Shown: positions 1 through 64,000 of the stretch, piece by piece
Position numbering within the stretch: position 1 is the first letter of the stretch
Layout: each line of letters begins with the position of its first letter
NCBI GenBank assembly: GCA_003209195.1
Contig: QCSF01000005.1
Location: 1 to 64,000, forward strand
Direction: 5' to 3'
Source of the DNA: Pelagibacteraceae bacterium AG-470-E16
Lineage (GTDB): Bacteria; Pseudomonadota; Alphaproteobacteria; Pelagibacterales; Pelagibacteraceae
DNA: 64,000 nt
The notes under the pieces: generated by a model
Seen by the model: the letters and a program-made list of their open reading frames with translations, nothing else
The model's database searches: none
What the model was told of the DNA's origin: nothing
Translations under genes and position numbers: made by a program

Positions 1-1938
1 AAAAATGAAAAAATTTTTAAAGTCTCCCCAGAATGGTCGACAAAAGCAATAATAGATAAAAATGGATACTTAAAAAAATATAATGCTTCTATAGAAAACA
101 ATGAAGCTTTTTGGAGTGAAGAAGGGAAGCGTATTGATTGGATAAAACCATATTCAAAAATTAAAGATGTTACTTATGGCAAAGAGAATGTTGAAATAAA
201 GTGGTATTATGACGGGACATTAAATGTTTGTTATAATTGTGTAGACCGTCACTTACCACATAAAGCAAATGATACGGCAATAATTTTTGAGGGTGATGAG
301 CCTACAGTTGATAATAAAATTACTTATCAAGAACTAAAAGACGAAGTTTGTAAACTTGCTAATGGTTTGAAAGAAATTGGTGTCAAAAAAGGCGATAGAG
401 TTACAATTTATATGCCAATGGTTCCTCAAGCTGTTTATTCAATGCTTGCTTGCGCACGTATTGGTGCTGTTCACTCCGTTGTATTTGGAGGTTTTTCAGC
501 AGACTCATTAGCTGGCAGAATTTCAGATTGTAAATCTGAATTTGTAATTACCGCGGATCAAGGTGTAAGAGGTGGTAAAACTATACCATTAAAAAATACT
601 ACAGACGAGGCGTTGCAAAATTGTCCTGATGTAAAAAAATGTGTAGTTTTAAAACATACAAACGCGGATATTTCGATGATAGATAATAGGGACGTTTGGT
701 ATCATGATTTAACAAACACCGCTTCGTCAGAATGTGAGCCTGAGGAAATGAATGCTGAAGATCCTTTATTTATACTTTACACATCTGGATCAACGGGAAA
801 ACCTAAAGGAGTGATGCATACAAGTGGTGGATATCTTGTTTACGCTTCAATGACACACAAATATATTTTTAATTATGAAGAAGGTGATATTTATTGGTGT
901 ACTGCAGATGTTGGATGGGTAACAGGACATAGCTATATTGTTTACGGACCATTATCAAATGGTGCAACAACATTAGTTTTCGAAGGTGTGCCAACTTATC
1001 CAGATGCTGGGCGTTTTTGGCAAGTGTGTGATAAACATAATGTTAATATTTTTTATACCGCACCTACAGCCTTAAGATCGTTAATGAGAGAGGGGGATGC
1101 TTTAGTAAAAAGGTCAAATAGACAATCAATAAAAATTCTTGGAACTGTTGGAGAGCCAATTAATCCAGAAGCCTGGATGTGGTATCACAAAGTAGTTGGA
1201 AATTCGCGTTGTCCAATAGTTGATACATGGTGGCAAACTGAAACAGGTGGAATTTTAATTTCTGCACAACCAGGAGCAATAGATCTTAAACCTGGTTCTG
1301 CGACCAAGCCATTTTATGGCATTCAGCCTGCTATAGTTGATGATCAAGGAAACGAGCTTAGTGGTGAGTGTAAAGGTCGACTGTGTATGAAAGATTCTTG
1401 GCCAGGACAAATGAGGACGGTTTATGGTGATCACCAAAGATTTATTGATACTTATTTTTCAACTGTTGAAGGGATGTATTTCACAGGTGATGGATGCCGA
1501 AGAGATAAAGATGGTTACTACTGGATAACTGGTCGTGTTGATGACGTAATTATAGTCTCCGGACATAATTTGGGAACAGCAGAAATCGAAAGTGCATTCG
1601 TTGCTCATCCAAAAGTCGCAGAAGCTGCAGTAGTTGGTTACCCTCATGATATTAAAGGTAATGGCTTATATTGTTATGTTACGCTTAATGCAGGTGAGGA
1701 AGGATCAGATGATTTAAATGAAGAACTAAAACAATGGGTAAGAAAAAATATTGGACCTTTAGCAAAACCTGATCTTATTCATTTCACTCCAGGGTTACCC
1801 AAAACTAGATCCGGGAAAATAATGAGACGTATTTTAAGAAAAGTTGCTGAAAATGATTATGGAAATTTAGGTGATACCTCTACCTTAGCTGATCCCACGG
1901 TAGTTCAAAGTCTTATCGATAATAGATTAAATAAATAA
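1..1938 (+). CDS. acsA: Acetyl-CoA synthetase (AMP-forming), 5' truncated by window edge
   Basis: Frame is open from base 1 ([13 protein letters not shown]...); [23 protein letters not shown] and TRSGKIMRR motifs. Confidence 0.96.
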
Positions 1939-2118
1939 TCAAAAATCGTACACAATACCTTTTTTTTCCCAGTCACCATATCTTGTTGGTTCTGGACCCT
2001 CGGGTCCACCAACCTCTTTCACCTTTACTTTTGTTTTATTTGTTTGTTTCTTATTTTTGTGACGCTCTGTCGCTTCGCTTAATGCTTCATTTGCAATTTT
2101 TTTAAAGTCTTTTTTCAT
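1939..2118 (-). CDS. DUF1674 / succinate dehydrogenase assembly factor 4-like small protein (59 aa)
   Basis: Manual translation [59 protein letters not shown]; the [18 protein letters not shown]-terminus is the DUF1674 signature. Absent from ORF track. Confidence 0.9.
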
Positions 2119-2142
2119 TTAATTTAGTAATATAATAATGCA

Positions 2143-2649
2143 GTGAAAAATTTTATACAAACAATGATCAAGCCTGATTGGGATGATAATCCAAATAAAT
2201 CAGAAATTTTATATGCGGCAAATCTTCTCGAAGTTGGAGAATTCCAATTCCTACAACTCGCTTATAAAGCTTGGTTTGACGAAGAATTACCGGAAAAATT
2301 AATTAACAAAATATTTAGGGACTATACAATTAGAAATATTATACCAAATTGGGCTAGACATTACGCTAGAACAATTGCTCATTTAGAAAAAACAAACCAG
2401 TTGGATGCACAAGACCCAAAGTATCACGTTTATGATGTAGAATTCGGAAAGCCAACGGGTAGTAAAGGTTTAGAAAAATTTGTTTGGGTTTCGCTTGGAA
2501 TTACAACTTTTTTCTTATTTTCATTTTACTTAGCCATCATAACTGTTGACGAACCAACTGATTTACTTCCACCGTATTTTGAAAAAAAAAATATTTTTCC
2601 TGAAGAATATAAAAGAAAACAAAATGAAAATAAGGAAAATAAAAAATAA
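2143..2649 (+). CDS. Conserved hypothetical protein with one TM segment (GTG start)
   Basis: 168-aa ORF; hydrophobic segment FVWVSLGITTFFLFSFYLAII. Confidence 0.7.
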   Translation: MKNFIQTMIKPDWDDNPNKSEILYAANLLEVGEFQFLQLAYKAWFDEELPEKLINKIFRDYTIRNIIPNWARHYARTIAHLEKTNQLDAQDPKYHVYDVEFGKPTGSKGLEKFVWVSLGITTFFLFSFYLAIITVDEPTDLLPPYFEKKNIFPEEYKRKQNENKENKK

Positions 2650-2651
2650 TT

Positions 2652-2852
2652 ATGATTGATATTCCTCAAGAATATGAGGGGTTAGTAAATACACTTTTTT
2701 TAATTGCAACTGCTTTTGTTACTTATCATGGATTAACATATAGGAACAAAGACGGGGAAAGTAATTGGGTTCATCTTTTATTTGGGTGTATCGCTGCGGT
2801 ATATTTTTTTCTAGTATTGTTTAGAGATGTCTTAAAAGTAATTACATTCTAG
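2652..2852 (+). CDS. Small membrane protein (66 aa), hypothetical
   Basis: ORF directly following previous gene; two hydrophobic segments. Confidence 0.6.
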   Translation: MIDIPQEYEGLVNTLFLIATAFVTYHGLTYRNKDGESNWVHLLFGCIAAVYFFLVLFRDVLKVITF

Positions 2853-3469
2853 AGTTTTCCGGGTTTATGCATTCTTTGCTCTTTGTCAGATTCTGGAATT
2901 TTTAACACTCTTTTTTCAATTGGTAACTGTAGTTGTTCAAAAATATATTGCGCACGATCTCGTACTGAAGAAGGTTTGTTGATCATGTAAATTATTTTAT
3001 GTCCAAGGCCTGGTCCAGCTACTGCTTCATGATCGATTTCCAAAGCTTTGATATAATCTTGCAATGCCTCTTTGTACTTTTCAGATCTATCTTTTATTAT
3101 CCCTCTATTAGCATATGCAGCAGCTAATGTACCTTTTCCGGTTAAGTCATCATCTTTTAATGTTCTAACTAAAAATTTAATTAAAAACGTTAATTCATCA
3201 TTTGCAATTTTATACTCCTCTCTATTAATATGAACTAATGCTTTACACATCATTGCACCTCGATGATTGGGGTTTTTTTGTAAAGCAATTTTTGCATGTT
3301 CAATTGCCTCATCCCAAAGTTTATCTTTTAATCTTTGATCACAAACCTGTGTTTCATAATCTCCTGCTGGCCTATTTATAAAAGATTGAATGATCATCCA
3401 CACAGAAAACATTACAAATGTAGAAATTCCACAAATAATAACAAATCTCTTTAAAATTCTAGGATTCAT
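2849..3469 (-). CDS. TPR-repeat protein with N-terminal TM anchor
   Basis: Tandem TPR-like repeats (LWDEAIEHAKIALQKNPNHRGAMMCKA; YKEALQDYIKALEIDHEAV) after a hydrophobic N-terminus. Confidence 0.75.
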   Translation of the reverse strand: MNPRILKRFVIICGISTFVMFSVWMIIQSFINRPAGDYETQVCDQRLKDKLWDEAIEHAKIALQKNPNHRGAMMCKALVHINREEYKIANDELTFLIKFLVRTLKDDDLTGKGTLAAAYANRGIIKDRSEKYKEALQDYIKALEIDHEAVAGPGLGHKIIYMINKPSSVRDRAQYIFEQLQLPIEKRVLKIPESDKEQRMHKPGKL

Positions 3470-3474
3470 AATTT

Positions 3475-3735
3475 TTAATAAAAAACATTTTGAACATATA
3501 GATAACTGAAAACAAATGATAGTAACATTGATGTAAATCTAGCTCTATTGTTAAGCTTTTTTTTAATAATCTCATTAAGTTCTTGAACATCCGAATTATC
3601 TTTAAAAAACTTTTTCATATAGAGTTGAAAGAGAATTTTCTTAATTGGGAAAAATAAAGCTGCAGTTAACACAACAGTCCAAATTGGTTGATGGAATGTT
3701 TTATATAGCTCAATCATTACAACTCTAGGTATCAT
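3475..3735 (-). CDS. Small hypothetical membrane protein
   Basis: 86-aa ORF with hydrophobic segment, adjacent to the TPR gene. Confidence 0.5.
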   Translation of the reverse strand: MIPRVVMIELYKTFHQPIWTVVLTAALFFPIKKILFQLYMKKFFKDNSDVQELNEIIKKKLNNRARFTSMLLSFVFSYLYVQNVFY

Positions 3736-3893
3736 TATTAACTTTTTTTTGAAAACACAAAAATACTTGAAAAACCTTCATATTTGTATTTGCATTGCAA
3801 CAGTATTTTCCCAATTGCGTCACCTTTAAGCTTAATAATAAAGCAAAAATATTATAAATTTAAACTGAAGTTGTTGATTGTTTAATTAGCAAC

Positions 3894-3905
3894 GTTACAT
3901 GTAAC
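3894..3905. promoter_or_regulatory. Perfect 12-bp palindrome GTTACATGTAAC upstream of the symporter
   Basis: Sequence equals its own reverse complement; 27 bp before the 3933 start codon. Confidence 0.4.
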
Positions 3906-3932
3906 AAAATAAACTAAACAAAGGGGGAAACC

Positions 3933-5876
3933 TTGTCAGCAAAAGTAACATGGTTATTAGCTTTTGTGGTATTGTATTGGGTCTACTGTATTTATTGGGG
4001 GTTCAAATCATCACAACAAGCTAAAACTGCTACCGATTATTTCGTAGCTGGTCGTAGACTAGGACTATGGGTATTCGTATTAGCAGCCACGGCAACATCT
4101 TTTTCTGGTTGGACCTTTATGGGTCACCCAGGACTGATTTATCGTGACGGTTTTCAATATGCTTATGCCTCTTTCTATGCAATTACAATCCCATTCACGG
4201 GTGTAATGTTTTTAAAGAGACAATGGATATTAGGAAAACGATTTGGTTATGTGACTCCCGGTGAAATGCTTGCGGATTACTTTAAAGGTGATGGTGTAAG
4301 ATATTTAACCGTGATAATCGCATTATGTTTCTCAATTCCATACCTTGGTTTGCAGCTTGCAGCCTCAGGAAAACTATTTAACGTTTTATCTGATGGTCTT
4401 GTAACTGTAACAGCAGGGACATGGATCTTATCTGCAGTTGTGCTAATTTATGTAGCATCTGGTGGTTTAAGAGCTGTGGCGTACGTTGATACACTTCAAT
4501 GTGTACTTCTTGCGTTCGGAATTGTAGCAGTTGGTTTTATCGCATACGATCTTGTAGGCGGTTGGACAGCACTTAATCAAGGATTAGCAAAGGTTGCGTT
4601 AGTAAAAGGAACGAAGTGGGGTGTAACTCCAGGTGACGGATACTCGGCATATTTAGCAATCCCTGGTGTGATTCAATTTACTGCAGGTTTGGGTAAAGAA
4701 ACTCCTGTAGGTGGATTGTGGACTGGAGTAATGGTGTTAACTTATATGTTTGCTCTTATGGGTATTCATTCTGCACCAGCATTCTCTATGTGGTCTTTCG
4801 GTAATAAAGACCCTAGACCTTTTGCGCCACAACAAGTTTGGGCTTCGTCATTTGGAATTGGAGCAATCTTATTCTTCTTTACAGCGGCTCAAGGTATGGG
4901 TGCTCACTTATTGGGAGCAGATCCAGTGGTAAATGCAGCAGGTGCAAACATTTCAAATATTTTACCTGAGTCAATAGGTAAAGGTGGTCAAGGAAATTTA
5001 GTTCCTTTTTACATCAATACTCTTGGTGAAACTGCGCCTTGGTTTGTAGGTCTTTTAGCTGTATGTGCTTTAGCTGCTATGCAGTCTACAGGTGCAGCCT
5101 ACATGTCAACAGCTGGCGGTATGTTAACTAGAGACTTATACAAAAAACTAATCAATCCTAAAGCTTCTCATGAAACTCAAAAGTTTTTTGGAAGAATGGG
5201 AGTTGCGTTCATCGTAATAGCAGCATTATTAGTTGCAACATACTCAAAAGATGCACTTGTTTTATTAGGTGGATTAGCAGTTGCTTTTGGTTTCCAGATG
5301 TGGATGCCATTAATGTCAATCTGTTACTTCCCATGGTTTACTAGACAAGGTGTAACTGCGGGTATGGCAGCTGGTATTATTGCGGTAATGTTGACTGAAA
5401 GTGTCGGTCAAAAATTATTCGGTGGAGCTTTACCATGGGGAAGATGGCCTCTAACAATGCACTCAGCATTCTGGGGCATGTTCTTTAACTTAGGTATTGC
5501 AACTATCGTTTCCACAATGACGCAAAATGCAAGTGATAGAGCACATAGACAAAAATATCACGACTTCTTACAACAGCATGCTGGTTTACCAGCTTCTAAA
5601 CAAGGTCTAAAGCCAGTGGCTTGGGCAATTACTTTAGCATGGTTATTCTTTGGAATCGGACCAGGAGCTGTAATCGGAAATGATATCTTTGGTGCGCCAA
5701 ATGACTATGCTTCATGGACATTTGGAATCCCATCCATTTGGGCGTGGCAAATTCTATTCTGGGCACTAGGAGTCGGTATGATGTGGTTCTTAGCGTACAA
5801 AATGGAAATGTCTACTATTCCAGATAAAGAAATCGTTGCATTAACAGACGATATTGGAGATACACAAAGAGCATAA
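3933..5876 (+). CDS. Sodium:solute symporter (SSS) family transporter (TTG start)
   Basis: 647 aa, multiple TM helices, N-terminal DYFVAGRRLGLWVFVLAATATSFSGWTFMGHPG. Confidence 0.9.
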   Translation: MSAKVTWLLAFVVLYWVYCIYWGFKSSQQAKTATDYFVAGRRLGLWVFVLAATATSFSGWTFMGHPGLIYRDGFQYAYASFYAITIPFTGVMFLKRQWILGKRFGYVTPGEMLADYFKGDGVRYLTVIIALCFSIPYLGLQLAASGKLFNVLSDGLVTVTAGTWILSAVVLIYVASGGLRAVAYVDTLQCVLLAFGIVAVGFIAYDLVGGWTALNQGLAKVALVKGTKWGVTPGDGYSAYLAIPGVIQFTAGLGKETPVGGLWTGVMVLTYMFALMGIHSAPAFSMWSFGNKDPRPFAPQQVWASSFGIGAILFFFTAAQGMGAHLLGADPVVNAAGANISNILPESIGKGGQGNLVPFYINTLGETAPWFVGLLAVCALAAMQSTGAAYMSTAGGMLTRDLYKKLINPKASHETQKFFGRMGVAFIVIAALLVATYSKDALVLLGGLAVAFGFQMWMPLMSICYFPWFTRQGVTAGMAAGIIAVMLTESVGQKLFGGALPWGRWPLTMHSAFWGMFFNLGIATIVSTMTQNASDRAHRQKYHDFLQQHAGLPASKQGLKPVAWAITLAWLFFGIGPGAVIGNDIFGAPNDYASWTFGIPSIWAWQILFWALGVGMMWFLAYKMEMSTIPDKEIVALTDDIGDTQRA

Positions 5877-5896
5877 GCTTTTTAAGATTTATCAAG

Positions 5897-5930
5897 AAAG
5901 GGCGGATCAACATCCGCCCTTTTTTTTTGT
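5897..5930 (+). terminator. Rho-independent terminator after the SSS gene
   Basis: AAAGGGCGGAT-CAAC-ATCCGCCCTTT 11-bp stem followed by a T run. Confidence 0.95.
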
Positions 5931-5968
5931 TTTTTAGAATATAAAGACTATAAAAACTATAAATCAAA

Positions 5969-6628
5969 ATGAAAAATATCATTAAGATAGCTCCCTCAAT
6001 CTTATCAGCAGACTTTAGTAAATTAAGAGAAGAAATCAAATCGCTAGAAGATGGTGGGGCAGATATGATCCATATAGATGTCATGGATGGACATTTTGTT
6101 CCTAATCTAACATTTGGTCCTCCAGTTATCAAAAAAATTAGAAAATGTACAAAACTACCGTTTGATGTTCATCTAATGATCTCCCCAGTAGAAAAATATA
6201 TAAAAGATTATTCTAATGCGGGCGCAGATATAATAACTTTACATCCTGAGGCAACTGATAATTTATCACGATCTATTGATATTATTAAATCATTCTCTAA
6301 AAAAGCTGGAGTATCTTTAAAACCAGATACACCAAACGAGTTAATAAAAGACGTTATCAAAAAAATAGATGTAATATTAATAATGAGTGTAAATCCAGGA
6401 TTTTCTGGGCAAACTTTTATGCCGAAAGTATTAAGTAAAATAAAATTTTTTAGACATAAAATCCAAACCGAAAAACTTAATATTGATATTGAAATCGATG
6501 GCGGTATTGATTTTAAAACTGGACCAATGGCTATAGAAGCAGGTGCAAATATTTTAGTTTCTGGGACCACAATTTTTAATAATAAGAATCAAATTTCTGA
6601 AAATATAAAAAATTTAAGAAAGTATTAA
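5969..6628 (+). CDS. rpe: Ribulose-phosphate 3-epimerase
   Basis: KIAPSILSADFSKL, MIHIDVMDGHFVPNLTFGPPV, MSVNPGFSGQ, EIDGGI motifs. Confidence 0.97.
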   Translation: MKNIIKIAPSILSADFSKLREEIKSLEDGGADMIHIDVMDGHFVPNLTFGPPVIKKIRKCTKLPFDVHLMISPVEKYIKDYSNAGADIITLHPEATDNLSRSIDIIKSFSKKAGVSLKPDTPNELIKDVIKKIDVILIMSVNPGFSGQTFMPKVLSKIKFFRHKIQTEKLNIDIEIDGGIDFKTGPMAIEAGANILVSGTTIFNNKNQISENIKNLRKY

Positions 6629-8269
6629 ATGAATCCCAGATTCGTCAGATTATTTATTTATTCTGTTGGAAACATGTTCTTAAAAAAGATACAAGAGATC
6701 TATTTTGCAACAGACTATTATAACAATAGTCTGAAAGTAACTCCTCCATCAAGAAGTTATGATATGAATAATGTTCCTTTATTATCTGAGCTCGAGGACA
6801 AAAATAAAAAAAGAATTGAATTAATAAATCGTTTTAAATCTAATATTTGGAAATTTGACAGCTTAGGAAAAAAACATTCATCAAAACTTAATAATTTTAG
6901 CTGGCTTTCGCAAATGGATATAAAAAAACACAAAAACCTTACTAAAAATATTATACTTGAATGGCTAAAAAAAAATCACAATTATAATCAAAAAAATTGG
7001 TGTCATAATATTACTGCTACAAGACTAATTTTTTGGATATGCTGTTCACACTTTACAATAAGAAGTGATGATATAATATTTCGCGCAGCTGTCACAAATA
7101 ATATCATCAAACAAGCTTTACACTTAAATAATAATTTAACTTTTATTCATAACAAATTAGAAAAAATATTTGTGTTAACTGCGCTCATTTTAGTAAGCGT
7201 TACATTTGAAGGTAGCCAAAAATTATTTCAAACCTCAATGAAAAATCTTTCAAATGAAATTAAAAATTTGATAGACCGAAATGGATTTGTTGAGAGTAAG
7301 AATCCAGAAGATCAATTTTGGCTATTACATCATATAATTTTAATTAAAGAATTTTTAATATTTTCACAAAATAATGTTCCCGATTTTTTGGATGAGCATT
7401 TACAGAATGTGGGTTCAAATTATAAGGGTATAGTCCTATCAAATAATAATTTACCACTATTTAATGGTACAAAAAATAAAGACATGACTGAATTTAACAA
7501 ATTTATAAAAGCTAAAGGTTATAAGTTTGAAAAAAAAACTAACACCCATTTTTATTTGATTTCCAAAATAAAAAAGTTTGAAATTATACTGGACGCAAAT
7601 AATCCTCCTTCAGATTTAAATTCACAAAATTATCAAGCAGGATGTTTATCATTTGAATTTTTTTATAATGGAAAAAAAATAATTTCTAATTGTGGATCAG
7701 CAAGTAATTTTGGTGGAGAACTACCCTTTTTAAGTCAAACAACCGCTGCACATTCAACATTAACGATTAACGATACATCCTCTTGTCTTTTTCAAAGAAA
7801 CAGGCTGATAAGATCTTTTTATGGAAATTCGTTACTACATAAACTTAAAGTATATAAAAAAGATCTTAATACAGACAAAGACACAATTTCTGTTATTGCT
7901 GGCCATAATGGATATCAAAAAAAATATAATGCCCTTTACGAAAGGAAAATTGTTATTAGCGAAAGCAACAGAACAATTTCTGGAGATGAATTAATAATTA
8001 TTGCAAAAAAGAATTTAGTTTTTTTAAACTTTTCTTTACGCTTTCATGTTACGCCAAATAGTAAACTGATCAAAACTCAAGGTGGTGATATATTGTTAAG
8101 CGTAGATAATCAGGCATGGAAATTTAAAACTTCTCACAATACTAAAATTGAAGATAGTTTATATTTTGCAAATTATGATAAAATCTTAGAATCGCAATGT
8201 ATTCTTGTAGAAGGGGTCTTAAAAAACAAAATAAATAGTATTAAATGGACTTTAAAAAAAACAAATTAA
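6629..8269 (+). CDS. Heparinase II/III family protein
   Basis: 546 aa; ISNCGSASNFG and AAHSTLTINDTSSC are typical of the C-terminal heparinase II/III domain; rpe-purH context. Confidence 0.82.
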   Translation: MNPRFVRLFIYSVGNMFLKKIQEIYFATDYYNNSLKVTPPSRSYDMNNVPLLSELEDKNKKRIELINRFKSNIWKFDSLGKKHSSKLNNFSWLSQMDIKKHKNLTKNIILEWLKKNHNYNQKNWCHNITATRLIFWICCSHFTIRSDDIIFRAAVTNNIIKQALHLNNNLTFIHNKLEKIFVLTALILVSVTFEGSQKLFQTSMKNLSNEIKNLIDRNGFVESKNPEDQFWLLHHIILIKEFLIFSQNNVPDFLDEHLQNVGSNYKGIVLSNNNLPLFNGTKNKDMTEFNKFIKAKGYKFEKKTNTHFYLISKIKKFEIILDANNPPSDLNSQNYQAGCLSFEFFYNGKKIISNCGSASNFGGELPFLSQTTAAHSTLTINDTSSCLFQRNRLIRSFYGNSLLHKLKVYKKDLNTDKDTISVIAGHNGYQKKYNALYERKIVISESNRTISGDELIIIAKKNLVFLNFSLRFHVTPNSKLIKTQGGDILLSVDNQAWKFKTSHNTKIEDSLYFANYDKILESQCILVEGVLKNKINSIKWTLKKTN

Positions 8270-8291
8270 TAAAACATAAAAGTAATAAAAA

Positions 8292-9848
8292 ATGAAAAAA
8301 ATTACAAAGGCTTTAATTTCAGTATTTGACAAAACAAATTTAGATGTAGTTTTAGAAATTTTAAAAAAGTATAATATAAAAATTATTAGCACAGGTGGAA
8401 CATATAAGTTCATTAAAAGTAAAGGCTATGAATGCACAGAAATATCCAAATATACAGGCTCACCAGAGATTTTGGGTGGACGTTTAAAAACAATTCATCC
8501 TAAAATTCATGGTGGGTTGCTCTGTGATGAACAAAAAAAAAATCACAAAAAAGAAATGGCAGAAAATCAAATACAACAAATTAATCTTGTAATTGTAAAT
8601 CTTTACCCATTTGAAAATAAATTATTAGACATTAACATTTCTACTGAAGAAATGATTGAAAATATCGATATAGGAGGTCCTTCTATACTTCGTTCCGCAT
8701 CAAAAAATTTCAAATATATAACTGTGATTCCATCAATAAATTATTATGATGAACTTTTAAAAGAGCTAAACAACAATGATGGATCAACAACACTTAAATT
8801 TAGAGAAAAAATGTCAATGCTCTCATTTGGTGAAACAGCATATTATGATAGTTTAATATCAAATTGGATGTCACGTAATTCTCATATCAAATTTTTAGAG
8901 AAAAAAACTATACCTGGTAAACTAATTAAGAAACTTAGATATGGGGAAAACCCACATCAAGAAAGTTGCATTTATGAAATTATAAATGAAAAAAAAGGTT
9001 TTTCTAATTTAGAACAACTTCAAGGTAAAGAATTAAGTCATAATAATTATCTTGACTCTTATAATGCATATTTACTGATAAATGATTTTCATAATAACGA
9101 AAAAATTTGTACAATAATTAAACATAATAATCCTTGCGGTTGTGCATCAAATGAGGATAGTCTCGCAACTTATCAAAATGCTTTAAATGGTGATCCTATT
9201 AGCGCATTTGGTGGCGTGGTTGCTTTTAACTATGAAATTAATGATAAAATAGCAACTGAATTAATTAAAATGTTTTATGAAGTAATATTATGTCCTAATA
9301 TAACTTATGCAGCAAAAAAAATTTTAGCAACAAGGAAAAGTCTTCGAGTAATAAAGTATAAAGTTCCCATGAAAACATCAAACTTATCTTCGACATTCAT
9401 GCAAAAAACTTTTCTCGTGCAAGATGAGAACGTATCTTCTATCGAAAAAAAAAATTTGAAAATAGTTACAAAATTAAAACCCACTGACAAAGAAATCGAA
9501 AATTTAATATTTGCACATCAAGTTTGTAAACATGTCAAATCAAATGCAATAGTGATTACTAATGACAAAAAAACCATAGGGATTGGTGCTGGCCAAACAA
9601 GTAGGGTCGGATCAGCAGAAATTGCGTGTAAAAATGCAAAAAAATTTTTCCCAAAAGAGATAGCAGGATCTCATGCTGCATCTGACGCTTTTTTTCCATT
9701 TGCTGATGGATTAGAAAATTTAATACAATCTGGCGTAAAATCTATAATTCAACCTGGTGGTTCTATAAAAGATCAAGAAGTAATAGATGCTGCAAATAAA
9801 GCAGGTATATCTATGGTGTTTACTGGTATAAGAAATTTTAAACATTAA
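8292..9848 (+). CDS. purH: Bifunctional AICAR formyltransferase / IMP cyclohydrolase
   Basis: KALISVFDKTNL, ISTGGT, LGGRLKTIHPKIHGG, KLRYGENPHQ, DPISAFGG motifs. Confidence 0.97.
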   Translation: MKKITKALISVFDKTNLDVVLEILKKYNIKIISTGGTYKFIKSKGYECTEISKYTGSPEILGGRLKTIHPKIHGGLLCDEQKKNHKKEMAENQIQQINLVIVNLYPFENKLLDINISTEEMIENIDIGGPSILRSASKNFKYITVIPSINYYDELLKELNNNDGSTTLKFREKMSMLSFGETAYYDSLISNWMSRNSHIKFLEKKTIPGKLIKKLRYGENPHQESCIYEIINEKKGFSNLEQLQGKELSHNNYLDSYNAYLLINDFHNNEKICTIIKHNNPCGCASNEDSLATYQNALNGDPISAFGGVVAFNYEINDKIATELIKMFYEVILCPNITYAAKKILATRKSLRVIKYKVPMKTSNLSSTFMQKTFLVQDENVSSIEKKNLKIVTKLKPTDKEIENLIFAHQVCKHVKSNAIVITNDKKTIGIGAGQTSRVGSAEIACKNAKKFFPKEIAGSHAASDAFFPFADGLENLIQSGVKSIIQPGGSIKDQEVIDAANKAGISMVFTGIRNFKH

Positions 9849-10179
9849 TCTTATCAATTTTAGCTGCAAGTATAAAATCACTTTCTGCAAGACCGTTAAT
9901 GGCATGAGTACAAATAATTATATTAGCGTAGCCCCACCCAAATTTTAGATCTGGATGATGATTTTCCTCTTCAGCTATATCAGATACTTTGTTAATAAAA
10001 TTTAGACTTAATTCAAAATTTTTAAATTTCAAATCTTTTGTTAAATAAAAATTTCCTTTCTCGTCTTTTTTATAATTCCAATTGTTAATTTTTTTAATAT
10101 AAATTTGAATTTCATTCTCTTTAAATGCTGGAATTTCACCAGAACAAGGTACACATTTTTTTTTTGATAAATCACTCAT
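9838..10179 (-). CDS. phhB: 4a-hydroxytetrahydrobiopterin (pterin-4a-carbinolamine) dehydratase
   Basis: CVPCSGEIPAF N-terminus and AEEENHHPDLKFGWG.V motif. Confidence 0.92.
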   Translation of the reverse strand: MSDLSKKKCVPCSGEIPAFKENEIQIYIKKINNWNYKKDEKGNFYLTKDLKFKNFELSLNFINKVSDIAEEENHHPDLKFGWGYANIIICTHAINGLAESDFILAAKIDKINV

Positions 10180-11072
10180 TATAAAAACTTATAGAACCAT
10201 TCTGTTATTTTTTCAGGTTTCTCTTCTTGTAAATAATGACCGCAATCCAAACCTTCTCCGGTAACTTTTTGGTGACTATATTGTTGCCATACATTTAAAA
10301 CATCGCCCCATATTTTGCCGGTATCACTTTTTTCTCCCCATAATACAAGTATTGGACATTTAATTTTATTATTATTTTCAAAATCTTTATTATCATGCTC
10401 AAGATCACAAGATGGTGACGCTCTATAATCTTCACATGATGCTCTAATAGTTTTAAAATTAAAACATCTGACATACTCATCAAATGTATCTTTACAAAAT
10501 TCTAGACTTGATCCCCTTTTAGATAATTTTTTTTGCATATAATACTTAGCGGATACTGACGATAATAATTTTTCAGGTAAATCATAAGGCTGCATCATCA
10601 ATAACCAATGCCATTTTGTCATTGCCCAGTTTTTTTTTTGAACAGTCCAAATGTGTCTATTTGGCATTATATCAAAAATTCCGACTTTAAGGATTTTATC
10701 TGGGTAATCTAAGCACATTCTGTGAGAAGTTCTGGCACCTCTATCGTGCCCAACTACCTTAAAATCATCGAAACCTAATTCTTTCATCAGATATGTTTGA
10801 TCACTAGCCATTGCTCTAAAAGAGTAATTAATATGGTTTTCACCACCATCTTCAGGACCGATACTTTCTCCATAACCTCTTAAATCTGAAGCGACAACGT
10901 AAAATCTACTTTTTAAATCATCAACTACTTTATGCCATGTAACATGTGACATCGGATTACCGTGTAATAATAATAATGGTTCACCTTTTCCACCATGTCT
11001 AAAAACAATATTAGCTTTGCCAAAACCTTGGTCTTTAATAGTTATTAGATCTTTTTTAAATCCGGAAAACAT
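10179..11072 (-). CDS. Alpha/beta hydrolase, haloacetate/fluoroacetate dehalogenase-like
   Basis: LLLLHGNPMSHVTWHKV, GHDRGAR nucleophile region, KWHW cap region, CEDYRA, CGHYLQEE catalytic His. Confidence 0.82.
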   Translation of the reverse strand: MFSGFKKDLITIKDQGFGKANIVFRHGGKGEPLLLLHGNPMSHVTWHKVVDDLKSRFYVVASDLRGYGESIGPEDGGENHINYSFRAMASDQTYLMKELGFDDFKVVGHDRGARTSHRMCLDYPDKILKVGIFDIMPNRHIWTVQKKNWAMTKWHWLLMMQPYDLPEKLLSSVSAKYYMQKKLSKRGSSLEFCKDTFDEYVRCFNFKTIRASCEDYRASPSCDLEHDNKDFENNNKIKCPILVLWGEKSDTGKIWGDVLNVWQQYSHQKVTGEGLDCGHYLQEEKPEKITEWFYKFL

Positions 11073-11108
11073 TTTTTAATAAAATAAAATAAAATTTTCT
11101 TTTTAAAA

Positions 11109-11243
11109 TTAATAACCCCCTCCATCACCATCTCCGTCAATCTTTTCAAAATATTTATTTGTTTTTTTTAAGCCGTCTTTGGAGATATTGCTACAACCAG
11201 CAAACATTACAGATATAAAAATAAAAAAAATAATTGACTTCAT
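11109..11243 (-). CDS. Putative small lipoprotein (44 aa)
   Basis: Manual translation MKSIIFFIFISVMFAGCSNISKDGLKKTNKYFEKIDGDGDGGGY*; lipobox-like FAGC. Not in ORF track. Confidence 0.6.
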   Translation of the reverse strand: MKSIIFFIFISVMFAGCSNISKDGLKKTNKYFEKIDGDGDGGGY

Positions 11244-11314
11244 AAAATGATATTTTAAATATATTTTTTTTTGTAATATTTATCAACATTAATAAACGTA
11301 TAAGAAGAAGAAAA

Positions 11315-11518
11315 ATGAAATTTAATTTTGGAAAAATCTTACTAATTGGATTGACATTTACATTATCTATATCTTGTTTAATTGAAATATCAATTGAATT
11401 GAGCTTGCATACATTCGATGGCTTTTAATCTCACCATGGATTATTATTGTTTTTCATAGCAAATATGATTTATAGTTCTGGAGATTTTAAGAATGAATTT
11501 AAAAAAAAGTTTGATTAA
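11315..11518 (+). pseudogene. Small membrane peptide frame interrupted by one in-frame TAA (11426-11428)
   Basis: MKFNFGKILLIGLTFTLSISCLIEISIELSLHTFDGF*SHHGLLLFFIANMIYSSGDFKNEFKKKFD*: one frame with a single internal stop. Confidence 0.45.
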
Positions 11519-11581
11519 TTTTTATCAATATTTTTCACATACAAAAAATTTAAAAATAATCAAACCAAGACTAATAATCAA

Positions 11582-12031
11582 ATGGTAACTGAAAATATAA
11601 TTATTTTTTTTCTTGGATTAATAACAAGATTAATATTAGGATTTACAACTTACACTAAAAGTCTTGGTATAGAATTATCAAACACGAAAGCAGGAAATAG
11701 TTTTCAAAATGCGATAACTCCACCTTTATTTCCAATGATAGCAATATTAGTCTATGGGATTAGCTTTTGTGCTATTGCTTATTGTTTTTTACAAACTTCT
11801 TTTGTTTCTGGTTTGATTAATTTGATAATATATTTATCATCTCTGATAATTACAGGTGCTATATTTTTTATGCCAAATAAACTATCTCCACTAGCTAGGT
11901 TGTTTCATGACATTGTATTTAATTCAATGTTAGCACGTTACAATGATTGTAAAAAAAAAAATGATAAAACCAAAGCAGAAGAAATTAAAATATTACTGAA
12001 TAAATTTGAAGAAGCCTATAAAAAAAATTAA
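11582..12031 (+). CDS. Hypothetical multi-TM membrane protein
   Basis: 149-aa ORF with several hydrophobic segments. Confidence 0.6.
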   Translation: MVTENIIIFFLGLITRLILGFTTYTKSLGIELSNTKAGNSFQNAITPPLFPMIAILVYGISFCAIAYCFLQTSFVSGLINLIIYLSSLIITGAIFFMPNKLSPLARLFHDIVFNSMLARYNDCKKKNDKTKAEEIKILLNKFEEAYKKN

Positions 12032-12121
12032 AATCTTTTAATTAATTATTACAAATTAAATAAGAATAAATTTGTATTTAAAATAAAAGCAAATATAATT
12101 TAAACAATTAAATTATATATA

Positions 12122-12439
12122 ATGAAATTTTTGACAAATTTTTTGATAGTATTTTTATTTTTAATTTCAAATTCTTTTTCTAACGAAAATATTCTTAAAA
12201 GAGGAGAGAAAATTTTTTACGGAAAATCTGCTTGCTCTAATTGTCACCTATTAAATGCTGCAGATGGTAATAAAAGAAAAATGGATGTACAAAGAGTTAT
12301 GGAGATTGTAACTAATGGCTACGGTGTAATGCCTGCCTATAAAAATATACTTTCCGAAAAAGATATTAAGGCTGTGGCAATTTATATATCTAAGGTTTCT
12401 AAGAATTGGAAAAATAAATTAAGTTCTTTTATTCAATAA
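12122..12439 (+). CDS. Small secreted class I c-type cytochrome
   Basis: Signal peptide, CSNCH heme motif, C-terminal VMPAYKNILSEKDIKAVAIYI. Confidence 0.88.
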   Translation: MKFLTNFLIVFLFLISNSFSNENILKRGEKIFYGKSACSNCHLLNAADGNKRKMDVQRVMEIVTNGYGVMPAYKNILSEKDIKAVAIYISKVSKNWKNKLSSFIQ

Positions 12440-12493
12440 TTAATTAAACAATTATTATGGTTTAATTATGAATTATTACAGTTTTATTTGTTG

Positions 12494-12568
12494 TGGAGCG
12501 GGTGAAGGGAATTGAACCCACGACCTAAACGTTGGCAACGTTTCGCTCTACCACTGAGCTACACCCGC
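12494..12568 (-). tRNA. tRNA-Gly(GCC), 3' CCA encoded
   Basis: Reverse complement GCGGGTGTAGCTCAGTGGTAGAGCGAAACGTTGCCAACGTTTAGGTCGTGGGTTCAATTCCCTTCACCCGCTCCA folds as a cloverleaf with GCC anticodon. Confidence 0.96.
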
Positions 12569-12621
12569 TTTTATATTTTTCTAAACTAATATTTATGTTA
12601 TAAATTTACAATACTAAATTT

Positions 12622-13278
12622 ATGAAAACAAAATTCAATAGTACAGATTTGCCTTTGGAATTGCCTATTTTTCCGTTAAGTAATGCAATTTTTTTTCCTA
12701 AGACTTTATTACCTTTAAATATTTTTGAGCAAAAATATAAGCAAATGACTGAACATGCGGTCGTTGGAAATAACTTAATAGGAATGGTTCAGTCAAATCA
12801 AAAAATTACCTCAAATGGTTTACCAGAAGTTTATAAAATTGGATGTGTTGGATATATAGAATATCATTCAAAAACTCCCGACGGTCGTTATCTCATAAAC
12901 CTCAAGGGTATATCTCGATTTAAAATAGAAAGAGAGATAAATACTAAAAATTTATATAGAAAATTTAAGGTAAATTATAATGATTATTCTGATGATCTTA
13001 ATCAAGATATAAAGGTTCAAATAAACACTATAGATTTAATAAAAAAAACAAAAAAACTATTTCAAAAACACCAACTTTCTACAAATTGGAAAATTGTAGA
13101 AAAAGTTGAGCCTTCTCAATTAATTAATTCTCTTGCAATGATTTGTCCTTTTACAATTAGTGAGAAACAAAGGTTATTAGAGACGAAGGACATTAAAGAT
13201 AGAAATCATATTTTAAATCAAATAATTAACTTTTATATTTTGGGTAATAATAATGAAGAAAGTAGGAATATACATTGA
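12622..13278 (+). CDS. Lon N-terminal-like (LON substrate-binding) domain protein
   Basis: LELPIFPLSNAIFFPKTLLPLNIFEQKYKQM and GCVGYIEYHSKTPDGRYLINLKGISRFKI. Confidence 0.9.
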   Translation: MKTKFNSTDLPLELPIFPLSNAIFFPKTLLPLNIFEQKYKQMTEHAVVGNNLIGMVQSNQKITSNGLPEVYKIGCVGYIEYHSKTPDGRYLINLKGISRFKIEREINTKNLYRKFKVNYNDYSDDLNQDIKVQINTIDLIKKTKKLFQKHQLSTNWKIVEKVEPSQLINSLAMICPFTISEKQRLLETKDIKDRNHILNQIINFYILGNNNEESRNIH

Positions 13279-13448
13279 TGAAAATAAATAAAGAAATTTT
13301 AGAAATAATAGTATGTCCATTGTCAAAAGAAAAATTAATTTATGATGAAATTAATCAGTGTTTGATAGCAAAAAATTCTAAATTAGCTTATCCAATTAAA
13401 AATGGTATTCCAATTATGATTGTAGAAGAAGCTAAAAGTCTAGATTAA
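13278..13448 (+). CDS. Trm112-like / UPF0434 family small protein (56 aa)
   Basis: Manual translation [56 protein letters not shown]; start overlaps upstream stop (TGATG). Not in ORF track. Confidence 0.87.
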
Positions 13449-14713
13449 CCTTTGTTCATTGAGTCAAAAAACTCAGGGTTGTTTTTTGTATCTCTTAATT
13501 TACCAATTAGGAATTCTATGGCATCCATAGAACCCATCGGATTTATTATTCTTCTAAGTACATTCATTTTTGATAATTCGTCTTTTTCGAATAAAAGTTC
13601 TTCTTTTCTTGTTCCTGATTTGGCGACATCAATTGCTGGGTAAGTTCTTTTGTCGGCAACTTTACGGTCTAAGACAACTTCTGAATTTCCCGTACCTTTA
13701 AATTCTTCAAAAATAACCTCGTCCATTCTAGAACCTGTTTCAATTAAAGCTGTGGATATTATTGTTAATGAACCTCCTTCTTCTATATTTCTTGCTGCTC
13801 CAAAAAATCTTTTTGGTCTTTGCAATGCATTTGCATCAACTCCACCTGTTAAAACCTTTCCAGAGCTTGGGACAACTGCATTATAAGCCCTTCCTAATCT
13901 TGTGATTGAATCTAGTAGTATAACTACATCCTTTTTATGTTCACATAATCTTTTCGCTTTTTCAATTACCATTTCAGCGACTTGAACATGTCGTTGAGCC
14001 GGTTCGTCAAATGTTGAACTTACAACTTCCCCTTTTACAGTTCTTTGCATGTCTGTTACTTCTTCAGGCCTCTCGTCAATTAACAAAACTATTAAATATA
14101 TTTCGGGATGATTGGCTGTGATAGAATTTGCTATATTTTGTAAAATTACTGTTTTTCCCGTTCGTGGTGGAGCAACAATTAAAGACCTTTGACCTTTTCC
14201 AATTGGTGCAACCAAATCTATTACACGTGCTGTAACATCTGTTTTTCGCTCGGTTTTTATCTTTTCAATTTCAAGCTTAATTTTTTCTTCAGGATATAAA
14301 GGAGTTAAATTATCAAAATTAATTTTATGTTTAGCTTTTTCAGGATTTTCGAAATTTATTTTATTTACTTTTAATAAAGCAAAGTATCTTTCTTGATCTT
14401 TTGGTGCTCTGATTTCTCCTTCAACAGTATCTCCTTTTCTTATTCCAAATCTACGAATTTGACTTGGGCTTACATATATATCATCTGGGCCAGGTAAATA
14501 ATTTGATTCTATAGCTCTTAAGAATCCAAATCCATCTTGTAACGTTTCTAAAACTCCAGTAGCAGTTATTTGCTCGCCCTTTTCTGCTAATTTCTTTAAT
14601 ATTGAAAATAATATTTCTTGTTTTCTAAGAGTGCTGGGATTTTCAATTCCAAGTTTTTCTGCTTGTGATATTAAATCAGCTGGAGTTTTGTCTTTAAGTT
14701 GTTGTAAATTCAT
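13445..14713 (-). CDS. rho: Transcription termination factor Rho
   Basis: [60 protein letters not shown]. Confidence 0.98.
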
Positions 14714-15061
14714 AGAGAAAATAATGAAGAAAATATCTTTATAACTAATTTAATTTACTATTGCAATAGTAATTAATTATTAAATTTATAACTTAAATAT
14801 TTAAAGTTTATATTTATTATTTGTTTTAGTAGATATGGTTAATATTGGTGCTAACTTTTTAATAAGACTTTATACAATTTGATAAACACTAAAATTCTAT
14901 TTTTTCTATGTTTTTTATAATTATTAACAAAATTATAATTAGTAGAATAAAGTTATTAAAAATAATAAATATTTTATAATTATGTACTAATATTTTATAA
15001 GTTTGATATTTTAATAATTCATTTGATATAAGATTGTTATTAAAAATTTATAAACAACTTT
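14714..15061. other. Predicted chromosomal replication origin (oriC) region
   Basis: Very AT-rich gap between divergent rho and the DUF299 gene, beside the alphaproteobacterial origin cluster; palindrome, direct repeats, DnaA-box-like nonamers and ATGGTTAA. Confidence 0.7.
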
Positions 15062-15886
15062 ATGAACAAAACTTTTGATTTTTTTTTAGTATCAGATTCT
15101 ACAGGGGAAACTTTAGACAGGATATATCTTGCTTTAAAAGCACAGTTTCCTGATAATAATTATAAAATTCATCACTTTGCATTTATGAGAACAACAACTC
15201 AAACGGCAACTTTAATCGAGGCTTGTAAAAAAGTAAAAAACCCAATTATACTTTATACTTTAGTAGAAAAACAAACCACTAATCATATTATAAATGAATG
15301 TAAAACATTTGATATTCCTTGTTTTGGTTTACTAGATTATTTAATACCACAATTTGAAAAAATTTTTTCGCAGAAAGCAACTTTAAAACCAAGCGGCCAA
15401 CATCAGCTTAATACTGAATACTACAACAAAATCGAGGCTATTCAATTTACTTTAGAACACGATGATGGTCAAAAAGTTGATACAGCGATTAATGCTGATA
15501 TCATAATATTTGGAGTAAGCAGAACGAGCAAAACACCAACTTCTATCTATCTAGGAGAAAGAGGGTATAAAGTTTCAAATATTCCTTTAGTCCTTCATCA
15601 AAAACCACCTGTATTTATTTTTAAATCTAATGCTGTTAAAATAGGTTTAACAATAGATCCGATAAGGCTTTCAGATGTTAGAAAAAACAGGATTAGTATT
15701 CTGAAAGATAAACAATCTTCCTCTTACATAAATATGAAAATTATTCAAAAAGAAATTCAAGAAGCAAAAAAATTATTTTTACAAAACAAAATACCATACA
15801 TAGATGTAACAAGAAAATCTGTTGAAGAGACAGCTGCCTCAATAATTAAAATTTTTGAAATTAGTCAAGAGAAAAAGAATGCTTAA
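15062..15886 (+). CDS. ppsR: DUF299 pyruvate,phosphate dikinase / PEP synthase regulatory protein
   Basis: FFLVSDSTGETLDRI and IIIFGVSRTSKTPTSIYLGERGYKVSNIPLV. Confidence 0.94.
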   Translation: MNKTFDFFLVSDSTGETLDRIYLALKAQFPDNNYKIHHFAFMRTTTQTATLIEACKKVKNPIILYTLVEKQTTNHIINECKTFDIPCFGLLDYLIPQFEKIFSQKATLKPSGQHQLNTEYYNKIEAIQFTLEHDDGQKVDTAINADIIIFGVSRTSKTPTSIYLGERGYKVSNIPLVLHQKPPVFIFKSNAVKIGLTIDPIRLSDVRKNRISILKDKQSSSYINMKIIQKEIQEAKKLFLQNKIPYIDVTRKSVEETAASIIKIFEISQEKKNA

Positions 15887-16466
15887 GATAATATTAGCTT
15901 CTAATAGTGAAATTAGATTAAAGATATTAAAAGATAATAATTTCCATGTTAAACAAGTACCATCAATGATTGATGAAGAAGAGGTAAAAATTTCTTTAAT
16001 TAACAATGGAGCAACATGTCTTCACATAGCAAAGAATTTATCAGAACTTAAAGCAAATAGAGTTAGTCTTAAATTTCAAGATGAGATTGTAATTGGAGCT
16101 GATCAAGTAATGGAAATTGATGGTAAAAATTACAGCAAGCCTAAAAACAAACTACAAGCAAAAAAAATTCTTAAATTACTAAATAATAATGAACATTACC
16201 TTCATTCTGCAATTTGTGTTTCAAAAGCAGGAAATATGATTTCTAATTTTCATGAAAGCTGTCTTCTTAAGATGAAAAATTTAAATGAAGCGGAAATAGA
16301 CAAATATATTGAAAATTTAGATTTAAATAAAATGTTACAATATGGAGTTTATCAAATAGAAGCTGGTGGTTCAGATCTTTTTACTAAAACACATGAAGAC
16401 ATGGAGGCCATAATGGGAATGCCGATGAAACAACTTAAACCATATTTAATTAATTTGAAAGTATGA
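15879..16466 (+). CDS. maf: Maf-family nucleotide pyrophosphatase (start moved from ORF-track 15855)
   Basis: MLKIILASNSEIRLKILKD; IGADQVMEIDGKNYSKPKN; neighbours ppsR and aroE. Confidence 0.92.
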   Translation: MLKIILASNSEIRLKILKDNNFHVKQVPSMIDEEEVKISLINNGATCLHIAKNLSELKANRVSLKFQDEIVIGADQVMEIDGKNYSKPKNKLQAKKILKLLNNNEHYLHSAICVSKAGNMISNFHESCLLKMKNLNEAEIDKYIENLDLNKMLQYGVYQIEAGGSDLFTKTHEDMEAIMGMPMKQLKPYLINLKV

Positions 16467-17242
16467 AAAAATTTTTAGTTATTGGAAATCCAATAAAACA
16501 TTCTTTGTCTCCTAGATTACATAATTATTGGTTACAAAAAAATAATATTCAGGGGATCTATCACAAAAAACTAATACAAGAGCAAGAAATTGAAAGCTTA
16601 TTCAAATCCAATTCAGATATTTGTGGAATTAATGTGACGGTTCCTTTTAAAAAAAGTGTCATAAATTATTGTAATAAATTATCTGGCTTGGCTTTAAAAA
16701 CCCAATCAATAAACACAATATCGTTTCAAAAGAGAGAAATTGTTGGTGATAACACCGATATTTATGGTTTTGAACAATCGTTAAAAATTACTAAATTTAA
16801 TGGAACAAATAAAACAGCTTTAATACTTGGTGCTGGTGGTGTTGTGCCATCCATAGTAATTGGTTTAAACAATCTGGGAGTTAAAAATATAATTATAACA
16901 AATAGGACCAGAAATAAATCTGAAATATTAGCAAAACGGTTTAATCTTGAGGTAATCGATTGGGGAAGCATTGTTAATTTTGATATTGTTATAAATTGTA
17001 CAAGCGTAGGATTAAATGAAAATGATAGTTTAAACTTGGACTTTTCAAATATTACAAATAAAATTTTTTATGACACAATCTATAATTCCAAAACGAGATT
17101 TCTCATTGATGCTAAAAATTCAGGAAACCAAATAATAGATGGTAAAACGATGTTTTTATATCAAGCTCAAAAATCTTTTGAAATATGGCATGGTATCCAA
17201 CCTGAAGTCAATGAAAGACTGAACAGCATATTTTATGATTAG
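16463..17242 (+). CDS. aroE: Shikimate dehydrogenase
   Basis: VIGNPIKHSLSPRLHNYW, INVTVPFKK, GDNTDIYGF, LGAGGVVPSIV. Confidence 0.96.
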   Translation: MKKFLVIGNPIKHSLSPRLHNYWLQKNNIQGIYHKKLIQEQEIESLFKSNSDICGINVTVPFKKSVINYCNKLSGLALKTQSINTISFQKREIVGDNTDIYGFEQSLKITKFNGTNKTALILGAGGVVPSIVIGLNNLGVKNIIITNRTRNKSEILAKRFNLEVIDWGSIVNFDIVINCTSVGLNENDSLNLDFSNITNKIFYDTIYNSKTRFLIDAKNSGNQIIDGKTMFLYQAQKSFEIWHGIQPEVNERLNSIFYD

Positions 17243-17807
17243 AATTGCGGTCCTTGGTGATATTGGTTCTGGTAAATCATTTTTTGCAAGGCAACTTAAA
17301 ATTCCATTATTTTCTGCTGATCAAGTTGTACAAAATTTATACGATAAAAATAAAAAATTGTTTAAAAAATTAAAAAAACTTTTCCCAAAAAATTTAAATT
17401 ATTTCCCAATACGAAAATCTCAATTAGTACATATAATAAATGAAAAGCCAGATAATTTAAAAAAAATTATAAAAATAATACATCCTATGGTTAGAAAAGA
17501 ATTATACATTTTTACAAAAAAAAACCGTAACAAAAAAGTTGTAGTTTTAGATATCCCTTTGTTTTTAGAAAATAAATTGAACCGCGACACTGACATTATA
17601 GTTTTCATTGAAACTAAACCAAATAAATTATTATCAAAGTTAAGACAAAGAAAAAATTTTAACATGAAAATTTTCAAATTGTTAAAATCTTTGCAAATAC
17701 CCCCTGAAAAAAAGAAACTCAAAGCTGATTTTGTGGTTAAAAATAATTTTAATAGTGCAAAAATAAAAAAAGTAGCTAAAAATTTACTTGATCAGATTAT
17801 TTTATGA
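17235..17807 (+). CDS. coaE: Dephospho-CoA kinase
   Basis: IAVLGDIGSGKSFFARQL, FSADQVV, LDIPLFLENK. Confidence 0.92.
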   Translation: MIRIAVLGDIGSGKSFFARQLKIPLFSADQVVQNLYDKNKKLFKKLKKLFPKNLNYFPIRKSQLVHIINEKPDNLKKIIKIIHPMVRKELYIFTKKNRNKKVVVLDIPLFLENKLNRDTDIIVFIETKPNKLLSKLRQRKNFNMKIFKLLKSLQIPPEKKKLKADFVVKNNFNSAKIKKVAKNLLDQIIL

Positions 17808-18475
17808 AAGAAATATTACTTGATACTGAAACTACAGGCTTGTCAACCGTTACTGACAAATTAATAGAAATAGCTTGTATAGAAATTGATGATCATATTC
17901 CCACAGGTAGAAAATTTCACTTTTTTTTAAATCCTGAAAAAGAAATATCTCAAGGTGCTTATGAAACACACGGGATATCCAAAGAATTCTTAAATGATAA
18001 ACCTAAGTTTAAAGATATCGCAAAAAAATTCATAAAATTTATCCATGAAAAAAAATTAGTTATTCATAATGCAGAATTTGATCTAGCTTTTTTAAATAGA
18101 GAACTAAAGTCAGTGTCTGAAAAACCAATATCAAAAGACTATATTATTGATACTCTTAATATAGCAAGAGAAAAATTTCCTGGTGCACAAAATAGTTTAG
18201 ATGCTTTATGTAAAAGATTTAAGATTGATAATTCGAGGAGACAAAAACACTCTGCATTACTGGACTGTGAACTTCTAGCTAAAGTTTATATTGAACTTCT
18301 TGAAAAAAGAGAACCCTCTTTAGCACTTGATAATGACGGTCAAGGTGATGTAATTAAAAATGTTAAAAATATAAAAAATCGACAAAAAATAACCTTACAA
18401 ATCACAAAAGAAGAGATAGATTTGCATCAAAAATTTTTAAAAAAATTTATTCCAAAGTCTCGAATGATTAATTAG
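17804..18475 (+). CDS. dnaQ: DNA polymerase III epsilon subunit
   Basis: EILLDTETTGL, HNAEFDLAFLNREL, HSALLDCELLAKVYIEL exonuclease motifs. Confidence 0.96.
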   Translation: MKEILLDTETTGLSTVTDKLIEIACIEIDDHIPTGRKFHFFLNPEKEISQGAYETHGISKEFLNDKPKFKDIAKKFIKFIHEKKLVIHNAEFDLAFLNRELKSVSEKPISKDYIIDTLNIAREKFPGAQNSLDALCKRFKIDNSRRQKHSALLDCELLAKVYIELLEKREPSLALDNDGQGDVIKNVKNIKNRQKITLQITKEEIDLHQKFLKKFIPKSRMIN

Positions 18476-18911
18476 TATATTGTTCTCGATATAATTCCTC
18501 GAAGTCAACCTCTTTATTTAAATTAAAATTTTTAAAACCTGATTTTTGAAATAGGTATGTAACAATATCTTTCATATAGTCAAAATGTTCTTTTGGTATT
18601 TTAACTAGTATAATTTTTTTCATTTCCTCTGGTGTTATTTTTGTATTTATAATTTTAAATAAAATAGATACGCATATTTCTGCGTGAATTCTTTTCTTGA
18701 TTATTTCGGGGGCTTTTAAATGAAATTTACAATTTAGTTCGATAAGATTTTTTTTGTATGGTTTGCTATTGATATCAAGTTTAGTTGTATAAGATCCTAA
18801 ATTTTGCGCAGCATCTACAAAATTGTCAGGGGATGGTATTTCAAATGAAATATCTTTTATATATTTCGCAACTATTTCATAATCTTTTTTTTCAATGCTT
18901 GTTTTTGTCAT
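18468..18911 (-). CDS. secB: Protein-export chaperone SecB
   Basis: YIKDISFEIPSPDNF N-terminus; dnaQ-adjacent as in the conserved cluster. Confidence 0.9.
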   Translation of the reverse strand: MTKTSIEKKDYEIVAKYIKDISFEIPSPDNFVDAAQNLGSYTTKLDINSKPYKKNLIELNCKFHLKAPEIIKKRIHAEICVSILFKIINTKITPEEMKKIILVKIPKEHFDYMKDIVTYLFQKSGFKNFNLNKEVDFEELYREQYTN

Positions 18912-19317
18912 CTATTTCTTCAACCTCTACTTCAATTGTATTTGGTTCATCACTGTAATTTTTTCGAATTTCTTTTTCGTTAATAAATATTTTTAGAAGA
19001 ATACTTCTTGTTTGAGGTATTAATAATAAGAGGCCAATACTATCAGTAATGAAACCAGGTATTATTAAAAAAATCGCGGCAATAATTAAACAAAATCCAC
19101 TTAAAATCTCTCTAAAAGGTGTTTGCTCCTTCCGAATACTGTTAACAGCAGAGTACAAAGTTGAAATTCCCTGAAGTTTTACAAAATAAAGTCCAACAGC
19201 CGCAGTTAATAAAGTCGCAAATATGGTATTGAATGCTCCAATAACAGTACCTATTTTAATCATAAAATAAATCTCTATTAGAGGAATTATTATTAAAAAT
19301 AGTATTGAAAATTGCAT
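18892..19317 (-). CDS. FxsA family membrane protein
   Basis: LIIIPLIEIYFMIKIGTVIGAFNTI and GFCLIIAAIFLIIPGFITDSIGLLLLIP. Confidence 0.9.
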   Translation of the reverse strand: MQFSILFLIIIPLIEIYFMIKIGTVIGAFNTIFATLLTAAVGLYFVKLQGISTLYSAVNSIRKEQTPFREILSGFCLIIAAIFLIIPGFITDSIGLLLLIPQTRSILLKIFINEKEIRKNYSDEPNTIEVEVEEIDDKNKH

Positions 19318-19355
19318 TTAATATTGAAATAATTACTTTTTTAGAAATTACAAGA

Positions 19356-19970
19356 ATGAGTGAAAATTTTGGATATATAGACATTATACTTCTCGCAATA
19401 ATGGCGGGTTTTATTTTATTAAGGTTAAGAAGTACTCTTGGCAAAGGAGCTGATAACATGCCAATGAAACCTAGATTTACCCAAACGCAGTCAAATGAGG
19501 AATATACGAATCCAATTGCAAAAAATAAAGTTGATGGAGATCTAAAAAAATTTGATGAAAAATCTTTTATTAAAGGAGCTGAAGCAGCTTATGAGATTAT
19601 TATAAATGCGTTTGCTAACGGTGATAGAAAAACTCTAAAATCTTTATTAACAAAAAAGCTGTTTAATAACTTTGAAGATGTAATAAAAGATAGGTCTTCA
19701 AAAAAAATTACGTCCCATATGACGTTTATTGGAATAAAAGAAACTAAAATTTTAAATTTAAATTCTGTTGGAAGTTTATATAAAGTAAAGACTAAAATTG
19801 TTAGTGAAATTGTAAATTGTCTTAAAAATGAAAAGGGAGAAGTCGTTGAAGGTGATCCAGAGACAATTAAGTTAGTAACAGATGTCTGGGTATTTGAAAG
19901 AGACTTAAAAAATAGTAATCCTACTTGGTATTTAACAGAGTTATCAAGTGAAGAAGAAACAAAACACTAA
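19356..19970 (+). CDS. Tim44/TimA-like domain protein (start moved from 19305)
   Basis: Single N-terminal TM segment, then GAEAAYEIIINAFANGDRKTLKSLLTKKLFNNF, typical of the Tim44-like domain. Confidence 0.88.
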   Translation: MSENFGYIDIILLAIMAGFILLRLRSTLGKGADNMPMKPRFTQTQSNEEYTNPIAKNKVDGDLKKFDEKSFIKGAEAAYEIIINAFANGDRKTLKSLLTKKLFNNFEDVIKDRSSKKITSHMTFIGIKETKILNLNSVGSLYKVKTKIVSEIVNCLKNEKGEVVEGDPETIKLVTDVWVFERDLKNSNPTWYLTELSSEEETKH

Positions 19971-20382
19971 ACCCACAAAACAAGACATTAAAGATTGGCA
20001 ATCTTTTATAAAAAACCTACCTAATATCGAAAATAAAGACTCTCTCATTGATAATGAAAAATCATTAAATTTTAAAAAAAAAATATTTGATTTAAAAAAA
20101 GATTTACATGGCTTAAATATGCAAGATGCTCTTAATTTAGTTTCTTGTACACTTGATGATGCTATTGATAAAAAATTAAGAAAGGTATTATTTATAACTG
20201 GTAAAGGCTTACATTCTAATAAAAATCAAGACCCTTATTCATCATCTGATCTTAGTTTATTAAGATATGCAGTACCACAGTACATTAATAAAAATTATTC
20301 AGAATACATAATTAAAATTGAAGAAAGTCCAAAAAATTTAGGCGGTTCGGGATCAATAATTGTTTTTTTGAAAAAATTATAA
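19948..20382 (+). CDS. Smr domain protein
   Basis: KDLHGLNMQDALNLV, LFITGKGLHS, GGSGSIIVFLKK. Confidence 0.92.
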   Translation: MKKKQNTKPTKQDIKDWQSFIKNLPNIENKDSLIDNEKSLNFKKKIFDLKKDLHGLNMQDALNLVSCTLDDAIDKKLRKVLFITGKGLHSNKNQDPYSSSDLSLLRYAVPQYINKNYSEYIIKIEESPKNLGGSGSIIVFLKKL

Positions 20383-20390
20383 AAATTACC

Positions 20391-21086
20391 ATGAGAAGAA
20401 ATTACTTTAGAGATGCTAAACGTGTTTATGATGTTTTAAAGAGGGGGGGCGTGGCAATCGTCTATATGCGAAACGCTTATGCTATTATTAGCGGAACTGA
20501 CAAAGCACTACAAAACGTTTATTCTTCAAAAAATAGGAGTATAAAAAGACCAAGTGGAATAGTTGCGAATGCTAAAATTCATGAGTCGCTTCATTCACTT
20601 AATAAAGAAAAAAAAGAAATTGTTAAAAATTTTTCAAAGAAATATAATTTACCAATATCAATAATTGCTCCTTATAAAAAACATCATCCTATTATTTCTA
20701 ATTTATCAAATTATGCGTTTAAATTAGCTACTAAAAACAATACAGTAAATTTATTATTAAATTCTGGTAAACTAAGAGAAAATATTGCATCGCTTAGTTT
20801 TAAAGATAATTTCCCTTTAATAGCCTCATCTGCAAATCTATCTCAACAAGGAACAAAATATAGAGTAATTGACATAGAGCAAAAAGTCAAAAGATGCGCC
20901 GATATTATAATTAATTATGGTCCTTGTGAATTTTTTAAAAAAGGTAAAACAATAGATCAAAATGGCTATTCTTTATCAAGTACTCAAATAAATTTTATTG
21001 ATATGAGCGTTGTAAGAAAAGGGGTATGTTTTGACGAGATTTATAAAATTTTTAAAAGAGAATTTAAAATATCATTAAAAATCTAA
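20391..21086 (+). CDS. Divergent YrdC/Sua5-like protein
   Basis: N-terminal VLKRGGVAIVYMRNAYAI and PLIASSANLSQQGTKYR resembling the SSANLSG motif. Confidence 0.72.
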   Translation: MRRNYFRDAKRVYDVLKRGGVAIVYMRNAYAIISGTDKALQNVYSSKNRSIKRPSGIVANAKIHESLHSLNKEKKEIVKNFSKKYNLPISIIAPYKKHHPIISNLSNYAFKLATKNNTVNLLLNSGKLRENIASLSFKDNFPLIASSANLSQQGTKYRVIDIEQKVKRCADIIINYGPCEFFKKGKTIDQNGYSLSSTQINFIDMSVVRKGVCFDEIYKIFKREFKISLKI

Positions 21087-21087
21087 T

Positions 21088-22449
21088 TTATAATATAAAT
21101 TTCGAAAGATCTTTATCTTTTGCAATGTCACCCAAATGTTTTTCGACATAAGCTTTATCAATTTTAATATTTTCACCACCTTTATCAGGGGCATCAAAGC
21201 TTATTTCATCAAGAATTTTTTCTAAAATAGTATGTAATCGTCTAGCACCTATATTTTCTATTGTAGAGTTTATGTGAGTAGAAATTTCTGCAATAGTGTC
21301 TATCGCATCATCCGAAAACTCAAGAGTTACGTTTTCAGTATTAAGTAATGCAGTATATTGTTTAATTAAACTATTATCAGGTTCTTTAAGTATTTTGATA
21401 AAATCATCTTTTGTCAGTGCATTTAGCTCAACTCTTATCGGTAGTCTTCCTTGCAATTCTGGTAATAAATCAGATGGTTTAGCTAATTGGAATGCTCCTG
21501 ATGCAATAAATAATATGTGATCAGTTTTTATAGTACCGTGTTTTGTATTTACAGTTGTACCTTCAATCAATGGTAATAAATCCCTTTGAACGCCTTCTCG
21601 AGAGACATCTGCACCACTTCTTCCATCCGTCCTTGCTGAAACCTTATCTATTTCATCTAAAAAAACAATTCCATTATTTTCTACTGCAAATTTTGCTTCT
21701 TTTAAAACCTGGTCATTATCCATCAATTTATCAGACTCTTCTTGGATTAGATATTCGTAAGACTCTTTTACAGTCATTTTCTTTTTTTTCTTTTTTGACA
21801 TTCCCTTCCCAAAAATATCACCTATACTAACCATTCCAACACTACCTTGCATACCTGGTATTTCAAATGACGGCATTTGTTGGTTGTCATGAACTGAAAT
21901 TTCAATCTCATTGTTATCTAAATCTCCAGCGCGTAGTCTTTTTCTATAACTTTCTTTAGTTGCACCACTTGCATTTTTTCCAACTAGTACTTCTAAGACT
22001 CTATCTTCTGCAGATAATTGAGCTTTAGCTAAAACCTCTTTCTTTTTTCTTTCTTTAATCAATGCAATAGAAATTTCAATTAAATCTCTGATTATTTGTT
22101 CCACATCCTTACCAACGTATCCGACTTCGGTAAATTTTGTTGCTTCAACTTTTATAAAAGGAGCTTCGGCTAATTTGGACAGTCTTCGTGAAATTTCGGT
22201 TTTCCCAACACCTGTTGGACCTATCATTAATATATTTTTTGGTAGTACTTCTTCTCGAATTTCATCAGGTAATTCTTGCCTTCTCCATCTGTTTCTTAAC
22301 GCAATAGCAACAGCTCTTTTTGCTTGTCTTTGACCTATTACAAATCGATCTAATTCAGATACAATTTCTCTAGGGGAAAAGGAAACAATTTTTTGTTTGT
22401 CTTCTATCACAGTTTCTCTGTTGTAATATTGTGGTTTGTAAATACGCAA
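21088..22449 (-). CDS. hslU: ATP-dependent protease ATPase subunit HslU
   Basis: [47 protein letters not shown]. Confidence 0.98.
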
Positions 22450-22958
22450 ATATCTGCAGCAATTTTGATTGATTGTGTTGCGATTTCCTCAGCTGACTTA
22501 TTTGTGTTATCAATCATAGCTCTTGCAGCGGCGAGTGCAAAATTTCCACCAGACCCTATAGCGATTACCCCGTGTTCCGGTTCAAGCACATCTCCACTAC
22601 CGCTGATTATGAAGCTATTATTTTTATCGGCAACTGCCATTAGAGCTTCAAGGCGTCTTAGAAATTTATCTGTTCTCCAATCTTTTGCTAACTCAACAGC
22701 AGCTCTTGTAAGTTGGCCACCATGTTTTTCTAATTTTGTTTCTAATCTTTCAAATAATGTAAACGCGTCAGCAGTTGAACCCGCGAAACCAGCTATAACA
22801 TTCCTTTTTTGGATTTTTCTAACTTTTTTTGCTGTACTTTTCATTACAGTATTACCAATGCTAACCTGTCCGTCACCAGCAACAACTACATCATCGCCTT
22901 TTCTAATCAGAACTATTGTTGTACCGTGCCAATTCATTGAGTCATTATTTTGCTTCAT
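22407..22958 (-). CDS. hslV: ATP-dependent protease subunit HslV
   Basis: [31 protein letters not shown] with catalytic Thr; [17 protein letters not shown]. Confidence 0.98.
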
Positions 22959-22965
22959 TTTTGTT

Positions 22966-22995
22966 ATATGTGGTTATTATTCTTTCATCTTCAAG
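22966..22995 (-). promoter_or_regulatory. Putative sigma32-type promoter for hslVU
   Basis: Minus strand CTTGAA-N16-CCACATAT, ending 7 nt before the hslV ATG. Confidence 0.55.
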
Positions 22996-23037
22996 GTGTT
23001 AATTTAATTCTTAATGAGGTAAATAATTTAATAAATT

Positions 23038-23625
23038 ATGCGAAAAGGTTCAATTAGACGAAAAACCAAAGAAACATCAATTTCTGTTGATTTAAACTTA
23101 GATGGCACTGGCACTTCTAATATCAGGACAGGTATAGGTTTTCTAGATCATATGATGGAACAGATATCTAAACATTCCCTTATTGACATTGACCTTGAGG
23201 CAAAAGGTGATTTACACGTTGATTTACATCATACTACAGAAGATAGCGGGATAGCATTCGGTGAAGCTTTAAAACAAGCTTTAGGTGAAAAAAAAGGTAT
23301 TAAGAGGTATGCAAGTTTTACTATTCCAATGGATGAGACTTTAAGTCGTGTTTCTGTTGACATATCTAATCGTCCTTACTTAGTATGGAAAGTAGATATT
23401 GCAGTTGGTAAACTTGGTGAAATGGACACAGAATTGTTCAAAGAATGGTATCATGCATTCGCACAAAGCTCAGGTATTACATTACACGTAGAAAAAATTT
23501 ATGGTGATAACTCTCATCATATCATAGAATCTTGTTACAAAGGACTAGCAAGAGCATTGAAAGATGCTGTTTCGATAGACACAAGAATAGAAAATATTAT
23601 ACCATCAACAAAAGGTACTATTTGA
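23038..23625 (+). CDS. hisB: Imidazoleglycerol-phosphate dehydratase
   Basis: [51 protein letters not shown]. Confidence 0.98.
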
Positions 23626-23631
23626 GCACTG

Positions 23632-24267
23632 ATGAAAATTGCTATTATTGATTATGGATCTGGTAATTTAAAGTCAGTAACAAAAGCTATTGAATATGCA
23701 TCTAAAAACGTATTACAGAAATCAGATGTAAAAATTTTAAATTCAGCAAAAGAAATTGACACTTTTGACAAAGTAGTGCTCCCCGGTCAAGGATCTTATA
23801 AACAATGCTATAAATCATTAATTTCAGTCGATGGAATTTTGGATGAGTTAATTAATTTTGTTATCGAAAAAGAGAAGCCAATATTAGGAATATGTGTTGG
23901 CATGCAGCTTTTCTCAACATTTGGTGATGAAGATGGCGGCAGCAAGGGATTTAATTGGATAGAAGGTAATGTAAGAAAAATTAATATAAAAAACAATGAT
24001 TTTAAATTACCACATATGGGCTGGAACAATATAAATATTTGCAAAAAATCGAAATTACTTTTTGGAGTTGAAAATAACAGCCATTTTTACTTTGTTCATA
24101 GTTTTGCTTTTGATGTTTCAAACAAACAGTTTATTTCAGCAACAACAAATTATTCGATAGAGTTTGTCGCGTCAGTAGAAAAGAATAACATTTATGGAAC
24201 TCAGTTTCATCCAGAAAAAAGCCAAATCAATGGTATAAAAATATTAGAAAATTTTGTTAAAATATAA
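23632..24267 (+). CDS. hisH: Imidazole glycerol phosphate synthase subunit HisH
   Basis: IDYGSGNLKSV, PGQGSY, LGICVGMQLF, GTQFHPEKS. Confidence 0.97.
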   Translation: MKIAIIDYGSGNLKSVTKAIEYASKNVLQKSDVKILNSAKEIDTFDKVVLPGQGSYKQCYKSLISVDGILDELINFVIEKEKPILGICVGMQLFSTFGDEDGGSKGFNWIEGNVRKINIKNNDFKLPHMGWNNINICKKSKLLFGVENNSHFYFVHSFAFDVSNKQFISATTNYSIEFVASVEKNNIYGTQFHPEKSQINGIKILENFVKI

Positions 24268-24983
24268 TGATTATTTACCCCGCCATAGATCTTAAAGATG
24301 AAAAATGTGTAAGGTTAGTAAAAGGTGATTTCAATAAGCAAACTACTTATTCAAGATCCCCGGCTGAGCAAGCAAAAGCTTTTGAGGATAAAGGTTTTAA
24401 AAATTTACATATAGTTGATTTAGACCGCACGATCGATAGTAACAAATCCAATCTAAATATAGTAAAAAAAATTCTTCAAATTACTAATCTAAAAATCCAG
24501 TTGGGCGGAGGTTTAAGAACTAAAGATATGATTAAAGAAGTTATTGATTTAGGTATTGAAAATGCTGTTATAGGTACAGCCGCTGTTGAAAATCCTGAAT
24601 TATTGATTGAATTATCCCAGAAATATCTAAATAAAATTTCAGTTGGACTAGATGTAAGAGATAAAATGATTGCCTTAAAAGGCTGGAAAGATCAAACTTC
24701 TATCTCTTGTTATGGTTTTGTAAATACTATCAAAAACTTACCGTTAAAAAGTATAGTTTTTACAGATATTAACAAAGATGGAATGAAACAAGGTGTAAAT
24801 ATTAATGATACATTGAAGATGGCCGAAATATCTGAAATTCCTGTAATTGCTTCTGGTGGTGTATCTAGTATTGAAGATATAAAATTAATTAAATCTAAAA
24901 AAAAAATTAACGGTGTAATAGTTGGTAAAGCTATTTATGATGGTCTAATTAATCTAAATGAATTAATTAAATTTGATGCTTAA
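24267..24983 (+). CDS. hisA: ProFAR isomerase HisA
   Basis: [49 protein letters not shown]. Confidence 0.97.
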
Positions 24984-25734
24984 AAAAAGAATAATACCAT
25001 GTTTGGATGTTAAAGACGGTAGAGTCGTAAAAGGTATAAATTTTATTGATTTAATTGATGCTGGAGATCCTGTTGAACAGGCATTGATTTACAATAATAG
25101 CGGTGCCGATGAAATTTGTTTTTTAGATATTACTGCATCGAGTGAAAAACGCGATATTCTTTTAGATACTGTAAAGAAAACTGCTGAATGTTGTTTTGTC
25201 CCCTTAACTGTTGGTGGAGGTGTAAGATCAATCCAAGATATAAGAAAACTTTTATTAGCTGGAGCAGATAAAGTTTCTATAAATACTGCGGCAATAAAAA
25301 ATCTAGATTTAATAAGTGAGAGCTCCTCTATATTTGGTTCTCAATGTATTGTTGTAGCTATTGATGCTAAAAAAATTAGTGATAACTCTTGGAAAATTTT
25401 TACACATGGAGGAAGAAATCCAACAGATTTTGATGCAGTTGAATTTTCACAATTAGCTGAGCAAAATGGCGCAGGAGAAATTTTACTTACCTCAATGGAT
25501 AGAGATGGAACTAAAAAAGGGTATGACATTGAATTAACAAAAAAAATGTCAAGTTGTTTAAACATACCAGTAATTGCATCAGGGGGCGTTGGAAACCTAA
25601 AACATTTAAAGGATGGTATTGTCAAGGGCGGTGCGAGCGCCGTTTTGGCTGCATCAATCTTTCATTTTGGAGAATACTCCATAAAACAAGCAAAAGAATA
25701 TTTAAAAAATGAGAATGTTCCTGTAAGATTATAA
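24973..25734 (+). CDS. hisF: Imidazole glycerol phosphate synthase subunit HisF
   Basis: [44 protein letters not shown]. Confidence 0.98.
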
Positions 25735-25735
25735 C

Positions 25736-26050
25736 ATGTTTGAAGTTCTTGAGGAGTTAATAAATATCATACGTGAGAGAAAAAACTCTACTGAACAATA
25801 CTCTTACACAAAAAGACTTTTAAGTAATAATACTCTTTGTAGGGAAAAGGTTATGGAAGAAGTCAAAGAGCTTGTTGATGCATTAAATAAAAAAAAAAAT
25901 CAAGTTCATGAGGCTGCTGACGTTATATATCATATGTTAGTCTTATTAGAGGCGAATAATATTAAAGTTGAAGAAGTAATGAGTGAACTAAAAAAAAGGC
26001 AAGGTACATCAGGTTTAGTAGAAAAAACAAGAAGACATGACTTACGATAA
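25736..26050 (+). CDS. hisE: Phosphoribosyl-ATP diphosphatase
   Basis: Length, his cluster position, EAADVIYHMLVLLE motif. Confidence 0.92.
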   Translation: MFEVLEELINIIRERKNSTEQYSYTKRLLSNNTLCREKVMEEVKELVDALNKKKNQVHEAADVIYHMLVLLEANNIKVEEVMSELKKRQGTSGLVEKTRRHDLR

Positions 26051-26414
26051 AAATAATATTTTTGCAAAAATATTAAGAGGAGAAGTTCCTTGTGATAAAA
26101 TTTATGAAAATAAATATTCATTGGCTTTTAAAGATATAAATCCTCAAGCTAATGTTCATATATTGATAATACCTAAAGGACAATATATTGATGTCGATGA
26201 TTTTTTAAAGAATGCATCTCAAGATGAAATTGTATCTTTGATGCAAGCAGTAACTGAGGTATGTAAAATTACTAAAGTTGCTTCTAGTGAGGGTGGGAAC
26301 GGATTTAGATTAATAGCAAACACTGGCGTTGATGGGTCACAAGAAGTTCCTCATTTTCATTTTCATGTAATGGGCGGAGAACCAATGGGTTTAAGAGGCC
26401 TTAGACGCTCGTAA
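26037..26414 (+). CDS. HIT family protein
   Basis: IFAKILRGEVPCDKIYEN and HFHFHVMGG histidine triad. Confidence 0.96.
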   Translation: MTYDKNNIFAKILRGEVPCDKIYENKYSLAFKDINPQANVHILIIPKGQYIDVDDFLKNASQDEIVSLMQAVTEVCKITKVASSEGGNGFRLIANTGVDGSQEVPHFHFHVMGGEPMGLRGLRRS

Positions 26415-26459
26415 CATGAAAAATACTTATAAAAAATATGAAAAGTTTTTTTTTATTTA

Positions 26460-26957
26460 ATGAATGTTCAAAGATATTTTTTAGATATTAATTCAAAAAC
26501 AGATTTAATACCATCGGAATGTGGTATTGCAGGTTTAATTATAGAGGAAAATGATAAGTCTGATCCTCAATATTGTAAATTTTTATATCAAAAGATTGGT
26601 GCGGATTTTCATTGGAAAGACCGTCTTACATGGTCTTTAGAACAATGGGGAAATTATTTAAATAAAAGTAATTTAAAATTCTTTACAGCCCGCATCGGCA
26701 GCGATGTTGCAGGTTTTTATGAATATTTAAATCATCACGATAAGAAAGAGGTCGAATTGACTTACATGGGAATTTTTAAAAAATATTTCGGAAAAAAGTT
26801 AGGTGGTTATTTACTTACTCACGCTTTAAGATCTGGATGGGTTCATAATCCTAAAAGAATTTGGGTTCATACTTGCACTTTAGATCATCCTAATGCTTTA
26901 CGAAATTACATAGCGAGAGGTATGAATATTTTTAAAAAAGAAAGTGTTAAAGTTTAA
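26460..26957 (+). CDS. GNAT family N-acetyltransferase
   Basis: ELTYMGIFKKYFGKKLGGYLLTHAL...IWVHTCTLDHPNALRNYIARGM. Confidence 0.87.
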   Translation: MNVQRYFLDINSKTDLIPSECGIAGLIIEENDKSDPQYCKFLYQKIGADFHWKDRLTWSLEQWGNYLNKSNLKFFTARIGSDVAGFYEYLNHHDKKEVELTYMGIFKKYFGKKLGGYLLTHALRSGWVHNPKRIWVHTCTLDHPNALRNYIARGMNIFKKESVKV

Positions 26958-27523
26958 AATTTATAGTTTGGTAATGCAAAATTTTCATCAAATTTAATGT
27001 TAGTTTTTGAGTCCAAAATATTAAATATGACTATTTCCTGATTGTAGCTTATTGTTTCCCAACCTTTTAATTTCTTATCAGTTTTATTAAAAAAAATTTT
27101 TATAAAATTACCATTGGTTGAATTTAGTTCATATGAATATTGATTTTCTGTTTCATAAATTTTTGATTTATCCGTTAACTTTATATTTTCTAGAAGTTTA
27201 CTTTTATCAAGTATAATATTAAATACTGATTTTTTTGTTGAATAGCGATATGATCTCTTAAATTTGTGTTTAATAATATACAAACTGTTTTTTTTTATTA
27301 AAATCTCTTTATTTTCATTTCCATCATATTTACATTTTAATTTTCCAGGAAATACAATAAGACATTTTCCAGTTTCAATTTGTTTACTAGTTATTTGTTC
27401 AAAATTAAAATAAATATTATCTGTATTGCTCAACTTCTCCACAATTTTATTAGTTATATTTGCAAATAGAGTATTCGAATAAAATAAAAATATTACTGAC
27501 AAAAGTGTTGTAAATTTTATCAT
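26954..27523 (-). CDS. lolA: Outer-membrane lipoprotein carrier LolA
   Basis: Signal peptide; NIYFNFEQITSKQ, GKCLIVFPGKLKCKYDGN; ftsK neighbour. Confidence 0.82.
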   Translation of the reverse strand: MIKFTTLLSVIFLFYSNTLFANITNKIVEKLSNTDNIYFNFEQITSKQIETGKCLIVFPGKLKCKYDGNENKEILIKKNSLYIIKHKFKRSYRYSTKKSVFNIILDKSKLLENIKLTDKSKIYETENQYSYELNSTNGNFIKIFFNKTDKKLKGWETISYNQEIVIFNILDSKTNIKFDENFALPNYKF

Positions 27524-29649
27524 GAATAAATTTCTCTTTTACCCGTATGACTTGCTGGACTAATTATTTTGGCTTCTTCCATTTGATCAATAATCCTTGC
27601 GGCCCTATTATATCCAATTTGTAATTTTCTTTGTAAAAAACTTGTTGATGCTTTTCCCTCTGCTTTAATTAATGAAACTGCTTGGTTAAAAAGCTCGTCT
27701 TTACCTGATGTGTTTGCAATATCATCAAATTCATTATTATTTTCTTCAATGTTCGTTATATCGTCTACATAGTCTGGGACTCCTTGAGATCTTAAAAAAG
27801 CACTAACCTTTTCTATCTCAGCGTCTGAAATAAATGGACCATGTATTCTAATCATTCTACTAGCAGATGACATAAACAGCATATCACCCTTGCCTAAAAG
27901 TTGCTCAGCTCCTTGTTCACCCAATATAGTTCTACTGTCTATTTTTGAAGTGACCTGAAAAGATATTCTTGTAGGAAAATTCGCTTTAATAGTACCTGTA
28001 ATTACATCTACACTTGGTCTTTGTGTCGCCATTATTATATGGATTCCTGCTGCTCTAGCCATTTGTGCTAAACGCTGAATATAGTTTTCAACTTGTTTAC
28101 TTGATACCATCATCAAGTCAGCCATCTCATCAACAACAACAATAATATACGGCATGACTTGTTTATTTTCTCTTTTTACTTTTTCGTTAAAACTTGAAAT
28201 ATTTCTAACTCCTTCTTCCGTCATTTTACGGTATCTTTTCTCCATTTCTTTTACAGTCCATTTTAGCGCTGATGTTGCTTTTTTTGGTTCTGTAATTACA
28301 GGTGATAATAAATGAGGTATACCTTGATATACAGATAGTTCTAACATTTTAGGATCAATTAAAATTAACTTACATGTTTCGGGTGTGTGTTTGTAAAGAA
28401 CAGATAGTATTAACGTATTTATACATACTGATTTTCCAGACCCAGTTGTTCCAGCGATTAATAGGTGTGGCATACTAACAAGATCTCCAATAATCGGATA
28501 CCCTGCAATAGTTTTCCCTAAGGTAATTGGGATGTTTATTTTTGGGTTATCAAACTCTTTGCTCTCAATTATTTGTCTATAATTAACTGGATCTATTTCT
28601 TTGTTAGGTATCTCAATTCCAATAGTATTTTTTCCAGGGACAGGTGCAATTCTCGTTGAAATAGAGCTTGTACTTCTCGCTATATCTTCTGTTAAATTTA
28701 CAATTTTTGATGTTTTAATCCCTGCAGCTGGTTCAAACTCGTAAAGTGTAACAACTGGGCCTGGGCTAACATTTTTAATTTTACCCATTATACCAAAATC
28801 AAGCAAAGTATTTTCTAAAAATTTAGACAGTTCTTTATGTTCAGTTGTTAAAACTTCTGAATTTTTAATAGTACTTGAATTATTTAAAAAATTCGATGGT
28901 GGTAACTTAAATTTACCAGATTTTAAATTTAAATTTTTCATTCTTAGTGGCAGGCTGGTTTGTGTATCCATAGGTTTGGGCCTAAAACTTTTATTTATTG
29001 AGGGCACTAACTCTGGAGAAAAATATTCTGGCGTAGATTGATCGATTGTTCCCGCCTTTTTAAAAATAATTTTAAGCAATTTAAACGGAAACAATAAAAA
29101 TATAAACATTTTTTTAAAAATGATAGACCATTGTGTGGGGTTTAAACCCAGGCTAAGTATAAATAAAAATATACCAATGCTAACAGATGAGTACGCAAAA
29201 ATTCTATTGTACATGTGCAATTCTATTGGAATTAAACTTGTTAGGTAGTTTCCAAGAAATCCTCCATTGCCATTATCTGGAAGCCAAAAGTTTTGATCAT
29301 ATAAAATTTTTAAACTGAAAGTAAAGAGGGACAAGTAAACGACTATTAATAAAAGCTTTAATGTCATGTTCGAAATTGATTTTTTTATAATTATTAACCA
29401 GCTCCAAATAAAAAGATTTAAAAAAATTAAAATACAAGAAACACCAAAAGCTTGTAGTAAAAAGTCAGATATATAAAAACTATAGTTCAGTAAAAAAAAA
29501 TCTTCTGTTTTACCTGGAGTTATCAGGGTTGTATTTTCAGGCGAGTAAGTAATTACTGAGTAAAGATAAAACATAGAAACTGTAAGGACTAATAATCCAA
29601 TCATCTCTATCAGCCTGTTTTTCAAAAAATTTATCAATTTTACAAACAT
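27520..29649 (-). CDS. ftsK: DNA translocase FtsK
   Basis: N-terminal TM region, PHLLIAGTTGSGKSV, VVVDEMADLMM, C-terminal gamma domain. Confidence 0.97.
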   Translation of the reverse strand: MFVKLINFLKNRLIEMIGLLVLTVSMFYLYSVITYSPENTTLITPGKTEDFFLLNYSFYISDFLLQAFGVSCILIFLNLFIWSWLIIIKKSISNMTLKLLLIVVYLSLFTFSLKILYDQNFWLPDNGNGGFLGNYLTSLIPIELHMYNRIFAYSSVSIGIFLFILSLGLNPTQWSIIFKKMFIFLLFPFKLLKIIFKKAGTIDQSTPEYFSPELVPSINKSFRPKPMDTQTSLPLRMKNLNLKSGKFKLPPSNFLNNSSTIKNSEVLTTEHKELSKFLENTLLDFGIMGKIKNVSPGPVVTLYEFEPAAGIKTSKIVNLTEDIARSTSSISTRIAPVPGKNTIGIEIPNKEIDPVNYRQIIESKEFDNPKINIPITLGKTIAGYPIIGDLVSMPHLLIAGTTGSGKSVCINTLILSVLYKHTPETCKLILIDPKMLELSVYQGIPHLLSPVITEPKKATSALKWTVKEMEKRYRKMTEEGVRNISSFNEKVKRENKQVMPYIIVVVDEMADLMMVSSKQVENYIQRLAQMARAAGIHIIMATQRPSVDVITGTIKANFPTRISFQVTSKIDSRTILGEQGAEQLLGKGDMLFMSSASRMIRIHGPFISDAEIEKVSAFLRSQGVPDYVDDITNIEENNNEFDDIANTSGKDELFNQAVSLIKAEGKASTSFLQRKLQIGYNRAARIIDQMEEAKIISPASHTGKREIYS

Positions 29650-29700
29650 ATTAAATTTAAACGAATCAATGTCTGTTACTTTTTAACATTTTTTATATGA

Positions 29701-30801
29701 TTGATAAAAATGGATAAAAAAATTATTCAAAAAATAGGTATAATCGGTGATGGTTTAACGGGAAATCTTGTTGCTATTGCCTTATTTAAGCTCGGTTACC
29801 CATTAGAGATAGTAGGTAAAAAGCCCGAAAATTTGAAAAATTCTCCCGCTTCGATTTCCATATCAAATGACAGCTATAATTTTTTGTGTAAATTAGAGAT
29901 TAAAAATTTAGCAAAAATTTGCAATCCTATTAATTCAATAAAACTTTATGAAAATAACAATAATTCTAAAGATCCTGATAGTATTTTTTTTAATAAAACA
30001 AAAAAAGTACCTCTTAGCTATATAGTCTTAAAGGATAACCTTAACAGTCAACTAAAGTACGAAATTGAAAAATTGAAAATTACTAAAGTTTATAAAAATA
30101 AAAATTATGCTTTAGTAATTAATACAGTTGAAAATGATATTAAAGCAAAGAACATTCAATGGAATTATCAAGAAGATGCCTTCACCTTTATTATAAAACA
30201 TGAAAAAATTTTAAATAATTGTTCTCGTCAATTCTTTTTTGAAGATGGTCCATTGGCCTTTTTACCGTTATCTTCCACTAAGACATCTTTAGTTTGGTCT
30301 TTAAGCAAAAGTTCTATAGCAAGAAAAAAAATGACTTCAAATATATTGTTAGAAAGATTTTTGAATAATTCTTTTAAAGTTTATAAAAATATAAGAATAA
30401 ATTCTAAAATAGAAAACTTCCCTTTAAAATTCAATTTTTTAACCAGTATTATTAAACCTAGAAAAATTATTATTGGTGATATTAGTCACCGTATACATCC
30501 AATTGCAGGACAGGGTTGGAATATGACGGTCAGGGATATTAAATATTTATATGAGATCTATAAATCAAAAAAAAAATATGGTTATGATTATGGAGAATTA
30601 TCTTTATTAGAACAATATGAAGCAAAGGTTAAACTTAATAATTTAATTTTTGCATCATCAATAGATCTTGTAAGGAGATTGTTCAAATTTAAGAATAAAC
30701 AAATTTCAAATTTAAGAAAGAATGGTTTTAGACAATTAGATAAATTTCCTGAAATTAAAAATGAAATTATAAAATTTGCTGATAGAGGTTTATCTTTCTA
30801 A
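29701..30801 (+). CDS. UbiH-like FAD-dependent monooxygenase
   Basis: IGIIGDGLTGNLVAIAL and IIIGDISHRIHPIAGQGWNMTVRDI. Confidence 0.82.
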   Translation: MIKMDKKIIQKIGIIGDGLTGNLVAIALFKLGYPLEIVGKKPENLKNSPASISISNDSYNFLCKLEIKNLAKICNPINSIKLYENNNNSKDPDSIFFNKTKKVPLSYIVLKDNLNSQLKYEIEKLKITKVYKNKNYALVINTVENDIKAKNIQWNYQEDAFTFIIKHEKILNNCSRQFFFEDGPLAFLPLSSTKTSLVWSLSKSSIARKKMTSNILLERFLNNSFKVYKNIRINSKIENFPLKFNFLTSIIKPRKIIIGDISHRIHPIAGQGWNMTVRDIKYLYEIYKSKKKYGYDYGELSLLEQYEAKVKLNNLIFASSIDLVRRLFKFKNKQISNLRKNGFRQLDKFPEIKNEIIKFADRGLSF

Positions 30802-31056
30802 AGTTAATAGTTTTTTTTTTGCTCTGATGCCTCCAGGACCAGAATAACCGCCTAACTTACCATCAGATCGAACAACTCTATGGCATGGTATTTTTATTGG
30901 ATATGGGTTTTTGCCAACTGCGTTCGCTACTGCTCTTACAGCTTTTGGTTTTCCAATTGCCTTAGCTACTTCTAAATATGTTTTGGTTTTGCTTTTTGGT
31001 ATTTTCATTAAGTATTTCCAAACTTTAATTTGAAGCGGTGTTCCTTTTAACTTCAT
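30790..31056 (-). CDS. Single-domain MGMT-family DNA alkyltransferase (88 aa)
   Basis: [49 protein letters not shown]-like; active-site PCHRV. Confidence 0.93.
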   Translation of the reverse strand: [88 protein letters not shown]

Positions 31057-31074
31057 ATTTGATATATTTTTAAC

Positions 31075-32412
31075 ATGAACTTCTATGCTTTATCAACACC
31101 GCCAGGTGTTTCTGGAATCGCTGTAATACGTATTTCTGGAAAAGGGGCTTTGCAAATAGCAAATCAAATAACAAGAAAAATTATTGATCAGCCTAGATAT
31201 GCATTATTACAACCTTTTTATGATCAAGAAGGTGAGTTGATAGATAATGGTATTTTAATTTGGTACCCAGAAGGGCAAAGTTATACTGGAGATAATCTTA
31301 TTGAGTTTCACACACACGGTAGTACAGCAGTTATTAATAAATTGTTAAGCGATTTAGAAGCTAGGCAAGATTGCAGATTAGCTCAACCTGGTGAATTCAC
31401 AAAAACCGCTTATCAAAATAATAGAATCAATTTGTATGAAGCAGAGTCAATTGCTGATCTTATACAAGCAGAAACTGAGGCACAAAGAATACAAGCCTTG
31501 AGACTAAAAAACAGTAGTCCGAAGTTTTTAAAGTGGAGAGAGACTATTTTAGATGTATTAAGCAATACAGAAGCATCAATTGACTTTTCAGAGGAAGATT
31601 TGCCAACCGGTATTAATCAGGATAATGAAAAAAAAATTAAATTAATCGTTTCAGATATCGATGAAATGTTAGATGAGTCGATGGGAGAGATAATTAGAGA
31701 CGGCTATAAAATTGCTATTATAGGTCCCCCAAACGCAGGTAAATCAAGTTTCTTAAATTTACTCGTAAAGAGGCAAGCAGCAATAGTTTCGAGTGTTAAA
31801 GGTACAACAAGGGATATTATTGAAGTTAAATATAATATAAATAATTACCCAGTTGTTTTGACTGATACCGCAGGTATTAGAAATGCTAAAAATAAAATCG
31901 AAAAAACAGGTGTAGAATTAGCTTTAAATGCAAGTAAAGAAGCTAATTTAGATATTTTAATATTAGATGGCACAGAAAAGAAAATCCCAAAAAATATTCA
32001 AAAATTGATTTCAGATAAGACAGTAATTGTCTTAAATAAAAAAGATAAAAAAAGTTTTAATTCGAAAAAAATTATTAAAGAATTAAAAGACTATAAATTT
32101 AAAGATTTAATAGAGGTATCAATTCAAGACAAAACTGGAATAAACAAATTAAACTCTAAGCTAAAAAAAATAGTATCTGAAATTGACTCTATCCAATCAA
32201 CAACTCTAATATCTAGAGCAAGACACAGAGCTTTATTAAAAAAATGTTCAAATAGACTTCATGATTTTCTTAAAATCATTAAGAGAAATGAGGTAGAAAA
32301 AGCAGCAGAAGAACTAAGACTAGCTTCAAATAATTTAGGTCATATTGTTGGCTTTATTGGGGTAGAAGAAATATTAGGTAGAATATTTGAAGATTTTTGT
32401 ATTGGAAAATAG
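31075..32412 (+). CDS. mnmE: tRNA modification GTPase MnmE
   Basis: GPPNAGKSSFLNLL, GTTRDIIEV, LTDTAGIR, C-terminal FEDFCIGK. Confidence 0.98.
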   Translation: MNFYALSTPPGVSGIAVIRISGKGALQIANQITRKIIDQPRYALLQPFYDQEGELIDNGILIWYPEGQSYTGDNLIEFHTHGSTAVINKLLSDLEARQDCRLAQPGEFTKTAYQNNRINLYEAESIADLIQAETEAQRIQALRLKNSSPKFLKWRETILDVLSNTEASIDFSEEDLPTGINQDNEKKIKLIVSDIDEMLDESMGEIIRDGYKIAIIGPPNAGKSSFLNLLVKRQAAIVSSVKGTTRDIIEVKYNINNYPVVLTDTAGIRNAKNKIEKTGVELALNASKEANLDILILDGTEKKIPKNIQKLISDKTVIVLNKKDKKSFNSKKIIKELKDYKFKDLIEVSIQDKTGINKLNSKLKKIVSEIDSIQSTTLISRARHRALLKKCSNRLHDFLKIIKRNEVEKAAEELRLASNNLGHIVGFIGVEEILGRIFEDFCIGK

Positions 32413-32457
32413 TTAAATCCCTCTTGTAAAATTATCATTCAGTTATAAGTTCCAAAA

Positions 32458-34317
32458 ATGGAAAGTTTTGACGTTGTTGTAATTGGTGCTGGTCATGCTG
32501 GTTGTGAAGCCGCTGCAGCTGCAGCACGAATGAAAGTTAACACAGCTTTAGTCACAACTAATGAAAATTCAATTGGTGAAATGTCTTGTAACCCAGCCAT
32601 TGGTGGATTGGGTAAAGGTCATCTTGTTAGAGAAATTGATGCTTTTGATGGTGCCATGCCAAAGGTTGCTGATGCATCTGGTATTCAATTTAGATTATTA
32701 AATAGAAGTAGAGGTCCTGCAGTTAGAGGACCAAGAACGCAGTCAGATCGTAAACTATATAAGAAATATATGAAAAAATGCCTATTAAGTTATTGCAATT
32801 TATCCATTTTTTATGATCCTGTTATTAAATTCATATTTAATGCAAATGAAATTATCGGGGTTAATTTAAATTCTGGCAAAGAGCTTAGAGCAAAAAAAAT
32901 TGTTCTAACTACAGGAACTTTTTTAAATGGTATAATTCATATTGGAAATAAAATGAAACCGGGCGGAAGACACGGTGAAGATCCAACTAAAGGTTTAAGT
33001 GAGCAATTAAAAAAATTTAATTTAAATATTTCGAGATTAAAAACAGGCACGCCACCAAGACTAGATAAAAGAACTATTGATTTTAGTAATTTAGAAGAAC
33101 AAAAAGCTGATGATAAACCTTATTTTTTTTCCGTTGATACAAAAAAAATTAATGCACATCAGGTATCGTGTTTTATTACATTTACAAATGATGAAGTTCA
33201 TAAAATTATAGAAAAAAATTTGAATCGGTCTGCGATGTATAGTGGAAATATCAAAAGTGTGGGTCCACGATATTGTCCATCTATTGAAGATAAAATTGTA
33301 AAATTCAGAGATAAATACAGGCACCAAATATTCTTAGAGCCAGAAGGTTTAGATGATCACACTATATATCCAAATGGCATATCCACGTCTCTTCCAGCTG
33401 ATGTACAACAAGAAATATTGTTTAAAATCAATGGTTTATCCAATGTCAAGATGCTTAGGGCTGGTTATGCTATAGAATACGATTATGTCGACCCAAGGGA
33501 ACTAAATGCTACTTTAGAATTAAAAAAAATTAAGTCTTTATTTTTAGCCGGTCAAATAAATGGAACTACAGGATATGAAGAAGCAGCAGCCCAAGGTTTA
33601 ATAGCAGGTATTAATGCAGCCCTTCAAAGTAAAAATAAAAAAGCATTTACTTTAGATAGATCTCAGGCTTACATTGGTGTTATGATTGATGATCTAATTA
33701 CTAAAGGTGTTGTTGAACCTTATAGAATGTTTACATCTCGAGCTGAGTATAGACTTTCTTTAAGAGCAGATAATGCAGATTTAAGGTTATCTAATTTTGC
33801 TAAAGATTTAGGAATATTGAGTGACTCAAGATTAAAAATTTTTGATAATAAATTTCAAAATGTTAATAAATTGAAAGTGTTTTTATCATCGAAGTATTTG
33901 ACACCCAACGAAGCTTCTAAACACGGTATTAAAATTTCTAAAGATGGTATTAAAAGAAATGGACTGCAGCTTCTAAAGTATAAAGGAGTTGATTTTCAAA
34001 AACTAAAACCAATCTTTGGTTTAGGACATTTTGATTATGATGTGATTGAGCAAATTGAAATTGATAATCATTATGCAGGATATTATGCTAAGCAGGAAGA
34101 AGATATAAAATTATTTAAAAAAGATGAAAATTTAAAAATACCGGACAATATCGATTATTCAAAAATAAGTGGTTTATCCAACGAGATAAAGCAAAAATTA
34201 GAGACAATACGACCAAAGACATTTGGTCAAGCTTCAAGAATAGAAGGTATTACGCCATCTGCAATAAATCTTTTATTAATTCATTCTAAGAGGTATACTT
34301 TCAAGCATATTGCTTGA
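32458..34317 (+). CDS. mnmG: tRNA modification enzyme MnmG
   Basis: [52 protein letters not shown]. Confidence 0.98.
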
Positions 34318-34935
34318 ATGATTCGATCAGAATATTTTAAAAAAAACGTTTCACGTGAAACAATTATGAAATTATCAAAATTTCATAATATTCTAATAGA
34401 TAATAATAAAAAAATGTCGTTAATATCAAAAAATAGTGAAAAAATTGCAGTTGAGAGACATTATGTGGATTGTGCTCAGATGATAAAGTATTTTGATAAA
34501 TCTGATAAATTAATATTAGATATTGGATCTGGAGCAGGTTTGCCGGGAATAATACTTGATATAATAAAGAGCGATTATAATTTAAATTTCTCAACACATT
34601 TAATTGATAAAAGTCCAAAAAAGGCTAAATTTTTGCATAATGTGAATAGTTTACTTAATCTCGATATTAAAATACATAATTGTGATTTAAGACAAATTAA
34701 TGACAGAAGCTTTACAACGCTGGTTAGCAGAGCTTTTAAACCAATGAAAGAATTTTTTGAAATTATATTAGATACAGATATTAAATTTAAAAAAATAATT
34801 CTTATGAAGGGCGAGAAATTCATGAACGAATTAAAAATTGCAAAAAAATATTTTGAAATAAATTGTGAGTCATTCAAAAGTTTAACAAACCCTAAATCGA
34901 AACTTTTTGTAATAAAAAGTGTATCTAAAATCTAA
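34318..34935 (+). CDS. rsmG: 16S rRNA (guanine527-N7)-methyltransferase
   Basis: NVSRET N-terminus, DIGSGAGLPGIILDI, between mnmG and parA. Confidence 0.95.
   Translation: MIRSEYFKKNVSRETIMKLSKFHNILIDNNKKMSLISKNSEKIAVERHYVDCAQMIKYFDKSDKLILDIGSGAGLPGIILDIIKSDYNLNFSTHLIDKSPKKAKFLHNVNSLLNLDIKIHNCDLRQINDRSFTTLVSRAFKPMKEFFEIILDTDIKFKKIILMKGEKFMNELKIAKKYFEINCESFKSLTNPKSKLFVIKSVSKI
34347..34362. promoter_or_regulatory. parS centromere-like site inside rsmG
   Basis: CGTTTCACGTGAAACA: 15/16 match to consensus TGTTTCACGTGAAACA; parAB lies about 0.6 kb downstream. Confidence 0.92.
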
Positions 34936-35727
34936 ATGTCCAAAGTAATCTCTATAATTAATCAAAAAGGTGGGGTTGGCAAAACTACTTCAACAATTAA
35001 TCTTGGATGTGCTTTGGCTAATCAAGGTCAAAAAATTTTATTGATTGATTTAGATCCGCAAGGAAATGCATCGACAGGTTTGGGCATAGAGCCAAGTACA
35101 AGGTTAAGAACAATTTATGAGTTTCTTTTAAATCCAGATCTTGACCCATCATCATTTATTATAAGTTCTAATATTGAAAATTTAGACGTTATTACTGCAA
35201 ATGTTGATTTATCAGGTTTAGAAACGGAAGTTGCTGAAAATAATAAAAGAGCTTTTTTTTTAAAAGACATAGTAGCAAAAATTAATGAAAAAAGTGAGTA
35301 TAATCATATCTTAATTGATTGTCCGCCCTCCTTAAGTTTACTAACAATTATGGCATTGGTGGCATCAAATAACGTGATAATACCTCTTCAAACTGAGTTT
35401 TTCGCATTAGAAGGTGTATCTCAACTAATAAAAACTATTGAGAGAGTAAAACAAAATTTAAACACGTCATTAGATATTCAGGGTGTAATTTTAACCATGT
35501 ATGACAAAAGAAATAAACTTTGTTCACAAGTAGAAAGTGAAGCAAGAAGATATTTTGAAGATAAAGTCTATAAATCTGTGATACCGAGAAACGTGAGAAT
35601 ATCGGAAGCACCATCACACGGTGTACCAGTAATTGAATATGACAAAAATTGTACTGGAACAATTGCATATGAGAATTTAGCTAAAGAAGTTTTAGAGCAA
35701 TATAACAACAATAATGTTGCAGCGTAA
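34936..35727 (+). CDS. parA: Chromosome partitioning ATPase ParA
   Basis: INQKGGVGKTTSTINLG, DLDPQGNASTGLG, IDCPPSLSLL. Confidence 0.98.
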   Translation: MSKVISIINQKGGVGKTTSTINLGCALANQGQKILLIDLDPQGNASTGLGIEPSTRLRTIYEFLLNPDLDPSSFIISSNIENLDVITANVDLSGLETEVAENNKRAFFLKDIVAKINEKSEYNHILIDCPPSLSLLTIMALVASNNVIIPLQTEFFALEGVSQLIKTIERVKQNLNTSLDIQGVILTMYDKRNKLCSQVESEARRYFEDKVYKSVIPRNVRISEAPSHGVPVIEYDKNCTGTIAYENLAKEVLEQYNNNNVAA

Positions 35728-36590
35728 TGACTAAGTTTAAAGGTTTAGGTAAAGGATTATCAGCTTTAATTGGTGATAAAGATTTATATAATCAAGACAA
35801 TGTTACAGTCCAAAGTTTGAAAACACATAAGACGCCGATTCATCAATTAATTCCTAATCAATATCAACCTAGAAAACATTTTGAAAAACAACAATTAGAA
35901 GAACTTGCTACCTCAATTAAAAACAGAGGAATTATTCAGCCAATAGCAGTAAGAAAGATATCTGATAATCAATATGAGATTATAGCAGGTGAAAGAAGGT
36001 GGAGAGCCGCTCAAATCGCAAATCTACATGATGTTCCTACAGTTCTATTAGAAGCAAATGATGAATTAACCGCAGAATTTGCAGTTTTAGAAAACGTTCA
36101 AAGAGAGGGTTTAAACGCTTTAGAGGAGGCAAATGGATATCAAACATTGATAAATAAATTCAATTATACTCATGATAAAATAGCTGAAATGATAGGAAAA
36201 AGTAGGGCTTATATAGCAAACACATTAAGGTTAAAAAAATTACCATCTGAAATTCAAATTATGATTACTAAGAGATTGTTGACCCCAGGTCATGCAAGGT
36301 CATTAATCGAAGTAAAAAATAATATTGAACTAGCGAAAGTAATTATTAAGAAAAATTTATCAGTAAGGCAAGCTGAGCTATTAAGTAAAAAAAGTTATAG
36401 TGTTAACCGAAAATTAAGCATCAAAGATGTTGATCCGAACATTAAAGATTTAGAAAATAGTCTTGAAAAAAAAACAGGCATGAAAGTTGCAATTGAAAAT
36501 AAAAAGAACAATAAAGGCCGAGTTAGTTTTGAATATAAAAACCTGGATCAACTTAATCAACTAGTTAACAATGTTAAGAGTAAGTATTAG
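35727..36590 (+). CDS. parB: Chromosome partitioning protein ParB
   Basis: KGLGKGLSALIGD, PNQYQPRKHFE, YEIIAGERRWRAAQIA, ENVQREGLNALEEA. Confidence 0.98.
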   Translation: MTKFKGLGKGLSALIGDKDLYNQDNVTVQSLKTHKTPIHQLIPNQYQPRKHFEKQQLEELATSIKNRGIIQPIAVRKISDNQYEIIAGERRWRAAQIANLHDVPTVLLEANDELTAEFAVLENVQREGLNALEEANGYQTLINKFNYTHDKIAEMIGKSRAYIANTLRLKKLPSEIQIMITKRLLTPGHARSLIEVKNNIELAKVIIKKNLSVRQAELLSKKSYSVNRKLSIKDVDPNIKDLENSLEKKTGMKVAIENKKNNKGRVSFEYKNLDQLNQLVNNVKSKY

Positions 36591-37578
36591 TTAAAACACG
36601 CTTAGTAATAATATCTAGTAAAAATTTGTTAAAAATTGTTCCGGCGATATCGTAATTAATTTTACATAATATTTCAATTTCATTAATCTTATCTAGTAAA
36701 ATATCTAGTTCCTCTTTACTCCATTTTTCAAGTTGGTCATGAATTATATTTTTTTCTTTCCAGAATATTGTTGGTTTATAAGTATTAATTAAAGTTAAAA
36801 CATTACTCTCATTTTTTGTATAATTATAAATATCAATTAATTTATTAATTTTATATTTTAATGGTCCGAGGACTTCATTAAAACTCGTTGAAAAATGATA
36901 TTGATATGAAAATATTTTATTAATAGTTTTTTTATCACTACATAATAATGCATTTGAAATTTCAAAGACGTTGTATGAGGATGTTGTATTAAATAAAGAT
37001 AGAAAGATTTCGTTATCTAGTGTTTTATTTTTTGTAATTAAAGATAATTTTTCTAATCCACTATTAATATCACATCTATTTAGTTTATTAATATCAAACA
37101 TTTTATTAATAACTTCTTGTGGTATTTTAATACCAAGATTTGATAAACCATCGGTTAATATTTTACGTAATGTCTTTTCATTATCATCATAGCATGCGAT
37201 GCACGCTATATTTTTAAATTTTTCGGCATAATTTCTTATTTTATTTCTCTTTGATAAATTATCACTCATTAAAACTATTTTTTTTTTAATAGCGTCAATA
37301 TTAATAATTTCTAATATTTTATCGGTTACATTTTGTATTATAAAAATTTCTTTCTCCTGAAATAAATTATCTTGTAAAAAGTAATTATCTAAAATTTTAG
37401 AATCCTTAATAATCTCTTCCTCTTTTATAAATTTTAAATTAATGGATTTTTTTTTTAATAATTTAGAAAGTTTATTTAAAATTTCGTTCTTAAGATAGAA
37501 GTTTTCACCATAAATTAAATTTACGGTATAGTCTGAATAAAGTTTTTCATAATTTATTGAAAAACTTTTAACAATCAT
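36574..37578 (-). CDS. holA: DNA polymerase III delta subunit
   Basis: 334 aa, VNLIYGENFYLKNEILNKL, syntenic with lptE and leuS. Confidence 0.85.
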   Translation of the reverse strand: MIVKSFSINYEKLYSDYTVNLIYGENFYLKNEILNKLSKLLKKKSINLKFIKEEEIIKDSKILDNYFLQDNLFQEKEIFIIQNVTDKILEIINIDAIKKKIVLMSDNLSKRNKIRNYAEKFKNIACIACYDDNEKTLRKILTDGLSNLGIKIPQEVINKMFDINKLNRCDINSGLEKLSLITKNKTLDNEIFLSLFNTTSSYNVFEISNALLCSDKKTINKIFSYQYHFSTSFNEVLGPLKYKINKLIDIYNYTKNESNVLTLINTYKPTIFWKEKNIIHDQLEKWSKEELDILLDKINEIEILCKINYDIAGTIFNKFLLDIITKRVLTNTYS

Positions 37579-38060
37579 TTTTGTAAGCTAATGATTTTTG
37601 CTCTTACAGCAAATGTCAATTGTTGAATTAAATTAGTCATGATGTTTTCTTTTTCAATTCTTTTTACCTCGTCGTCAGTTGAGATATCATTTGTAATAGT
37701 TATCACTCTGTCATCATTTAAAGTTTCGGAACCAACTATATTTCCTTTGCTACTGATTATTTGAAAATTTATTGTAATAATTATTTTCTCCTCAGTTGTT
37801 ATACCTGCAGTATTTTTAGTCACTGTCGAAGCACTTTCATTTATTTTAATTTTTAAAGCATAAGCATCTGCACTTTGGTTGTTTATTACCATATTTAAAT
37901 TGGTTTTTAGATAATATGTAAGAGACTCAGATCCTGAAAATTCAATTTTATTAATTTTAACAGAATCAAGATCTACGTTTTTTAAAATCGGTGAAAAGCC
38001 GCATGATATTAAAAAGGGCAATATTAATGTAAGGTAGATTAAGTGTTGTATTTTAATCAT
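37575..38060 (-). CDS. lptE: LPS-assembly lipoprotein LptE-like
   Basis: Lipobox [10 protein letters not shown]; leuS-lptE-holA order. Confidence 0.82.
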
Positions 38061-40612
38061 TTAACTACAATATTAACTAATTTATTCTTAACGTATATCT
38101 TTTTTATTATTTTTTTCTCTGATATTAGTTTCTTTATTTTATCTATTTTCAAACAATTACTAAATATTAATTCTTCTTTTTGATTAGGTTTCATATTTAT
38201 TAAAGACTTTTTTTTCCCATTTATTTGTATTACAATGTTTATTGTCCTATCTTTAATAATTTCACTGTCAAAATCAGGCCATTTTGAGGTATGGATTTGG
38301 TTACTTTTAAAATTCTTTTCCCAGCACTCAGAAGCAACATGGGGTGTAAATGGATAAATTAGAATTAAAAAATTTTTGAAGATATCCTTAAAAATATCTT
38401 TTTCAGCTTTATTTTCATGAAGTAATTTTGACATAAAATTTATAAATTCATAAAACTTGGCTATGGCAACATTAAAATGAAATTTTTCTATATTATAAGT
38501 AATATCTTTTATTAATATGTTTATTAATTTTTTACATTGCAATGTTTCTAAATTATTAAATTTATTTTTTTCCTCAATTTTATTGATCATTTCTGATACA
38601 GACCATATTTTTTGTATGAATTTATAAGAACCGGATATACCTTCTTCGCTCCACTGAATATCTCTGTCTGGAGGGCTATCGGATAACACAAACCATCTTA
38701 CTGCATCCGCACCGTATAGATCTATAACGGTCTGGGGATCTATTACGTTTTTTTTTGACTTTGACATGGACTCTGATGACCCAACTTGTATTTGATTCAT
38801 TGTTTTTTTTTCATAAAACTGACCGTCTTTTTCAATAACATCCTCTGGAAATACCCATTCATTTTCTTTATTTTTAAAGGTTTTATGACACACCATTCCT
38901 TGTGTAAATAAACCTTTAAATGGTTCCTTTATCTCGAAATCAGTATTTTTTGTTATAGCTCTAGCAAAAAATCTTGAATACAATAAATGTAAGATTGCAT
39001 GTTCGACACCGCCGATGTACTGATCAACGGGCATCCAATATTTTATGTCATCTGTTAAAAAACCTTTTTTATTACTATTACTTGAGCAAAATCTCAAAAA
39101 ATACCATGATGAATCAACAAATGTATCAAGCGTGTCAGTCTCTCTTATTAAACTTTTACCTGTTTTTGAGCATTTAGCTTTTTTCCATGTTGGATGAGCA
39201 TCTAAAGGATTGCCGGGCTGATCAAAGTTAATATCACTTGGGAGCTTAACAGGTAACTCATTTTCTGGAACTGGTATTACCTCATTTTTTTCATTATACA
39301 TAACTGGTATTGGACATCCCCAATACCTTTGCCTTGAAATACCCCAGTCTCTTAACCTGTAACTAGTTTTAGCTGTACCAAATTTTTTTTTTTCAATTTC
39401 TTTTATTATTTTTTCTTTACCATCAGAAACATTAAGACCATTTAAAAAATCAGAATTAATTATTATACCATCCCCAGTGTATGCTTCATCTTTAATATAA
39501 AATTTAGATATGTTTTGATCACTAGGAGCTATTACTGGTATTACATCTAATTTATATTTTAACGCAAAATCTAAATCTCTTTGATCATGTGCTGGACAAC
39601 CAAAAATTGCACCAGATCCATATTCCATTAAAACAAAATTCGAAAAAAAGATAGGTAGAGTTTTGTTTTTGATAAAAGGATGTTCAGCTTTAAAATTTGT
39701 TTTAAAGCCTATTTTTTCTGTTTTAGCTATTGCCTCATCTGTATTACCCGTTTTATAACAATTTTCTTTGAAGTTTAAATAATCTTTATTATTAATGTAC
39801 TTTTTCGATAAGGGATGATCAACAGCAAGTGCAAGAAATGTAGCGCCAAATATAGTATCAGGTCTTGTTGTAAAAATGTTTATTTTTTTATTAATATCTT
39901 TCAGTTTGAAATAAAGTTCACATCCAACTGATTTACCTATCCAGTTCTTTTGCATAAGTTTTACTTTATCTGGCCATTCGTTAAGCGTATTAATAGAAGA
40001 ATTTAATTCTTCTGCAAATGCAGTAATTTTAAAAAACCATTGCGATAGTTTTTTTTGTACTACTGGAGCCCCTGATCTCCATCCTTTTCCATCAATAACT
40101 TGCTCATTTGCAAGGACTGTATTATCAACTGGATCCCAATTTACCTGACTTTCCTTCTTATAAACCAAACCTTTTTTAAGTAGATCTAAAAAAAATTTTT
40201 GCTGATGTTTATAATAATTTTCATCGCAGGTAGAAATTTCTCTTTCCCAATCTATAGAAAAGCCAAGTAATTTTAATTGGCATTTCATTGTTTCTATATT
40301 ATTTAAAGTCCATTCTTTTGGGTGCAGTTTTTTTTGTATAGCAGCATTCTCGGCTGGCATACCAAAAGAATCCCATCCCATTGGATGTAAAACATTGAAT
40401 CCTTTTAATCTTTTATAATTTGCGATTACGTCACCTAATGTATAATTTCTAACGTGTCCCATATGTATTTTTCCAGATGGATATGGAAACATTTCCAAGC
40501 AGTAATATTTAGGTTGATTTTTTGATGAAGAAGAATGAAAAATTTTGTTATCTTCCCAAAATTTTTGCCATTTTTTATCAACTATTGATGGATTAAATTT
40601 TTCAATATGCAT
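38057..40612 (-). CDS. leuS: Leucyl-tRNA synthetase
   Basis: [41 protein letters not shown]. Confidence 0.98.
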
Positions 40613-40630
40613 TATTCGAATTTACTCATA

Positions 40631-41209
40631 TTACGAATTTGTAGCAATTAAATTTAGTTGAGAAATTAGATTACTATTCATTTCTTTTTCTATCATATTG
40701 ATAGATGCAAAACCACAGCCTCCAGATAAAATTATTTTTTTAAAATTATTGTGATCAATACCACCTAGAGCATAAACTTTAACTTTTTTAGGATACTTAA
40801 AAACATGCGTTCTATAAAAATTTAACCCTTTACCAACTTTATTATATCCAGATTTAGTGTTAAATATTGGGGATATAAATATTTCCTTACAGCCTTGTTG
40901 TATTTTATTCCTGACTTGAATTTCATTATGTGCTGATCCTATTACTTCAAAAATTGATTTATATTGGGTCAATTGGTTAAAACTTGGAATATATAAACCA
41001 TGTGAATTTATTTTTCTTGCGAGCTTAATATCATTAGATACATAAAGTTTGAATTTTTTTTTTTTACAAAAATTCGCAATTATTAAAGCATTTTTGAAAT
41101 AATCATTTTTTTTATAATTTCTGTAAATAATATTAACATTTCTTAATTGATTAAGATTTTCTTTGTGAATATTGTTTAATTCATTAATATAAAAAAAAAT
41201 TTTAAACAT
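40631..41209 (-). CDS. TenI/ThiE-like phosphate-binding barrel protein
   Basis: ARKINSHGLYIPS, EIFISPIFNTKSGYNKVGKGLNFY, VYALGGID. Confidence 0.75.
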   Translation of the reverse strand: MFKIFFYINELNNIHKENLNQLRNVNIIYRNYKKNDYFKNALIIANFCKKKKFKLYVSNDIKLARKINSHGLYIPSFNQLTQYKSIFEVIGSAHNEIQVRNKIQQGCKEIFISPIFNTKSGYNKVGKGLNFYRTHVFKYPKKVKVYALGGIDHNNFKKIILSGGCGFASINMIEKEMNSNLISQLNLIATNS

Positions 41210-41214
41210 ATTAT

Positions 41215-41850
41215 ATGAACATTGTACAGAATATTGAAAATATTAAAAAACAATTAAGCGATAATAATATTAATTTAAAAATTATTGCTGTTAGTAAAAC
41301 TTTTGAATTATTTCAAATACAGCCATTAATAGATCACGGTCATTTAATTTTTGGAGAGAACAAAGTTCAAGAGACTAAATTTAAATGGGCAAAATTATTA
41401 GAAAGAAATAATGATTTAGAAATTCATCTAATAGGGGGACTACAAACTAATAAAGCAAAGGATGCAGTACAACTTTTTAAATTTATACATTCTGTTGATA
41501 GAAAAAAACTAGTAGACGCACTAAAAAAAGCTGAAGAAAGATTAAATTTTAAAAGAAAGTATTTTTTACAAGTTAATACTGGTCAAGAGCTTCAAAAATT
41601 TGGTGTAGCTCCAGAGGAGGTTGAAAATTTATTTAAATATGCAAAAAGTAAGTTAAATATTATAGGTTTGATGTGTATTCCTCCGAAGAACGAAGACTCA
41701 AAAGTTCATTTTAAAATTTTAAGTAATCTCGCAAAAAAATTAAAATTATCAGAACTTAGCATGGGCATGAGTCATGATTTTGTAGAAGCAGGGCTTTCTG
41801 GTGCCACATATGTTAGAATAGGAAGCAAGATCTTTGGCGAACGTTCTTAA
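41215..41850 (+). CDS. YggS-family PLP homeostasis protein
   Basis: LKIIAVSKTF, FGENKVQE, LSMGMSHDFVEAGLSGATYVRIGSKIFGER. Confidence 0.95.
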   Translation: MNIVQNIENIKKQLSDNNINLKIIAVSKTFELFQIQPLIDHGHLIFGENKVQETKFKWAKLLERNNDLEIHLIGGLQTNKAKDAVQLFKFIHSVDRKKLVDALKKAEERLNFKRKYFLQVNTGQELQKFGVAPEEVENLFKYAKSKLNIIGLMCIPPKNEDSKVHFKILSNLAKKLKLSELSMGMSHDFVEAGLSGATYVRIGSKIFGERS

Positions 41851-42338
41851 TTAATAATTTTGATTTTTGTTTTTTGTGAAATCGAAGCAAGTATTTCTAG
41901 TAAGTCTTTTTTCTTTAGTCCGATACAACCCATAGTCTTATCATAATTTTTTCTTGCCAAATGAATAAAAATTGCACTACCTTTATTTTTTTTAACTGGA
42001 TGTGTATTATAATTTATTACAACAACAATGTTATAAAGATTATCCTTTCTATATAGCTTTTCTATTTGATGGCTATTTGAAAATATTAACTTGTTATAAA
42101 ATTTACTACTAGGTCGATCACACCAAGCCATGTTTTTTTCAATAACAATTTTTTTTAATTTTGTTTTTAGATTTAATATCCTGTCTTTTCTATAAAAGAC
42201 GTTACCTAGTGAAAATATTCCAGATGGGGTTTTTTTATCACCCTCTTTTTTATCCTTTGATACACCTCTTATGCCTAAGGCACATTTATATAGCTTTTTA
42301 TTGTGTATAAGCGTTCCGTTTTTATTTACTATAATCAT
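41847..42338 (-). CDS. L,D-transpeptidase (YkuD) family protein
   Basis: GDKKTPSGIFSLG and IFIHLARKNYDKTMGCIGLKKKDL. Confidence 0.87.
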   Translation of the reverse strand: MIIVNKNGTLIHNKKLYKCALGIRGVSKDKKEGDKKTPSGIFSLGNVFYRKDRILNLKTKLKKIVIEKNMAWCDRPSSKFYNKLIFSNSHQIEKLYRKDNLYNIVVVINYNTHPVKKNKGSAIFIHLARKNYDKTMGCIGLKKKDLLEILASISQKTKIKIIN

Positions 42339-42359
42339 ATAAATTTATATTTTATATTT

Positions 42360-43013
42360 ATGCAAAATTACTCAATCATAACCGTCGGGTCATCTGTTTT
42401 TTTTGAGTGCATGAAAGAACAAAAAAGTGAGTACAATCTTCAGAATATAAAGGATTTTAAAGAGGTTAAAGAGATTTTAAAGACACCACTGATCGATATT
42501 TATGTTTTTTTATTTTTTATCGATAATTTAGAAAGATTAGATCTCAAAGACCTTAAAAAAATTAAGTATCCAAAAATATTTTTTTCAAAAAAAAGTGAAA
42601 ATTTTAAACATCTTAAAAAAGATAACATTTTTAGTAGTTTTTTGCTTTTACCAATAAATTATCAAGATTTAGAAAAGATCATTAAGTTAGCAATTTTGAA
42701 GTTTAAATTTCTTTTTCAATCTAATGTAATTATAGGAAAATATACTTTAGATAAAAATGTTAGAAGAATTAATTATGGGAAGAAGTCGATAAAACTTACC
42801 GAAAAAGAAGTTGAAATTATTCTTTATTTATCAAGTAAGAAAGAAGGTGCAAGCAAATCAGAAATAATGAAAGATATTTGGTCACATGGAAATGAAATTG
42901 ATACACACACTTATGAAACGCATCTCTATCGATTAAGGCAAAAAATTCAAAATAAACTTAATGACAAAAATTTTATTACAATTGAAGATGGGAAATATTT
43001 TATATCATTATGA
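42360..43013 (+). CDS. OmpR-type winged-helix regulator with degenerate receiver-like N-terminus (start moved from 42303)
   Basis: C-terminal IKLTEKEVEIILYLSSKKEGASKSEIMKDIWSHGNEIDTHTYETHLYRLRQKI. Confidence 0.82.
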   Translation: MQNYSIITVGSSVFFECMKEQKSEYNLQNIKDFKEVKEILKTPLIDIYVFLFFIDNLERLDLKDLKKIKYPKIFFSKKSENFKHLKKDNIFSSFLLLPINYQDLEKIIKLAILKFKFLFQSNVIIGKYTLDKNVRRINYGKKSIKLTEKEVEIILYLSSKKEGASKSEIMKDIWSHGNEIDTHTYETHLYRLRQKIQNKLNDKNFITIEDGKYFISL

Positions 43014-44494
43014 ATGAATTATTTATTGTTTTAGGTAATCAAATTTTCCATCCAAAATACTTTAAAAATTTTAAATCTTCATTATTTTTTTTAGCTGAAG
43101 ACTACGAATTATGCACTTTTCAAAAACATCATAAACAAAAGATTATATTTTTTCTGTCTGCAATGAGGTCATTTAGGGACGAATTAAATAATTTGGGTTT
43201 TAACGTTATATATCATAAAATCGAAGATAAAATATTTAATGTTGATTATATAAAAAAAATTAACATTGTAATTAAAGATAAAAAAATTAAAAGAGTAAAT
43301 TTTTTTGAGATAGAAGATAAACCTTTTGAAAAAAAATTTCTTTCTTTTTTAAAAAAAGAAAAAATTGACTTTCAAATACTTAAAACACCAATGTTTCTAG
43401 GCGAACGTAAAGATTTTAATGATTATTTATTAAAATCAAAAAAACCTTTTATGGCAAGCTTTTATAAAAACCAACGTATAAAATTTAATATTTTAGTAAA
43501 TAAGGACAAATCTCCCAAGGGAGGTAAATGGAGCTTTGATACTGAGAATAGAAAAAAACTTCCAAAGACAATTAAATTACCTCACCAGCCAGTTTTCAAT
43601 CAAACTGAACATACAAAAAAACTAAAAAGAATAGTTCAAAAAAAGTTTTCAAAACATCCTGGAGATTCCGAACAATTTTGGATCGGAACAACTAGAAAAG
43701 ATGCTCAATTAGTTTTGAAAAATTTTTTGAAAAATAAACTTTCATTATTTGGCGATTATGAAGACGCGGTTGATCAAAGAGATAACATATTATTTCATAG
43801 TGCCTTGAGTCCATTTATAAATATAGGTTTAATTACACCAAACGAAATTTTAAATGAACTTTCAAAGTTTGAAAAAAAGGTAAGCATTAATTCTTATGAG
43901 GGTTATATAAGACAGTTAATTGGCTGGAGAGAATTTATGAGAGGTATTTATCAAAATTTTGATAATACAATGCAAAAATCTAACTTTTTTAATCATAAGA
44001 ATAAAATGAAGAATTCATGGTATGAAGGTACTACGGGTTTAGATCCTCTTGATCACGCTATCAATAACGCTAAAAATTACGCTTGGTCTCATCATATTGA
44101 AAGATTAATGATCTTATCTAATATAATGAATCTTTGTGAAATTCAACCAACGCAAGTTTACAAGTGGTTTATGGAAATGTTTATGGACTCTTCTGATTGG
44201 GTTATGTCACCAAATGTTTATGGAATGGGTTTATTCAGTGATGGTGGAATTTTTGCAACAAAACCATATATTTGTGGATCAGCTTATTTTTTGAAGATGA
44301 TGGATTTTAAAAAAGGTTCTTGGTGTAATGTCATGGATGGATTGTATTGGAGATTTATTGAAAAAAACAAAACGTTCTTTCTTAAAAATCCTAGGTTATC
44401 AATGATGGTTCGTATTTTAGAAAAAATGAAACTAGAAAGAAAAAAAATAATTTTTACTGCAGCAGATCAGTTTATTAAAAAAAATATCTTATGA
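43010..44494 (+). CDS. Cryptochrome/photolyase-family protein (deoxyribodipyrimidine photolyase-related, PhrB/CryB-like)
   Basis: NELFIVLGNQIF, IRQLIGWREFMRGIY, WSHHIERLMILSNIMNLC, WFMEMFMDSSDWVMSPNVYGMGLFSDGG. Confidence 0.93.
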   Translation: MNELFIVLGNQIFHPKYFKNFKSSLFFLAEDYELCTFQKHHKQKIIFFLSAMRSFRDELNNLGFNVIYHKIEDKIFNVDYIKKINIVIKDKKIKRVNFFEIEDKPFEKKFLSFLKKEKIDFQILKTPMFLGERKDFNDYLLKSKKPFMASFYKNQRIKFNILVNKDKSPKGGKWSFDTENRKKLPKTIKLPHQPVFNQTEHTKKLKRIVQKKFSKHPGDSEQFWIGTTRKDAQLVLKNFLKNKLSLFGDYEDAVDQRDNILFHSALSPFINIGLITPNEILNELSKFEKKVSINSYEGYIRQLIGWREFMRGIYQNFDNTMQKSNFFNHKNKMKNSWYEGTTGLDPLDHAINNAKNYAWSHHIERLMILSNIMNLCEIQPTQVYKWFMEMFMDSSDWVMSPNVYGMGLFSDGGIFATKPYICGSAYFLKMMDFKKGSWCNVMDGLYWRFIEKNKTFFLKNPRLSMMVRILEKMKLERKKIIFTAADQFIKKNIL

Positions 44495-44592
44495 AAAGAA
44501 GAAATCCAATTGCAGAAGATTTGAGAACATTAAAATATAAAAAAAGAGTTATAAAACCGAAAAAGGGTAAAGGTAGTTTTAAAAGGAAATAA
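44491..44592 (+). CDS. ArfA-like ribosome-rescue peptide candidate (33 aa)
   Basis: MKRRNPIAEDLRTLKYKKRVIKPKKGKGSFKRK*; resembles recalled E. coli ArfA segment [29 protein letters not shown] without gaps; start overlaps photolyase stop (ATGA). Not in ORF track. Confidence 0.7.
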   Translation: MKRRNPIAEDLRTLKYKKRVIKPKKGKGSFKRK

Positions 44593-44593
44593 A

Positions 44594-45511
44594 TTAATAT
44601 CGATTTTTTTCTTTAGTAGGTTTTGAGGCTAGCCATATTATCAATGGAATTATTCCAATAACTGTAAAAGTTATTAGTTGCCACCACCCTGATTTATTGA
44701 CATCATGCAAGCGTCTACAGCCTGCAGCTATAGTAGGTAGAAAAGTTACCATCGAAAAAAAGGCATTAATAAATAATATCCCTTCAGGATCTTTTCTAAA
44801 AATACTTATATCTATAAAAAAAGTTAAGAGACCAAGAATAAAAGTGAATAGATAGAAGTACCAAAATTCTTTTCGAGGAGATCGACCTTTAAACGTGCTA
44901 TATTTTTTAAAACAAACAATAGTTTGGTCAGCAAAGTCAAATGTTCTTGGAAAATTCTTTACGTATTTTTTATAATCATTTTTTTTTGAAGCAATTACGA
45001 AAATGAAAATCAGTAATCCAGATATTATTAAAAGTATCAAATTAAACAATGTAAAGTTGTCATCGTAATTTCTTTTTTTAGATTTAGTTTTGGGTTTGTA
45101 ATATTCTTTAGATTTATTACTGTAAGATTTATTTTTTTCAACAATTGGTTTGCCATAATTGCATCTTGAAAAACCAGAACCCGCAACATCGAGGTTCAAA
45201 TCACCGACATACATTCTTACATTGATAACGCCAAATGGTTTTAAATATTTATTTACCTTTTGTTCTTTCATAATCATTCTTCCCTTAGACCAAAGACCTA
45301 TACTCTGAATTGTTATTTGTTTATTTGTCTTATTTTTAAATGTCCACCTAGCGTATTTTGGTGAGTTAGATTTATTTACAGCGTATTTAGAAGAATAGTT
45401 TTTCGTATAAAACCAGCTGCGATCAGTATCGTGACCACAATGATTTGACCAGCTATACGAAATCATTTGAAAAAAAATAATTATGAAAATAAAATAAAAA
45501 TTATTTTTCAT
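44594..45511 (-). CDS. Secreted/periplasmic N-terminal domain fused to C-terminal DUF805 membrane domain
   Basis: Signal peptide, TM, then YSTFKGRSPRKEFWYFYLF...AAGCRRLHDVNKSGWWQL. Confidence 0.85.
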   Translation of the reverse strand: MKNNFYFIFIIIFFQMISYSWSNHCGHDTDRSWFYTKNYSSKYAVNKSNSPKYARWTFKNKTNKQITIQSIGLWSKGRMIMKEQKVNKYLKPFGVINVRMYVGDLNLDVAGSGFSRCNYGKPIVEKNKSYSNKSKEYYKPKTKSKKRNYDDNFTLFNLILLIISGLLIFIFVIASKKNDYKKYVKNFPRTFDFADQTIVCFKKYSTFKGRSPRKEFWYFYLFTFILGLLTFFIDISIFRKDPEGILFINAFFSMVTFLPTIAAGCRRLHDVNKSGWWQLITFTVIGIIPLIIWLASKPTKEKNRY

Positions 45512-45567
45512 GATAATTTCATAACATTGATAGACTTTTTTGCAAAAGATATGTATACAATACTTAG

Positions 45568-45635
45568 TTTTCAGGGGCGGTTAAGCCTGAGATGTACCCT
45601 TTAAACCTGATCCAGATAATGCTGGCGAAGGAAGA
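45568..45635 (+). ncRNA. TPP (THI-box) riboswitch
   Basis: AGGGGCGGTTAAGCCTGAGATGTACCCTTTAAACCTGATCCAGATAATGCTGGCGAAGGAAGA matches CTGAGA..ACCC..AACCTGATC.GGATAATgCcaGCGaAGG; P1 pairs TTTTC with GAAGA. Confidence 0.95.
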
Positions 45636-45641
45636 AAACGG

Positions 45642-47039
45642 ATGAATGTAATTTTAATAATTTCACTTTTTGTTCTTTGTTTGGGATTTATGTCCTTTGG
45701 TTATTATGTTTCAAGAGGTAAAATTTCTCAGTCTGCTTTTTTAGTCAGTGATCGTAACATAAATGTTTTTAGTCTAACTTTTAGTTTAACAGCTTCATGC
45801 TTCGGAATATGGATTTTAATTGGACCAGCTGAAGCTTCCACTTGGGGTGGAATTGGAGCGGTAATTGGTTATGCAGCAGGACAAAGTTTTGCTTTTTTAT
45901 ATTTTATAAAAATTGGAGTCAAAGTTAGAAAAATGTTACCTAGTGCAAAAAGTTTAACTGAGGTTATAGCGAGAAGATATGATTTAAAAGTACTTAAGCT
46001 AATTCTTTTTTTAACAATTCTTTACTTGTATGTTTATTTTTGTGCTGAGGTTACAGCTATAGCCAAAGTTGTTAATTTAATTTTAGGAATACCTTTGTGG
46101 TTAACTGCAGCTTTAATTATTATTTCAACATTAATTTACTCCCTTAAGGGTGGCTTAAAAATTTCGATTATTACAGATAAATTTCAGTTCTGGATAATTA
46201 TTGTTTTCTTAATAATTATTTTTTTTATTCTAAATCAAAAAATAAATTTTCTTTCACCAGATGTAATTTTTAATAAACCATTAAGTATAAATATTGGCTT
46301 TGGAGGATTTACTGCGGGTTTAACCTTCTTTATTGCGGTTTTTGCAACAAATTTGTTTGATCAAGGCATCTGGCAAAGAGTTTACGCTTCCAAAAACGTT
46401 TTAGTTTTAAAGAAAGGTTTTATCGCTGCTTTTATTATAGTCTTTATCACAATTTTACTTCTAGGTATGGTTGGTATTTTTGCTTCTTTTTATGGAAAAA
46501 TCAAAGATCCCAGTACTATTATATTTTCATTGCTGATTAATAAGGAATTTTTATTTTTAAATTTAGTAATATTAATTTTATCTTTAACACTGGTATTAAG
46601 TAGTTTAGATACATTAATTGCAAGTATTTCAAGCCTATTTGTAATTCATACCAATAAATTTATGCAAAAAAAATATGTTAATAATTTTTATATTATCGGA
46701 TGTATTTTTCTAGCTGGCTCAGCATTTTATATATCTTCAAAAGGTTTAAGCGTTTTATATTTATTTTTACTTGCTGATTTATTATGTTGCGCGGCTGTAG
46801 TTCCGATTTTTTATGGATTTTATAAAAAAAAAATAAAATCTAAAAATATATTTAAATCTATCATTTTTGGAATAATTTTTGGTTTACTGCTTTTTCCTAG
46901 TACAGACTTTTCAAAAAGTTTATTAGTGGGATTCATATTTGATAAATCATTATTTCCTGATGCTCTATCAAATAATTTATTGTTTTGGTCTTTTTTGGCA
47001 GCTTTATGTTCTCCAATAATTTTCGTTAAGAAAAATTAA
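45642..47039 (+). CDS. thiV: SSS-family transporter under TPP riboswitch, ThiV-like
   Basis: FLVSDRNINVFSLTFSLTASCFGIWILIGPAEASTWGGIGAVIGYAAGQ; immediately downstream of the riboswitch. Confidence 0.85.
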   Translation: MNVILIISLFVLCLGFMSFGYYVSRGKISQSAFLVSDRNINVFSLTFSLTASCFGIWILIGPAEASTWGGIGAVIGYAAGQSFAFLYFIKIGVKVRKMLPSAKSLTEVIARRYDLKVLKLILFLTILYLYVYFCAEVTAIAKVVNLILGIPLWLTAALIIISTLIYSLKGGLKISIITDKFQFWIIIVFLIIIFFILNQKINFLSPDVIFNKPLSINIGFGGFTAGLTFFIAVFATNLFDQGIWQRVYASKNVLVLKKGFIAAFIIVFITILLLGMVGIFASFYGKIKDPSTIIFSLLINKEFLFLNLVILILSLTLVLSSLDTLIASISSLFVIHTNKFMQKKYVNNFYIIGCIFLAGSAFYISSKGLSVLYLFLLADLLCCAAVVPIFYGFYKKKIKSKNIFKSIIFGIIFGLLLFPSTDFSKSLLVGFIFDKSLFPDALSNNLLFWSFLAALCSPIIFVKKN

Positions 47040-47050
47040 AACCAAATTTG

Positions 47051-47980
47051 TTAATCTAGACGGGCTCCTATTTTTTGTATAATTTTTGAGGCCATTTGCG
47101 TGCCAAGACTTAAACTTTCGATATAATTCTTTTTATTGACTAAGCCATGTAAAAAACCTGCGGCAAATAAATCGCCGGCACCGGTTAAATCAATAATTTT
47201 GAGATTTAATTTAGCATGAATTTCTAAAACTTCAGTGCCATGAATTGCAACACTACCTTTTTCGGCACGTGTAATGATAATCAACTTATTTAAATTTTTA
47301 GCAAAGGTTATCACTTCACTAAAATTTTTTGCATTAATAAGTGACATAGCTTCCTTTTCATTCGCAAAAACAATATCAAGTTTATTTTTCACTAAATCTA
47401 AAAAACTATTTTTATGTCGATTGACGCAGAATGGATCCGAAAGTGACATTGCAGATTTTTGCGCAATAGACATGGCCTTTTCAAAAGCTTTTTGAGGATG
47501 CCCTTCATCCCATAAATATCCTTCTAAAAAAGTAATTTCAGCACTCTTTATTGCTTCAATATTTATATCTTGTTCACTAATTTTTCCTGCTATACCTAAA
47601 AAAGTACACATTGTTCTTTCAGAGTCAGGCGTAATTAGAATTAAGCAAGAACCAGTTGGGATAGTTTCTTTTTTTGACTGATTAAAATATTTAACATTTT
47701 CATTTTTAAGACCTTCAATATATTTTTTTCCTAGCTCATCGTCATTTACTTTACCGATAAAAGATACTTCGTCCCCTAGTTGTGACATTCCAACGATTGA
47801 ATTTGCAACAGAGCCACCTGATACTGTTCCTTCAATTTTCAAATTAGATAAAAGTTTCTTGAATTCTTTTTCATCAACCAGTTTCATTGTACCTTTAGTA
47901 AGATTATTATCTGTTATAAATTTATCATCAACTTTACACAAAACGTCTACAATGGCATTACCTATTCCTATTACTTTCAT
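47051..47980 (-). CDS. PfkB-family (adenosine-kinase-like) sugar/nucleoside kinase; likely start 47980
   Basis: MKVIGIGNAIVDVLCKVDD, GGSVANSIVGMSQLG, DLTGAGDLFAAGFLHGL; ATGA overlap with tenA. Confidence 0.93.
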   Translation of the reverse strand: MKVIGIGNAIVDVLCKVDDKFITDNNLTKGTMKLVDEKEFKKLLSNLKIEGTVSGGSVANSIVGMSQLGDEVSFIGKVNDDELGKKYIEGLKNENVKYFNQSKKETIPTGSCLILITPDSERTMCTFLGIAGKISEQDINIEAIKSAEITFLEGYLWDEGHPQKAFEKAMSIAQKSAMSLSDPFCVNRHKNSFLDLVKNKLDIVFANEKEAMSLINAKNFSEVITFAKNLNKLIIITRAEKGSVAIHGTEVLEIHAKLNLKIIDLTGAGDLFAAGFLHGLVNKKNYIESLSLGTQMASKIIQKIGARLD

Positions 47981-48639
47981 TTCATACTCATCTGCCAAAA
48001 TTCAGCTTCTAACCTGGTAGCTTTTTTAAAAATTTTATTTAAATCAGAGATTTTATTATTATGATTCTTATTGAGTAAATCTATATAATCAATATTCTGT
48101 TTTGCAATTTTTTGATATTCACTAGACGAATACATTTTAATCCAGCTAAAATATTTACTTTTTTGCCAATTTTTAATCATTGATAAATTATACCCAATCT
48201 CACCATACCCTATAATACATGGTGATAAAGCAACAAAAAGTTCGAGTATACCTTTGTTTTTTCCAATATTTAATACAAAGTTAGTATAGTTTTTATTTTC
48301 TGGCTTTTCCCTAGTTAACAAGAGTTCTTTTTTTGATATTTTAAATTTTTTACAATAATGAATATGTAATTTGATCTCATGTTTAATACCAATAATAAAT
48401 TCAACACAATAATTCATATCTCGAATATTTTTTGATTTGTATGCACCTAAAGATAGTATTTTCATAAATTTTTGGAGAAATATGTAATCTTGTTTTAAAT
48501 AATCTTTAAATTTATTTAGTTCTAAGCTTCCTTGTCCAAGTTGATTAACAAAATTATGATTGACATACTTGTTCCATTCTAATTTGGCATTTGATTTTAA
48601 TTCATAAAAGAGTGTTTTTTTATTTGTATAAAAGTTCAA
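47977..48639 (-). CDS. tenA: TenA-family aminopyrimidine aminohydrolase (thiaminase II)
   Basis: LKQDYIFLQKFMKILSLGAYKS, catalytic Cys context LSPCIIGYGEIG, C-terminal RLEAEFWQMSM. Confidence 0.9.
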   Translation of the reverse strand: MNFYTNKKTLFYELKSNAKLEWNKYVNHNFVNQLGQGSLELNKFKDYLKQDYIFLQKFMKILSLGAYKSKNIRDMNYCVEFIIGIKHEIKLHIHYCKKFKISKKELLLTREKPENKNYTNFVLNIGKNKGILELFVALSPCIIGYGEIGYNLSMIKNWQKSKYFSWIKMYSSSEYQKIAKQNIDYIDLLNKNHNNKISDLNKIFKKATRLEAEFWQMSMK

Positions 48640-49302
48640 TTAGGCTTTCTTTGTTAAAATTGGTTTTTTTCTGTTAGGATTACATACTTTACATATTTTA
48701 CATTTTAAACCGTAGCAATCCCTTGCTTTACAATATTCACGGCCATAAAATATTATTTGTAAATGAAGTTTATTCCAATATTTTTTCGGAAAAATCTTTT
48801 TCAGATCTTTTTCTGTTTGGATAACATTCTTACCGTTAGTTAAACCCCATCGCTGCGCCAATCTATGAATATGTGTATCCACAGGAAAAGCTGGATAACC
48901 AAACCCTTGAGACATTACTACACTAGCAGTTTTATGCCCAACACCTGGTAAAGCTTCAAGTTCGTCAAAAGTTTTAGGTACTGTGCCGTTGTATTTCTTG
49001 ACTAGGATTTTAGATAAATTGTAGACACTTTTTGATTTCATTCTAAACAAACCAATACGTTTTATTAATTTTTCGATTTTCTTTTTACCAAGTTTTACAA
49101 AATGTTCGGGTTTATTATACCTCGGATAAATATCCTCTGTTACATTATTTACATTTAAATCCGTACATTGAGCTGACAGCAATACGGAAATCAAAAGTGT
49201 AAAATTATTTGTATGAGTTAAAGGTGATGGTGTTTTAGGATAAAGTTTATTTAGTTGTTTAAGAATTATTTTTGCTTTTTTTTTCTTTTCTTGAACTTTC
49301 AC
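48640..49302 (-). CDS. nth: Endonuclease III
   Basis: LLSAQCTDLNVN, LEALPGVGHKTASVV, VDTHIHRLAQRWGLT, four-Cys FeS motif. Confidence 0.97.
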   Translation of the reverse strand: MKVQEKKKKAKIILKQLNKLYPKTPSPLTHTNNFTLLISVLLSAQCTDLNVNNVTEDIYPRYNKPEHFVKLGKKKIEKLIKRIGLFRMKSKSVYNLSKILVKKYNGTVPKTFDELEALPGVGHKTASVVMSQGFGYPAFPVDTHIHRLAQRWGLTNGKNVIQTEKDLKKIFPKKYWNKLHLQIIFYGREYCKARDCYGLKCKICKVCNPNRKKPILTKKA

Positions 49303-49307
49303 AAATA

Positions 49308-50078
49308 CTATTTAATACCTAAAACATTCTGCATATTATAAAAACCAGGCTTCTTATTTACCAGCCATTTTGCAGCACTAATAGCGCCTTCAACAAACAA
49401 GTCTCTAGTGTGTGCGGTATGTTCAATTTTTAATTTTTCTAATTTATTTTCAAAAATAACTGAATGTGTACCAGGTATTTTTCCTTTACGTAAAATGTAA
49501 AAATTTAATTTATTTACACTACCTTTACCCTTCTCATTTACGAAAATTTTCCCTTGTATTTTTTTTAAAGTTTTAAGTTTACCATCAGCAATAGCATGGC
49601 CAAGCATAAGAGCGGTACCCGATGGGTAATCAATTTTTTTTATGTGGTGAGCGTCATGTATTTCCATCTGGTAATTGTTCATAAAACCTTTAGATAATAT
49701 TTTTGATACAAATTGCATTAAATTAATGCCAAGACTCATATTTCCTGATTGAAGTATAGAAATTTTTTTTGATGCTTTTTTAATAATTTTCCAATGTCTT
49801 TCTTTAAAACCAGTAGTTCCAATGATAACTTTTTTTTTATATTTTACTGCTAATTTTAAAACCTCAAGAGTACAATTTGGCCTAGTAAAATCTATAATAA
49901 CATTTGTACCTTTAAAGGCCTGGTCATTATTTAGCTGGTATCTAATTTTACCCTTTTTTAACTCTTTATATTCGGTAACTGAGTGCAATATAAGTTTTTT
50001 ATCTTTATTGGTTTGTTTAATAAGTAACTGTCCCATCCGACCAAGACCGCCGGTAATTGTAATATTTATTTTTTTCAT
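49308..50078 (-). CDS. dapB: 4-hydroxy-tetrahydrodipicolinate reductase
   Basis: ITGGLGRMGQLLI, IIGTTGF, EIHDAHHIKKIDYPSGTAL. Confidence 0.97.
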   Translation of the reverse strand: MKKINITITGGLGRMGQLLIKQTNKDKKLILHSVTEYKELKKGKIRYQLNNDQAFKGTNVIIDFTRPNCTLEVLKLAVKYKKKVIIGTTGFKERHWKIIKKASKKISILQSGNMSLGINLMQFVSKILSKGFMNNYQMEIHDAHHIKKIDYPSGTALMLGHAIADGKLKTLKKIQGKIFVNEKGKGSVNKLNFYILRKGKIPGTHSVIFENKLEKLKIEHTAHTRDLFVEGAISAAKWLVNKKPGFYNMQNVLGIK

Positions 50079-51220
50079 TAACTAATTTTGTCCCAAAATT
50101 TTTTGGTTTTTTTCAAAAAACTTTGATTTTCAGGATTATTTTTAGAATCTTCTAAATCTTTAAATTTTTCAAGTAATTCTTTTTGTTCTTTATTTAGCGA
50201 TACAGGTGTCTCCACCTTTACTTGAAGATATAAATCTCCATACCCACCACTCCTTAATATTGGCATACCTTTATCACGCAACCTCAGTTGCTTGCCTGAC
50301 TGAGTACCGGCAGGAATTTTTACTTTAGATTTAGATCCGTCTATATTTGGGACTTCTATCGAAGTACCAAGAGATGCGTTAGCTAGTGAAATTGGTAGTT
50401 CGTAATATAAGTTTTCTTCCTCTCTTTCGAAAAGATCATGAGTTTTTACTTGAATATAAACGTACAAATCACCATCTGCTCCTCCTTTGGAGCCAGCTTC
50501 ACCTTTTCCAGATAATCTTATCCTTGTTCCATCATCAACGCCTTTGGGTATTTGAATTGATAGAGTTTTCTTTTTTTTTTGTGTTCCGAAACCATTACAA
50601 TCTTTACATGGGCTTCCAACTATTTCACCTTCACCTCTGCAGTCCGGACAAGTTTGCTGAACCGTAAAAAATCCTTGTTGAGATCTTACCCTTCCAGCAC
50701 CTCCGCATGTTGGACAAATTTTAGGATTTGACCCAGGCTTAGCACCACTTCCACCACATGTCTCGCATTTATCTGTAGAATTTATATTAAATGTTGTTTT
50801 TTTCCCCTGATAAGCTTCTTCCAAAGAGATTGCTAAATTAATTTTTAAATCTGAACCTCTCTGACCTCTTGCTCTTTTTCTACCGCTTGTTCTCCCCCTA
50901 CCAGATCCCATAAAGTCTCCGAAAAAATCATCAAAGATGTCTGAAAAAGAACCAGAGTCAAATCCACCAAAGTCACCTTGGCCTCCATTCATATTTTCGA
51001 AAGCAGAATGTCCAAACTGATCATAATTATTTTTTTTGTTTGGATCAGATAATATTTGATAAGCTTCTGTTGCGTTTTTGAATTTTATTTCAGCATTTTT
51101 ATCATTTGGATTTCTATCCGGATGATACTTCATTGCTAATTTTCTGTAAGCACCTTTAATTTCGTCTTTTGAAGCATTTCGATTAATACCTAACGTTTCA
51201 TAATAATCAGCTTTAGACAT
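50078..51220 (-). CDS. dnaJ: Chaperone DnaJ
   Basis: J domain with HPD, Gly-rich region, four CxxCxGxG-type repeats. Confidence 0.98.
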   Translation of the reverse strand: MSKADYYETLGINRNASKDEIKGAYRKLAMKYHPDRNPNDKNAEIKFKNATEAYQILSDPNKKNNYDQFGHSAFENMNGGQGDFGGFDSGSFSDIFDDFFGDFMGSGRGRTSGRKRARGQRGSDLKINLAISLEEAYQGKKTTFNINSTDKCETCGGSGAKPGSNPKICPTCGGAGRVRSQQGFFTVQQTCPDCRGEGEIVGSPCKDCNGFGTQKKKKTLSIQIPKGVDDGTRIRLSGKGEAGSKGGADGDLYVYIQVKTHDLFEREEENLYYELPISLANASLGTSIEVPNIDGSKSKVKIPAGTQSGKQLRLRDKGMPILRSGGYGDLYLQVKVETPVSLNKEQKELLEKFKDLEDSKNNPENQSFLKKTKKFWDKIS

Positions 51221-51254
51221 GCATCAAAATCCAATTCGCTCTAAAGTTTAAGTT

Positions 51255-53180
51255 TTATTTTTTATCTTTATCGTCTTTAACTTCTTCGTACTCAGCATCC
51301 ACAACATCTTCTGCTTTATCATTTTCTGAGTTTGTTTTCCCTTTTGATTCCTGACCTTGAGTCGCGCCTGCTTTTGCTTGTTGCTCTTTGTAAATTGCCT
51401 CACCAAGTTTCATTGATGATTGAACAAGAGTTTGAGTTTTTGCTTTAATATCCTCAATCTTATCAGCTTTAATAGCATCTTTTAGATTTTGAATATCAGA
51501 TTTTATAGTTTTATTATCCGCGTCACTGATTTTGGTTCCATGTTCTTTTAAGCTCTTTTCAGATGAAGCCACAAGGGCATCAGCTGAATTTTTAGTGTCG
51601 ACTTCTTCTCTTCTCTTTTTATCTGCTTCTTTATTAGCCTCAGCGTCTTTAACCATTTTTTCAATTTCTGCATCTGATAGCCCGCCAGAAGCTTGAATTT
51701 GAATTTTTTGTTCTTTGCCAGTACCTTTATCTTTCGCAGAAACACTTACAATCCCATTGGCATCAATGTCGAATGTTACTTCAATTTGTGGAACACCCCG
51801 TGGCGCAGGTGGAATACCTGTTAAATCAAAGGTGCCCAGTAATTTGTTGTCGCTTGCCATTTCTCTTTCACCTTGAAAAACTCTAATAGAAACAGCAGGT
51901 TGATTATCTTCAGCAGTTGAAAATACCTGACTTTTTTTTGTTGGTATAGTAGTATTTTTAGTAATTAATTTTGTAACTACACCACCAAGTGTTTCTATAC
52001 CAAGAGATAAAGGAGTTACATCTAATAATAGTACGTCTTTTACATCACCTTGTAAAACACCCCCTTGTATAGCCGCTCCCATTGCAACAACTTCATCAGG
52101 GTTAACGCTTTTACTTGGTTCCTTACCAAAAAAATTTTTTACAGTTTCGATAACCTTTGGCATTCTTGTCATACCACCAACAAGTATAACTTCACCAATC
52201 TCGCCTGCTGAAAGATTTGAGTCTTTAAGTGCAGTTTTGCATGGTTCTATTGTTTTTTCTATAAGTTCAGAACAAAGAGTTTCAAGTTTTGCTCTTGTTA
52301 ATTTAATATTTAAATGTTTTGGACCTGTTTTATCAGCCGTTATGAAAGGTAAATTTATTTCAGTTTGTGTTGATGATGACAATTCAATTTTAGCTTTTTC
52401 AGCTGCCTCTCTTAATCTTTGAAGAGCTAGCTTATCTTGCTTGAGGTCAATGACATTATCTTTTTTAAATTCACCAGCTAAGTAATCTACTATAGTAGAA
52501 TCAAAATCCTCTCCACCAAGAGTTGTGTCTCCATTTGTAGACTTAACTTCAAATACACCATCACCAAGTTCTAATATTGAAATATCAAATGTACCACCAC
52601 CTAGATCATACACTGCAACAGTCTTAGCATTTTTTTTATCTAGTCCATATGCTAACGCTGCAGCAGTTGGCTCGTTAATGATTCTTTCTACTTCTAACCC
52701 AGCAATTTTACCTGCATCTCTGGTTGCTTGTCTTTGAGAGTCATTAAAATATGCTGGTACTGTTATTACAGCCTTTTTAACTTCACTACCTAAATATTTT
52801 TCTGCTGTTTCTCTCATTTTTTGTAAAACAAAGGCTGAGATTTGGCTTGGAGAATACTTTTCGCCTTTAGATTCTACCCATGCATCACCATTATCCGTTG
52901 CAATAACTTTATAAGGCAAACCATCAATATCTTTTTTAACAGCAGCACCCGTAAACTTTCTTCCAATTAATCTTTTGACTGCGTAAAATGTGTTTTCAGG
53001 GTTAGTTACCGCCTGTCTCTTAGCTGAGGCCCCAATTAGCTTTTCATTTTCAGTGAAGGCAACAACAGATGGAGTTGTTCTTGCCCCTTCAGTATTTTCG
53101 ATTACCTTTGGTTCCTTGCCATCCATGATGGCAACACACGAATTTGTAGTTCCTAAATCTATTCCTATAATTTTTGACAT
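51255..53180 (-). CDS. dnaK: Chaperone DnaK
   Basis: [48 protein letters not shown]. Confidence 0.99.
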
Positions 53181-53211
53181 AATTTTTTACTCTCCTTTAA
53201 TGGCTTAAATT

Positions 53212-53240
53212 AATATGGGTATCCTTCATGCAATATCAAG
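53212..53240 (-). promoter_or_regulatory. Putative sigma32 promoter of dnaK
   Basis: Minus strand CTTGAT-N15-CCCATATT, about 31 nt before the dnaK ATG, which has an AAAGGAGAG Shine-Dalgarno. Confidence 0.72.
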
Positions 53241-53274
53241 ATACCAAATAAAATTAATTTTTACTAAAATGGGT

Positions 53275-53850
53275 TTATTTATTGGTTTTTTTAGAAACAT
53301 AAACCATCGAGGGCCTTAATAATCTGTCGTGCATTAAATAACCTTTTTGAATTTCCTCAATAATAATGCCGGCAGCCTTGTCACTTTCTTTTTCTCCAAT
53401 AGCTTGGTGAAGGTTCGGATCAAATGATTTATTAAGACAGTAAATGTATTTAATAGAATTTTTTTCAAGAGTACTTTTAAGTTCTTTTTCAATCATTTCT
53501 ATCCCGTTAATTATATTTTTAAAATCATCTTTTTTAAATTTATCATCATTTTTAAAAATTTGAAAAGCACGATCTAAATTGTCTGTTAAGGTTAATATTT
53601 GTTGTGCAAAGGAAAAAGAACTATATTTTAAAATATCCTCTTTTTCTTGATCGTGATTTTTTCTGATATTTTGATTTTCAGCTAATAGCCTTAAGTATTT
53701 ATTGTTTAGCTCTGTAAGTTCATTTTCTAAATCTTTTACCTTATCTAGATTTTTATTATTGATTTCTATTTGATCTTTATTATTTTGAGCGTCATCTTCT
53801 TTTTTAATATCAGGCTCTTTTTTTTTAGATTCCATTTTTTTGTCGATCAT
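53275..53850 (-). CDS. grpE: Nucleotide exchange factor GrpE
   Basis: Acidic coiled-coil N-terminus; NIINGIEMIEKELKSTLEKNSIK; GYLMHDRLLRPSMVYVSKK. Confidence 0.96.
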   Translation of the reverse strand: MIDKKMESKKKEPDIKKEDDAQNNKDQIEINNKNLDKVKDLENELTELNNKYLRLLAENQNIRKNHDQEKEDILKYSSFSFAQQILTLTDNLDRAFQIFKNDDKFKKDDFKNIINGIEMIEKELKSTLEKNSIKYIYCLNKSFDPNLHQAIGEKESDKAAGIIIEEIQKGYLMHDRLLRPSMVYVSKKTNK

Positions 53851-53869
53851 AATATAATGTATTTATTTG

Positions 53870-53899
53870 CTATATAGTGATAGAATGACAAATTCCAAG
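53870..53899 (-). promoter_or_regulatory. Putative sigma32-like promoter of grpE
   Basis: Minus strand CTTGGA-N16-CTATATAG upstream of the grpE ATG. Confidence 0.4.
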
Positions 53900-53904
53900 A
53901 CTTT

Positions 53905-54618
53905 ATGAGAAATAATAGAAAAAATTTAGAACTTAGGCACATAGAGATAATACCAAATTATATTAATAATGCTGATGGTTCTTGCTTAATAAAGTTTGGT
54001 AATACCCATGTTATTTGTACCGCATCTTACGAGGATAAAGTTCCTAGATGGTTAAAAAATTCTGGCAAAGGATGGATAACTGCAGAATACGGAATGTTAC
54101 CAAGATCAACTAACGAAAGAATGAGACGAGAAGCATCAACCGGAAAAGTTGGAGGAAGGACATCGGAAATTCAAAGATTAATTGGTAGATCTTTAAGAGC
54201 AAGTATCGATTTGAATTTATTAGGTGAGAACTTAATAACTATAGACTGTGATGTTATTCAAGCAGATGGTGGTACAAGAACAGCATCCATCACAGGAGGT
54301 TTTATTGCTTTAAATTTATGTATAAAAATTTTAAAAGAAAAGGAAATAATTAACACAAACCCGATAAAAAACTATTTAGCCGCAATAAGTTGTGGCATAG
54401 TTAAAGGAGATGTTTTGGTAGATTTAGATTATGACGAGGATAGCAATGCAGATATTGATGCAAATTTTGTGATAAATGATGTGAATCAAATTGTAGAATT
54501 ACAAATGACCGGAGAACAAGCAACTTGTTCGGAAAAGCAGTTAAATGAAATGTTAAATCTAGCAAAACAGTCAATACAATTATTGATAAAAAAACAAAAA
54601 AACATTCTAAGTGCATAG
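53905..54618 (+). CDS. rph: Ribonuclease PH
   Basis: GSCLIKFGNTHVICTAS, EYGMLPRSTNERMRREA, IDCDVIQADGGTRTASITGG. Confidence 0.97.
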   Translation: MRNNRKNLELRHIEIIPNYINNADGSCLIKFGNTHVICTASYEDKVPRWLKNSGKGWITAEYGMLPRSTNERMRREASTGKVGGRTSEIQRLIGRSLRASIDLNLLGENLITIDCDVIQADGGTRTASITGGFIALNLCIKILKEKEIINTNPIKNYLAAISCGIVKGDVLVDLDYDEDSNADIDANFVINDVNQIVELQMTGEQATCSEKQLNEMLNLAKQSIQLLIKKQKNILSA

Positions 54619-55223
54619 ACTACATCATTTAAAGAAAATAAATAAACTTCTTATAGCGACAAATAACCCTGGAAAATTTAAAGAACTTAAAGAAATATTA
54701 CCAAAAAAAAATAAAATATTATAAACCTCGTGACTTTAACTTACCTGAGCCAGTTGAAAACGGTAAAACATTTAAGGCAAATGCAAAAATAAAATCACTA
54801 TATGCATCTAAGAAAACAGGCATTATAAGTATTTCTGATGATTCTGGTCTTGAAATTGATGTATTAGGAAAAAAACCAGGTATTTACTCTGCAAGATGGG
54901 CTGGCCCAAACAAAAATTTTAAAGTTGCTATAAAAAGAATTTTTGGTCAATTGAAGAAGAAAAAAAAATTAAATCCCAGGTGTAGATTTATTTGCGCTAT
55001 GTCTATTGGATTTCCAGATGGAAAATCATTTGAGTTTCAAGGAAAGATTGAAGGAAAAATATCTTTTCCAGCGCGGGGTTCAAAAGGCTTTGGTTATGAT
55101 CCAATATTTGTACCAATCGGTGAAAATAAAACTTTTGCTCAGATTAATAAAAATAAAAAAAATAAAATTTCTCATCGTTATAAAGCCTTTATAAAGATAA
55201 AAAAATATTTTAAATTTTCTTAA
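54611..55223 (+). pseudogene. rdgB: RdgB/HAM1 non-canonical purine NTP pyrophosphatase, frame disrupted at a 9-A run
   Basis: Upstream frame KKINKLLIATNNPGKFKELKEILPKK...stop at 54724; downstream frame YYKPRDFNLPEPVENGKTFKANAKIKSLYASKKTGIISISDDSGLEIDVLGKKPGIYSARWAG... to 55223. Skipping one A restores one frame. Confidence 0.9.
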
Positions 55224-56379
55224 ATTTTTTATCTACAATTTTGTATAAAAAAAGCTTTCGATAAGTTTTATTTTCTTTTATGGTAAAATTACCAGTCTTA
55301 CCTTTATAAGATCCATTAAACATTGATGCTTTTAATTTTAGGTCTTTTATTGAAAACCAAGTTGATGCAATTAGTGGTATCATATCAAATGTCAAAGCTT
55401 CTAAATGATAAATGTCTTTTCCAAAGTTTTTTTGGTATTTTTCATTAAGCTCTTTATATCCATTATAACTAATTGATGGAAATATAATATTTTGTAAAGA
55501 TGGCTCTATTAAATATTTTTTGTTGAACCATAAATTTAAAGTTAAAAATTGAACATCTTTGTAATTTGCATCATAAAAATCAAAATAAGAAATTGATGCA
55601 ATTAATTCTTCATTAAAAGATGATATCAAAACTTTATTGAAACTAACTTTTTCGGAAGTGTCATGTTTTTTCATATTTTCAATTATTTCTTTATCAGATA
55701 AACTTTCTGAATTGTTTGATACACTTTCATCATAAAGTTTTTGTAATTTTTTTATTTTAGATAAATGACTTTTGTTTCTTGCTTGAAAATTAGTTATTTT
55801 TTTTATTTGATAATTTATATCCTTAAAATCTTTATAAAAAATTGAATTTTTTTTCTTTGATTTAAATTTTTTTGTACTATTAAAAACTTTTTTTGTGAAA
55901 TCTGTATTGTCGCCAAAAAAGATAAATTTGTCTTTACGATTGAAATATTTTTTTATCGCATTTATTTGCGAAGTTAAGTTAACTCCAAAATTTATGACGT
56001 TATTATAAATATTCTTTTCTTTATTGCTGTATGAAATAAAAAGTTTGTTTTTGAAACCTTCTACGTTCTTAATATCATTAATTGTTTTATAAAATATAGG
56101 ACCGACAAAAATATCAACTTTTTGATTTAAGCCTTTTTTAAAAGCATTGACAGCACCGTTTCTAGTGCTTTCGGTATCTAATGGTATGATTTTAATATTT
56201 AAATTTTCAAGTTCGAAAATTGTAACTAATATACTTTGATAAATACTATTTCCAATTAAACCGTGTTTCCCACTCAGTGGAAGAAAGGCACCAATTTTTA
56301 AATCAGATTTAGCATAAACATAATTATTTGATGATGAAATAATTAAAAAAAGAATAATTAACCTGAAATACTTTTTCAT
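55210..56379 (-). CDS. LpoA / ABC-type periplasmic-binding-like (Peripla_BP_6) protein
   Basis: Signal peptide; LKIGAFLPLSGKHGLIGNSIYQSI; GAVNAFKKGLNQKVDIFVGPIF; divergent from rsmI. Confidence 0.82.
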   Translation of the reverse strand: MKKYFRLIILFLIISSSNNYVYAKSDLKIGAFLPLSGKHGLIGNSIYQSILVTIFELENLNIKIIPLDTESTRNGAVNAFKKGLNQKVDIFVGPIFYKTINDIKNVEGFKNKLFISYSNKEKNIYNNVINFGVNLTSQINAIKKYFNRKDKFIFFGDNTDFTKKVFNSTKKFKSKKKNSIFYKDFKDINYQIKKITNFQARNKSHLSKIKKLQKLYDESVSNNSESLSDKEIIENMKKHDTSEKVSFNKVLISSFNEELIASISYFDFYDANYKDVQFLTLNLWFNKKYLIEPSLQNIIFPSISYNGYKELNEKYQKNFGKDIYHLEALTFDMIPLIASTWFSIKDLKLKASMFNGSYKGKTGNFTIKENKTYRKLFLYKIVDKKFKKI

Positions 56380-56423
56380 TTTTATACGAACAGTTATACA
56401 TAATTATAGAATTTATTAAATTT

Positions 56424-57257
56424 ATGTTCTTTAATAATTTGAATATTAAACCTGGGTTATATGTAGTTTCTACACCAATAGGCAATCTCAAAGATATATC
56501 TAAAAGAGCAGTAGAAGTTTTAAATAACTCAAATTATATTTTATGTGAAGATACTAGAGTAACTTTTAAATTATTAAAGTATTTAAATATTAAAAAAAAA
56601 TTAGTTTCATATTATTCTTTTAATGAAAAAAAAAAAATCAGTGGGGTTATTAAAAGTTTAAAAAATAGAAATATTTTATCATTAGTTTGTGACGCTGGAA
56701 CACCTACATTAAGTGATCCAGGAAATATTTTAATTTCAAAATGTTATGATTTAAATATTAATGTTTATCCAATACCTGGTCCAAGTGCCATAACATGCGC
56801 GATTTCTATTTCTGGCTTTCAAGGTAATTTTTATTTTTCCGGTTTTCTTCCAAAAAAGAAAAAAGAAATAGAAAAGTACTTAAACAAATTAAAAATAGTT
56901 AAGGGTAATTTAGTATTCTTTTTCCCAGCAAGAGATTTAGAGAAAAATTCAAGATTTTTTTTAAATATTTTTCCTAATTCAAACTTCCTTATTGCAAGGG
57001 AAATGACTAAAATTTACGAAACATATATTCGTGACAAAATGGAAAATTTAAAGAAATATATCAACGCTAATAATAAAGGTGAAACAACATTTATTATAAA
57101 TAATATTTTAGATGAAAAAAAAACTATAAATTTAGATCAAGAGATAAGGCTTTTATTAGGCAAAATGAGTTCAAAAGATATTAGCGAATATCTATCTAAT
57201 AAACTGGAAATTAAACGAAAATCAATTTATCAAAGAATTATAAAATTAAATGAATAG
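56424..57257 (+). CDS. rsmI: 16S rRNA (cytidine1402-2'-O)-methyltransferase
   Basis: GLYVVSTPIGNLKDISKRAVEVL, CEDTRVT, CDAGTPTLSDPG, PIPGPSAITCAISISGF. Confidence 0.96.
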   Translation: MFFNNLNIKPGLYVVSTPIGNLKDISKRAVEVLNNSNYILCEDTRVTFKLLKYLNIKKKLVSYYSFNEKKKISGVIKSLKNRNILSLVCDAGTPTLSDPGNILISKCYDLNINVYPIPGPSAITCAISISGFQGNFYFSGFLPKKKKEIEKYLNKLKIVKGNLVFFFPARDLEKNSRFFLNIFPNSNFLIAREMTKIYETYIRDKMENLKKYINANNKGETTFIINNILDEKKTINLDQEIRLLLGKMSSKDISEYLSNKLEIKRKSIYQRIIKLNE

Positions 57258-57858
57258 ATATTTTTTTTATTTTATACTTTTTTTGTTTTTAAATGCATGT
57301 GTTCCTGTGGTGGGTGTCTCAACTCTAGGTATAATTAAAACTGGCGTAGAAATAGCTGACGACCCTAGATCACTTGGCAGAATTGTTGATGATTCAGTAG
57401 TAGAGAAAAAATTCATTTATAAAGTATCTAAAGTTGAGCAAAAATATTTAATTAAAATTAATGCGAAGTCTATTGATGGAAGATTTATACTAAAAGGTAA
57501 TGTGGATACAATTGATGAGAAAATTAATTTGACTAAATTAGCTTGGGAAACAGATGGTGTTAGATCAGTAGAAAACTTAATAAAAGTTAATGACCAGTCA
57601 TCATTTAAAGACAAAGCCAAAGATTTATTAATTACATCACAATTTAAAATAGCTTTAATTTCGAGTAAAAATGTAAAGTCAAATAATTTTAGCTTCACAA
57701 CAATAAATAAAACATTATATATTTTTGGCATCGCTAGAGATGAAAATGAAAGAAAAACTGTAATATCCGAAGCACAAATGGTTCAAGGTGTAGATAAAGT
57801 AATACCAAGTATATTTTTAAAAGAAGATCTTTCTAACAATCAGAGAATAACTAATTAA
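57250..57858 (+). CDS. Dual BON-domain lipoprotein, DolP/YraP-like
   Basis: Lipobox-like FLNACVPV; EIADDPRSLGRIVDDSVVEKK; two BON-like repeats. Confidence 0.87.
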   Translation: MNRYFFYFILFLFLNACVPVVGVSTLGIIKTGVEIADDPRSLGRIVDDSVVEKKFIYKVSKVEQKYLIKINAKSIDGRFILKGNVDTIDEKINLTKLAWETDGVRSVENLIKVNDQSSFKDKAKDLLITSQFKIALISSKNVKSNNFSFTTINKTLYIFGIARDENERKTVISEAQMVQGVDKVIPSIFLKEDLSNNQRITN

Positions 57859-60137
57859 TATTTTATAACTTCTGATGAATATGCGGCGATTGAGGCAAGA
57901 TTTAAAATTTCAGAACTCGAAGATCTTAAAGGTGCAACTTCAATAGGTTGAGCTAAACCTATCAATAAGGGGCCAATAACTTTTCCGCCACCTAACTCTT
58001 TTAGCATCTTTGTAGAAACGGCAGCTGCATGAATGGAGGGCATAACTAAAACATTTGCATTACCAACAATTTTAGAGAAAGAATATGCTGATTGAAATTT
58101 TGGATTAAGTGCTACATCTGGCTGCATTTCCCCATCAAATAAAAAATTTACATTTTTTTTCTTTAGCATATTAACTGCTTGCCTTACCCTTTTGGTTCTG
58201 TCTGTTTCAGGTTGCCCAAATGTTGAATGTGATAAAAAGGCTACTTTAGCTTCGAATCCAAGCATTTCAGAAATTCTAGCGCTAGATATAGCAATATCAA
58301 CAAGTTCATCACTTGTAGGATATTCTATTAGATTTGTGTCTGCTATAAATATAGTTCTGCCTTTTGAAACATACATACACAACCCAAAAAGAATTTCATT
58401 GTCGCGTGGACCAACAGACTGATATAATTTATCAACAGTAGCTGAAAACCTCCTGGTGTTACCTGCAACCATACCATCAGCGTCTCCGCAGGCAACCATG
58501 CAAGAACCCCAAGTAACTCTATCTGATTTAACCATTTTATCACATTCTTTCTCAAGAACTCCTTTTCTTTGAAGCTTTTCATATAAGTATTTTTTGTATC
58601 TCTCAGATTTTTGCTTGTCTGCAGAATTAGTTATTTCAATGTTGAAATTCTCATCTAATCCAATTTTTTTTAAAGATTGATTTAGTTTTTCTTTATTCGC
58701 AATTAACACTGGTTCACCTAAACCGTAGTTTTTAAAAGCAATTGCTGCTTTTAAACTTTCTTCATCCTCACCTTCAGCAAAAACTATTCTTTTTTTTACT
58801 TTTTTAATTTTAGAATTAATACCTTGCATAATACCGACAGAAGGATCTAGCCTTGCTTCAAGTTCATTAAAATAAATATCGAAATTGATGATTGGTTTTT
58901 TTGCAACACCAGTGTCCATAGCAGCCTTCGCAACTGCCGTTGGAATTGTTGTAATTAATCTTGGATCAAAAGTTGAAGGTATTATATAATTTTTTCCATA
59001 ATGAGGTCGATCTCCTCCATATGCAGCAACAACTTCGTCTGGAACATCTTCTCTTGCTAATTTCGCGATAGACTTAGCTGCAGCCACTTTCATTTCCTCG
59101 TTAATTACTTTTGCTTGTACATCAAGAGCACCTCTAAAAATATACGGAAAACCAATTAAGTTATTTACTTGATTAGGATAATCAGATCTTCCTGTAGCAA
59201 TAATAGCATCATTTCTAACCTCCAAAACTTTTTCAGGTCTAATTTCTGGCTCTGGATTTGCACAAGCAAATATTATTGGATTTTTTGCCATAGACTTAAC
59301 CATATCTTGAGTGATTGAACCTGCAGCTGACAAACCTAAAATAACATCGGCGCCTTTTATTGCTTCTTCAATAGTTCTATTTTTGGTGTCAATAGCGTGT
59401 TTTGATTTCCATTGACTTAATTCTCCTGGTCTACCTTTGTATATTACTCCTTTTCTGTCGCACATAATTATATTATCGTTTGGAACTCCTGAATTTTTAA
59501 AAAGTTCAGTGCACGCAATTGCAGAGGCGCCAGCTCCATTAACAACAATCTTTACATTTTTTATTGATTTTCCGGATATGTCTAATGCATTTATTAATGC
59601 TGCAGTTGTTATTATTGCAGTTCCGTGCTGATCATCATGAAAAATAGGAATATCAACTAAATCCTTTAATTTTTGTTCGATAATAAAACAGTCAGGTGCA
59701 CCAATATCCTCAAGATTAATACCACCAAATGAGCATGATATATTTTTAATAGTTTTTATAATTTCTTGAGGATCATTTGAGTCTACTTCAATATCGATAG
59801 AGTCAATATCTGCAAATCTTTTAAATAGTACTGACTTACCTTCCATGACTGGCTTAGATGCAAGTGCACCAAGATTTCCTAAACCAAGAATTGCAGAACC
59901 ATTACTTATAACTGCAACAAGGTTGCCTTTACTGGTATAGTCGTATGCGGTTTGTGGATTTTTTGAAATTTCTAAAACTGGAACAGCCACACCAGGAGAA
60001 TAAGCTAGAGACAAATCACGTTGAGTCGAAAGTTGTTTTGATGATACTATTTCAATTTTGCCAGGCTTACCCTGTACATGAAAATCTAGTGCTTCTTTAT
60101 TAGTATATTTTTCTATTGTTTCTTTTTTTTTAGTCAT
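57855..60137 (-). CDS. maeB: NADP-dependent malic enzyme with C-terminal phosphotransacetylase domain
   Basis: [46 protein letters not shown]; 760 aa with PTA-like C-terminus. Confidence 0.95.
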
Positions 60138-60206
60138 ACAAAGTTTTGTCGTATTATTATCGTGAAAGAGTAATAATGTAGAAGATATAAGGTGTAAACA
60201 ATTTAT

Positions 60207-61736
60207 ATGAATATTTTAAAATCAGTTACCTCTTTTGGATCTCTAACAATTTTGAGTAGGATACTTGGTTATTTTAGGGATATCTTAATCGCGATATTTA
60301 TCGGGACTTCTGCGATGGCAGATGCTTTTTTTGTAGCATTTCGTTTGCCAAATACCTTCAGAAGACTATTTGCTGAAGGTACATTTAATGCTGCTTTTAT
60401 ACCAATTTACACAAAACTTAAGTTAAAAAATAATTCTAATAATTTCACGAATTTAGTTTTTAACTTTTTATTAATTATTCTTTTATTTGTAACTTTAGTT
60501 GCTGAAATTTTTATGGGAGGTTTTATTTATATTATTTCACCTGGTTTCTACAGCGATCCTGAAAAATTTAAATTAGCAATTGACCTTAGCCGTATTACTT
60601 TTCCATTTTTATTTTTTGTATCGTTATCATCTTTTTTCTCAGCAATATTAAATTCAAATGGAAAGTTTGCGATAGCTGCTGGCGCACCGATAATTCTTAA
60701 TATATTTCTAATATTATCTATTTTTTACGCAAAATTATATGACCAATCTTTTGTGCAAACGATGGCACTGGCTGTGTTCTTTGCGGGTTTTTTTCAAATA
60801 ATAATATTAGTAATTTGTTGTAGAGAATATTTTATACCAAAAATTAATTTAATTGTAAAAGTTACACCACAAGTAAAAATTTTTTTAAAAAAATTACTAC
60901 CTAGCATTTTTTCTTCTGGTGTAATGCAAATTAACATTTTAGTGGGAACTATTATCGCTTCATTTCAATCTAGCGCGGTTTCATATTTATATTATGCAGA
61001 TCGAATTTATCAATTGCCTCTTGCAATTTCAGGAATAGCGATAGGAACAGTAGTTTTACCAGTTTTAAGCAAAACTATTTTAAACAATAATAAAAAAGAG
61101 GTATTTTTTATTCAAAATAGATCGATAGAATTATCAGTTTTTCTGTCTGCTCCTGCAGCGGTAGGAATTATAGTAGGAGCGGAACAAATAATTTCTTGCT
61201 TATTTGGGTATGGTTCATTCGATAACATTAGTATTCGTAATACAGCAAATGCTTTAATCATTTTTGGATTTGGACTACCAGCATTTTCGCTATTAAAATT
61301 ATATTCGAATTTTTATTTTGCGCGTGGAGATACAAATTTTCCATTTAAGGTTTCGGTATTTACTGTTTTATGCAATATTCTAATTAGTATTTTCTTTTTT
61401 AAAAAATTTGGCTTCTTAGCTATTGCAGCAGGTACGACGATTTCGTGTTGGTTTGCAGTTGTTACTTACAAGTATTACCTAAGAAAAGACAAATTTCATT
61501 TATCTGATAAAATTTTTTTAGAAAGATTTTCAAAAATCCTTGTTTGCTCCTTAATTATGGCCTCCTTACTATACTTTCAATTTTTTTATTTTAAAGATAA
61601 TTTTATCACAGATGGGGTTAGCAAAGTTTTTTATCTATTATTTATAGTTGGCGACTCAATATTTGTTTATTTTATTTTTAGTGTATTGTTTAAAGCTTTT
61701 AGTATTAAGGATTTTAAGTTAAAAAATTACAAATGA
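60207..61736 (+). CDS. murJ: Lipid II flippase MurJ
   Basis: SRILGYFRDILIAIFIGTSAMADAFFVAFRLPNTFRRLFAEGTFNAAFIPIY. Confidence 0.97.
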   Translation: MNILKSVTSFGSLTILSRILGYFRDILIAIFIGTSAMADAFFVAFRLPNTFRRLFAEGTFNAAFIPIYTKLKLKNNSNNFTNLVFNFLLIILLFVTLVAEIFMGGFIYIISPGFYSDPEKFKLAIDLSRITFPFLFFVSLSSFFSAILNSNGKFAIAAGAPIILNIFLILSIFYAKLYDQSFVQTMALAVFFAGFFQIIILVICCREYFIPKINLIVKVTPQVKIFLKKLLPSIFSSGVMQINILVGTIIASFQSSAVSYLYYADRIYQLPLAISGIAIGTVVLPVLSKTILNNNKKEVFFIQNRSIELSVFLSAPAAVGIIVGAEQIISCLFGYGSFDNISIRNTANALIIFGFGLPAFSLLKLYSNFYFARGDTNFPFKVSVFTVLCNILISIFFFKKFGFLAIAAGTTISCWFAVVTYKYYLRKDKFHLSDKIFLERFSKILVCSLIMASLLYFQFFYFKDNFITDGVSKVFYLLFIVGDSIFVYFIFSVLFKAFSIKDFKLKNYK

Positions 61737-62737
61737 GTTATAAAAGAGTTTTATCGGGTATTCAGCCTACTGGAAATTTACATTTGGGTAATTACTTGGG
61801 TGCTATAAAGAATTTTATAGCTATGCAAAAAAACTACGAGTGCTTTTATATGCTGGCTGATTTACACGCTATAACTGTAAAAGTAAATCCAAAAGATCTT
61901 AAGGAAAGTATTTTTAATACAGCTGCAACTTTTTTAGCATCAGGTTTAGATAGTAAAAAAAATACAATTTTTGTTCAATCAAGCGTGAGAGCTCATTCTG
62001 AGATATCTTGGATACTAAATTGTATTGCGCGGGTTGGATGGTTAAATCGTATGACACAATTTAAAGAGAAAGCTGGATCTAATAAAGAAAAGGCTAGTGT
62101 TGGTCTTTACACATACCCAATACTAATGGCAGCAGATATTCTTGCTTATAAAGCTTCTCACGTACCTGTTGGTGATGATCAAAAACAACACTTAGAATTG
62201 TGTAGAGATATAGCTATAAAATTCAACAATGATTATGAAAAAGATTTTTTTAAAATCCCAGAGTCAATTATACCAAAGTCAGTTTCTAGAGTCATGAGCC
62301 TTCGAGATGCGAAAAGGAAAATGAGTAAATCTGACGAGTCTGATATATCAAGGATAAATTTAACTGATACAAAAGATCAAATTTCTCAAAAAATAAAAAA
62401 GGCAAAAACAGATAATGAGCCAATTAATGAAAATATATTTAGTAATCATTCTAAAAGATTAGAGGCTCAAAATTTAATTAAGATTTTTGCAAGCTTAAGA
62501 TGTGTTACAGAGGAAAGTATACTTAAAGAGTTCGATGGTAAAAGCTTTTCTGATTTTAAAAAACAATTAACTGAGATACTTATTAATGTTATAAGTCCAA
62601 TTTCAGACAAAATCAATTACTATAAAAAAGATAAGCAACAGTTATTAGAGGTTTTGGTAAAGGGGAATAGTAAAGCTTCTGAAATTGCAGATAAAACAAT
62701 TGATGATATAAAAAAAATTATAGGTCTTGTTCAATGA
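61733..62737 (+). CDS. trpS: Tryptophanyl-tRNA synthetase
   Basis: RVLSGIQPTGNLHLGNYLGAI, MLADLHAITV, VGDDQKQHLEL, KMSKSDES. Confidence 0.98.
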   Translation: MSYKRVLSGIQPTGNLHLGNYLGAIKNFIAMQKNYECFYMLADLHAITVKVNPKDLKESIFNTAATFLASGLDSKKNTIFVQSSVRAHSEISWILNCIARVGWLNRMTQFKEKAGSNKEKASVGLYTYPILMAADILAYKASHVPVGDDQKQHLELCRDIAIKFNNDYEKDFFKIPESIIPKSVSRVMSLRDAKRKMSKSDESDISRINLTDTKDQISQKIKKAKTDNEPINENIFSNHSKRLEAQNLIKIFASLRCVTEESILKEFDGKSFSDFKKQLTEILINVISPISDKINYYKKDKQQLLEVLVKGNSKASEIADKTIDDIKKIIGLVQ

Positions 62738-63195
62738 AAAAGAAATTCTTAGTTGTTATTGATAATACTAAAGAGCTTGAAAATGCAATTTATTTCGCTG
62801 CGAAAAGAGCTAAAAACACCAAGGGAAGTTTATCAATGCTTTATGTTGTTGATAACGCGATAAACGCTCAGTGGTCTAAGGTTGAACATTTAATTGAACA
62901 AGAAGAAACGAGTGAGGCAAAAAAAATTTGCAGGTCATGGGCTCAAAAAATTAAAAATAATTTTTCAGTTGATACAGAAATTATAATTAAACTTGGTAAT
63001 CGGACAGTAGAAATTATAAAAGTTTTAAAAGAAGATAAAGATATAAGATTTTTAGTTTTAGCAACTTCAGCGGAAGGTGAGGATCCCGGTCCAATAATAA
63101 AGTCATTATTATCTAGCAAAATGAGAGATTTATCCATTCCTATAGTATTAGTTCCTGGTTCTATGAATGAAAAAGATTTGAATTCTATAGTATAA
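62734..63195 (+). CDS. Universal stress protein family
   Basis: KFLVVIDNTKELENAIYFAAKRAKNTKGSLSMLYVVD; C-terminal PIVLVPG. Confidence 0.87.
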   Translation: MKKKFLVVIDNTKELENAIYFAAKRAKNTKGSLSMLYVVDNAINAQWSKVEHLIEQEETSEAKKICRSWAQKIKNNFSVDTEIIIKLGNRTVEIIKVLKEDKDIRFLVLATSAEGEDPGPIIKSLLSSKMRDLSIPIVLVPGSMNEKDLNSIV

Positions 63196-63234
63196 ACATT
63201 GAAAAATTTACGTAAAGATATTATCTAAGACTAT

Positions 63235-63774
63235 ATGATTAATATTATTGATACTCCTAATCCTGACACAAAAAAGTTTGTTTTTGAATTTCAAATAGTA
63301 AAAAATGGTTCAATGGAATTTAAAAAAAATGAAGAAACTGAAATTTCATTAGTTAAAGGTTTATTTAATATTGGAAATATAGATCTGGTGTATTTTGGTA
63401 ATAATTTTATTTCTATAAGAAAATCTAAAGACATTTCATGGGAAGATATTACACAAAATATAATTGAGTATTTGAAAAAAAAAATTGATAAAAATTTTTT
63501 AGCCTTAAATTTTGAAGAAGAAAGTAACTTTACAGATGAAGTCTCTATGAGAATTGAAGAAGTTTTGAGTGAAAAAATTAGACCAGCAGTCGCAATGGAT
63601 GGCGGCGACATTAGGTTAAGATCTTTTAAAAACGGCGTTGCAGAGGTAATCCTTAAAGGAGCTTGTGCAGGATGTCCAAGTTCAACAGTTACTTTAAAAC
63701 ATGGAGTTGAAAGAATGTTAAGACATTATGTACCAGAAGTGTCTTCAGTAGAGGCGTTTGATATAAATGAGTAA
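63235..63774 (+). CDS. NifU-family Fe-S scaffold with N-terminal Nfu_N-like domain
   Basis: VAMDGGDIRLRSFKNGVAEVILKGACAGCPSSTVTLKHGVERMLR (CxxC). Confidence 0.95.
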   Translation: MINIIDTPNPDTKKFVFEFQIVKNGSMEFKKNEETEISLVKGLFNIGNIDLVYFGNNFISIRKSKDISWEDITQNIIEYLKKKIDKNFLALNFEEESNFTDEVSMRIEEVLSEKIRPAVAMDGGDIRLRSFKNGVAEVILKGACAGCPSSTVTLKHGVERMLRHYVPEVSSVEAFDINE

Positions 63775-64000
63775 AAGAAAATACAGTTATTTAGAACATT
63801 TAATATTAACAGCAAAAAAATACGAAGTTGAAGAGTTTTTATATTATGAACGAAAAGGCAGAAAATTAACATCAAAACAAATTGAGTTAATTTTATTGAG
63901 GAACAATATTAAAATTCCTCAGGATGAGACGCCAAAATTATCGAAAGAAGAGATACGTAAGGATTCTTATATTAGTCTCCTTCAAGCAGGCGCTCTAGTC
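63767..64000 (+). CDS. Hypothetical protein, 3' truncated by window edge
   Basis: Open frame MSKRKYSYLEHLILTAKKYEVEEFLYYERKGRKLTSKQIELILLRNNIKIPQDETPKLSKEEIRKDSYISLLQAGALV... Confidence 0.5.
   Translation, partial: MSKRKYSYLEHLILTAKKYEVEEFLYYERKGRKLTSKQIELILLRNNIKIPQDETPKLSKEEIRKDSYISLLQAGALV

Follow-up and report, generated by a model that had tools for sequence, protein, structure and literature searches.

The rho-ppsR gap of a SAR11 bacterium of the HIMB114 genus as a probable DnaA-type replication origin

Results and Discussion

The locus and its flanking genes

The sequence analysed here (referred to as the window, 64 kb in length) is contig 5 of a SAR11 genome that belongs to the HIMB114 genus and comprises 0.97 Mb in 39 contigs, with a completeness of 76%. 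Between the divergent genes rho and ppsR lies a non-coding gap of 348 bp with an AT content of 87%, which begins one base past the rho start codon and ends one base before the ppsR start (Table 1). This agrees with the sequence-only reading, which had described an AT-rich non-coding gap of about 350 bp between these divergent genes and had predicted a chromosomal replication origin in it. NCBIfam matches were obtained for Rho, the PpsR-type regulator, Maf, AroE, CoaE, DnaQ, SecB (weak), MnmE, MnmG and a ParA-family ATPase, and the order maf-aroE-coaE-dnaQ-secB that had been read after ppsR is thereby confirmed, with the SecB match being the weak one. To the right of the gap, mnmE starts at 16 kb and parB ends at 22 kb, which puts mnmE, mnmG and parAB close to the distance of about 20 kb given earlier. 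There is no hemE within the 64-kb window; its absence, with rho placed directly at the gap, had also been noted, and is real and derived within the HIMB114 genus.

The gap is kept in 38 ppsR loci. In HIMB114 (G005) and CC_bin40 (G006), the two complete relatives, only 0.2–0.5% of windows of 350 bp are as AT-rich as the genome's own gap. A search of the gap for inverted and direct repeats gave AT-rich chance pairs only.

Table 1. Coordinates of the candidate origin, its sites and the neighbouring features (positions in the window unless a genome is named).
Feature	Position	Strand	Basis and remarks
Candidate oriC (rho-ppsR gap)	14714..15061		Skew fit in two complete relatives, DnaA-box cluster, gap kept in 38 ppsR loci
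rho	13445..14713	-	NCBIfam TIGR00767, E 2e-212; synteny; adjoins the gap where other genera have hemE
ppsR (DUF299, COG1806)	15062..15886	+	NCBIfam NF003742, E 2e-83; canonical right-hand neighbour of alphaproteobacterial oriC
maf-aroE-coaE-dnaQ-secB, origin-side cluster	15855..18911		NCBIfam, synteny
DnaA-box-like TGATAAACA (relatives TTATAAACA)	14880..14888	+	Alignment; one mismatch to TTATNAACA; 182 bp before ppsR
DnaA-box-like TTATTAACA (relatives TTATTCAC, TTATTAAC)	14921..14929	+	Alignment, motif scan
DnaA-box-like TTATAAACA	15048..15056	+	No other 9-mer of the gap is as well conserved within the genus (96%)
DnaA-box-like TTATGAACA	15060..15068	+	Overlaps the ppsR start codon; in tandem with the 15048..15056 site
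Candidate DNA-unwinding element	14916..15015		Least stable 100 bp of the 64-kb window, nearest-neighbour energy scan
Second candidate unwinding element	14770..14819		Least stable 50 bp of the window, same energy scan
parS-like site CGTTTCACGTGAAACA	34347..34362		One mismatch to parS; between mnmG and parA
parA-parB	34936..36590	+	ParA family by NCBIfam; orthologues in the same place in HIMB114 and CC_bin40; parB named by synteny and parS
ORF-free stretch after folD (387 bp, 79% AT)	CC_bin40 162080-162466; HIMB114 1083548-1083934		Conserved between both genomes

Strand asymmetry in complete relatives

Because the window genome is fragmentary, the whole-genome tests were run on HIMB114 and on CC_bin40, a complete metagenome-derived chromosome, both of which are congeneric with it; dnaA was not detected in the window genome at its present completeness. 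In the third-position GC skew, gene orientation (coefficients of 0.06–0.07) outweighs replication side (0.035–0.04), and therefore the two were fitted jointly. In the resulting two-arc fit of the third-codon-position skew corrected for gene orientation (5-kb grid, support of about ±20 kb), the best-fit origin was found at 140 kb in CC_bin40, where the gap occupies 141.3–141.7 kb, and at 1060 kb in HIMB114, where it occupies 1061.65–1062.00 kb and where an alternative at 1090 kb was just 1.8 log units worse. The leading-strand skew switch expected of a DnaA-type oriC is thus seen by the corrected fit in both complete congeners.

In both genomes the uncorrected cumulative GC-skew minimum was displaced from the gap by 18–25 kb in the direction of rho. 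A minimum at the gap had been named beforehand as the check on the prediction, and the outcome in the two congeners does not refute it: the corrected origin falls at the gap, and gene orientation offers the simplest explanation for the offset of the raw minimum. The TA skew at third codon positions gave no information on the origin. The terminus of HIMB114 was fitted at 405 kb, with the raw skew maximum at 469 kb.

DnaA-box-like sites and DNA stability

The element that bears the boxes runs 7 bases into ppsR, to position 15068, and the conservation of the ATGAAC part of TTATGAACA may have coding reasons in part. The motif TTATNMACA occurs three times in the window gap against 0.17 expected; none of 1000 simulations reached three. 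In HIMB114 and CC_bin40, the four sites at the gap are the genome-wide maximum (0.05 expected per 360 bp), followed by places with two or three. None of 394 permuted versions of the motif equalled it in the gap, and the hemE-ppsR gap of HTCC1062 holds the top TTATNMACA cluster within the first 340 kb examined. The tandem pair occurs a single time, where ppsR begins, in the window genome, HIMB114, CC_bin40 and two others (G002 and G004), and the exact pair is missing from three further congeners.

A de novo k-mer comparison of 31 non-redundant hemE/rho-ppsR gaps with AT-rich windows of the same genus returned TATTAACA, TTATTAAC, TATAAACA and TTATGAAC as the top enriched 8-mers, all of them corresponding to a DnaA box whose sixth position is A. 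The form TTATNAACA carries A at this position, where the canonical box has C, and its other fixed positions match TTATNCACA. It was counted 75 times in the 31 gaps, with 4.3 expected, and the canonical TTATNCACA, with eight occurrences against 1.0 expected, is enriched as well. Pooled DnaA-box-like sites amount to 83 against 5.3 expected and are present in 29 of the 31 gaps; these counts are non-independent, since the gaps share ancestry, and the genome-wide uniqueness tests are free of such pooling. Exact TTATNCACA is absent from the gap of the window, and a scan of the 64-kb window for it with up to one mismatch gave no excess (86 sites, 108 expected). The box cluster is unique in the genome, by its TTATNMACA maximum in HIMB114 and CC_bin40 and by the tandem pair in the window genome, and has a consensus that differs from the canonical one at position 6. 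DnaA of both HIMB114 and CC_bin40 retains the RDHTTV recognition motif. For certain AT-rich mycoplasmas TTATTAACA has been proposed to be the DnaA box (PMC2751442), so such drift of the box has a parallel.

By nearest-neighbour energy at the 350-bp scale, the gap ranks within the top 0.02% of lowest stability in the 64-kb window, and the predicted stability thus points to the easily melted AT-rich element expected of a DnaA-type oriC.

Heme genes and the history of the left flank

Wherever other genera of Pelagibacteraceae were examined, the gap is bordered by hemE, and both HTCC1062 and a sister-genus locus (L017) show the order rho-hemJ-hemH-hemE-gap-ppsR. In the HIMB114 genus hemE, hemH and hemJ are all missing between rho and the gap. 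The loss of hemE at the gap is derived within this genus, the position being homologous to that in the sister genera, and rho now adjoins the candidate origin because the hemE-hemH-hemJ block was lost. HIMB114 carries a heme cluster at 408622-415596 (L129:8622-15596), composed of 5-aminolevulinate synthase, hemC, hemB, hemE, hemH, hemF and hemJ, and this place (408.6–415.6 kb) is near the fitted terminus. Its hemE is only 28% identical to that of HTCC1062, and a matching hemC-hemB-hemE-hemH-hemF block is present on contig 10 of the window genome, around position 17162 (L189). The simplest reading is that the terminus-proximal cluster replaced the old origin-side heme genes.

One congener, G002, was considered as an exception with a canonical-type hemE and was rejected, for its contig C2 (L188) holds a second rho-hemJ-hemE-coaE-dnaQ block that comes from another lineage, most likely as contamination. 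G002 also has its own rho-gap-ppsR. The C2 block, with the order rho-hemJ-hemE-gap-coaE-dnaQ and without ppsR, maf and aroE, itself shows the ppsR side of the origin lost. Further, PF03618 (ppsR) had no match in the 24 genomes of a second family (G037-G060), all more than 80% complete, which suggests that the neighbour on the right of the origin was lost in this family.

Partition site and regulatory features

At the orthologous spot between mnmG and parA, both HIMB114 and CC_bin40 have a perfect parS, TGTTTCACGTGAAACA, and no other parS within two mismatches was found in either genome. The parS lies 19 kb from the gap. CtrA sites of the form TTAA-N7-TTAA number zero in the gap of the window and are at chance level in the 31 gaps (10 against 8.5 expected), and none of the 31 contains GANTC, for which 5.3 occurrences would be expected. 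No CtrA protein exceeded the model cut-off in 41 genomes, with a cut-off that one of 14 controls passes. The strict IHF consensus is absent from the window gap and at chance level over the 31 gaps; HU/IHF-family proteins are present. Overall, there is no sign of CtrA control of this origin.

Two other features of the window are recorded here. An OmpR-type regulator with the PF00486 DNA-binding domain and no NCBIfam match at E 1e-15 is encoded at 42303-43013 (+), and the receiver domain of its HIMB114 counterpart is poorly conserved. At 45563-45650 (+) there is a TPP riboswitch (68.8 bits), directly before a 465-aa ORF (45642-47039).

Alternative explanations

Divergent rho and ppsR need promoters, and the gap could be simply a double promoter or leader for the two, AT-rich like SAR11 spacers in general, with the origin elsewhere; each complete relative has 32–37 stretches of 250 bp or more without an ORF, and gap length alone is not unique. 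We regard this as very improbable, since the gap and its sites persist where the left-hand gene is hemE and not rho, the unique box cluster and the skew fit both fall on the gap, and promoters and an origin can coexist. The raw skew would instead place the origin some 20 kb from the gap in the direction of rho, within the 387-bp intergenic stretch after folD, which is kept in both complete relatives and has the raw and detrended skew minima within about 2–4 kb. However, this stretch contains no TTATNMACA site, the corrected fit there is 2.9 log units worse in CC_bin40 (at about 160 kb) and 1.8–2.3 worse in HIMB114 (1085–1090 kb), and gene orientation affects the raw minimum here, so that an origin at this place is hardly to be expected either. 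The stretch had no Rfam match.

DnaA boxes beside dnaA are common in many bacteria, and a box cluster there instead of in the gap had been named as the finding that would speak against the prediction. Near dnaA in HIMB114 and CC_bin40 we found one or two isolated TTATNMACA sites and no cluster, the unique cluster being the one in the gap; dnaA is about 72 kb from the gap, and its position is 11.3 log units worse than the best fit in both genomes. An origin beside dnaA is therefore extremely improbable. It is also conceivable, if unlikely, that the gap is the origin and that a regulator other than DnaA recognises the repeated TTATNAACA sites, as they carry A at position 6, where the canonical box has C, and binding of DnaA to this form is predicted. 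Against this, the sites depart from TTATNCACA at a single fixed position, the gaps are enriched in TTATNCACA as well, DnaA keeps its recognition motif, and TTATTAACA is the DnaA box proposed for mycoplasmas (PMC2751442).

Proposed mechanism and significance

Taken together, the rho-ppsR gap is very probably the chromosomal replication origin, of the DnaA type and at the place ancestral for Alphaproteobacteria, with drifted boxes and a changed flank, and the earlier origin prediction is supported by the corrected skew and the unique box cluster in two complete congeners. From the computed features (position, box cluster, instability, synteny and no CtrA over the model cut-off) we infer DnaA binding, melting, helicase loading and initiation at this place, with bidirectional replication from a single origin. 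DnaA, the gene of which is about 72 kb away in the relatives, would bind three or four boxes of the TTATNAACA form that share one direction, two in the middle of the gap and two in tandem where ppsR starts, and would melt the extremely AT-rich DNA between them. DnaB would then be loaded and two forks would proceed outward, while the parS/ParAB site 19 kb off may segregate the new origins. The order hemE-oriC-ppsR is the ancestral alphaproteobacterial arrangement, from which the hemE-hemH-hemJ block was lost in this genus, bringing rho next to an oriC that would work without CtrA regulation.

On a wider scale, we consider it rather likely that a CtrA-independent origin is common to the whole of Pelagibacteraceae and uses the drifted box TTATNAACA with the DnaA recognition motif unchanged, and that in the HIMB114 genus the terminus-proximal heme cluster freed the hemE side, so that rho became the neighbour. 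A SAR11 replication study located the terminus by coverage (PMC9589681). In the literature searched, with DoriC and subscription papers outside it, we found no paper placing the SAR11 origin by sequence, and earlier in silico predictions may exist. With the TTATNAACA signature, origins can be mapped in SAR11 assemblies that are fragmented, and the case offers a clean test of how the initiator tolerates drift of its box in a streamlined genome without CtrA. It also shows that the conserved origin of Alphaproteobacteria can lose boundary genes and yet remain in place.

Comparison with known systems

The Cori of Caulobacter crescentus (hemE-oriC-ppsR/COG1806) has, like the locus described here, ppsR on the right-hand side, an AT-rich intergenic origin and partition genes nearby. 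On its left is hemE, which the sister SAR11 genera share and the genus of the window does not: here hemE-hemH-hemJ are gone and rho abuts, the boxes are of the TTATNAACA form, no CtrA or IHF site is above chance and no CtrA protein is over the cut-off. Published criteria for such origins include the hemE or COG1806 position, DnaA, CtrA and IHF sites, genome-wide uniqueness and raised AT (PMC1914354). In the present case the position, the uniqueness and the AT content agree with them, and because hemE as a boundary, sites for CtrA and boxes of the canonical form do not, we speak of an oriC of the DnaA type in a homologous position and not of a full Caulobacter-type origin.

For Rickettsia, Wolbachia and Ehrlichia, AT-rich origins were placed in silico at, or derived from, the hemE/COG1806 position, with few CtrA sites in several species (PMC1914354). 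Their boxes were scored as TTATNCACA, and IHF sites were found. The Wolbachia origin likewise kept one boundary gene, in that case hemE, which here is the boundary that was lost (PMC1914354). In Mycoplasma hominis, M. mobile and M. arthritidis, also of an AT-rich lineage, TTATTAACA is likewise the proposed DnaA box, although these bacteria are unrelated and their boxes lie beside dnaA (PMC2751442). Ca. Pelagibacter ubique HTCC1062 differs in having hemE followed by hemH-hemJ-rho on the left and a smaller gap, and shares with the present locus an AT-rich gap before ppsR, which there measures 284 bp, has 85% AT and contains four TTATNMACA sites.
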